From: Actinomycetes bacterium
GTDB taxonomy: Bacteria > Actinomycetota > Thermoleophilia > RBG-16-64-13
Length of the DNA stretch: 35,809 nucleotides
NCBI GenBank assembly: GCA_024637095.1
Contig: JAGXFV010000031.1
Span: 1-35,809 of the forward strand
Reading direction: 5' to 3'
Every line of letters begins with the position of its first letter. The stretch's first letter is position 1. Below are positions 1-35,809 of the stretch, in pieces. The notes under the pieces are model-generated. The model was not told the origin of the DNA. It ran no database searches and worked only from the letters and a program-made list of their open reading frames with translations. The position numbers and the translations under genes were made by a program.

Positions 1-1035
1 CGACACCACCGGACCGAAGTCGGGCAGGGTTTGGAGTTCGATTTCGGACGCGGCCAGGGCAAGGGCGGCCTCCTGATCGCCCACGCGGAGCAGCGCCGCC
101 AAGCGCTCTAGCGGCGCCTGCGCCGGGCCCTCCCCCGCTACGAACAGATGCACACGGGAAGAGTCGGCGGAAAAGCGGGCGGCGATCAGGGGCAGCGCGG
201 CCACCGCGTGCTGGATCCCCTTGGTCCACATCAGCCGGCCGGCGTAGGCGATGATGCGGTCCTCGGGCGCGGGCCGATAGCCTTCTGGCAAAGGGACGTC
301 GCGGCGAAGCGCACTCAGGGCGCTCTCCCGATCGGGCGCCGGGCTGAAGGTGCGCATGTCCACCCCGGGGGTGACGGTGTGCGTCCGGGAGCCGATCTCA
401 AGACCCTCCCTCCGGGCCCAGGCAACCACGTCCTGCCCGCTGTCCGCGGAGACGGTCACCACGGCGGCGGCGGCCTCCAGTCCCTCAAGGGTGTAGGGCA
501 CCAGCCGCGGGTCGTTCTTCACGCTGAAATTGAGTTCGGAGCCATGAACGGTGGCCACGTAGGGAGCCGCTCCCCCGAGCGCCTGCCTCACTATATAAGG
601 CTGCATCATGGCGTGGTTGGCGAGCACGACGTCGGGCGGCCAGGCGGCAAAGGCGGTGCGCAGCGCCTGGATGTTGGCCTGCGCGTACTCTTCGAGCCAC
701 TCGGGGGAGCTGTGGTGAAAGGCCGTCACCCGGTCGCGCTCAAAGCCGGGGAAGGGCCCCTCCACGTACACCAGCAACCGGCTCAGGTGTGGACGCACCA
801 GCCGACCCCGGCCTTCGTGAAGGGGTGGGCGGATTAGCCCCAGGGGTCTCAACTCGCGATTGTCGTCTCGCAGTTCGCTGGCCTCGTCGATGAAGTCGTA
901 GAGCTCGGGACTGCGCTCCTGGCACACCAGAGTGACCTCGTGCCCCTGCCGGACCAGCTCATGCGCCAGTTCGCGCACGTAGACGCCGCTGCCCGAGTCG
1001 TGCAGGTAGTATCCGTGAACGATGGCAATCCGCAA
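1..1035 (-). CDS. GT4-type glycosyltransferase, C-terminus outside the window
   Basis: Transfers a sugar from an activated donor, typically in cell-envelope or exopolysaccharide synthesis. The frame is open from a TTG at 1035 to the left edge (345 codons). GGGAGG lies about 8 nt before the TTG. The N-terminus shows the GT-B start: IAIVHGYY, then GSGVYVRELAHELVRQGHEVTL, the Gly-rich acceptor-side loop plus first Rossmann helix. Mid-protein has VATVHGSELNFS and VVTVSADSGQDV. Near the edge VDMRTFSPAP and IIAYAGRLMWTKGIQ mark the start of the donor-binding domain. The second half of that domain, with the E-x7-E motif, is not in the window. Donor and acceptor cannot be told. It is followed on the opposite side of its start by an oxidoreductase on the same strand, 38 bp away. 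Confidence 0.85.
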   Translation of the reverse strand, partial: MRIAIVHGYYLHDSGSGVYVRELAHELVRQGHEVTLVCQERSPELYDFIDEASELRDDNRELRPLGLIRPPLHEGRGRLVRPHLSRLLVYVEGPFPGFERDRVTAFHHSSPEWLEEYAQANIQALRTAFAAWPPDVVLANHAMMQPYIVRQALGGAAPYVATVHGSELNFSVKNDPRLVPYTLEGLEAAAAVVTVSADSGQDVVAWARREGLEIGSRTHTVTPGVDMRTFSPAPDRESALSALRRDVPLPEGYRPAPEDRIIAYAGRLMWTKGIQHAVAALPLIAARFSADSSRVHLFVAGEGPAQAPLERLAALLRVGDQEAALALAASEIELQTLPDFGPVVS

Positions 1036-1073
1036 GAAGAGCCTCCCGGTGCTTGAGGGCCGCCTGGCAGACC

Positions 1074-2012
1074 TCAGGGAATGGTGAGCACGGTCTTGCC
1101 GTGCAGGTGACCGCCGGTGCTTTCCGCCAGCACCTCCGGACCCTGCGACAGCGGGAGAATTCTCTCCAGCGGAACCTTGACCCTGCCCTCGGCCACCAGG
1201 CGACCAAGCTCCTCCAGCATCTCCGCCGTGGGTTGACGCCTATACCTGCCGCCGGAGAGACCCCGGGCGCCGAGCAGTTCCGGCTCGATTTCTTGCGCTA
1301 TGGACAAGACCACGCCGCCCAGGGGCAGAAGCTCGAGCAGAGGCAGGAGCGTCGAGGGGTCTCCGACGAGGTCGACCAAGGCGTCGATCCCCCCGGGCCG
1401 CACCGCCCGCACCTGGTTCAGCAGAGGCTCGCTGGAGTGATGGTCGACCGTGTGGGTGGCTCCCAGGGCCTGCATGCGAGGGGCGAGCGTGGAGTCGGCC
1501 GTGACCACGACCACCATCCCCGCGAGGGCGGCAAATTGCGTGAGAAAACCGCCCACTCCCCCGGTCGCGCCCAGCACGAACAGAGCGGCGCCGGGCTCGA
1601 GTCCCAGTTCTTCCAGGACGCCCATGGCCGTGACCCCGGCTACGGGAAGGGCGGCGGCGGTGACGAAGTCGAGCCCGGGCGGGAGCCGCGCGATCACGCC
1701 GTCTGCCGGCACCAGTGTGTATTCCGCGTAGGTGCCCCGCCATCTTGCCAGCTGCAGCCGGCCGAAAACCTGGTCACCCGGGGAGAAGCTCGTCACCTCC
1801 GGGCCGACGCGGTCCACGGTACCGGCCCCGTCCGTGCCGGGAACGAACGGGTAGGAGCCCTCGCCGTAAGCGCCGGAGGCGGTCTTTCCGTCCACCGGAT
1901 TGACGCCGGCGGCCGCGAGCCGCACGCGGATCTGGCCGGGTCCCGGCTCGGGCGTGGGGAACTCCGTGAGCTCGGCGCGACCGCCGGCCTCTTTCACGAC
2001 AACAGCCTTCAT
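1074..2012 (-). CDS. MDR-family NADP-dependent oxidoreductase (quinone oxidoreductase-like)
   Basis: Medium-chain dehydrogenase/reductase of the zinc-free quinone oxidoreductase class; reduces quinones or enones with NAD(P)H. The GroES-like N-domain has GVNPVDGKTASGAYG and FVPGTDGAGTVDRVGPEV. The Rossmann domain has AALPVAGVTAMGVLEE followed by VLGATGGVGGF, the nucleotide-binding glycine motif. No catalytic or structural zinc cysteines are visible. At 312 residues the length fits the family. The start is the ATG of MKAVVVKEAG with GGGAG just upstream; an upstream in-frame ATG would add 13 residues but has no ribosome site. Substrate is unknown. It lies upstream of the glycosyltransferase on the same strand; co-transcription is possible. 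Confidence 0.85.
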   Translation of the reverse strand: MKAVVVKEAGGRAELTEFPTPEPGPGQIRVRLAAAGVNPVDGKTASGAYGEGSYPFVPGTDGAGTVDRVGPEVTSFSPGDQVFGRLQLARWRGTYAEYTLVPADGVIARLPPGLDFVTAAALPVAGVTAMGVLEELGLEPGAALFVLGATGGVGGFLTQFAALAGMVVVVTADSTLAPRMQALGATHTVDHHSSEPLLNQVRAVRPGGIDALVDLVGDPSTLLPLLELLPLGGVVLSIAQEIEPELLGARGLSGGRYRRQPTAEMLEELGRLVAEGRVKVPLERILPLSQGPEVLAESTGGHLHGKTVLTIP

Positions 2013-2078
2013 CAGCTTCTCCCTGCGGATCCGATTGCCCCGGACCATCAACTGCTACCCAGACAGAGGCCGTGGCAA

Positions 2079-2421
2079 TTAGAGGACGAGGGCCTCGAGC
2101 CGCCCGAGGCAGAGATTCTGACCGAGGCTCTGTTCGCTTATGTGGAGAAGAACGTTGACTTCCGGAACATCACCAGCAGCAAACTGCTCCCAGTTGAGCG
2201 CGTCGAGGTCCTCGACGCCGAGACTGAGCAGAGCCTGGCGGCGCTTCCGCCCCTTAGTGCAGTCGAGGTAGAGGAGGCCAGACGTACCGAGCAGGAAGAG
2301 CACCCCCAGTCAGGGGAACGAGGGCAGGAACAAAAAACCGAACCCGGCCGCCAGGAGAAAGAGGTACAGCTTTGCGTCCTTCTCCCCGCTCCGCCTCACG
2401 CTGCTTTCTGGTCAGGGCCAC
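2079..2421 (-). pseudogene. Remnant of a membrane-anchored Mrr-type restriction endonuclease
   Basis: A GTG at 2421 sits behind a very good ribosome site (GAGGAGG) and starts an Arg/Glu-rich stretch. About 40 nt on, the protein-like sequence jumps frame to KDAKLYLFLLAAGFGFLF, a membrane helix. A TGA follows, then the same frame continues as a second helix (VLFLLGTSGLLYLD), a basic KGRKRRQ segment and LGVEDLDALNWEQF. The last block resembles the start of Mrr-cat domains, where 'LDxLxwEeFE' precedes the nuclease core. After EQF no nuclease sequence (D...ExK) follows and the frame ends. A frameshift, a stop and a 3' truncation together indicate a dead gene. The Mrr assignment rests on one short motif and the topology. 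Confidence 0.45.
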
Positions 2422-2563
2422 GCGTACCTCCTCGTTTTACGGGCAGCATCGGCAGCAGATGGGCGAGGGCCTACGGGCTGTCCTGCATCAACAGTCTACG
2501 CGACGTGGTACTTCTAACCGAACAAATGGAGGGACCCAACTGGACCGATGGGACCGTGAGTGT

Positions 2564-2592
2564 TTGACATCCGTGGCGTTTTGTTGTCTAAT
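2564..2592 (+). promoter_or_regulatory. Strong sigma70-type promoter before truncated PIN gene
   Basis: TTGACA at 2564-2569 and TCTAAT at 2587-2592 are separated by exactly 17 bp: a perfect -35, a 5/6 -10 and ideal spacing. The surrounding 60 bp is AT-rich compared with the flanks. Transcription would run into the PIN-domain remnant that begins near 2628. The original antitoxin and toxin start are no longer there. Confidence 0.6.
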
Positions 2593-2627
2593 GGGATTGT
2601 TGTCTCCGTATAAAACAACGGAAAACA

Positions 2628-3014
2628 GGCATCTGGATCGACGTCGAGCAAGGGAGCCTGTCGCCGGCGGACGTGGCCTCGTTCACGGGGGAGAAGCCCG
2701 TCTTCATTTCGCCGGTGACGATAGCCGAGCTCAAGTACGGCGCCGAACTGGCCGACACTCCGGCGGTTCGCCAGAAGCGACGCGTAGCGCTCAACCGATT
2801 GAGCAGGAAGCCACTGCTCACCATCGACGCACAGACGGGCGAGGTGTTCGGGGAACTCGCGGCGCATGTACGCCGGGCGGGCCGACATCACCGCTACCGG
2901 GTGCAGGATCTCTGGCTCGCGAGTCAGGCCGTGCAGTACGGCTTCGTTCTCTTGACCCGGAATGCCCGCGATTTCGCGGATATCCCGGGGCTCGACCTCA
3001 CCGTTATCCCCTAG
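2628..3014 (+). pseudogene. VapC-like PIN-domain toxin lacking its N-terminus
   Basis: The frame reads GIWIDVEQGSLSPADVASF, then PVTIAELKYGAELA, then VQDLWLASQAVQYGFVLLTRNARDFADIPGL. This is a typical type II toxin PIN ribonuclease, with the second acidic residue in 'AELKYG', the third in 'QDLWLA' and the last in 'NARDFADI'. The usual opening (LLDTgiWID), which holds the first catalytic Asp, is missing: upstream of GIWID the frame reads into unrelated AT-rich sequence with no start codon before a stop at 2589. The first usable codon is GTG at 2673, well inside the fold. No antitoxin gene precedes it. A strong promoter 35 bp upstream could still transcribe it. Probably a dead toxin; a recombination junction lies near 2625. 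Confidence 0.7.
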
Positions 3015-3127
3015 ACGCGGCCGTCGTCGCCGACAGGTCCCCCGACCAGGACCACACAGACTACACAGCGCTTCTTGTTGGCAGTTTGTTGGCAAAAGGC
3101 CAAACCGCCGAAACGAGGGCAAAAGAA

Positions 3128-3153
3128 AAAGGCCTGGATTTCCAGGCCTTTCT
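3128..3153 (-). terminator. Rho-independent terminator after tRNA-fMet
   Basis: GGCCTGGA (3131-3138) and TCCAGGCC (3141-3148) form a perfect 8-bp stem extended by A-T pairs. On the minus strand the stem is followed by TTTTTC. It lies directly downstream of the tRNA 3' end. Confidence 0.75.
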
Positions 3154-3156
3154 AGG

Positions 3157-3230
<74 letters not shown>

Positions 3231-3302
3231 CCGTTCGACTGGGTATTCTAGCACATTGGCGCGGTTCGTCCAGGAGACGGGCCTGCCGCCTCCCCCCGCG
3301 GA

Positions 3303-3704
3303 TTAGGACAGCCAAATGACCTCGATCTCACCCTCTAGCGAGTGATACTCCGGGGCGCCGGTCACCACAGGCAGGCCCGTGAGCTTGCCCAACGCCGCGC
3401 AGATGCCATCCGCGTAGGAAATTAGGTAACGCGCTTTGAGCCGAGCCGCCGCAATCGTCTGCCTGCGGCCCACCTCGACGAGCGTAACGGGCAGGAGACT
3501 CAGCGCGGATAGTGCCCGGTACGGCGCGCTGCTTCCCCGACGGCGCTCGAGGATGTAGAGGACTTCTCCCACGTTCGCATAGCTCATCAAGACGGGGGCA
3601 TCATCCGCGGCTTCCTGCAGAAGGGACGCCACGCGATCCGCGCCCGGTTCGCCGGCCCAGAAGGCGAGCAGAGCGTAACTGTCCAGTACGACCCCCTGCT
3701 CCAC
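3303..3704 (-). CDS. vapC: VapC-type PIN-domain toxin, copy 1 (active-site Asp replaced)
   Basis: Toxin of a type II TA pair; PIN ribonucleases cut tRNA or other RNA using Mg2+ held by four acidic residues. D8 (VVLDSYALL), E47 (GEVLYIL) and D99 (SYADGICAA) are in place. The fourth position, Asp in the paralogue (TGDPEF, D117), is Ala here (TGAPEY). Both copies are 133 residues and align without gaps. The GTG start lies 5 nt after the antitoxin stop, as in a coupled operon. The gene may be a weakened or inactive toxin kept for its complex with the antitoxin, or another acidic residue (E119) may compensate. Confidence 0.9.
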   Translation of the reverse strand: MEQGVVLDSYALLAFWAGEPGADRVASLLQEAADDAPVLMSYANVGEVLYILERRRGSSAPYRALSALSLLPVTLVEVGRRQTIAAARLKARYLISYADGICAALGKLTGLPVVTGAPEYHSLEGEIEVIWLS

Positions 3705-3709
3705 CCTGT

Positions 3710-3943
3710 CTACTCCCGCGATCGCTCGACCCGTCGCTCAAAGAGCAGAGCCTCGGTCAGAGAGTCGGCGCCGGCGAACATTCCCCGGAACTCCCGGATC
3801 GGATCCTCCGCACGCGCAACGATCACCAGATGGCTGCCGGCGTCCACCACCTCGACTACGGTGCCGGGCTCCATCCCCAGCCGATGCCGCATGCCCGCCG
3901 GCAACACGATCTGTCCTTTGGTCGAAACCCGCACAGACGGCAT
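3710..3943 (-). CDS. vapB: AbrB/MazE-fold antitoxin VapB, copy 1
   Basis: A 77-residue antitoxin. The N-terminal swapped-hairpin AbrB/SpoVT DNA-binding domain shows STKGQIVLPAGMRHRLGMEPG, the classic 'TxKGQvtiPxxiR' pattern. The acidic/basic C-tail (SLTEALLFERR...) would wrap the toxin. It precedes vapC with a 5-nt gap. By my count 59 of 77 positions are identical to copy 2, so the two operons arose by duplication. The promoter region carries a perfect inverted repeat, consistent with autoregulation. Confidence 0.9.
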   Translation of the reverse strand: MPSVRVSTKGQIVLPAGMRHRLGMEPGTVVEVVDAGSHLVIVARAEDPIREFRGMFAGADSLTEALLFERRVERSRE

Positions 3944-3960
3944 GGCATCTCCCCCGTTCG

Positions 3961-3990
3961 AGTAATACGTTTCTGCCTAATTGTATTACT
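3961..3990 (-). promoter_or_regulatory. Operator of vapBC copy 1 (perfect inverted repeat)
   Basis: AGTAATAC (3961-3968) and GTATTACT (3983-3990) are perfect inverted 8-mers with a 14-bp spacer, centred about 30 bp before vapB. The same half-site and spacing occur before vapB copy 2, while the spacers differ. Conservation of the arms alone is what an operator bound by a dimeric AbrB-fold antitoxin would show. Half-site centres are 22 bp apart, about two helical turns. Confidence 0.75.
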
Positions 3991-4095
3991 TACGGCCCAT
4001 GCCGACAACACAGAAGGAGTGGACGGCGGGTTGCCCCACAGGGGTCCGAGTCGTCCATCGAGACACCCAGGCGACAGTCGGCGCCGATAACATGG

Positions 4096-4101
4096 GATAC
4101 T
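4096..4101 (+). promoter_or_regulatory. Possible -10 element of a leaderless mntA transcript
   Basis: GATACT ends 6 nt before the mntA ATG, and no Shine-Dalgarno sequence is present in the gap. This placement would put the transcription start at or next to the ATG. No clear -35 is seen. GATAAC at 4086-4091 is an alternative -10. Confidence 0.35.
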
Positions 4102-4107
4102 GGGAAC

Positions 4108-4533
4108 ATGGGTCGGTCACTCGAGAGCCAACTGGCTTCACTTGCCGGGGAGTACCGGCTCGAAGTGATGTATGCCTTCGGGAGCCGTTCGAAAGAGATC
4201 GCGCGCAGACTGCAAGGGGCGGAGTCACCACCGGAGTCACAGTCGGATGTCGACATCGGCGTGCAGCCCTTCCGCGGCGAACATCTGACGGCCCGCGACC
4301 GGGTTCGGCTCACCCTGGCGCTCGAAGACTTGCTGGACCTCCCCCGCGTCGACCTCGTGATACTGCCCGAGGCCGACCCCTTCCTTGCTGCCGAAGTCGT
4401 CCGGGGAGAGTTACTCTGGGCCGCCGATCTGGATGCCGAAGCCGAGACTCAACTCCACTACCTTCGGCGGGCAGGCGACCTGGCGCCGTTCTTCCGTCAG
4501 CGCTGGCAAGACCTGATGGGCAGCGAACTGTGA
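4108..4533 (+). CDS. mntA: MntA-type nucleotidyltransferase antitoxin (type VII TA)
   Basis: Minimal nucleotidyltransferase of the HepT-MntA system. MntA adds AMP residues to a tyrosine of the HepT toxin and so neutralises it. Polymerase-beta fold motifs are visible: FGSRS (G25-S26), then SDVDIG with the metal-binding D47 and D49, and a third Asp in RVDLVIL. The spacing between GS and DxD is about 20 residues, longer than the usual GSx10DxD, so the loop carries a short insertion. The C-terminus has the VVRGELLW segment common in the family. The stop overlaps the HepT start (GTGA), a hallmark of translational coupling. Confidence 0.9.
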   Translation: MGRSLESQLASLAGEYRLEVMYAFGSRSKEIARRLQGAESPPESQSDVDIGVQPFRGEHLTARDRVRLTLALEDLLDLPRVDLVILPEADPFLAAEVVRGELLWAADLDAEAETQLHYLRRAGDLAPFFRQRWQDLMGSEL

Positions 4534-4988
4534 CGCCGGGGAAGGTGCGTGCCGCCACCCTCGTGACCAAAGCCGCGCAGGTCGAGTCGATGCTGCAGGC
4601 TGTGCGCGCTCTCCCGCTGTCAAGTCTAGACGAGTTCGAGTCCGACCCCCGAAATCCAGCTGCGGGTGAATCCTACCTGCGCCGGGCGCTGGAGGCCTTG
4701 TTCGACCTGAGTCGCCATATTCTGGCCAAGGCTTTTGCCGAGGCTCCCTCTGAATACAAGTCGGTGGCCGCGGCGCTGGGCCGAGTAGCCGTTCTCGACG
4801 ATTCGCAGGTCGCCCTCATGCTGGACATCGCCGGCTACCGCAACCGGATGGTGCACTTCTACGACGAGATCTCGTCCCAGGAGCTCTACGAGATACTCAC
4901 GGGGCAAATGGAGGACGTGGCCGTGCTCTTGGAAGCACTCCTCGGCTGGGCCCAAATGAACCCGCAGAGGGTGGACGGAGCCCTATGA
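4530..4988 (+). CDS. hepT: HepT-type HEPN ribonuclease toxin (DUF86)
   Basis: HEPN-fold toxin partner of MntA. The catalytic Rx4HxY motif is intact as R104-N-R-M-V-H109-F-Y111. Y111 is the residue expected to be AMPylated by MntA. Helical, 152 residues, typical of the family. The GTG start at 4530 overlaps the MntA stop by 4 nt; longer upstream frames lie inside mntA and are spurious. The pair sits between two vapBC operons on the opposite strand. Confidence 0.88.
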   Translation: MTPGKVRAATLVTKAAQVESMLQAVRALPLSSLDEFESDPRNPAAGESYLRRALEALFDLSRHILAKAFAEAPSEYKSVAAALGRVAVLDDSQVALMLDIAGYRNRMVHFYDEISSQELYEILTGQMEDVAVLLEALLGWAQMNPQRVDGAL

Positions 4989-5095
4989 ACATAGAGGGTA
5001 CGAAGGATTACATTGGTCCGAACTGTCCAGGCCTGGCACCAGACCCGTCCGAGGACTCTCTGCTGCCGGCTCAGCGTCGAGAGCAACTCGGAGCC

Positions 5096-5497
5096 TCAGC
5101 GCAGCCAGATCAGCTCCACCTCGGACTCCAGAGCGCGAAACTCCGGGTCTCCGGTCGCTACGGGAAGCCCGCTCAACTGGCCAAGCGCGGCGCAGATGGC
5201 GTCGGCGTAAGAGATCGGGTAGCGGGCCTTTAGACCGGCAGCGGCAATTGTCTGTCGTCGCCCGAGTTCGACCGGGACGATGGGGAGCAGGGCCAGCGAG
5301 GCCAGTGCCCGGTCGGGCGCCCGCTCGCCTCGCCGCCGTTCGAGAATGTAGAGGACTTCGCCCAAATTCGCGTAGCTCATCAGTACGGGGGCGTCCTTGC
5401 CTGCCTCTTGCAGCAAAGCGTCTACCTGTTCCGCCCCCATTTCGGCCGCCCACAACGCGAGCAGCGCGTAGCTGTCGAGGACCGCCCCGCGTCTCAT
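5096..5497 (-). CDS. vapC: VapC-type PIN-domain toxin, copy 2
   Basis: A 133-residue PIN ribonuclease with all four acidic residues: D8 (AVLDSYALL), E47 (GEVLYIL), D99 (SYADAICAA) and D117 (TGDPEF). This is the intact relative of the copy at 3303. The ATG lies 4 nt after the stop of its antitoxin, so the two are one operon. It is the likelier active toxin of the two. The 107 bp between hepT and this stop hold no recognisable gene. Confidence 0.92.
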   Translation of the reverse strand: MRRGAVLDSYALLALWAAEMGAEQVDALLQEAGKDAPVLMSYANLGEVLYILERRRGERAPDRALASLALLPIVPVELGRRQTIAAAGLKARYPISYADAICAALGQLSGLPVATGDPEFRALESEVELIWLR

Positions 5498-5501
5498 CCG
5501 G

Positions 5502-5735
5502 CTATTCTCGCGAACGCTCCGCGCGGCGTTCTTCGAGCAGAGCCTCGGTCAGCGAATCCTCGCCCGCGAACAGACCACGAGACTCCCGAACCGGCTCCTC
5601 CGGCCGGGGTACAATCACCAGGTGGCTACCCGCATCGACGACCTCAACCGTACTGCCGGGTTCCATCCCCAACCGCCGGCGAAACTCCACCGGCAACACG
5701 ATCTGCCCCTTGGTCGAGACCTTGGCCCCAGGCAT
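5502..5735 (-). CDS. vapB: AbrB/MazE-fold antitoxin VapB, copy 2
   Basis: A 77-residue antitoxin with STKGQIVLPVEFRRRLGMEPG as the AbrB DNA-binding hairpin and the same SLTEALLEERR toxin-binding tail as copy 1. The start has a strong ribosome site (AAGGAGG). Differences from copy 1 cluster at the N-terminus and at the domain linker. The conserved DNA-binding face and matching operators suggest that each antitoxin could bind both promoters. Confidence 0.92.
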   Translation of the reverse strand: MPGAKVSTKGQIVLPVEFRRRLGMEPGSTVEVVDAGSHLVIVPRPEEPVRESRGLFAGEDSLTEALLEERRAERSRE

Positions 5736-5749
5736 GCGGAACCTCCTTC

Positions 5750-5779
5750 GGTAATACGGAATAAGACAAGTGTATTACC
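5750..5779 (-). promoter_or_regulatory. Operator of vapBC copy 2 (perfect inverted repeat)
   Basis: GGTAATAC (5750-5757) and GTATTACC (5772-5779) are perfect inverted 8-mers with a 14-bp spacer, just before vapB copy 2. The core GTAATAC/GTATTAC and the spacing match the operator of copy 1. The outermost base pair has changed in a compensated way (A-T to G-C), which supports selection on symmetry. Confidence 0.78.
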
Positions 5780-6068
5780 CCGGGGACATCCGGGCAAACT
5801 GAATTCCCCCAGGCCCTCCACAAGCCGGGATCGAATATCAACCGCAAGATTTGCCGAGGCGGTGGAACAAGCCGACTACCGGCAGGGGGAGTGAAACCAC
5901 CGCCGTCCTGCAGGTCCGTCTGGGTGAGGATCTAGCCATAGCCTTCCACGACGATTTACTCCCCCTCTGGGGACCCCTGACGCCAACTTCCGACCAAGAG
6001 CTCATCGCTTTCGTATCAGCCTTCTTCAAGAATCGTTGGTGATAACCGACAAAGGTTGTGGAGAGTTG
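5780..6068. other. Gene-poor leader before the NlpC/P60 gene
   Basis: A 289-bp gap. One plus-strand frame (5851-6042) reads protein-like (LGEDLAIAFHDDLL...) but has only a TTG start without a ribosome site, so I do not call it. A c-di-AMP riboswitch would be expected before some actinobacterial NlpC/P60 genes, but its conserved 3' core is absent. No clear promoter or hairpin is seen. Confidence 0.4.
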
Positions 6069-7310
6069 ATGATGAAGGTCGGTAAAACCAGTTTCCTCAG
6101 GGGCCGCGCGCGCAGACGGTCGGGAGCACGAGCCCCGCGGCTCGCCTATGCCGCCCTGCTCTGCCTTGCCCTGGCTCTGGCGGGCGGACTGTTGCTGACC
6201 CTTGTTCAACCCGCCTGGGCCGAACCATCATCCACCCCCACCTCGCTGGTCCTCAAGGGCAAAGCCAAGGAGCAGGTCGGCGATCTGCGCGGGCGGGCCC
6301 AGGCGGTGCAGGACGAAATCGACGGCCTCGACCTCGAGCTCGAACATCTGACCGAGGACTACAACGGGCTGACCGTCCGCATGGAGGAGATCAACCGCGA
6401 ACTGGCGCAGCTCCGCCGGGACCTCGATCTGGCCGAGACCAACCACGCCTTCCGCATCGGACGCGTCGAAGAACGCCTGCGGGCCGCCTACAAGACCGGG
6501 GACGACGACTTCCTGCAGATCATCCTGGCCACCCGGGACTTCAACGACCTGGTCAAGCGGGTGCGCCTGATCTACCTCCTGGCTTCTTCCGACCAGGAGA
6601 TCGCCACCGAATTCGAGGTTAGCGTCGACGACATCAGCCAGATCCAGGAAGAGATCCGCAGCACGAAGAGCGAGGGGCTGGACCTCGAGGTGGCCCTCAC
6701 CCTAAAGCAAGAGCAGATCGAGCGAAGGCTCGCGGAGCGGCAGGCGACGCTGGCCGGCCTGGACGAGGAAATCTCCCGGGCGATCGAGGAGGAACGATTC
6801 CGGCAGGAGGAGGAGCGCAGGCGCCTCGAAGCGGAACTGCGGGCGCGGCTGGCGCAGCAGATGGCGGCGCAGCAGGCGGCGCAGCGCGGTCCCTGGATAG
6901 GCCCGCTGCCCAGTTCGCCCGAGGAGGTGCTGAACCAGGTGATGGAGACCGCGGTCGCCTATCTGGGCATCCCCTATCAGTGGGGCGGCAAGCGCCCGGG
7001 CAGCGGTTTCGACTGCTCCGGATTCACCAAGTGGGTCTACGCCCAGCACGGGGTCGAACTCGCGCACTGGTCACGGGATCAGTCACAGATGGGGGCGCCG
7101 GTCGAACCGGGCGCGATGAAGGCGGGCGATCTGTTGGCCTTCGGCACTCCCGTGCACCATGTGGGGATCTACGTGGGCAACGGCAACTTCATCCATGCTC
7201 CGCGCACCGGAGACGTGGTCCGTATTCAGTCGCTGTCCAAGCGCAAGGACCTGAGCGCCATTCGCCGTTTCCCGCTGGTGGCTCGTGCCGCGGCCCCGCG
7301 CTGGGAGTAG
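6069..7310 (+). CDS. Secreted NlpC/P60 peptidoglycan endopeptidase with coiled-coil N-domain
   Basis: Cleaves stem peptides of peptidoglycan outside the membrane, in cell separation or wall turnover. A signal peptide runs over residues 1-52: an Arg-rich n-region, an Ala/Leu core and cleavage after PAWA. A long coiled coil follows (about 65-280) with heptads such as LDLELEHLTEDY and an Ala/Gln-rich linker. The NlpC/P60 domain (about 300-410) has catalytic C316 in FDCSGF, H364 in HHVGIYVG and H376 in FIHAPRTG. The architecture resembles actinobacterial RipA/RipC-type hydrolases, where the coiled coil autoinhibits or binds an FtsEX-like activator. The start is a double ATG with GGAG upstream; an in-frame TTG at 6036 is less likely. 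Confidence 0.93.
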   Translation: MMKVGKTSFLRGRARRRSGARAPRLAYAALLCLALALAGGLLLTLVQPAWAEPSSTPTSLVLKGKAKEQVGDLRGRAQAVQDEIDGLDLELEHLTEDYNGLTVRMEEINRELAQLRRDLDLAETNHAFRIGRVEERLRAAYKTGDDDFLQIILATRDFNDLVKRVRLIYLLASSDQEIATEFEVSVDDISQIQEEIRSTKSEGLDLEVALTLKQEQIERRLAERQATLAGLDEEISRAIEEERFRQEEERRRLEAELRARLAQQMAAQQAAQRGPWIGPLPSSPEEVLNQVMETAVAYLGIPYQWGGKRPGSGFDCSGFTKWVYAQHGVELAHWSRDQSQMGAPVEPGAMKAGDLLAFGTPVHHVGIYVGNGNFIHAPRTGDVVRIQSLSKRKDLSAIRRFPLVARAAAPRWE

Positions 7311-7396
7311 ACCGCAAGCCCGCGGCGCCGAGCCGCCCGCACCAGGTTAAGCCCCCCCTCAAGCCCGCTCCCTGGTTAAAGCCCCTGTTCTCCCGG

Positions 7397-7402
7397 TACA
7401 AT
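7397..7402 (+). promoter_or_regulatory. -10 element, near-leaderless start
   Basis: TACAAT lies exactly 7 nt before the ATG at 7410, as expected for a leaderless transcript. GTTAAA 16 bp upstream is a possible weak -35. GAGG inside the gap could alternatively act as a ribosome site on a longer transcript. Confidence 0.4.
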
Positions 7403-7409
7403 GAGGCCC

Positions 7410-7715
7410 ATGACCATCGTAATGATCATCCTCATCGTCGCCGGAGTTCTGTTCGCCCTCGCGGGACTCGCCGTGGTGGCGTTTCGCGGCTACCGCTTCT
7501 ACAAAGGCATCAGGCAGGTACAGGCGGCCTTTGACGCCGAACTCCGCGTGCTCACGCAGAAGCAGCAACTCGCCATGCAGAAGGCGGAGAAGATCCAGAC
7601 CGATCAGGTGCTCCTCAACCAAAGGCTCGAGGAACTGAAGAGGGCGTTGGTCAAAGTCGGCATCCTCAGCCGGGAACTCACCGCCGCCCGGGCCCGCATC
7701 AGCCTGAGCGGCTAA
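7410..7715 (+). CDS. Small single-pass membrane protein with coiled-coil tail
   Basis: Not recognised as a named family. One N-terminal membrane helix (TIVMIILIVAGVLFALAGLAVVAF) is followed by about 75 residues of charged, Gln-rich helix (VLTQKQQLAMQKAEKIQTDQ...LNQRLEELKRALV). This is the layout of DUF948-like or division-associated coiled-coil proteins. An ATG 9 nt upstream (7401) overlaps the -10 element and is less likely. It follows the NlpC/P60 gene by 99 bp on the same strand but seems to have its own promoter. A GC-rich hairpin sits right after the stop. Confidence 0.7.
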   Translation: MTIVMIILIVAGVLFALAGLAVVAFRGYRFYKGIRQVQAAFDAELRVLTQKQQLAMQKAEKIQTDQVLLNQRLEELKRALVKVGILSRELTAARARISLSG

Positions 7716-7719
7716 CTAA

Positions 7720-7739
7720 GCGCCGCGTCTCCGCGGCGC
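7720..7739 (+). terminator. GC-rich hairpin after the small membrane protein gene
   Basis: GCGCCGCG (7720-7727) and CGCGGCGC (7732-7739) form a perfect 8-bp stem with a TCTC loop, 5 nt after the stop. No T-tract follows, so it may stop transcription poorly or protect the 3' end. Confidence 0.5.
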
Positions 7740-7769
7740 GCCTGCGTCGCCCCGCTCCGCGCAAAAGAA

Positions 7770-7793
7770 GAGACCCCGCCGGAGCGAGGTCTC
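7770..7793 (-). terminator. Terminator of the NifU-like gene
   Basis: GAGACC (7770-7775) pairs with GGTCTC (7788-7793), extended inside by CGC/GCG. Read on the minus strand the stem is followed by the T-rich TTCTTTT. It lies 34 bp past the NifU-like stop. Confidence 0.65.
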
Positions 7794-7826
7794 GCGCAAA
7801 ATCCTTCTGCTGTCCGGCCTGATCGC

Positions 7827-8051
7827 CTAAACCGACTCCACCGAGGTCACTTCGGGGACGGCCTCCATGAGCGTCCGCTCGATGCCCTGCTTGAGCGTCA
7901 TCTGCGACATTGGGCAGCCCCCGCAGGCGCCCACTAGACGAACGTGTACCACGCCGGACTCCTCGTCAACGGAGACCAATTCAACGTCGCCGCCGTCATT
8001 CTGCAGCGCCGGACGCACATGTTGCAGGGCCTGTTCTACTCGTTCCTTCAT
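7827..8051 (-). CDS. NifU C-terminal-domain Fe-S scaffold protein
   Basis: Small Fe-S cluster scaffold or carrier (Nfu type). The 74 residues equal a stand-alone NifU C-terminal domain: [14 protein letters not shown], then [18 protein letters not shown] with the cluster cysteines C43 and C46, and [12 protein letters not shown]. The ATG has GAGGAGGGA upstream; a longer in-frame extension to 8195 is not family-like. It probably delivers clusters to target proteins in the cytoplasm. It is monocistronic, with its own terminator. Confidence 0.92.
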
Positions 8052-8212
8052 GGGGTATTCCCTCCTCTGACGCTCCCGTTCTCGAGCCGCGTCCGAATCC
8101 ATACTAATCCTGTCCATTTTCTCACATTTGGAAACCGATGCGCACCCCGCTGAAAACCGATGCGCACCATGCCCGCAAAACTGCGAATGCCCCAATCGGC
8201 CGCCCCGGAGCG

Positions 8213-8965
8213 TTACCCGACCGGCAGTGTCTCCGGTGCCAACGTGGTGGGCGGCACCGCCGGTGCGGTGGTCACCGTGGTCGACGGTGTGGTGCTGCTG
8301 GTCGAAGGCACTGTGCTCGGAGTGGTCGATGGCGGCTGCTCCGTGGTCACCGGCTGCTGACCCGTGGCCGTCGTGGCCGCCGTGGCCGGAGTCGCCGCCG
8401 CGGCGAGGTTGGCCGGATTGACCAACGGCCCCGGCACCCGCACGGTGACCGTGGTGGTCTCGGTCTTGACGATCACCCGTTCCTCGATTACGGGCTGCTC
8501 GATCACCCGCTCGGTCACGACCAGCCGCTCTTCCGGCTGCTGCCAGGCGAACAACGCGGCGCTGAGCGCCAGAGCCGCCACGGAGAGTCCCACCGGCGCC
8601 CAGCGCTGAGCCAGCATCAAGGGACGGGAAAGCGCATGAGGTCTTCCCGCCTCAGCCGGCCCGCCGGCCCCCACGCTGGTCGCCCCTTCCCCGGCGGCCA
8701 TGGCGATCGTCGGAGCTGCCTCCGAGTCCATTGCGGGATCGAACGAAGCGTCCTCCCCCTCGCCCACGGCGCGCTTCTTGACACGCCACCATTCGGTCGC
8801 GCCCTCCAAGCCGTGGCCGAAATAGTGGGAGATTGAGGTGTAGACCGCCGACCAGAGGGCGGCACCCAACACGGTTCCAGCCCAGCCGGAGCGGGTCATC
8901 AAGTAGAAGGCGACCGCGGAAGCGGCCGCCCCTGAGATGATTGTCATGATGCGCGGGTAAGACAT
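8213..8965 (-). CDS. Membrane protein with Thr/Pro-rich C-terminal tail
   Basis: Family not recognised. The 250 residues show one or two hydrophobic segments at the N-terminus (residues 5-45, [14 protein letters not shown] and [16 protein letters not shown]) and a third at about 123-142 ([16 protein letters not shown]). A charged loop separates them. After a Val/Glu-rich stretch ([19 protein letters not shown]) comes an Ala/Thr/Pro/Ser tail of about 55 residues, probably outside the cell and possibly wall-spanning or glycosylated. It lies downstream of phoU on the same strand with a 45-bp gap. TAATAT at 9002-9007 (minus), in a TGn-extended context, may be its own -10. Confidence 0.75.
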
Positions 8966-9010
8966 GCAGATAGATCCTCGCCTAAAAACGATTAATGGTT
9001 CATATTAGCA

Positions 9011-9655
9011 CTAGCCCAGGTGGGCCAGGTCACCGGTCACGTAATACTGGATCCGCTCGGCGATGTTGACCGCATGGTCAGCGATCCGCTCGAAGTAGCG
9101 GCCGACCAGCACCAGATTGAGAGCAAGCTCGAGGGTCACGCCCTCCAGCTCGAAAAGCTCCTTGAGCAACTGCTCATAGAGGTCGTCGACCGCGTCGTCC
9201 AGTTCATCGATCTCCGCCGCCAGCTTGACGTCCTTCGCCGACCAAGCATCCAGGGAACGTCCCAGCAGATTTTTAGCCGAGGTGCCCAACTCGTAGATCA
9301 AGGCGTTGATGGTCTTGTGCCGCACGATAGGCAGATCCTTCTGCACCAGTTCGGCCACGTTGTAGGCGAGATCGCCCGAACGCTCCAGGTCGTTCAGATT
9401 GAGCACGATGGCCATGATCAGCCGCAGGTCGCCCGCCACCGGCTGCTGCTGAGCCAGCAGCGAAAGCGCGCGCTGTTCGATGTCCAGGAACATGTCATCG
9501 ATGGCGTCGTCGCCCTGCTTCACCCGCTCGGCCCGTTCCATGTCGCACTCGGAAAGAGCCAGCAGCGCATTCTCGATGGCGTCCTCGACCAGCCCGGCCA
9601 TCCGCACCAGGTCCTGGTCCAGCCGATCCAACTCTTTCCGAAACTGCTCTCGCAT
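9011..9655 (-). CDS. phoU: Phosphate uptake regulator PhoU
   Basis: Cytoplasmic all-helical regulator that links Pst transporter activity to PhoR kinase output and represses the regulon when phosphate is plentiful. 214 residues make two three-helix PhoU repeats. Family signatures include LDRLDQDLVRMAGLVEDAI, the metal-site motif GDDAIDDMFLDIE, and in the second repeat EIDELDDAVDDLYEQLL, followed by ERIADHAVNIAE. The ATG has GAGGAG 6 nt upstream. It is the last gene of the pst operon, 37 bp after pstB. Confidence 0.97.
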   Translation of the reverse strand: MREQFRKELDRLDQDLVRMAGLVEDAIENALLALSECDMERAERVKQGDDAIDDMFLDIEQRALSLLAQQQPVAGDLRLIMAIVLNLNDLERSGDLAYNVAELVQKDLPIVRHKTINALIYELGTSAKNLLGRSLDAWSAKDVKLAAEIDELDDAVDDLYEQLLKELFELEGVTLELALNLVLVGRYFERIADHAVNIAERIQYYVTGDLAHLG

Positions 9656-9692
9656 CAGCTCTCCTCAGCTCCTCTCAGCCCGCCGTGCACGT

Positions 9693-10583
9693 CTATCCGA
9701 AGCGGCCGGAGACGTAGTCCTCGGTCCGCTTGTCCTTGGGCCGGGTGAAAATCAACCCGGTTTCACCATGCTCCACCAAGATTCCCCAGCGGCTGGAAGT
9801 CTCCTCGTCCACCTCGGTGTAGAGGAAGGCGGTGCGCTCCGAAACCCGCGCGGCCTGCTGCATGTTGTGGGTGACGATGATGATGGAGTACTGCTTCTTC
9901 AGCTCCTGCATCAGATCCTCGATGCGCACGGTGGCGACGGGATCGAGCGCCGAGGCGGGCTCGTCCATGAGGATGACGTCGGGCTCGACGGCGATGGCGC
10001 GGGCGATGCACAGCCGCTGCTGCTGACCGCCGGAGAGGTTCAGGGCGCTCTTCTTCAGCTTGTCCTTGACCTCGTCCCAGAGGGCGGCCGCGCGCAGGGA
10101 GTTCTCCACCAACTCGTCCAGGTCGCCTTTGAAGCCGTTGATGCGCGGACCGAAAGCGACGTTGTCGTAGACGGACTTAGGGAAGGGGTTGGGGCGCTGA
10201 AAGACCATGCCGATGCGGCGGCGCACCGCGACCGGGTCCACCTCGGGGGCGTAGATGTTCTGCCCGTGGTAGAAGACGTCGCCGGTGACCGTGGCTCCCG
10301 GGATCAGGTCGTTCATGCGGTTCAGACAGCGGATGAAGGTGCTTTTGCCACAGCCGGAGGGACCGATGATCGCAGTGATCTCGCGGGGCATGATGTCCAG
10401 GCTGACCTCTTTGAGGGCGACGTTGCCGCCGTAGTAGACGGAGAGGTCTCTGATGGTAAAGACCGGCTCGGCGGCGGAGGGCTGGGGAACGCCGTACTCC
10501 CCGACCTGCGGGGTGAGGTCCGGAGCCTGGGCTGAGTTGGGAAGGGCGGTGGACGCCGGTGCGGCGAAGGGGGGTGGTGTCAT
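9693..10583 (-). CDS. pstB: Phosphate ABC transporter ATP-binding protein PstB
   Basis: Energises phosphate import. Walker A is GPSGCGKST (about 74-82), the signature is [16 protein letters not shown], and Walker B is [13 protein letters not shown]. PstB-typical sequence includes [17 protein letters not shown] and [26 protein letters not shown]. An unusual Pro/Ala-rich N-terminal extension of about 40 residues precedes the ABC core. The ATG overlaps the pstA stop by 4 nt, so it is translationally coupled. Confidence 0.97.
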
Positions 10584-11488
10584 GACGAAATCTTACTCCT
10601 CGAGGCCACGATGCGGGCGAGCAGGGTGAATATCAGGACCAGGGCAAGCAGTTCGAGGGCTCCCGCCCAGGCGCGCTCCTGGCCGGCGGCGAAGGGATTC
10701 CTCGCACCGTCGAAGATCAGCAGCGGCAGCGCCGAGATGGGCTCGCCGATCAGCTTGGTGGTTATGGTGAGCGAGCCGAGCGCCGTCAGGATGAGCGGCG
10801 CGGTCTCGCCGGCGGCGCGGGCCACCGCGAGCAGCACGCCCGTGGTGATTCCCGGCAGAGCCGAGGGCAGCACCACCCGGATTATGGTCTGGAACTTGCT
10901 CGCTCCCAGGGCGAAGCTGCCGTGTTGCAGTTCGAGCGGCACCAGCTTGAGCATCTCCTCGGTGGTGCGCACCACGATGGGCAACATGATGATGGCGAGG
11001 GCGGCGGCCCCCATCACCGCCCCAAATCCGAAGGGCAGCACGAAGGCGGTGTAGACGAAAAGCCCCACGAAGACCGACGGCACCCCGGTCATGACGTCCG
11101 AGAAAAAACGGATCAGGTTGGCCAGCAGGCCCCGGCCATACTCCTGCAGATAGATGGCCGCCAGGATCCCCAGGGGAACCGAGACCAGCGTGGCCAGGCC
11201 CACCATGATGCCCGTGCCGATGAGGCCGTTGAGGAACCCGCCCTCGGCCCGGCGGAAGCTGAAGGGAGTGGGTTCGCTCAGGAACTCCCAGCTCATGGCG
11301 GCCATGCCCTTGGCGAAGATGTAGGAGAGGATGAGCCCCACCGGGATCATCGCCAGAAGTACGGCGCCCAGCATGGCCGCCGAGGCCAGGCGGTTGGTCC
11401 AGAGGCGACGGCCGGCGGGACGCGCCGAGTTGATGTCGCTCACTTTCGCGCCCGCGCTTTCGCCGGGGCTCGGGCTGCGGCCCATCAT
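10580..11488 (-). CDS. pstA: Phosphate ABC transporter permease PstA
   Basis: One of two membrane subunits of the Pst importer. About six hydrophobic segments; family motifs are [25 protein letters not shown] and the cytoplasmic EAA-like loop [20 protein letters not shown], which docks on PstB. 302 residues, with a polar N-terminal leader of about 30. The start ATGATG overlaps the pstC stop (ATGA). Confidence 0.96.
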
Positions 11489-12459
11489 CGCTCCACCATC
11501 CGCCAGACCATCAGACGCGCGGCCATGTTGACCAGGATGGTGATGGCGAAGAGCACCACGCCGACTCCCACCAGCGCCCGGATGTGATCGCCCGAGGCCT
11601 CCTGGAATTGATTCGCGATCACGGCGGCCATGGAGTACCCCGGCCGGACCACCGAAGGATCGATCCGAGTGGCCGAGCCCACGAGCAGAGCGACGGCGAT
11701 GGTCTCCCCGAGCGCCCGGCCCAGCCCCAGCATGACGGCGCCCACGATGCCCGCGCGGCTACGGGGGATCACGGCGCCGCGGATCATCTCCCAGCGGGTG
11801 GCGCCCAGAGCGTAGGCGGCGTAACGGTCGGCGTCGGGAACGGTGCGGATCACCTCGCGCGACAGCGAGCTGATGATGGGGATCACCATGATGGCGAGCA
11901 CCACGCCCGCGCCGAAGTAGGAGAGGCCCGAGGGCGGTCCCGCGAAGAGGGGGATGAAGCCCAGGTACTCGGAAAGCAGGGCCGCCGCCGGTTGCAGGAA
12001 GAGGGGCAGCAACACGAACACGCCCCAAAGTCCGTACACCACGCTGGGCACGGCCGCGAGCAGGTCGACGGCGTAGGTGATGGGACCGCGGACCCAACGG
12101 GGAGCCGCCTCGACCACGTAGAGAGCGATGCCCAAACTGACGGGGATGGCGATCACCAGGGCAATGATCGAGGTCACCAGGGTGCCGTAGATGAAGGCCA
12201 GGATGCCGTAGTTGCCGTCGGCGGGATTCCAGTTGGAGCTCGTGACGAAGGAAAGACCTTCGCTGCTGAAGATGGGGAGGGCCGTGTTGGTGGTGCTCAC
12301 CACCATGAAGCCAAGCACGATCAGCACCAACGACCCCGAGACGAGGGTCAGAAGGCCGAACAGGGAATCGGCCCGGCGGCCGATTCCCGTGCGGTTCTCG
12401 ATGGCGGCGGGGGCAACCCCCGCCGCCACATCGCCCAATGTCCTAGCTTCCGATTGCAT
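11485..12459 (-). CDS. pstC: Phosphate ABC transporter permease PstC
   Basis: Second membrane subunit of the Pst importer. 324 residues with a polar leader, a first helix (LFGLLTLVSGSLVLIVLGFMVV), a large periplasmic-side loop with SSNWNPADGNYGILAFIYGT, and the EAA-like loop AAYALGATRWEMIRGAVIP. VPSVVYGLWGVFVL is a strong PstC signature. The ATG lies 17 nt inside the end of pstS, so the two are coupled. Confidence 0.96.
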   Translation of the reverse strand: MQSEARTLGDVAAGVAPAAIENRTGIGRRADSLFGLLTLVSGSLVLIVLGFMVVSTTNTALPIFSSEGLSFVTSSNWNPADGNYGILAFIYGTLVTSIIALVIAIPVSLGIALYVVEAAPRWVRGPITYAVDLLAAVPSVVYGLWGVFVLLPLFLQPAAALLSEYLGFIPLFAGPPSGLSYFGAGVVLAIMVIPIISSLSREVIRTVPDADRYAAYALGATRWEMIRGAVIPRSRAGIVGAVMLGLGRALGETIAVALLVGSATRIDPSVVRPGYSMAAVIANQFQEASGDHIRALVGVGVVLFAITILVNMAARLMVWRMVER

Positions 12460-13567
12460 CGACCTTCTCTAGAGCCAGTTCTTGGAGGTTATCGGGAAGG
12501 GGAGCGTAACCCAGTTCCTGCGCGACCCCGTCGCCGTCGGTGAGCGCCCAGGTCAGAAAGGCCTGGAGCGCTTCGGCGTCGGCCGGGTCCTCCATCGGGC
12601 CGTGAGCCAGAATCCAGGTGGCGCCCACGATGGGGTAGGCCTGGTCCGCCGAACTGTTACTCAGCGAGAAGCGCAGGTCGTCCGGGAATTCCACGCCTTC
12701 ACCGGCCAAGGCCGTGGATTCCAGCGAAGGCTCCACGTAGTTGCCGGCGGCGTTCTCGAGAGTGGCCATGCTGAGGCCGGACTCCAGCGCGTACGAGAGT
12801 TCGACGTAGCCGATGCTGCCGTTCTGTTGCTGAACCACAGCGGCGACCCCGTCGTTACCCTGGCCGCCCAGTCCCACCGGCCACTCGACGGTCTTGCCCG
12901 CACCCACATCAGAGGCCCATTGCTCGGAGATCTGCTCCATATAGCCGGTGAAGATGGCGGTGGTGCCCGAGGAATCGGAACGGTGGACCACCTGGATGGG
13001 GGTATCAGGCAGCTCGGCCCCCTCGTTGAGAGCGGCGATGGCGGGATCGTTCCAGTTCGTGATCTCACCCAAGAAAATCCCAGCGAGAGCGTCCGGATCA
13101 AGCCGGAGCTCGTCCAGGCCTTCCAGGTTGTAGGCCAGGACCACGGCGCCGAAGACGGTGGGGATGTGGAGCACCTCGCTGCCCGTGGCCGCCGCGGCGG
13201 TCTGGACCTCCTCGTCGGTCATGGGCGCGTCGCTGGCGCCGAAGGCCACGGTGCCCTGGGTGAACTGCTCGATGCCACCCCCGGAGCCGATGCCCTGATA
13301 GTTCACGCTGACCCCCGGCTCGACCACCTGGGTGAATTCGCCGATCCACTCCAGATAGAGGGGTTCGGGGAAGGTGGCGCCTGCGCCGTCCAGCGAGGCG
13401 CTCAGCCCGCCGGAGGCGGATTCTCCCGCATCGCTCGTGGCGGAGCCGGAGGCCGGGTCGGCCGTCCTCGGCTCGCTGTCGCCGCAGGCCGCAAAGGCAA
13501 GCGCCGTCAAAACGAGCAGCAGGATTGCCAGGAGGCTAAAGACAGGCCGTTTCTTCTTGTCGGTCAT
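12443..13567 (-). CDS. pstS: Phosphate-binding lipoprotein PstS
   Basis: Extracytoplasmic phosphate receptor of the Pst importer. A lipoprotein signal peptide (basic KKKR, then LLAILLLVLTALAFAAC) has its lipobox Cys about 29 residues in. A Ser/Gly/Ala linker follows, then the binding domain with GAGATFPEPLYLEWIGEF, YQGIGSGGGIEQFTQGTVAFGASDAPM and RSDSSGTTAIFTGY, which form the phosphate pocket. 374 residues. The ATG has AAGGAG upstream; an in-frame extension to 13657 is rejected because it lacks a signal-like start. First gene of pstSCAB-phoU, behind a PHO-box array. Confidence 0.97.
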   Translation of the reverse strand: MTDKKKRPVFSLLAILLLVLTALAFAACGDSEPRTADPASGSATSDAGESASGGLSASLDGAGATFPEPLYLEWIGEFTQVVEPGVSVNYQGIGSGGGIEQFTQGTVAFGASDAPMTDEEVQTAAAATGSEVLHIPTVFGAVVLAYNLEGLDELRLDPDALAGIFLGEITNWNDPAIAALNEGAELPDTPIQVVHRSDSSGTTAIFTGYMEQISEQWASDVGAGKTVEWPVGLGGQGNDGVAAVVQQQNGSIGYVELSYALESGLSMATLENAAGNYVEPSLESTALAGEGVEFPDDLRFSLSNSSADQAYPIVGATWILAHGPMEDPADAEALQAFLTWALTDGDGVAQELGYAPLPDNLQELALEKVDAIGS

Positions 13568-13660
13568 TCGGTCATCTCCTTTTCGCACACTCTTTTCAGC
13601 GGGCACACCTTGTGCCCGCTTCGGCTTCTCCACGGCGAAAGCTTCGGCCGCCTGCACCGG

Positions 13661-13666
13661 ATGCTA
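13661..13666 (-). promoter_or_regulatory. Probable -10 of the pst operon
   Basis: TAGCAT on the minus strand lies 16 bp past the last PHO-box unit, as in activator-dependent pho promoters where the box replaces the -35. The leader to the pstS ATG would be about 85 nt. Confidence 0.45.
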
Positions 13667-13682
13667 GCAACGTCGCGCACGG

Positions 13683-13726
13683 CGGGAGTGAACGAACCGT
13701 AAACGCCCCGTTAACGCCGGGTTAAA
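13683..13726 (-). promoter_or_regulatory. PHO box: four 11-bp direct repeats
   Basis: Read on the minus strand, four consecutive 11-mers start TTTAAC, GTTAAC, GTTTAC and GTTCAC, with variable GC-rich remainders. The 11-bp period and GTTxAC core match the direct-repeat units bound by PhoB/PhoP-family regulators, best known from actinobacterial PHO boxes (GTTCACC type). They lie about 115 bp before pstS and between the pst operon and phoB, whose product is the expected ligand. Confidence 0.8.
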
Positions 13727-13812
13727 TACCGTCGAGGCCGCTCCAGGCACGGAAGTCATACCGCGACTAAAGGCGGCCCTGGATCACGGGGGCATCAAAC
13801 CGCGGTCGGGCC

Positions 13813-13841
13813 TTTACGGAGGCGCTCGGGCGGCGTACGGT
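13813..13841 (+). promoter_or_regulatory. Promoter of phoB-phoR, leaderless
   Basis: TTTACG (13813-13818) and TACGGT (13836-13841) are 17 bp apart. The -10 ends 7 nt before the phoB ATG with no ribosome site in between, which would give a leaderless mRNA. The hexamers are imperfect, so the call is moderate. Confidence 0.45.
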
Positions 13842-13848
13842 AGACGCC

Positions 13849-14631
13849 ATGGTAACCCCCGCGGAGAGACCGACCAGCCTCATCCTGATCATCGAAGACG
13901 ACGCCACCATCTCTGACCTCGTCGCCTACAATCTCAGCCGTGCCGGCTACCAGGTGCGCAAGGAGACCAACGGGCGCAACGGGCTCGAGGCGGCCCTGTC
14001 CGACGAGGTGGACCTGGTGCTGATGGATCTGATGCTGCCCGGACTGGACGGCCTGGCCGCCACCCGCGAGATCAAGCGGCAAAAGCCGGATCTGCCCGTG
14101 GTCATGCTGACGGCCAGGGATGAGCGCGGGGAAGTCCTCGAGGGGTTCGACACCGGTGCCGACGACTACGTCACCAAGCCTTTCGACATGGAGCTGCTGC
14201 TCGCCCGCATCCAGGCACGACTGCGGCACCAGGTGCCGGCCGGCCGGCCGTCCGGCAGGCTCGAGGTGGGTGGCCTGATCCTGGACCACGACGCCCATGC
14301 CCTCTTCGCCGGGCAGACGGTCGTGCCCCTCAAGCCCAAGGAATTCGATCTGCTGACCTTCTTCTTCGCCAACCCCGGCCGCCTGTTCGAGCGAGAGGAG
14401 ATCGTGGAGGCGGTGTGGCACCATCGCTACCTACCCGGATCGCGCACGCTGGATGTTCACATCCGCCGGCTGCGCGAGAAGCTCCAAGAAGTGGGCAGAA
14501 GCGTGGAAATCGAAACGGTGAGAGGCGTGGGCTATCGCCTAACCGCGACGCCGACCCCCACTGACCCGCAGACATACACCGACCCGCAGACCCCCTCCAA
14601 CCCGCAACCGAAGCCTCCGACAGGAAGCTAG
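13849..14631 (+). CDS. phoB: Phosphate-regulon response regulator (PhoB/RegX3 type)
   Basis: OmpR/PhoB-family transcription factor. The receiver domain (about 10-125) has the acidic pair D17-D18, phosphoacceptor D60 in VLMDLMLPGLDG and K110 in YVTKPFD. The winged helix (about 135-235) has LKPKEFDLLTFFFANPGRLFERE and LDVHIRRLREKL. An odd Pro/Thr tail of about 27 residues follows (TDPQT repeated), encoded by an 18-bp tandem duplication. Convention would call it PhoB, PhoP or RegX3; the neighbours settle its role. phoR follows by 9 bp. Confidence 0.95.
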   Translation: MVTPAERPTSLILIIEDDATISDLVAYNLSRAGYQVRKETNGRNGLEAALSDEVDLVLMDLMLPGLDGLAATREIKRQKPDLPVVMLTARDERGEVLEGFDTGADDYVTKPFDMELLLARIQARLRHQVPAGRPSGRLEVGGLILDHDAHALFAGQTVVPLKPKEFDLLTFFFANPGRLFEREEIVEAVWHHRYLPGSRTLDVHIRRLREKLQEVGRSVEIETVRGVGYRLTATPTPTDPQTYTDPQTPSNPQPKPPTGS

Positions 14632-14640
14632 GTCAGACGG

Positions 14641-16011
14641 ATGTCGGGGAGCCGCATACGCATGGGTCTCGCCCTCCTCGCGCTGGGCCTCTCCGTGCTC
14701 GCAGCAATCTCGATCGGCTCCTCCCTCCTGCTGAACGACCGCGGCGCCGGCCCAGACCTCGTTCGCCTGCCCCTGTACCTGGCGGTGACCCTGATCCCCG
14801 CGGTGGGCCTCGCCGCCCTGCTGTTGGCGCGGCTGACTCCTGCCGCCGTTGCGGATGGCAAAGGGCTGAGAGAGCTCGAGCGCGAACTCGCGGAGCGCGC
14901 GGAAAGCGCCGAGCGCCAACAGCGTCAGCTGGAGGACCTTCTGGGCCTGATGACCGCGGGCGTCCTCGTCCTCGACGAGGGCGGCCGGGTGACCGCCGTC
15001 AACCGCGGGGCGGCAGAAGTGCTGGGAGTCGACGACGAGACCACCCTTATCGACCGGCCCCTTGTGCACAGCGTGCGCTCCCTACCCTTCGTCCCGCTGG
15101 CCGAGCAGGCTCTGGCCGAGGGCCGGGCGATCCGGGAGCCGGTCGAACTCACCAGCGGACGCGTCATCCTGGCCGAGGCCATTCCCCTGAGCCACCTTCC
15201 CCCGGAAACGGCCCGGGTCCTCTTCTTCCTGCGCGACGAGACCGCACAGTTCCGCACCGACCAGATGCGCCGCGACTTCGTGGCCAACGTGTCCCACGAA
15301 CTGAAGACCCCGCTGGCCGGGCTCTCCCTGCTGGCCTCGACGCTGCAGCACGCCGTCGACGAAGATCCCGAGCAGGCAAAGGCTTTCGCCGGGCTCATGT
15401 CACCTCAGATCGAGCGGCTCAGCGATCTGGTGGACGACCTGCTCACCCTCTCTCGCCTGGAGGACGACGGCGCGGGCTTCCCCGACGCCGAACCGTTCGA
15501 TCTCGCTGCGGCGGCCGGCTCGGTCGTGCGCGAACTCGGGCCTCTGGCCGACCGCGAGGGCCGGCACCTGCAGGCCGAGACCGACGATCCGGTCCAGGTA
15601 GAGGGCGACCGGGCGCTGCTGGAAATGGCCCTGCGCAATCTGCTGGAGAACGCTCTACGCTATACGGAGCCCGGCGGCAACATCGAGCTTAGCGTGTACA
15701 GGACCGCAGACGGGGCCGTGCTGGCCGTCAAGGATGACGGCATGGGCATCCCCAGGGACCAGCAGGACCGCATCTTCGAACGCTTCTATCGAGTGGACCG
15801 AGCCCGCTCCCGCGAAACCGGCGGAACCGGGCTCGGTCTCAGCATCGTCCGGCACATCGTCGAACTGCACCAGGGGCGCATCGCGGTGGAGAGTGCGCTC
15901 GGCCTGGGCTCCACCTTCACCGTGCACCTGCCGGGCGTGACGCTGGGCAAGGAAAGTATTCAGGCAGACCCCGCCGCCGAGACCGGTCCCGACCGAGGGG
16001 CCGAAGCCTGA
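14641..16011 (+). CDS. phoR: Phosphate-sensing histidine kinase PhoR
   Basis: Membrane sensor kinase for the adjacent regulator. Two membrane helices (about 7-31 and 42-66) are separated by only a short outside loop, so sensing is probably through the Pst/PhoU complex rather than by direct ligand binding. A coiled linker and a PAS-like domain (about 95-190, GVLVLDEGGRVTAVNRGA) follow. HisKA has H219 in VSHELKTPL. HATPase_c has the N-box NLLENALRYTEPGG, then DDGMGIP and GGTGLGLSIV. 456 residues. Confidence 0.95.
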   Translation: MSGSRIRMGLALLALGLSVLAAISIGSSLLLNDRGAGPDLVRLPLYLAVTLIPAVGLAALLLARLTPAAVADGKGLRELERELAERAESAERQQRQLEDLLGLMTAGVLVLDEGGRVTAVNRGAAEVLGVDDETTLIDRPLVHSVRSLPFVPLAEQALAEGRAIREPVELTSGRVILAEAIPLSHLPPETARVLFFLRDETAQFRTDQMRRDFVANVSHELKTPLAGLSLLASTLQHAVDEDPEQAKAFAGLMSPQIERLSDLVDDLLTLSRLEDDGAGFPDAEPFDLAAAAGSVVRELGPLADREGRHLQAETDDPVQVEGDRALLEMALRNLLENALRYTEPGGNIELSVYRTADGAVLAVKDDGMGIPRDQQDRIFERFYRVDRARSRETGGTGLGLSIVRHIVELHQGRIAVESALGLGSTFTVHLPGVTLGKESIQADPAAETGPDRGAEA

Positions 16012-16053
16012 CCTCTACCCCGCAAGCGCGGGCGCCTGTTCTGCCACCGGCGA

Positions 16054-16611
16054 CTATGCCACGGCCGGCGCCTGTGTAGCCGCAGGCGCCGGTTTACCCG
16101 CCTCAGCCTGTACCAACTGCCCCGCCACGGCCGGCGCCGTCTCTTCACCGCCGCCATCGATCACAATGAAGTCGCCGCCCCGCCAGCCCGCGCTGAACAG
16201 AAACAGCGCGGCCGAGGTGGGGCCGAGATGCGCAAAGCGGCCGGCGAGGAGCGCCACCACGCCCGGGAAGTCCTGCTCCTCCTGCGCGGTCTCCAGGAAG
16301 TCGTGAAAGGCCCCATGCTCCTCCACCAGTTCGAGGAACTCGGCCGCATTGGCGACTGCCGCCTCGATCTTGCGCCGGTTGCGTATGACGGCGGGATCAG
16401 CCAGGAGCCGCTCGACGTCCTCCTCTGTCATGCGCGAGACTTCGGCGGGGTCCAGCTCGCGGAAGGCCTTGGTGATGCCCTCCCAGCGCGACTCCACCAC
16501 GCGAGGGCCCAAACCCGCCGAGAAGACCGCCCGGGTCAGTAGCCCGAAATATTCCCGGTCGGATCTCGGGTACTCCCCCGCTCGCTGCATCCACGGTTGC
16601 CGCTTGAACAT
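16054..16611 (-). CDS. Diverged 3-methyladenine DNA glycosylase I (Tag)-like protein
   Basis: Helix-hairpin-helix fold related to Tag, which excises 3-methyladenine. The best match to Tag is FRELDPAEVSRMTEEDVERLLADPAVIRNRRKIEAAVANA, laid out like the E. coli Tag segment around 'FDPVKVAAMQEEDVERLVQD'. By eye, the Tag pocket Glu and Trp (in LEGQQAGLSW) correspond to Ala and Pro here (RAVFSAGLGP). The zinc-site Cys/His of Tag are also not seen. Chemistry may therefore differ or be lost. The C-terminus is an Ala/Pro tail (PAPAATQAPAVA) built partly from a 15-bp direct repeat. The ATG of MFKRQPW has GGAGG upstream. Confidence 0.7.
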   Translation of the reverse strand: MFKRQPWMQRAGEYPRSDREYFGLLTRAVFSAGLGPRVVESRWEGITKAFRELDPAEVSRMTEEDVERLLADPAVIRNRRKIEAAVANAAEFLELVEEHGAFHDFLETAQEEQDFPGVVALLAGRFAHLGPTSAALFLFSAGWRGGDFIVIDGGGEETAPAVAGQLVQAEAGKPAPAATQAPAVA

Positions 16612-16724
16612 AGCCCTTCCTCCCTCATTTCGCCGCCGCGCGAACCGAAGGCCGGTCCGTAACGGCGGCGCGTTCAACAGTGAGAGCAGGCTATCGGGCA
16701 CACCCAAGCAGGTCAGTACGACCG

Positions 16725-16778
16725 TAGTTGGAGCTTGGGCTACGGTTGGAGCTTGGGCTACGGTTGGACCTTGGGCTA
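16725..16778 (-). repeat. 18-bp tandem repeat x3 starting at a stop codon
   Basis: On the minus strand three units of 18 bp run 16778-16761, 16760-16743 and 16742-16725. The first two differ at one base, and the third differs at its end. Each unit begins with TAG. The first TAG is the stop of the DUF302 gene, and the others are in frame with it, so the gene ends in three in-frame stops at 18-bp steps. Confidence 0.85.
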
Positions 16779-17201
16779 CTGGTCTCCCCCAAGCGTTTTG
16801 TCGAGCTTCGCCAGCACCCGGTCGAAGGCGGCTTGGGCTTCCTCGCCCACCTTATCCAGTTCCTCGTTGCCCTGGACCACGCCCAGCATGGCGATCGGCG
16901 AAACCGCGGCCACCCGAGACCGCCCCGGTCCCTCCTCAGACACCACCAGATTGCAGGGAAGCATCAGGCCCAGATCGGCCTCGGCCGAGAGCGCCCGATG
17001 AGCCAACCGTGGATTGCAGGCGCCCAGAATGATGTATGGGCGGAAATCGACGTCGATCTTCTCCTTGAGCGTGCTCTTGACGTCGATCTCGGTCAGCACG
17101 CCAAAGCCCTCTTCCTTGAGCGCAGCCTTCACCTGGGGCAACGCTTCTTCATAACTCACGGGGTACACCCGCACCATCGCGTAGTCGCTGGTCACTGCCA
17201 T
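16776..17201 (-). CDS. DUF302 family protein
   Basis: A 141-residue alpha/beta protein of the DUF302 family, function unknown. Typical features are YEEALPQVKAALKEEGFGVLTEIDVKSTLKEK, then YIILGACNPRLAHRAL and GLMLPCNLVV, the conserved 'LGaCnP' and 'lLPCnvvv' blocks. The two conserved cysteines suggest metal or redox chemistry. The ATG has GGAG 6 nt upstream. It is divergent from a UPF0016 transporter with only 33 bp between the start codons. Confidence 0.9.
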   Translation of the reverse strand: MAVTSDYAMVRVYPVSYEEALPQVKAALKEEGFGVLTEIDVKSTLKEKIDVDFRPYIILGACNPRLAHRALSAEADLGLMLPCNLVVSEEGPGRSRVAAVSPIAMLGVVQGNEELDKVGEEAQAAFDRVLAKLDKTLGGDQ

Positions 17202-17222
17202 CGGTGTCTCCTATCGCCGTGT

Positions 17223-17228
17223 TACGCT
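17223..17228 (+). promoter_or_regulatory. Possible -10 of a leaderless UPF0016 transcript
   Basis: TACGCT ends 6 nt before the GTG at 17235, with no ribosome site in the gap. The DUF302 start is only 33 bp away in the other direction, so the promoters must overlap. Confidence 0.35.
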
Positions 17229-17234
17229 TTCCCG

Positions 17235-17801
17235 GTGAACGCCCTGGTCACCTCATTTGGCCTCATCCTCCTCGCGGAGATGGCGGACAAATCGCAGCTG
17301 CTCACCCTTTCCCTGACCTGCCGCTACCCGGCACACAAGGTCCTTCTGGGAGTTACCCTCGCGGTCGGCCTGCTGAATCTCCTCGCCGTGGGCGTGGGCG
17401 GCGCGGTGAGCGAATTGTTGCCGGCGGACATCGTACGGCCCGCGGCCGGGGCCCTGTTCATCGGTTTCGGCATCTGGGCCTTGCTCTCGCCCGATCCGCC
17501 GGATGAGGAGACGTGCGCGACCGGGTTCCGACGAAGCGCCGTCCTCGCCGTCGGCCTGGCCTTCTTCGTAGCCGAGTTCGGAGACAAGACCCAACTCGCG
17601 GCCCTCTCGCTCGCCGCTCAGTTTGATCAATTGCTACCGGTTTGGACCGGGGCAACGCTCGGCATGGTCGGCGCCAACGCGCTGGCCATCGGCGGAGGCA
17701 GCCTCCTGGGCACGCGTTTCTCCGCATCCGCCTTGCGGCGCTTCTCCGGTATCCTTTTCATCGTGTTCGGGGCGCTGACCTTGGCTTCTGCGCTGCTCTA
17801 A
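17235..17801 (+). CDS. UPF0016/TMEM165-GDT1 family cation transporter
   Basis: Six-helix membrane protein, probably exporting Mn2+ (or exchanging Ca2+/H+), as for MneA/GDT1 relatives. The two inverted halves each carry the family E-x-G-D-[KR]-[TS] motif: EMADKSQ near residue 15 and EFGDKTQ near residue 120. The first has Ala in place of the usual Gly. 188 residues is a normal bacterial size. The GTG start is chosen because MNALVTSFGLILLAEMADKS is the standard N-terminus; longer frames run over the DUF302 gene. Confidence 0.9.
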   Translation: MNALVTSFGLILLAEMADKSQLLTLSLTCRYPAHKVLLGVTLAVGLLNLLAVGVGGAVSELLPADIVRPAAGALFIGFGIWALLSPDPPDEETCATGFRRSAVLAVGLAFFVAEFGDKTQLAALSLAAQFDQLLPVWTGATLGMVGANALAIGGGSLLGTRFSASALRRFSGILFIVFGALTLASALL

Positions 17802-17830
17802 CTCCAACCCCAGTCACCGCCACCCGGCCG

Positions 17831-17890
17831 CCGAGTCCCTCACCGCGGTTCTCCGACTCCTTACCGCGGCCTGCTGACTCCTTACTGCGG
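17831..17890 (-). repeat. 21-bp tandem repeat x3 carrying in-frame stops
   Basis: On the minus strand CCGCRGTAAGGAGTCRG recurs at a 21-bp step, with a degenerate third unit. The first unit contains the stop of the GcvH-like gene (17882-17884). The same frame then meets TAA at 17861-17863 and TGA at 17840-17842, so each unit adds another in-frame stop. Confidence 0.8.
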
Positions 17891-18388
17891 CCCTCCGAAC
17901 AGCGTAGTGCACTCTCCCTCGTCCGCGCCTCCGCGCCTCTCCGCCGCCGAACCCGACGCGTGGCCTGAACCAGCGAGCCAATCGATATATCCGCGGGCGT
18001 CGGAAAGACAGCCCTCCCAGGTGGGGTCCGGCTCCAGGCGGAGCAGCCAGTTGTCATAGGGACTCGCGGTGAGCGCCTCACCCAGGAGATCACAATTGGT
18101 GGCGGTGACCTTGCCCGGTAGCGGGCTCTTGACATAAGTCTGCGTGAGCCCGGTCTCGGCGTGGATCAACTCCTCGTCGTAGTCGATCTGGTCGCCCTCA
18201 CCCACCAGGAAGTTGACCTCCTTCCATCCCTCCTCGAGGGCGAGCCCGGGCTGGGTTATACCGATCTCGATCGTACCGGCCAAGTCCTCCTCGTCTATGC
18301 GCCGGAGCCACAGGTGGTGCTCGTTGCTGTAGAAACGATCTTCGGGAATATCCATCGACTGCCCCATAAAACCGTCGATTCTGACCAT
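17882..18388 (-). CDS. GcvH-like lipoyl-fold protein without the lipoyl lysine
   Basis: A 168-residue protein with the glycine-cleavage H fold: RFYSNEHHLWLR at the start, GTIEIGITQPGLALEEGWKEV, then VGEGDQIDYDEELIHAETG and KSPLPGKVTATN. In GcvH the lipoylated Lys lies 8 residues before the Pro of 'sPxsG'; here that position is L81, so swinging-arm chemistry cannot occur there. K87 is nearby but in the wrong place. A 40-residue C-terminal extension ends in GECTTLFGGPQ. No gcvT or gcvP is in the window. The ATG has GAGGAGG upstream. It may be a structural or regulatory relative of GcvH. Confidence 0.75.
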   Translation of the reverse strand: MVRIDGFMGQSMDIPEDRFYSNEHHLWLRRIDEEDLAGTIEIGITQPGLALEEGWKEVNFLVGEGDQIDYDEELIHAETGLTQTYVKSPLPGKVTATNCDLLGEALTASPYDNWLLRLEPDPTWEGCLSDARGYIDWLAGSGHASGSAAERRGGADEGECTTLFGGPQ

Positions 18389-18530
18389 TTTGAATCCTCC
18401 TCGCCCGGTCTCCCTGCTCTTCGTCAACGTACCCAGCCCGGCGCGGTCCCCACCGAGCGGCCTCGTGACGTTCCCTCCCCTCGCCTCTCGGGAAGGCTTA
18501 GCAGAAGAGTCGAGCGCAAAGGAGCATCCG

Positions 18531-18770
18531 GTGGATATCTCTAAGCACGTGGACACCAAGGTCCTGATGGGCATCGCTTTAGCCTCGGTCTTCATGACCA
18601 CGAAGTCGCGGCTCTGGCGCTACCTGCTACTCGGCGGCCTGGTGGCCGCGTATTTCGTGGTCAAGGACCGGGAGAGCGAAGCCAGCAAGAAAGTCCAGGC
18701 CGGCATCACGGATTTCGTCGAGCGGGTGCCCGGCATCGGGGGGATGTTGAGCCGTCAGATGGTGAAGTAG
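18531..18770 (+). CDS. Small membrane protein of unknown function
   Basis: 79 residues. A membrane-spanning stretch (YLLLGGLVAAYFVV) follows a short amphipathic start, then a charged KDRESEASKKV segment and VERVPGIGGMLSRQ. No family recognised. The GTG at 18531 has AAGGAG 6 nt upstream, while the longer in-frame extension overlaps the GcvH-like promoter region. It converges with the next gene, 10 bp away. Confidence 0.6.
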   Translation: MDISKHVDTKVLMGIALASVFMTTKSRLWRYLLLGGLVAAYFVVKDRESEASKKVQAGITDFVERVPGIGGMLSRQMVK

Positions 18771-18780
18771 AGCAGGCTCC

Positions 18781-19110
18781 CTACGGAGCCCAGAGGTCTT
18801 CGGCCATGGGAACCAGGGGCAAAGCCGCCAACTGCGAGAAAGGAACCCCGCCCCGAAAGGCCATATAGCAGAGTGATCGTTGGGCGTCGTAGATGCTGAC
18901 GGATGAGCCCGGCTGGGCCGAGTGGAACCATTTCTCCATGACCGCCAAGGCCTCTTCCCACGACCCCAAGTGCGGAGAAGCCTGGAGCTCTTGGCCATCG
19001 AGAGCCCGTAGCTTCACGGTAAAGGGTGAGGTGAACCCGGCGGGCAGCGCGCCCGTCGTCAGTTGCGGCCGGCGGTCCTCGTCCCGCGCTTCTTCCTTGG
19101 TGCCTGCCAT
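18781..19110 (-). CDS. Hypothetical protein
   Basis: About 109 residues if it starts at the ATG of MAGTKEEARDEDRRP; the frame is open up to an ATG at 19206 (141 residues). Neither start has a good ribosome site. The sequence is soluble and mixed (FTVKLRALDGQELQASPHLGSWEEALAVMEKWFH, then SIYDAQRSLCYMAF), like a small ligand-binding or PilZ-size domain, but I do not recognise the family. It lies just downstream of the flavin monooxygenase on the same strand and may be co-transcribed. Confidence 0.55.
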   Translation of the reverse strand: MAGTKEEARDEDRRPQLTTGALPAGFTSPFTVKLRALDGQELQASPHLGSWEEALAVMEKWFHSAQPGSSVSIYDAQRSLCYMAFRGGVPFSQLAALPLVPMAEDLWAP

Positions 19111-19233
19111 CAGGATCCCGTTCCAGCGAGTTGCCCCGAGTTGCCCCTGCCCCCCGTATTCCAATCGTAGTACCGCACGCAGACCGGGGCAAGCGGGCAA
19201 GGTCATAAGAAGCGGCGGCGCTCAGGTGTTGCG

Positions 19234-20454
19234 TCAGCTTCTCAACATAGCGGCAATTCGACCAGAGACGATCGCCGCGTCCTCGCCTACCCCAAGAAGG
19301 AGAGATGACTTTCGGGTACGCATGAAGTGTACGCCGGCGAAGAACAGGCCGGGAACGACCATGCTCTCACCGTCTTGTTGGATCGGAAAGCCGAGTTCAT
19401 CAAAGGCTTCGGGCCAGGGAAGCCAAGAGCGATAATCAGGCCGAAAGCCACCGGCGAAAAGAACGACACCGAATTCTGACAGATCCAACCTTTCTGGCGC
19501 ATCGGAAACGAAGGTCTCCGGCTCCTCGATCGGGGGGAAATCGAGCGCATGCTCTGCAGCGGCGTTCTTGATCAGCGTCATCAGCTCCCTGAAGCGCTCA
19601 TCCCCCCACGCAACGCTTTCCTGCAGATCGGGCGCGAAACGAACGAAACCACCCTCCGCCCCCAAGAAGTGCCCAGCTAGAGTGACTCCCATTGCCTGCA
19701 GGCTGCGCAGATGTAGGTCGTGGCCTCCTTCGTGACCCGTGGCTTGAGGATTGGCGGCAAGCCTGGCCGTGGGAGTCGGAAGAGCGTCGACCGTCTGATC
19801 GAAAAAGCCCACCTTGTCCAGCCACCAAACGATGTCTCGGCCGCCAAGGCGCCGGGGAACCCAAGATGCCTTGCCACAGGCTAGGACCACCTCGCGCCCC
19901 GCCTCGCGAAGTTCCTCGGCTATTTGCGCGCCGGATTGCCCGCTGCCCACCACCAGCACCCGGCCGGGGGGCAGAGTACTTTCGTTGCGAAAGTCGCCGA
20001 CGTCGATCTGCGGTAGGTCGGCAGGCAGCGTCTCAGCCACCGGCGGGCGGTGGGCCCTCTGGAACGCCCCATTGGCCAGTATCAAGGCCCGCGTCCTCAA
20101 TTCCCCAGCCGTCGTCTGGAGAATGATGGCGCCATCGGTGCCCACTTGGACCCTGCTTACCGCGACACCTGTACGGACCGGCGCATCGAAGCTCGCTGCG
20201 TAATCTTCCAAGAAGGCCACGATCTCATCGCGCGCCATGAAGCCGTCAGGATCAGGGCCGCTATACGGGTGCCCCGGCAGCCGCACGCTCCAATTGGGAG
20301 TGACGAGGCAGAAGGAATCCCAGCGGTGTCGCCATGTTTCGCCGATCCTGCCGCGCTCGAGGACGACGTGCGCCACCCCTGCGGCGGTGAGCTCGTGGCT
20401 TACGGCCAGACCTGCCTGTCCAGCGCCCACTACCGTGGCGTCAATATGCTCCAT
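19234..20454 (-). CDS. Flavin-containing monooxygenase-like FAD/NADPH oxidoreductase
   Basis: Two-dinucleotide-binding flavoprotein of the FMO/CzcO/YUCCA type; uses NADPH and O2 to oxygenate soft nucleophiles or ketones. FAD motif VVGAGQAGLAVSHEL at residue 8 is followed by VLERGRIGETWRHRWDSF. The NADPH motif is VVGSGQSGAQIAEEL, and LILANGAFQRAHRP is an FMO-like linker. A closing motif LFAGVHFMRTRKSSLLLGVGEDA carries the second FAD contact. 406 residues. Substrate unknown. The ATG has a GGGGG stretch 7 nt upstream. Confidence 0.85.
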   Translation of the reverse strand: MEHIDATVVGAGQAGLAVSHELTAAGVAHVVLERGRIGETWRHRWDSFCLVTPNWSVRLPGHPYSGPDPDGFMARDEIVAFLEDYAASFDAPVRTGVAVSRVQVGTDGAIILQTTAGELRTRALILANGAFQRAHRPPVAETLPADLPQIDVGDFRNESTLPPGRVLVVGSGQSGAQIAEELREAGREVVLACGKASWVPRRLGGRDIVWWLDKVGFFDQTVDALPTPTARLAANPQATGHEGGHDLHLRSLQAMGVTLAGHFLGAEGGFVRFAPDLQESVAWGDERFRELMTLIKNAAAEHALDFPPIEEPETFVSDAPERLDLSEFGVVLFAGGFRPDYRSWLPWPEAFDELGFPIQQDGESMVVPGLFFAGVHFMRTRKSSLLLGVGEDAAIVSGRIAAMLRS

Positions 20455-20606
20455 CGGGAGACCCCCCTTCTACAGGCCGCGCGTTGCCGCCCGGCCACGC
20501 CGCCGCCGATGAACGCCCATTCGGGAAACCGGCAGGCTATCAACCATGGAAGCGCTATACCCAGCAGGTCCTGGGGCCACCCGCTCACCCACGGCCGCAA
20601 CAAAAA

Positions 20607-20629
20607 AGGAGGCCCAAGCGGGACTCCTT
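20607..20629 (-). terminator. Terminator after tRNA-Val
   Basis: AAGGAGGCCC (20607-20616) and GGGACTCCTT (20620-20629) pair over 9 of 10 positions with a short AAGC-type loop. On the minus strand a TTTT run follows. It lies 8 bp past the tRNA 3' end. Confidence 0.75.
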
Positions 20630-20636
20630 CAAGTAG

Positions 20637-20708
20637 TGGGCGCTACTGGATTTGAACCAGTGACCCCCGCCGTGTGAAGACGGTGCTCTCCCACTGAGCT
20701 AAGCGCCC
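20637..20708 (-). tRNA. tRNA-Val (CAC)
   Basis: A 72-nt cloverleaf: acceptor GGGCGCT/AGCGCCC, D-arm with GCTCAGTGGGAGAGC, anticodon loop TTCACAC and T-arm ACTGG-TTCAAAT-CCAGT. The anticodon CAC reads GTG. CCA is not encoded. A terminator follows directly. Confidence 0.93.
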
Positions 20709-20757
20709 GCTCAGAGGCAAAGATGATAGCAGGAAGAATTACGCTTGGCGAGGCGGG

Positions 20758-20763
20758 TACAAT
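20758..20763 (+). promoter_or_regulatory. -10 element of degV
   Basis: TACAAT 10 nt before the ATG at 20774. No Shine-Dalgarno sequence is seen between them, so a very short leader or leaderless start is likely. No good -35 at 16-18 bp. Confidence 0.4.
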
Positions 20764-20773
20764 GTCGGGAATC

Positions 20774-21643
20774 ATGCCCATCCGCATCCTCACCGACAGC
20801 ACCGCCTACCTGCCCCCCGAGTTGATCGCGCGGCACGGAATCGCCGTGGTATCCCTCGCGGTCAGCTGGCAAGGTCAGAATTTGCGAGAGGTCGAGATGG
20901 ATCTTCCCGCCTTTTACCGGGAACTGTCCTCGGCCCGCGAACTACCCACCTCTTCCATGCCTCCCCTGGGCGATTTCCAGCAGGCGATGACCCAGGCGGT
21001 AGAACGGGGAGAGCCGGTGCTCGGCATCTTCATCTCGGGCGAGATGAGCGGGACCTACGAAGGCGCCTTGCGGGCGGCGGAGATGGTCGAGGCGGATCAT
21101 CCGGGCGCGGAGATCGCGCTGGTCGATTCGCGGTCCAACTGCATGCAGTTGGGCATGGCGGTGCTCGAGGCGGCGCGCGCGGCGGAGAAGGGGGCCGACT
21201 TACAGCAGACAGCGGAGGCGGCGCGCGCGGCCATTCTCCGCAGCCGCTTTCTCTTCACCCCCGCCACCCTGGATTACCTGCGCAAAGGGGGACGCATCGG
21301 CAGTGCTTCTGCGCTGCTGGGGTCGGCGCTTCGCATCCGCCCGATACTCTCGGTCCGTGACGGGCGGACGGTGGCGGTGGCAAAGGTCCGCACGCAGAGC
21401 CGAGCCATCGAACAGATGATTAAACGGTTGAGACGCGATGCGGAACAGGCCGGCCTCGAGGAGCTCGCAGCCCATCACATCGGCGACGAAGCGGCGGGTG
21501 ACGAGCTGGCGGCGACCCTCTCCCACGAATTCGGCCGGGAGGTGCCGCTCTACCCGGTGGGGCCGGTGGTGGGACTGCACGTGGGTCCCGGCACGGTCGG
21601 CTTGGTCTACCGCACCCGGGACGTGCTGCTGGAGTTGGGCTAA
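20774..21643 (+). CDS. DegV family fatty-acid-binding protein
   Basis: Binds a fatty acid for phosphorylation by the FakA-type kinase (FakB role) in lipid incorporation. The N-terminus IRILTDSTAYLPPELIARHGIAVVSL is the DegV opening. ELPTSSMPPLGDF carries the conserved TSxPs loop, then LGIFISGEMSGTYEGAL and DSRSNCMQLGM, both family signatures. GVxxG-like VGPVVGLHVGPGTVG is near the C-terminus. 289 residues from the ATG of MPIRIL; a longer frame to 20723 would include the promoter. The stop overlaps the convergent methyltransferase stop. Confidence 0.93.
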   Translation: MPIRILTDSTAYLPPELIARHGIAVVSLAVSWQGQNLREVEMDLPAFYRELSSARELPTSSMPPLGDFQQAMTQAVERGEPVLGIFISGEMSGTYEGALRAAEMVEADHPGAEIALVDSRSNCMQLGMAVLEAARAAEKGADLQQTAEAARAAILRSRFLFTPATLDYLRKGGRIGSASALLGSALRIRPILSVRDGRTVAVAKVRTQSRAIEQMIKRLRRDAEQAGLEELAAHHIGDEAAGDELAATLSHEFGREVPLYPVGPVVGLHVGPGTVGLVYRTRDVLLELG

Positions 21644-22398
21644 CCCGCTGCCGGCTTTCGCGCCACGCAGAGTTTGATCACGTCGAGCCAGAGGTCTTCC
21701 TCCGTCTCGAGCTCGAATCCCGCCGCGCTCAACTCGGCGCAGGTCCGCCGGGTCAGGTGATCGCCCATCATGCGCACGGTGACCCGGCTCAGTCCTTTCA
21801 TCGCCCGACGCACTCCCCGTTTGTCCGACAGAACGTGCTCGAGAAAATACGCCCGATGACCCGGCTTGAGCACTCGATACACCTCACTCAGTCCCAAAGC
21901 CGGATTGGGCACGGTGCAGAAGACGCAGGAGGTCACCACTGCGTCGAAATAGGCATCAGGAAAGTCGAGCCTCTGAGCATCCATCACCCGGAGATCGACA
22001 TCGGAGCCATGCTCGGCGGCGACCTTCCGCGCTTCCTCGATCATACGCGGACTCAGATCGATGGCCACCACCTCGGCGCCGGGCGGGTAGTACGGAATGT
22101 TCTTCCCGGTCCCGCCGCCGACCTCGAGGATGCGGCCCGTCTCCACCTGGGACCAAAGCCGCCGGCGCCACCACTGCAGTGCCCGCCTCTCCAGGCCGGC
22201 CTCCAAGCGGTCGAACAAAGGAGCCACGCGGTCCCAGCGTCGTTGCACCCGGCGGGTGGCCTCCGCATGGGCGGCCTCGCTATGTCGCCGACTGCTCGTA
22301 ACCTTGCTCCTCTCGTCACGTCCACGAGAGTGGCTCCGCCGGCAACAGCGGAGCCACTCTTGCAGGATTGTTTCCCACCGGCGGGCGACGCGACTCAT
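21640..22398 (-). CDS. Class I SAM-dependent methyltransferase, copy 1
   Basis: Methyltransferase of the UbiE/PmtA-like type. SAM motif I is ILEVGGGTGKNIPYY, the acidic residue ends VVAIDLSPRM, then VMDAQRLDFPDAYFDAVVTSCVFCTV and EVYRVLKPGHRAYFLEHV. It shares most of these blocks with the gene at 26151, including the C-terminal EEDLWLDVIKL. The only ATG in frame is at 22398, but the first 50 residues are Arg-rich, unlike the paralogue, and contain a perfect 13-bp hairpin. A GTG at 22248 (202 residues) is a credible alternative start. Lipid or quinone methylation is possible; substrate unknown. Confidence 0.85.
   Translation of the reverse strand: MSRVARRWETILQEWLRCCRRSHSRGRDERSKVTSSRRHSEAAHAEATRRVQRRWDRVAPLFDRLEAGLERRALQWWRRRLWSQVETGRILEVGGGTGKNIPYYPPGAEVVAIDLSPRMIEEARKVAAEHGSDVDLRVMDAQRLDFPDAYFDAVVTSCVFCTVPNPALGLSEVYRVLKPGHRAYFLEHVLSDKRGVRRAMKGLSRVTVRMMGDHLTRRTCAELSAAGFELETEEDLWLDVIKLCVARKPAAG
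22327..22360. repeat. Perfect 13-bp inverted repeat
   Basis: AGAGTGGCTCCGC (22327-22339) and GCGGAGCCACTCT (22348-22360) with an 8-nt loop. It lies within the proposed 5' end of the methyltransferase gene, 54 bp after the stop of the small gene upstream. This suggests a transcriptional terminator or attenuator and a later methyltransferase start. Confidence 0.7.
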
Positions 22399-22413
22399 AG
22401 AGGCCGGTTAACC

Positions 22414-22686
22414 TTAGGACAGGAAGCCCTGGGGAGCGCGGAAACCAGCCGATTTGAGCTCGGAAAGCACTCCGGCGGACGCGCCGTGACCGGCGGACCC
22501 CACGACTGAATCATGGAAAATTTCGGGGATGAAGCCCTGCGGCGCCGCGAACGCGAAGGCGGTGGGCAGCGGCGAGGTTTCCGGTTCGGTCACGATTCGC
22601 AACTCAACCACAACCGGACACCGTTCGAGGGTGGGACAGTGCTCGGTCTGGGCGAAGGTCTGGGGGAAGGTTGCATGTTGGTTCAT
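22414..22686 (-). CDS. Small hypothetical protein
   Basis: 90 residues, family not recognised. The N-terminus is His/Thr/Cys-containing (MNQHATFPQTFAQTEHCPTL), then a beta-like VVVELRIVTEPE, and the C-half repeats APQGF (AAPQGFIPEI and RAPQGFLS, at the very end). The ATG has AAGGAG 6 nt upstream. A weak promoter (TTTACA, 17 bp, GAAGAT; 22783-22755 minus) fits a 60-nt leader. It ends 15 bp before the methyltransferase frame. The two could be co-transcribed. Confidence 0.45.
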   Translation of the reverse strand: MNQHATFPQTFAQTEHCPTLERCPVVVELRIVTEPETSPLPTAFAFAAPQGFIPEIFHDSVVGSAGHGASAGVLSELKSAGFRAPQGFLS

Positions 22687-22850
22687 GGTTGCTCCTTGCT
22701 CTGGACCCACCGACGGCGGATCAACTTGTTCCTGGAGTCCATCATCGCGTCCGGATCTTCAGGGAGCATCAAGAGCCTGTAAAGAGGATGTGAAGATACC
22801 CCCGGAGGGTAAGAGAACCCTCACAAACAGCCGGGGTAAGGGAGTAAAGC

Positions 22851-22889
22851 GCAGAGGAGCGCCAGAACCGAATCTTTCCGCTCCTCTGC
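22851..22889. repeat. 10-bp inverted repeat in the cysK downstream gap
   Basis: GCAGAGGAGC (22851-22860) and GCTCCTCTGC (22880-22889), perfect, loop of 19 nt. It lies downstream (minus strand) of cysK and the small frame at 22922-22984, so it may end that transcript. The rest of the 410-bp gap shows no other gene. Confidence 0.55.
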
Positions 22890-22921
22890 CCAGCAAGCTC
22901 TCGAGCAGTTTCAGGTCTTGC

Positions 22922-22984
22922 TCAGGACCAAACCATGCAGCCCTCGCTGCAGTGAGCAGTCCGAGGAATCATGAAGCGCTTCAC
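22922..22984 (-). CDS. Possible 20-residue peptide gene with a strong ribosome site
   Basis: AAGGAGGT lies 6 nt before a GTG that opens a 20-codon frame (KRFMIPRTAHCSEGCMVW...), ended by TGA. An extended -10 (TGCTAAAAT, 23027-23035 minus) lies about 43 bp upstream, and a 10-bp hairpin follows 33 bp after the stop. Promoter, ribosome site, short frame and hairpin form a complete small transcription unit downstream of cysK. It may be a genuine peptide, a leader peptide or chance. The two cysteines (C-x3-C) are noteworthy. Confidence 0.3.
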   Translation of the reverse strand: MKRFMIPRTAHCSEGCMVWS

Positions 22985-23096
22985 TCCGGTACCTCCTTTC
23001 AACGCGTAATCGTGTTCACCTGGTGGATTTTAGCAGTCCCGCCCCATAGGGACGCGGGGTATAGACGGCAAAGCCGATTCATCTCCCCATAGCCGC

Positions 23097-24053
23097 TCAA
23101 CCGTTATTGCCTGCGGCCTGGTCGTCGATCTCCGCGAACACCGGATTAGTGAGGTAACGCTCACCCGTATCGGGCAGAACCACCACCAAGAGCTTCCCTT
23201 GGTTCTCGGCGCGCCGAGCCACCTGCACTGCCGCGTGGGCGGCGGCGCCGGACGAGATGCCCGCCAGGATGCCCTCGTCGCGGGCCAGGCGGCGCGTCAT
23301 GTCGATCGCTTCCTCGTTGGTGACCTTGACCACCTCGTCGATCACCTCGACGTCCAACACGTCCGGCACGAAACCCGCACCGATGCCCTGGATCTTGTGC
23401 GGCCCCGCTTGCCCACCGGAGAGCACCGGAGAGTCGGCCGGCTCGACCGCGATCAACTGGACTCCGGGCTTGCGCTCCTTGAGCACCTGCCCCACTCCGG
23501 TGATCGTGCCTCCCGTCCCCACGCCCGCGACGAAGATGTCCACCTCGCCGTCCGTGTCGTCCCAAACCTCTTCGGCGGTGGTGAGCCGATGGACCTCGGG
23601 GTTGGCGGGGTTGCTGAATTGCTGAGGGACGAAAGTATCGGGATCTTGCGCTGCGAGTTCCTCCGCCCTCGCGATCGCGCCCTTCATGCCGTCCGCGCCC
23701 GGAGTCAAGACCAGACGCGCTCCGTATGCCTTGAGCAGGGCGCGGCGTTCCAGGCTCATGGTGTCGGGCATGGTCAGGGTGATGCAGTAGCCCTTGGCGG
23801 CCGCCACGAAAGCCAGGCCTATTCCCGTGTTGCCGGAGGTGGGCTCGATGAGGTGAGTCTTGCCCGGGGAGATGAGGCCCTCGCGCTCGGCGGCCTCAAT
23901 CATGCTGAGCGAGATCCGATCCTTGACCGAACCTCCCGGATTGAAGGCTTCCATTTTGGCGACGACCTCGGCCCCCGCACCCTCGGCGACTCGATTGAGT
24001 CGGACCAGGGGCGTCCCGCCAATCAAGTCGGAAAGCCGCTCTTTGATCCTCAT
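23097..24053 (-). CDS. cysK: Cysteine synthase (O-acetylserine sulfhydrylase)
   Basis: PLP enzyme that makes cysteine from O-acetylserine and sulfide. K44 in NPGGSVKDR holds [15 protein letters not shown] binds the substrate carboxylate, [15 protein letters not shown] binds the PLP phosphate, and QGIGAGFVP is typical of CysK. 318 residues, full length. The ATG has GGAGG upstream. No cysE is in the window. The promoter is strong and carries two operator-like repeats, which suggests control by a cysteine-responsive repressor. Confidence 0.96.
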
Positions 24054-24101
24054 TTTCCTCCTCCTGCGCGCCTCCAGGAACCGTGCAGCCCGAAAACACC
24101 T

Positions 24102-24136
24102 TAATTCCGATAGGCTTTGTCTATTATTCCCATTGG
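24102..24136 (-). promoter_or_regulatory. Two CymR-like operator repeats in the cysK leader
   Basis: On the plus strand TAATTCCGATAGG (24102-24114) and TTATTCCCATTGG (24124-24136) agree at 10 of 13 positions and are 22 bp apart. On the coding strand they read CCwATsGGAATwA, close to the 'ATnGGAATTT' half of the Rrf2-family CymR box known from cysteine genes. They cover the expected transcription start, a repressor position. Confidence 0.5.
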
Positions 24137-24137
24137 T

Positions 24138-24166
24138 AGATTAGCCGCCGGGGTCGGCGCTGTCAA
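24138..24166 (-). promoter_or_regulatory. cysK promoter
   Basis: TTGACA (24166-24161) and TAATCT (24143-24138) with a 17-bp spacer, read on the minus strand. This gives a leader of about 75-80 nt before the cysK ATG. Confidence 0.75.
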
Positions 24167-24263
24167 GGCACACGGTTCGGAAGTGATGTCTCCTTGGTGT
24201 GGGCTGCGCGGTTTCCTGGGTAGCAGGCGAGTTCGGGAGCCCACCACACGGAGGACAGAGGAC

Positions 24264-24950
24264 TTGGGCGAAGAGATACAGCGATCCGGGGATTCGAGTG
24301 AGCCTTCGCACGCTGAGCCGGGCGGAGATTCGCCGCCGAGCCCGACCCCATCCGCGCGAATCAGCCGCCGCGGCCTGCTGATCGCGATCGGCGGACTGGC
24401 CCTCGGCACCACTCCCGTCCTCGCACCCCTCGTGGGCAAGGCAGCCGGTTCTTGGGGAGGTCCAGGAGTCGAACCTGGGGAAGCCTTGTCGGAGGAGCGG
24501 CTGCAAGCCGTCTTGGACGATGGCCTCCGGGGCAGCCTTCCCATCTATCTGCCCAACCGCCTGCCCTCGGGCTGGAAGCCGGCTCCCTACCAGCCCGATG
24601 CGGCCTCGGAACACCTCGGCGAGGCGGTATTCATCAACCCAGCCCTCCTGCCGGGAGTCTTCTACCGAGTCGGCTACACGAGCGGCGATCCCGGATACGA
24701 CAGCAACCTCATCACCCTCACCGTACGAAAACAGTTGGGGGGTGCGACGCCTCCGACGTCGGACCTCGGCGCGGGCGGTGCGGATGCGGACGGTGCGCGT
24801 GCGGGCGGCACGAATGGCACTGAAAGCGTGACCGGCGACTACGTCAACCTGGCCGTGCCCAATGAGGACGGGCTGGACATCCTGGTCCAAGGACGGGTGG
24901 GCGACCGGACGGCTGTCCGCAAGTTGGCGACCTCCGTAGTCCCCGTCTAG
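24264..24950 (+). CDS. Tat-exported protein of unknown function
   Basis: Twin-arginine motif ISRRGLLIAIGGLALGTTPVL with a long polar n-region, so the protein is exported folded. The mature part has LPIYLPNRLPSGWKPAPYQPD and VFYRVGYTSGDPGYDSNLITL, with a Gly/Ala/Asp-rich linker (GGADADGARAGG) before a final beta-like segment. It resembles DUF4367-type extracytoplasmic domains ('yLPegW') but I cannot assign it firmly. The TTG at 24264 has GGAGG 9 nt upstream and keeps the n-region short. An ATG at 24186 is the alternative. It is divergent from cysK. Confidence 0.6.
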   Translation: MGEEIQRSGDSSEPSHAEPGGDSPPSPTPSARISRRGLLIAIGGLALGTTPVLAPLVGKAAGSWGGPGVEPGEALSEERLQAVLDDGLRGSLPIYLPNRLPSGWKPAPYQPDAASEHLGEAVFINPALLPGVFYRVGYTSGDPGYDSNLITLTVRKQLGGATPPTSDLGAGGADADGARAGGTNGTESVTGDYVNLAVPNEDGLDILVQGRVGDRTAVRKLATSVVPV

Positions 24951-25077
24951 ATCCTCATTCGAGGCGTGGGACGGCCGCTTCTGCTTCCTGTACCATTCGT
25001 GGACCCGGTAGCGTCCGACCCCCGCCATGAGCAGCCGCAGAGGCTCGTCCTTCTAGACGCAACAAGGAGCAAAGTCG

Positions 25078-26064
25078 ATGACAATAGGACCCAGGATTGA
25101 CAGCGGTTCCGGCTGGTCGAACCCCCTGCTTCCCTCGCTCGCCGGCGGGGCCGCGGTTCTACTGGCCATGATAATGATTACCGCAATCTGGCCGATCGTC
25201 TCCGCCGCACCGGCCCTTGCCGCTGAATCTCTGGTGAACCCTCGAGCGGAGGGAACCGAACCGCGCAATGGGGACCTCTCGTTCGACCTCATCGCCGTGC
25301 AGGTATGGCCGGAATACGACGAGCCGCAGGTGCTGGTCCTGACCGAATTCACACTGCCGCAGGACACCGCGCTTCCTGTCGGCTTCGATATGCCCATTCC
25401 CAAAGGGGCTCAGGTCACGGCGCTTGGCGAAGTCGATGCTCAGGGACAATATACAGACGCCGGCGGGCCACCGGAGGTCGATCGCACCGGCGAAGTTTGG
25501 GACATTGCCCGCATCGAGGTCTCGGAGTTCCCCAGCGTCCAAGTCGAGTATTACTACGATCCCGGATTGACGCTGGAGGGCACACGCCAATTTGAGTTCG
25601 TCTACGAACTGGCCGGTGGCGCGAAGGAGGCGGGCCTCGCGATTCAGCAACCCTTCCGCTCCGAAGGGTTCAACCTGCAACCGCCGCTCGAGCGGACCAC
25701 GGCTGAGCCGGACGGCTTCACCTACAAGGCCCAGACTTTCCCCAATTTGAACGGGGGAGACCAGTTGACGGTCTCGATCGAGTACACGAAAGGCGACGCC
25801 GTCCCCTCTGTGCCCGGGGGCAGCACCGCTTCTCCATCGGACTCCACCGAGTCGGACTCCACCGAGCCCGCCGAAGCGGGCGGCGGCGGTTCCAACACCG
25901 GTCTCTTTGTAGTGTTGGGCCTGGTGGTCCTCGCCTTGGTGGGCGCCATCGGCTATGGGGTCCTCCAGAAGCGAAACAACCACGCGGCCGTTTGCGCCGA
26001 ATGTGGCACGCCCTGCGATGTGGACGATGCTTTCTGCACCAAATGCGGTGCCGAGTGCAAGTGA
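25078..26064 (+). CDS. Secreted domain-TM-zinc ribbon protein
   Basis: 328 residues. A signal peptide or first helix (about 20-48, ending PALAAES) leads to an external beta-rich domain of about 210 residues (DLIAVQVWPEYDEPQVLVLTEFTL...FDMPIPKGAQV; later YYYDPGLTLEGTRQFEFVYEL). A Ser/Thr/Asp/Glu linker encoded by a 15-bp tandem duplication follows, then a membrane helix (GLFVVLGLVVLALVGAIGYGVL). The C-terminus is a cytoplasmic zinc ribbon, CAECGTPCDVDDAFCTKCG, with CxxC pairs. Similar layouts accompany cytochrome c or metalloprotein assembly genes, but function is not known. The ATG has AAGGAG upstream. Confidence 0.8.
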   Translation: MTIGPRIDSGSGWSNPLLPSLAGGAAVLLAMIMITAIWPIVSAAPALAAESLVNPRAEGTEPRNGDLSFDLIAVQVWPEYDEPQVLVLTEFTLPQDTALPVGFDMPIPKGAQVTALGEVDAQGQYTDAGGPPEVDRTGEVWDIARIEVSEFPSVQVEYYYDPGLTLEGTRQFEFVYELAGGAKEAGLAIQQPFRSEGFNLQPPLERTTAEPDGFTYKAQTFPNLNGGDQLTVSIEYTKGDAVPSVPGGSTASPSDSTESDSTEPAEAGGGGSNTGLFVVLGLVVLALVGAIGYGVLQKRNNHAAVCAECGTPCDVDDAFCTKCGAECK

Positions 26065-26070
26065 GGCAGG

Positions 26071-26162
26071 GGCGGCGGGCGATGGCCGGTTGGCGATGGC
26101 CAGGCGGCGGGCGATAGGCGGCAGCTTACCCCGTTAGGGGCGCGCGACAGCTAGGGGCGCGC
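26071..26162. repeat. Short direct repeats between two convergent genes
   Basis: GGCGGCGGGCGAT occurs at 26071-26083 and 26103-26115 (period 32), with related GGCGAT words between. TAGGGGCGCGC occurs at 26135-26145 and 26152-26162 (period 17). The second pair includes the stop of the downstream methyltransferase, so its last codons and stop are duplicated into the 3' flank. Confidence 0.75.
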
Positions 26163-26792
26163 AACGTAGAGCTTGACGATATCGAGCCAGAGGTCTTCCT
26201 CTCTCTCGAGAGTGAATCCGGCCCGCTCCAGGTTCTGTCGCGTGCGGCGGTCGATGTTCGCCCCCATCATGCGCACGACCATCGGGTTGACCGCTTCCAT
26301 CAACTGTCGGGCTCCCCGACGCTCCGACAGCACGTGCTCCAGGAAGTAACCGCGCCCTTCGGGTTTCAGCACGCGGCGAAGTTCCTCGAATCCGCGCACC
26401 GGCTCGGACACCGAGCAGAACACGCAGGAGGTGACAACCGCGTCGAAGGCCTGGTCGGGGAAATCGAGGGACTGTACGTCCATGACGCGCAGGTCGACCT
26501 CCACGTTAAGCGCTCGCGCCCGCCGGCGCGCGCGAGCGAGCATGCGAGGGCTCAAATCGATGGCGGTCACCCCCATGTCTGAAGAGTAGAAGGGTATGTT
26601 CTTGCCCGTGCCCACGCCAACCTCGAGCACGCGCGTCCCTTCAATCCTGCTCCACAGGTCTCCCCGCCAGTCGCTCATGGCCGAGCGTTCGGCCAGCCAC
26701 TCCATGGAGTCGTATAAGGGGGCTATTCGGTCGTAGCGTCGCCGGGTTTGCTCCGTCTCGGCGTCGCCCTCTTTCCGTCCGGCATCGGCCAC
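26151..26792 (-). CDS. Class I SAM-dependent methyltransferase, copy 2
   Basis: 213 residues, a paralogue of the gene at 21640. RYDRIAPLYDSMEWLAER opens it, then SAM motif I VLEVGVGTGKNIPFYS, VTAIDLSPRMLARAR, VMDVQSLDFPDQAFDAVVTSCVFCSV and LKPEGRGYFLEHVLSERRGARQ. The C-terminus matches copy 1 (EEDLWLDIVKL). The family includes phospholipid and quinone methyltransferases; substrate unknown. The GTG has GGAGGT 5-6 nt upstream. Confidence 0.88.
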   Translation of the reverse strand: MADAGRKEGDAETEQTRRRYDRIAPLYDSMEWLAERSAMSDWRGDLWSRIEGTRVLEVGVGTGKNIPFYSSDMGVTAIDLSPRMLARARRRARALNVEVDLRVMDVQSLDFPDQAFDAVVTSCVFCSVSEPVRGFEELRRVLKPEGRGYFLEHVLSERRGARQLMEAVNPMVVRMMGANIDRRTRQNLERAGFTLEREEDLWLDIVKLYVARP

Positions 26793-26921
26793 CGCACACC
26801 TCCATATGGGATAAAACTGGGGTCGAGACTCTCCTGGAGCCTTTCCCCTTCCCGCACGAGGTGGACACGCGGTAATTCGCTACCGCCGGCGCCGTACCGG
26901 CGCCGGACCGGCGTCGTGCCG

Positions 26922-26941
26922 CGGTCGCCCGAGCGCGACCG
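26922..26941 (-). terminator. GC hairpin downstream of SHOCT gene
   Basis: CGGTCGC (26922-26928) and GCGACCG (26935-26941), a perfect 7-bp stem with a 6-nt loop, 29 bp past the SHOCT gene stop. No T-tract is seen. The preceding 26880-26920 holds reiterated ACCGGCG words. No gene is seen between 26793 and 26969. Confidence 0.4.
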
Positions 26942-26969
26942 TCCCGAGTCAACGAACCGCCAACCTAGA

Positions 26970-27248
26970 CTAGGTCAAGTCGTTTCTTCGCGTCAGGTAC
27001 TCCTCCTGGTCGATCTCTCCTCGAGCATAGCGATCGTCCAGGACGAGGCGCGCCTGCGGTGCACGCCCACGCAGGTCTTCCGGATTCCGCAGCGGCGCCC
27101 GCGACGCGCGCAGCAGGAGCCAGAGTGCCAGACCCAGAAGGACCAGCGGAATCAGGTGGACAGCATACGCAAGAAGTTCGGCCTGCCATCCCCAGGTCGA
27201 TCCACCAAACCAGGCAGCGGTAGCGACGAAACAGTCGGAACCAAACAC
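26970..27248 (-). CDS. Membrane-anchored SHOCT-domain protein 1
   Basis: 92 residues. One membrane helix (LLAYAVHLIPLVLLGLALWLLL), a basic linker, and a C-terminal SHOCT domain ARLVLDDRYARGEIDQEEYLTRRNDL, the short two-helix module that mediates oligomerisation. The GTG has GGGGGT 5 nt upstream. It follows the YHS protein gene by 86 bp on the same strand, with a second SHOCT protein upstream of that; the three may form one unit. Confidence 0.8.
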   Translation of the reverse strand: MFGSDCFVATAAWFGGSTWGWQAELLAYAVHLIPLVLLGLALWLLLRASRAPLRNPEDLRGRAPQARLVLDDRYARGEIDQEEYLTRRNDLT

Positions 27249-27334
27249 ATTTCACCCCCAATTGAACGTCGAGTTCCGATGATAGGCGCACCGTGTGAAG
27301 CTGGGGTAAGCACTCAGCCTGTCGAGCGCCGTGC

Positions 27335-27805
27335 CTATGCGGATCTGAGCAGACGGTCCCCGAAAAGGGCCAGGCAATGGGGGCAGCAAAAATAGTGCTC
27401 CTGGTCCCCATCGACGATGTGGTAGGGCGTAGTTCCCGGATCGACGCACATGTGGCAGATGGGATCGACGGCCAGTCCGGTGGGCCGGAACGCACCGGCT
27501 TCCTCCCATTCGTCCAAGGGGTGGGCAACGCGGCGAACGAACCACCGAGGCAGCGCGAGTCGGAGCCCTGCCCTAGTACGCGGAAGGCCGCCCTCGCGCA
27601 GGCGGACGGCGTCAAGAAACGCCTGTTCCTGCTCGGCGTCGGGCAGGTTGCGAAGCCAGTCGCCCCTTCCGCCGAGGATCACCTCGTACCGGCTGAAGAA
27701 TTGCCGCCTCGTCTCCCCCGTACCAAACCGCGCAAGCATCACGCAGTCTCGGACGTAGCGGCCGTACAGGGTTGGAACATCTTCATAGCTCTTGCAGCCA
27801 AGCAT
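27335..27805 (-). CDS. YHS-domain metal-binding protein
   Basis: 156 residues. The N-terminal 105 form an unrecognised domain (YVRDCVMLARFGTGETRRQFFSRYEVIL). The C-terminus is a YHS domain: VDPICHMCVDPGTTPYHIVDG, then HYFCCPHCLALF, with the family Cys pair and Tyr. YHS domains bind copper or other soft metals and occur alone or at the N-terminus of copper ATPases. The ATG has GGAGG 9 nt upstream; a GTG 6 nt earlier is too close to it. Confidence 0.8.
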   Translation of the reverse strand: MLGCKSYEDVPTLYGRYVRDCVMLARFGTGETRRQFFSRYEVILGGRGDWLRNLPDAEQEQAFLDAVRLREGGLPRTRAGLRLALPRWFVRRVAHPLDEWEEAGAFRPTGLAVDPICHMCVDPGTTPYHIVDGDQEHYFCCPHCLALFGDRLLRSA

Positions 27806-27901
27806 GGACACACACCTCCACCATATGTGCCGTTGGGTCCTGAGAAGACTTCCACGTCACCCTATGCAGAAAGGATGTGGATGACGTCAGGCGGGAGTAA
27901 A

Positions 27902-27937
27902 CAATGTGTGAAGTCGGCGCAATGTGTGAAGTCGGCG
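27902..27937. repeat. Perfect 18-bp tandem duplication
   Basis: CAATGTGTGAAGTCGGCG occurs twice head to tail (27902-27919, 27920-27937) in the 252-bp gap between the YHS and second SHOCT genes. Identity is 18/18. No gene is called in this gap; a plus-strand frame from 27966 reads protein-like for about 30 codons but runs antisense into the SHOCT gene. Confidence 0.9.
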
Positions 27938-28057
27938 GGATCGCGGCGCGCAAACGTGCACTTCCTTGGCTATCGCCGGCGGCGTTCCCGTCTACCCCCC
28001 CGAAGAACTCGAACTGCCCCGCTATCAACTACGGGGGTTCGTGTTCCGGCCGGGCAC

Positions 28058-28270
28058 TCAGTCGAGGTCTTGGCGCCGCATCAGGTACTCGTCCCGCTCC
28101 ATTTCCCCGCGGGCATACCGTTCGTCCAAGAGAGCGCGAGCATCGGGCCTCTCGGACACCGACCGGCCTACAGACGGAGACTGACTAGGCCGATCGCGCT
28201 GATTGATGAGAAACCAGACAAGACCCACAATTAGCAATGGCCACAGCAACATTCCAGCACCGAACATCAT
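28058..28270 (-). CDS. Membrane-anchored SHOCT-domain protein 2
   Basis: 70 residues: one N-terminal membrane helix (GMLLWPLLIVGLVWFLI), a polar linker, and SHOCT domain DARALLDERYARGEMERDEYLMRRQDL, very like that of protein 1. The double ATG has GGAGGAG upstream. It is divergent from the ABC transporter operon, with 268 bp between the starts; both promoters must lie there. Confidence 0.82.
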   Translation of the reverse strand: MMFGAGMLLWPLLIVGLVWFLINQRDRPSQSPSVGRSVSERPDARALLDERYARGEMERDEYLMRRQDLD

Positions 28271-28509
28271 TTTCGTTCTCCTCCTTAGAGACTCCTCACC
28301 TGCCGGCGACCAGGAACCTCGTGTTTCATATCGACGCTTTCTAGTATGCCTTTGCAATATGAAGCACTGGTAAAGACCCAACTTTGCGCGGGGAACCGCC
28401 CGATGCCCGGCTGCTGGCGACCACCGCGTCATGAAGCACTCGAGTGAGCGTTCGTAAAGAAAGAGTTAAGTTCCCCCCATACCCCCTGCCCCTATACAGC
28501 AACACTTTG

Positions 28510-28515
28510 TATACT
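28510..28515 (+). promoter_or_regulatory. -10 of the ABC-Rieske operon
   Basis: TATACT, 5/6 match to the consensus, 24 bp before the GTG at 28539. No good -35 at 16-18 bp. A second TATACA lies at 28493-28498. The preceding 60 bp is AT/C-rich and holds no gene. Confidence 0.4.
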
Positions 28516-28538
28516 TGACCACATCCGAAAGGGCATGC

Positions 28539-29303
28539 GTGACAAACACAGACAAATCCCAATTGACCGCGGACCGGGGAGAGCGCCGAAGCAGGGGGGC
28601 GAAGACCACGCCCCACTCCGAGATACCTGCTCCCTACGGGGGAACAGCCGCGACGCCACAGTCGCCAGAGCACCGGCTGCTGGCGGCCCGGGGCTTGCGG
28701 AAGTCCTATTGGCGCGGCATCTGGCCCAAGCGGCGAGAAGTCGAGGTACTGCGAGGCGCGGACGTCGAGCTCGGCCCTGGGGAGATCATCGGCCTGGTGG
28801 GAGAGAACGGGTCCGGCAAGAGCACCCTCCTGAAGATACTGGTGGGCACATTGGAACGCGACGCCGGCGAGATAGAGCGGCCGACCCGACTCGGGTATTG
28901 CCCCCAGGAGCCCGTCCTCTACGAGCGATTGACCTGCGATGAACACTTCGGCCTTTTCGGGCGGGCCTATGGGGTTTCCGATGAGGAGGTGCGCGCCCGC
29001 AGCGCTGAGCTATACCGGCTGCTCAACTTCGGGTCGTATGCCGACGTCCGGGTGGACGAGCTTTCCGGAGGTACCCAGGCCAAGCTGAACCTGGCCCTGG
29101 CCCTACTCCCCCATCCGGAAGTTCTGCTCCTCGATGAGCCCTACGCCGGCTTCGATTGGGACACCTACCTGCGTTTCTGGGATCTGGCGGAGGAGCAGAG
29201 GAACGAGGGGAGGGCGATCCTCATAATAAGTCACTTTCTCACCGACGAGGACCGCTTCGACCGCATCTACGACCTCATCGACGGCGTCACCGTGGCGCGA
29301 TGA
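28539..29303 (+). CDS. ABC transporter ATP-binding protein
   Basis: ATPase subunit of an ABC-2 type exporter. A polar 45-residue leader is followed by the ABC core: Walker A GLVGENGSGKSTLLK, Q-loop YCPQEPVLYERLT, signature LSGGTQAKLNLALAL, Walker B VLLLDEPYAGFDW and H-loop ISHF. The GTG at 28539 has GAAAGGG about 5 nt upstream; a TTG at 28515 overlaps the -10. The stop overlaps the permease ATG (ATGA). Cargo unknown; the neighbouring Rieske and copper genes hint at metal or redox-protein assembly. Confidence 0.9.
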   Translation: MTNTDKSQLTADRGERRSRGAKTTPHSEIPAPYGGTAATPQSPEHRLLAARGLRKSYWRGIWPKRREVEVLRGADVELGPGEIIGLVGENGSGKSTLLKILVGTLERDAGEIERPTRLGYCPQEPVLYERLTCDEHFGLFGRAYGVSDEEVRARSAELYRLLNFGSYADVRVDELSGGTQAKLNLALALLPHPEVLLLDEPYAGFDWDTYLRFWDLAEEQRNEGRAILIISHFLTDEDRFDRIYDLIDGVTVAR

Positions 29304-30790
29304 ACATCCCCCTGCTGACCAGTCGATTTCTGAGCGAGTACACCCGGCGGCCCCTCAATCTGGTCCTGCTGGCGGTAGTGCCCGTCATCTTCGTAGTCAT
29401 GGCTGCGCAGCCCATCGCCGATTTCGCCGAACTGCTGGGAGGGGCGGGCGGCGCCGGCCAGCGGGCAGCCCTGACGGCGAGTTGGGCGGCGGCGTTCCTG
29501 GCCGGCGTGTCGGGTTACTTCCACTCCCTCAGTTCGCGAAGCGCCGATCGGAGACTGGCCGCCGCCGGCATGGGCGCGGGGCGGATTGTCACGGCCCGCC
29601 TGTTTTCGGGATTGCTTCTGGCAACCGCCGCCTCGGTTGCGGCCGTGGCCGCTCTGTGGCTGCGGACAGGCATCGAGGATCCCCTGAAGACGGCCGCGGT
29701 CACCCTGACTTTCGCCGTTCTCTACCTCGCCATCGGCACGGCCATCGGGGCCTCGGTGAAGAACCAAGTCAACGGGTCACTCATCGTGGTGTTTGTCTGG
29801 ATGCTGGACGTGTTCCTCGGGCCCGGCATGGCCGGCGGTGATGACTGGATAACCCGCCTCTTTCCCACCCACTTCCCGACCCTCGTGGCCATCGGGAGCG
29901 ACAGCGGGCACGCCGGCGCGCTCGGGGATATCGCCGCCAGCGTGCTCTGGGTGGTCGGCTCGCTGACGGTGGCCTCGATTGTGTTCATCAGGCAGACGCG
30001 ATCCCGAGCCTTGGCCGCACCGTCCGTACGCATTCTCAGAGGCAGCCGTCTGGCGGCCGGACTGAGCGCTGCCTTCCGGGAGCAACGCCGTAACACCGCC
30101 CTCTGGCTGCTCCTATTCCTGCTTCCCATTGGGTTCATAACCCTGAGCTTTGCGGTCACGCCAGACACCCCCGCTCCCGTTGAGCTGCCCGAGGACGGAA
30201 ACCACACGACGATCATCTCTATGATCGACCTGCACGGCGCCATCATGGTGCCCATAACGGTGGCTTTCCTGGCGGGCCTGGTGGGGATGTTCATGGTCCA
30301 GGCTTCGGCCGAAGCCGACCGGCGGTTGGCCATTTCAGGTTTTCGTACGTGGGAAATCCTGGTATCGCGGCTGGGAGTGATCGCTGGGGCGGCCGTCCTC
30401 ATCACCGGGGTCTCCCTGGGGGTTACCGCGCTCGACTTCGAACCGACGTCCTGGGGCCTATTCGCCGGAGCGAACCTGCTGGTTGCTTTCCAGTACGGAC
30501 TTGTCGGCGTTCTGGTGGGTAGCCTGCTCGGCCGTGTCGGGGGGCTTTACATGATGTTCCTCCTCTCCTTCGTCGATGTGGGCATCGGTCAGAACATAAT
30601 GTTCTCGGCGGCTCCGCCCGCCTGGGGCGGACTACTCCCCGCCCACGGCCCCGTCCGCGTCCTGGTCGACTCGGCCTTCACTCCGAGCTTCGACACCGGA
30701 GCGGCTCTATTGCTGGGGCTCGGCTGGATGGCCGCGCTGGGAATCGCGGCGGGGCTCGTCTTTCACCGATTAACCAGGGGAGCGACTTGA
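29300..30790 (+). CDS. ABC-2 type transporter permease, fused double-unit
   Basis: 496 residues with about 12 hydrophobic segments in two similar halves joined near residue 235. Each half opens with an amphipathic piece (LLTSRFLSEYTRRP; LSAAFREQRRN), then a membrane helix, an outside loop and further helices. Related phrases occur in both halves: DRRLAAAGMGAGRIVTARL and DRRLAISGFRTWEILVSRL. The internal duplication supplies both permease units of the exporter in one chain. ABC-2 permeases of NosY type are distant comparisons. Coupled to the ATPase by a 4-nt overlap. Confidence 0.85.
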   Translation: MNIPLLTSRFLSEYTRRPLNLVLLAVVPVIFVVMAAQPIADFAELLGGAGGAGQRAALTASWAAAFLAGVSGYFHSLSSRSADRRLAAAGMGAGRIVTARLFSGLLLATAASVAAVAALWLRTGIEDPLKTAAVTLTFAVLYLAIGTAIGASVKNQVNGSLIVVFVWMLDVFLGPGMAGGDDWITRLFPTHFPTLVAIGSDSGHAGALGDIAASVLWVVGSLTVASIVFIRQTRSRALAAPSVRILRGSRLAAGLSAAFREQRRNTALWLLLFLLPIGFITLSFAVTPDTPAPVELPEDGNHTTIISMIDLHGAIMVPITVAFLAGLVGMFMVQASAEADRRLAISGFRTWEILVSRLGVIAGAAVLITGVSLGVTALDFEPTSWGLFAGANLLVAFQYGLVGVLVGSLLGRVGGLYMMFLLSFVDVGIGQNIMFSAAPPAWGGLLPAHGPVRVLVDSAFTPSFDTGAALLLGLGWMAALGIAAGLVFHRLTRGAT

Positions 30791-30828
30791 CGAGCTGCAG
30801 GGCCGCGGAACCATAGAACAGGATGGTC

Positions 30829-31338
30829 ATGACTGAGACCGACAAACAACACGAACGGGTTCCCCCCCCAGAGACGGGAAACCCCTCACTGGGGGAATCG
30901 ACCTCCCTCAGCCGCCGTCGGTTCCTCACATATCTCCTGGCCATAACGGGAGCGATCGGGGCGGGAGGGCTGGCCGCGCCGCTCATCCGTTATGCCTACC
31001 CGGTGGAGAAGACTCAGGTCGCCTTTCGCCAGGAGGTCGGGACGCTCTCGGCCCTGGAACCACTGGGCGAGGCCATTGAGTTCGACTATCAGAGCGTCCC
31101 AGCCGCCCTAATCCTGCTCGCCGACGGCAAGCCGATTGCGCTCTCCCGGGTTTGTACCCACCTTGGCTGCATCGTCGGGTGGGAGCCCGACAACGACCGG
31201 TTCTTCTGTCCCTGCCACGCCGGCGTCTTCTCCCCCGAGGGGGAAGTGCTCGCCGGACCGCCGCCTCGTCCCCTGCCCCAGATGAACGTCATCGTCGAAG
31301 GGGACACGGTGTTCGTCGAGGGATGGATGGAAGCCTAG
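30829..31338 (+). CDS. Tat-exported Rieske [2Fe-2S] protein
   Basis: 169 residues. The Tat signal anchor LSRRRFLTYLLAITGAIGAGGL is followed by the Rieske fold. Cluster ligands are C109-T-H111-LG-C114 and C127-P-C129-H130, the disulfide-containing type found in cytochrome bc complexes (QcrA/PetC). It acts on the outer membrane face as an electron carrier. No cytochrome b or c subunit is adjacent; instead it is 38 bp downstream of an ABC exporter, so it may be a stand-alone Rieske protein. The second ATG is chosen for its AGGA spacing; an ATG 6 nt earlier is possible. Confidence 0.92.
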   Translation: MTETDKQHERVPPPETGNPSLGESTSLSRRRFLTYLLAITGAIGAGGLAAPLIRYAYPVEKTQVAFRQEVGTLSALEPLGEAIEFDYQSVPAALILLADGKPIALSRVCTHLGCIVGWEPDNDRFFCPCHAGVFSPEGEVLAGPPPRPLPQMNVIVEGDTVFVEGWMEA

Positions 31339-31399
31339 GGGCACTCGTCTGCTATCTGTGGAACCTGACTGTTGCTCGCACGGCCTGTGTATCCGGAGT

Positions 31400-33901
<2,502 letters not shown>

Positions 33902-34139
33902 TCATCTACCCTTCTCCTCGGACACGAGCAATCGTCGCCGCCTGTCTACGGCATCAAATCTAACATACCATATACCCCCATGACCTATCCGGCATTGCGT
34001 AGAAATTGCCGCCTGAGTTCGGTTCGTCCATCTGACAAACGCACCGAACTGGTGGTGCAAGGTAAAATCCCGGAAGCGCGTGGCCACAGGTCGTGCGCGT
34101 CACCGTTGGCCAGAGGGGAATCTGCTGATGCGTGACTGA

Positions 34140-34178
34140 CCAGTAGTCTCAATAGTAACGCTTGACGACTACCACTAG
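34140..34178 (+). pseudogene. C-terminal stub of a HigB toxin
   Basis: Directly before higA the frame ends ...VVSIVTLDDYH-stop. This matches the usual HigB/RelE-fold ending 'DVdLvDYH', with the stop 12 nt before the antitoxin start as in normal higBA operons. An in-frame TGA precedes the stub, and no other HigB sequence is found upstream. The toxin has been deleted and the antitoxin kept. Confidence 0.5.
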
Positions 34179-34190
34179 AGGTGATGACTA

Positions 34191-34442
34191 TTGGCGACCA
34201 CATTGGCACCCGTGACCCCCGGCGAGTTCCTCTCTGAGGAGTTTTTGAAGCCCATGGGCATCTCGCGGTACCGCCTTGCGAAGGAGATTGGTGTTCCCGC
34301 CACCCGCATCGGTGAGATCGTGGCCGGACGCCGTGCCATCACTGCGGACACAGACCTGCGCCTGTGCCGGTTCTTCGGGCTGTCGAACGGCTACTGGCTG
34401 CGCGCTCAGGCGGCCTACGACACTGAGGTAACGCAGGAGTAG
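34191..34442 (+). CDS. higA: HigA-family HTH antitoxin, orphan
   Basis: 83 residues with the full HigA layout: VTPGEFLSEEFLKPMGISRYRLAKEIGVPATRIGEIVAGRRAITADTDLRL (Xre-type helix-turn-helix), then FGLSNGYWLRAQAAYD. Neutralises HigB and represses its operon. Here the toxin is gone, so it may act as an anti-addiction or purely regulatory protein. The TTG start matches the family N-terminus and has AGAGGTGAT upstream. Confidence 0.88.
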   Translation: MATTLAPVTPGEFLSEEFLKPMGISRYRLAKEIGVPATRIGEIVAGRRAITADTDLRLCRFFGLSNGYWLRAQAAYDTEVTQE

Positions 34443-34554
34443 TCCGAGCATGGCCGTGCCGAAGAGCGGCGCCGCATACACATCGTTGTACAAAGCGAGA
34501 GCGTCTCCGTTGCCCTCGAGGAAGGGCAGACCCATCCGCTTTGGGTCACCGCTC

Positions 34555-34583
34555 TTGCCCTGCTGAGCGGTATGACGTATTAT
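34555..34583 (+). promoter_or_regulatory. Promoter of the RHH-MazF operon
   Basis: TTGCCC (34555-34560) and TATTAT (34578-34583) with a 17-bp spacer, 20 bp before the antitoxin ATG. It lies in the 160-bp gap after higA, which otherwise holds no called gene. Confidence 0.65.
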
Positions 34584-34603
34584 CCTACCGGGAGGTGTAT
34601 CTC

Positions 34604-34846
34604 ATGCGTCGCTCAAAGATCGCCATAACGTTGAATCAGGAAACACTGACCCAGGTCGACCGCTTGGTGTCGGAGCATCGCTTCCCCAGTCGCAGTCAGG
34701 CGATCCAGGAAGCGGTAGACGACAAGCTGATCAGACTATCGCGTAGTCGCCTCGCCCAAGAGTGCGCCAAACTCGATCCCGACTATGAGGGTGCTTTGGC
34801 TGAGGAGGGCATGGGCGGGGAGTTGGCCGAGTGGCCCGAATACTGA
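34604..34846 (+). CDS. Ribbon-helix-helix antitoxin (CopG/MazE type)
   Basis: 80 residues. The N-terminal RHH domain RRSKIAITLNQETLTQVDRLV...FPSRSQAIQEAVDD binds operator DNA. The acidic C-tail (LDPDYEGALAEEGMGGELAEWPEY) would block the toxin. The ATG has GGGAGGT 7 nt upstream. The end overlaps the toxin gene by 16 nt, so translation is coupled. Confidence 0.9.
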   Translation: MRRSKIAITLNQETLTQVDRLVSEHRFPSRSQAIQEAVDDKLIRLSRSRLAQECAKLDPDYEGALAEEGMGGELAEWPEY

Positions 34847-35169
34847 GGGGCGAGATCCGGTGGGCCGACCTTGACCCGACCCGAGGGAACGAGCAATCCG
34901 GGAGGCGTCCGGTCCTAATTCTGAGCGCCGACGTCTTCAACGAGCGTTCCGGCACCGTTATCGCCGTGGCGCTCACCAGCCAGCCCCCACGGGCCGGGTT
35001 CCCCTTGACCCTCGAGCTGGATTCCACCAAGCTGCCCAAGGCGTCATGGGTCAAGATCAGCCAGGTACGGACGCTGTCGACCGACCGCATTGGCGGCAAG
35101 ATCGCAAGCGCCTCTCCCGAAGAGGTGGCCCACGTGATCGAGGGGCTGAATGAGATTCTGGGGGCCTAA
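34831..35169 (+). CDS. MazF/PemK-type endoribonuclease toxin
   Basis: 112 residues with the MazF SH3-like fold: RGEIRWADLDPTRGNEQSGRRPVLILSADVFN carries the family GxExxxxRPvlIls block. TVIAVALTSQPPRAGFPL holds the basic/Thr region and WVKISQVRTLSTDRI the 'd.ikti...Ri' block. Cleaves mRNA at short motifs when free. The GTG lies within the antitoxin's last codons. Confidence 0.92.
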   Translation: MARILRGEIRWADLDPTRGNEQSGRRPVLILSADVFNERSGTVIAVALTSQPPRAGFPLTLELDSTKLPKASWVKISQVRTLSTDRIGGKIASASPEEVAHVIEGLNEILGA

Positions 35170-35268
35170 CAAGCCGCTGCAGGCAGACGCCGCGAGATCG
35201 TGTACGCTACGAGGAGAAGCCGTCGATGCGCAACCGAAGCACCGGACGTTGCGCCCACAGGGAGTCGA

Positions 35269-35601
35269 GTGACGGGTCTGCAGCTGAAGGTGCCTCCGGA
35301 CGTCGTATGGGTCGTGGTCGCCACGTTCATGTGGCTCGCCTCGCGGTTGGCTCTCGGAATCGCCGTGGAGACGCCCATCCGAATAGCGCTGGCCGGGTCG
35401 CTCGTGGTCTCCGCCGGGGGCCTCATCATCGCCGCCAGGGTCACGTTGGCCCGGGCACACACAACGTGGCACCCGACCCGGTCCGACAGGGCGACTTACC
35501 TCGTGACGGCAGGTCCGTTTCGCCACAGCCGCAATCCGCTCTCGGCGATCTTCGGACACGAATACGACGTCTATGCGAGCCGTGTACGTCGGTGGCTCTA
35601 A
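35269..35601 (+). pseudogene. Isoprenylcysteine methyltransferase-like gene with central deletion
   Basis: 110 codons. LQLKVPPDVVWVVVATFMWLAS and a second helix (IALAGSLVVSAGGLIIAARVTL) open an ICMT/phospholipid methyltransferase-like membrane protein. RAHTTWHPTRSDRATYLVTAGPFRHSRNPLS is the conserved 'tt.nP...a..LvtsGpfr.sRNP' block. It jumps straight to FGHEYDVYASRVRRWL, the family C-terminus. The roughly 45-50 residues that normally lie between, with two helices and the EE..L motif, are missing without a frameshift. The product is probably inactive. GTG start with GGGAG upstream. Confidence 0.65.
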
Positions 35602-35668
35602 GCGCTAATAAGCGGATCCGGTCTTCAGACACTGCGCTATCGAGGATGTGACGGGGTTCGGCCGGTGG

Positions 35669-35809
35669 CTACATGCCCACCGGAGCGTGGAAGGGGATCA
35701 GGCGGGAAGCCAACTCACTCAGACGCGTGAACTCGCCAAGCACCATCAGCAGGCCGAAAGCCGCGATCAAGACCCCCGCCCCCGCGTGCACCGCGCGGGC
35801 AGCCCCACG
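35669..35809 (-). CDS. Probable CcdA, C-terminal end only
   Basis: 47 codons at the right edge, reading AGVLIAAFGLLMVLGEFTRLSELASRL and ending in GM-stop. A last membrane helix followed by an amphipathic LTRL-type tail is how DsbD/CcdA-like thiol-electron transporters end. CcdA passes electrons across the membrane for cytochrome c or other thiol maturation. Only one helix is visible, so the call is tentative. Confidence 0.45.
   Translation of the reverse strand, partial: RGAARAVHAGAGVLIAAFGLLMVLGEFTRLSELASRLIPFHAPVGM

What the first reader, a model, noticed from the sequence alone, without database searches (positions are those of the whole stretch)
24102..24166. cysK promoter with two 22-bp-spaced CymR-like boxes
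TTGACA-17-TAATCT is followed by two direct copies of CCwATsGGAATwA exactly two helical turns apart over the start site. The motif resembles the Firmicute CymR box, which would be notable in a high-GC genome.
Basis: partly seen in the sequence, partly recalled or inferred. Interest (0 to 1): 0.5.

Follow-up and report, generated by a model that had tools for sequence, protein, structure and literature searches.

The report
Iron-sulfur-type repressor site at cysK
In an uncultured actinobacterial lineage, the gene for making cysteine appears to carry a switch site of the type that E. coli uses for its iron-sulfur-cluster genes, and the likely regulator shares features with both the iron-sulfur and the cysteine regulators known from other bacteria.

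Summary
Box 2 is one arm of a single ~25-bp operator (24103-24127) just downstream of the -10.

A matrix trained without this genus ranks that operator 1st or 2nd in the window; the other top site precedes nfu (8096-8120). A third precedes rrf2 in an rrf2-larE-cysE cluster elsewhere in the genome. In the family, operators accompany the rrf2 orthologue (cysK 7/8 vs 0/8 genes, nfu 7/7 vs 0/8 genomes); in other families nfu lacks one. On E. coli K-12 loci the family matrix picks sites upstream of iscR and nfuA, so the operator is IscR-type-1-like.

The regulator has the IscR cysteine triad without its histidine ligand, ends in ...MYYI, and scores below both the IscR and CymR NCBIfam cut-offs. Most likely it is an Rrf2 repressor tying cysteine synthesis to Fe-S supply. 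Two-input sensing (cluster plus CysK-binding tail) is possible. Nothing is tested by experiment, and genome-wide the motif alone is not above chance.

The parts
23097..24053 (-). cysK, O-acetylserine sulfhydrylase (cysteine synthase A), 318 aa; the only match at E<=1e-60 in this genome
24161..24166 (-). -35 hexamer TTGACA of the cysK promoter, present in all 7 operator-bearing family cysK promoters examined
24138..24143 (-). -10 hexamer TAATCT (17-bp spacer)
24103..24127 (-). Rrf2/IscR-type-1-like operator ATAATAGACAAAGCCTATCGGAATT, about +5 to +29 from an assumed start site
   Evidence: one substitution in the same-genus genome
8096..8120 (-). second operator of the same kind in the window, AAAATGGACAGGATTAGTATGGATT, before nfu
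7827..8051 (-). nfu: 74-aa protein matching the C-terminal (Nfu) part of NifU/NfuA, Fe-S carrier type (below the full-length equivalog cut-offs)

Best explanation
The feature is a single ~25-bp operator of the IscR-type-1 kind, lying over the transcription start of cysK. Its most likely ligand is the Rrf2 protein encoded at G000:C6 (about 161389-161823), which carries an IscR-like cysteine triad. I infer that the cluster-loaded protein represses cysK, nfu and its own rrf2-larE-cysE cluster by blocking the promoter or start region, and that cluster loss (iron or Fe-S shortage, oxidation) releases repression so that cysteine synthesis (CysE, CysK) and Fe-S delivery (Nfu) rise together. Shown from sequence: promoter, operator, its conservation, its recurrence at nfu and rrf2, its co-occurrence with the regulator gene inside the family, its likeness to E. 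coli iscR and nfuA promoter sites. Inferred: binding, repression, cluster binding and the sensed signal.
For: Held-out motif: a matrix from 32 promoters without this genus puts the cysK operator 1st, 2nd and 2nd (widths 22, 26, 30) in the 35.8-kb window, the other top site being before nfu; sites centred on box 1 rank 28, 25 and 13. A score of 18 anywhere in the window is reached by 2.5% (w26) and 1% (w30) of 200 block shuffles (cysK scored 20.4 and 18.2). A matrix with no cysK site in it finds an operator before 7 of 8 cysK genes examined in family genomes that have the rrf2 orthologue and before 0 of 8 in genomes that lack it. nfu operator in the family: 7 of 7 against 0 of 8 genomes, by a matrix with no nfu promoter in it. 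A pattern written from these sites finds 24 distinct places in the 7 genomes, 13 of them before nfu (7) or rrf2 (6), against 5 control hits (circular for those 13). The operator starts 4-10 bp after the -10 in the 7 cysK promoters. The family matrix, run on three E. coli K-12 loci, puts its two top places upstream of iscR and its top place upstream of nfuA. The rrf2 orthologue lies directly beside cysK in many Thermoleophilia, and in this genome upstream of cysE. rrf2 promoters of 80 named loci: operator at p<0.05 in 26 of 30 regulators with the triad and 5 of 50 without.
Against: No binding or expression data. In the own genome a degenerate operator pattern is no commoner than its reversed control (9 distinct sites against 10), and a profile model found nothing at E<=10, so sequence alone does not define a regulon. 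The dyad of the cysK site is weak (4 of 12 pairs, reached by 41% of shuffles; nfu 4 of 12, 38%). The genomes are related, so the counts are not independent events. Outside the family, none of 13 genomes that carry the triad regulator (8 of f6, 5 of f3) has a good site before nfu (best score 10.0), so the nfu link is a family trait. G008 has the regulator and the nfu operator but no operator at its more distant (63%) cysK. E. coli erpA ranks only third in its locus, lower with the class matrix; column-permuted matrices do as well per gene in 8% (iscR), 4% (nfuA) and 18% (erpA) of trials. No operator within 1.5 kb of 16 IscU-type genes. The histidine that ligates the E. coli cluster is Gly here.
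Confidence: 0.77

Rival explanations
1. One reading: a CymR-type (cluster-free) Rrf2 binds two tandem 13-bp boxes at cysK in response to cysteine through CysK.
For: Rrf2 family; C-terminal Ile tail and linkage to cysK; the top fold match is B. subtilis CymR, 2y75, just ahead of T. potens IscR; CymR and IscR motifs are reported to be similar.
Against: Box 1 not conserved and the repeat not unusual; the regulator has a cysteine triad; the operator resembles E. coli IscR sites; CymR equivalog cut-off not reached, 107.9 < 195.
Confidence: 0.12
2. Two-input version: the same protein binds an Fe-S cluster through its triad and CysK through its C-terminal Ile, so DNA binding reports both Fe-S and cysteine/OAS status. 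It adds to the best explanation rather than excluding it.
For: C-terminal Ile in 36 of 36 regulators with cysK within 700 bp downstream and in 32 of 43 others (79 of 81 rows with a stop codon seen); M140, Y141, I143 invariant in 29 of 29 aligned; tail residues 138-143 below pLDDT 50 in the model; a C-terminal Ile is the known CysK anchor in CysE and CdiA and is noted for CymR (PMC12895370 and PMC4961446, passages); this CysK has the TSGNT and QQF motifs.
Against: No binding measurement; T. potens IscR also ends in MYYI, so the tail is not a mark of CysK sensing by itself; CysE in this genome also ends in Ile (GLGI) and would compete.
Confidence: 0.38
3. The operator belongs to another regulator (for example the second Rrf2, L005) and the co-occurrence with the C6 Rrf2 is shared ancestry.
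For: A second Rrf2 exists; the cysK and nfu counts come from one family.
Against: The operator also stands in the promoters of the C6 rrf2 orthologues of other families and is mostly absent where the triad is absent; L005 sits on a very long branch apart from this group.
Confidence: 0.1
4. The stretch is a conserved untranslated leader, not a protein site.
For: The leader downstream of the operator is also conserved between the two genus members.
Against: The same motif stands before nfu and rrf2 at other distances from the start codon.
Confidence: 0.03

Closest known systems
E. coli IscR and its type-1 sites (isc, erpA, nfuA)
   Same: Rrf2 fold; C-x5-C-x5-C triad; operator of the same length and similar sequence; own promoter and an nfu gene as likely targets
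   Different: no His at +3 from the third Cys; MYYI end; cysK and rrf2-larE-cysE as likely targets; no operator within 1.5 kb of IscU-type genes; SufB/D not found. Note that a Yersinia iscR deletion also changes sulfur-metabolism genes (PMC4055776, passages), so a link from IscR to sulfur genes as such is not new
Thermincola potens IscR (PDB 4cic)
   Same: best sequence match among solved structures (E 1.1e-24), same MYYI end
   Different: another bacterium; its targets and cluster ligands were not examined here
Bacillus subtilis / Staphylococcus aureus CymR
   Same: Rrf2 fold, regulator of cysteine genes; a C-terminal Ile motif and a CysK complex are reported for B. subtilis CymR
   Different: CymR binds no Fe-S cluster; the operator here resembles IscR sites; NCBIfam CymR cut-off not reached
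Clostridium acetobutylicum CAC2236-CAC2235 (CymR-like gene beside cysK)
   Same: Rrf2 gene directly upstream of cysK
   Different: Firmicute; predicted CymR-type sites; no link to nfu in the passages read

Membership tests
IscR | Rrf2-family winged-helix fold | tested here: met
   Pfam PF02082 127.6 bits; fold match to IscR chains (model of the 97%-identical sister protein)
IscR | three cysteines C-x5-C-x5-C | tested here: met
   C91, C97, C103, invariant in 14 of 14 orthologues aligned
IscR | His107 cluster ligand (E. coli type) | tested here: not met
   the residue 3 after the third Cys is Gly here; E. coli sequence, ligand role from PMC8593673 (passages). Ligands of T. potens IscR not examined
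IscR | type-1 operator | tested here: met
   family matrix picks sites upstream of E. coli iscR and nfuA; erpA third
IscR | controls the iscSUA genes | tested here: inconclusive
   no operator within 1.5 kb of IscU-type genes, 16 of 17 hits scanned; more distant promoters and IscS were not examined
IscR | NCBIfam IscR equivalog cut-off | tested here: not met
   110.7 bits < 207.55
IscR | binds an Fe-S cluster | not testable with these tools
   needs purified protein
CymR | no cluster-binding triad | tested here: not met
   triad present
CymR | C-terminal Ile motif | tested here: met
   ...GMYYI; CymR motif from PMC12895370 passages. Shared with T. potens IscR
CymR | NCBIfam CymR equivalog cut-off | tested here: not met
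   107.9 bits < 195
CymR | forms a complex with CysK | not testable with these tools
   no complex could be measured or predicted here
CymR | published CymR box | not tested
   primary paper not held

The most novel reading that the evidence does not exclude
A Thermoleophilia Rrf2 regulator that combines both known sensing modes: an IscR-like cysteine triad reading Fe-S status and a C-terminal Ile tail reading CysK/OAS status, acting through IscR-type-1-like operators on cysK and its own operon, and in the window's family also on nfu and an rrf2-larE-cysE cluster. In Solirubrobacterales the triad and the operator appear lost while the tail and, in many loci, the cysK neighbourhood stayed, which would be an independent origin of a CymR-like regulator from an IscR-like ancestor.
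Probability: 0.33. Interest if true: 0.7.

Novelty: new variant of a known kind. Interest (0 to 1): 0.46.

Why it matters
Cysteine is the sulfur donor for Fe-S clusters (established knowledge), and in the best-studied systems dedicated regulators are described for each side: CymR for cysteine genes, IscR for Fe-S genes. A regulator that places cysK, cysE and nfu under one IscR-type operator, in genomes where no SufB/D was found, would be a direct supply-and-demand link. The triad/operator/tail pattern across Thermoleophilia would also make the evolutionary step between IscR-like and CymR-like regulators testable.

Tried and rejected
Two tandem boxes: rejected. A profile model built from 26 typed sites, searched over the own genome, gave nothing at E<=10 (93 candidates scored); replaced by matrices and patterns. 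Those 26 sites come from 26 of the 32 held-out promoters; the sites of L009, L084, L089, L091, L123 and L138 (near-copies, a weak site, or N in the promoter) were left out. Genome-wide degenerate pattern in the own genome: 9 distinct sites against 10 control sites. Of these, rrf2, cysK and feoAB were followed; one hit lies inside a reading frame (L148), one just upstream of a TetR-like gene (L152) and one at the start of a dxs-like gene (L153), names from reading the sequence, not followed. feoAB: the 25-mer is conserved 24/25 in the sister genome but scores only 11.7, and a DtxR/IdeR-like box (name recalled) lies nearby; left as tentative. SUF genes as target: rejected, no SufB/D in 7 of 7 genomes, control 14 of 14. 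IscU-type genes as target: no operator in 16 loci. Hit at an oxidoreductase start in G004/G013: not followed. Matrix overlap: the matrix is made of 14 family sites (cysK of this window among them), so the six family rows (L067-L072) are partly training rows; without them 20 of 24 triad promoters pass. In one search cysK genes of G005, G009 and G014, weaker paralogues, and the G006 cysK inside the rrf2-cysK operon were not scanned; the second, weaker nfu matches of G003 and G009 were not scanned.

Full report
What is there. The window comes from a 2.47-Mb genome assembly (G000, window = contig C3). The regulator's orthologues sit in records named Thermoleophilia, Actinomycetes or Actinomycetota, the nearest being isolate Soudan_30 with 97% identity. 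On the minus strand, TTGACA-17-TAATCT precedes cysK; the two 13-mers lie at the coordinates given. CysK is a clear cysteine synthase A.

The pair is not a tandem. The two 13-mers agree at 10 of 13 positions. Such a pair appears in 32% of shuffles of the 147-nt upstream region and in 171 of 243 real tiles of the window, though in only 5.4% of shuffles of the 48-nt core. In the sister genome G001 the promoter aligns without gaps over 110 nt: box 2 and its neighbourhood are kept, box 1 is not.

The real unit. I collected 36 promoters of rrf2 and cysK genes of Thermoleophilia and ran a motif search, which gave a strong motif (log-likelihood 242 and 299 at widths 18 and 22, against 59-81 in three shuffled sets each; the promoters are related, so this overstates the case). 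Trained on 32 promoters without this genus, the matrix ranks the cysK site first (w22) or second (w26, w30) among all positions of the window, while sites centred on box 1 rank 28, 25 and 13. The other top site, 8096-8120, lies before a 74-aa Nfu-type protein. The consensus of 14 family sites is AAnCnnGAnnnnnnnnnTCnnGnTT. Individual sites have weak dyads: the cysK site pairs at only 4 of 12 positions.

Recurrence and co-occurrence. The Rrf2 gene at G000:C6 carries the motif in its own promoter (C6:161348-161372). Of the 18 family (f1) genomes searched, seven have a close orthologue (65-99% identity; the best matches in the others are 31-40% or none). All seven have the operator before nfu; of eight f1 genomes with nfu but no orthologue, none has it (Fisher p = 1.6e-4, not corrected for relatedness). 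With cysK sites left out of training, 7 of 8 cysK genes examined in orthologue-bearing genomes have an operator (p_shuffle <= 0.002 each) and 0 of 8 in the others; the miss is G008, whose cysK is more distant. In the seven cysK promoters the operator starts 4-10 bp after the -10, a position that fits repression (inference). Across 80 named loci, the rrf2 promoter has the operator in 26 of 30 cases when the regulator has the cysteine triad and in 5 of 50 when it does not; without the six partly-training rows it is 20 of 24. Against a wider reading: in the 13 genomes of families f6 and f3 that have the triad regulator and whose nfu region was fetched, nfu has no good site (best 10.0). There I know the operator only before rrf2-cysK.

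Type of operator. I applied the family matrix, which contains no proteobacterial sequence, to three E. coli K-12 loci. The two best places in the isc locus lie 84-133 bp before iscR, the best place in the nfuA locus lies just before nfuA, and the erpA upstream site is third in its locus. Column-permuted matrices do as well on all three together in 0.3% of 300 trials, and gene by gene in 8%, 4% and 18%; with the class matrix iscR and nfuA remain top and erpA falls to seventh (all three 0.7%; gene by gene 16%, 7% and 49%). The review PMC8593673 (passages) names isc, erpA and nfuA as the E. coli type-1 targets. That the places found are the published sites is from recall.

The regulator. It has C-x5-C-x5-C at 91/97/103, invariant in 14 of 14. 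E. coli IscR uses Cys92, Cys98, Cys104 and His107; here the residue at the His position is Gly. It scores 110.7 bits on the IscR model (cut-off 207.55) and 107.9 on the CymR model (cut-off 195). The best solved sequence match is T. potens IscR; the top fold match is CymR, then T. potens IscR (model of the sister protein, mean pLDDT 83.7, residues 101-103 and 138-143 below 50). All 29 aligned relatives, 23 with the triad and 6 without, end in M-Y-x-I. Ile is the last residue in 36 of 36 regulators with cysK within 700 bp downstream and in 32 of 43 others. A C-terminal Ile is the known CysK anchor of CysE and CdiA and is noted for CymR (PMC12895370, PMC4961446, passages); T. potens IscR ends in MYYI too.

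Gene context. In families f6 and f3 and in G006 the order is rrf2-cysK; in many of these loci a thiF-like gene lies downstream. In G006 cysE follows cysK. In the window's genome the order is thiF, rrf2, larE, cysE on one strand, with the operator between thiF and rrf2, and cysK stands in the window with its own operator. CysE ends in ...GI in 6 of 6 genomes (GLGI here), so CysE and the regulator may both address CysK (inference).

Mechanism. Shown from sequence: architecture, conservation, recurrence, co-occurrence in the family, likeness to IscR sites. Inferred: cluster-loaded Rrf2 binds the operator over the start site and represses; cluster loss derepresses cysK, rrf2-larE-cysE and nfu. Possible addition: CysK bound to the tail modulates DNA binding, as reported for B. 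subtilis CymR (PMC2940859, passages).

Limits. No experiment. The own genome is not enriched for the degenerate pattern (9 sites against 10 control sites) and the profile model found nothing. The evidence rests on position and conservation in related genomes. The tree nests the triad-less Solirubrobacterales form among triad forms, but it is midpoint-rooted, has long branches, and 10 of its 35 inner branches are open (weakly supported).

Novelty. Ten searches of the held library listed no paper on an Rrf2 regulator of Thermoleophilia (none with both words), and no listed title or abstract start describes an IscR-type-1 site at cysK. Of ten papers I saw passages found by terms, none in full. 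A Yersinia iscR deletion changes sulfur-metabolism genes (PMC4055776, passages), so the general link is not new. Subscription journals and RegPrecise were not searched.

Noticed in passing
G000, G001, G004, G006, G008, G012, G013 (whole genomes): No SufB/SufD (PF01458) in 7 of 7 genomes although the control rings in 14 of 14; IscU-type NifU_N proteins are present. Notable because most Gram-positive bacteria are said to have only SUF (PMC8593673, passages).
   Followed up: partly
L150 (G000:C40:43408-43432) and L220: feoAB promoter (gene names from reading the sequence): a 25-mer resembling the operator, conserved 24/25 in the sister genome, just upstream of TTGACA; a DtxR/IdeR-like TTAGGGATACCTAAG box lies downstream.
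   Followed up: partly
Solirubrobacterales loci among L093-L145: Rrf2 proteins without the cysteine triad but with an MY[FYHW]I tail, many with cysK within a few kb downstream; they look like an independently arisen CymR-like form.
   Followed up: partly
window 8129-8168: Two 18-nt direct repeats (94% identical), 22 bp start to start, upstream of the nfu operator; part of this is also seen in the sister genome.
   Followed up: no
L005 (G000:C27:10254-10640): Second Rrf2 protein, followed by a cysteine-rich NapH-like membrane protein (name from reading the sequence); possibly an NO or redox regulator.
   Followed up: no
L222 (G000:C6): The rrf2 gene appears to start with TTG and sits between a ThiF/MoeB-like adenylyltransferase and LarE, both of families that work in sulfur transfer.
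   Followed up: partly
L196, L197: A conserved operator-like 25-mer overlaps the start region of an aldehyde-ferredoxin-oxidoreductase-like gene (name from reading the sequence) in G013 and G004.
   Followed up: no
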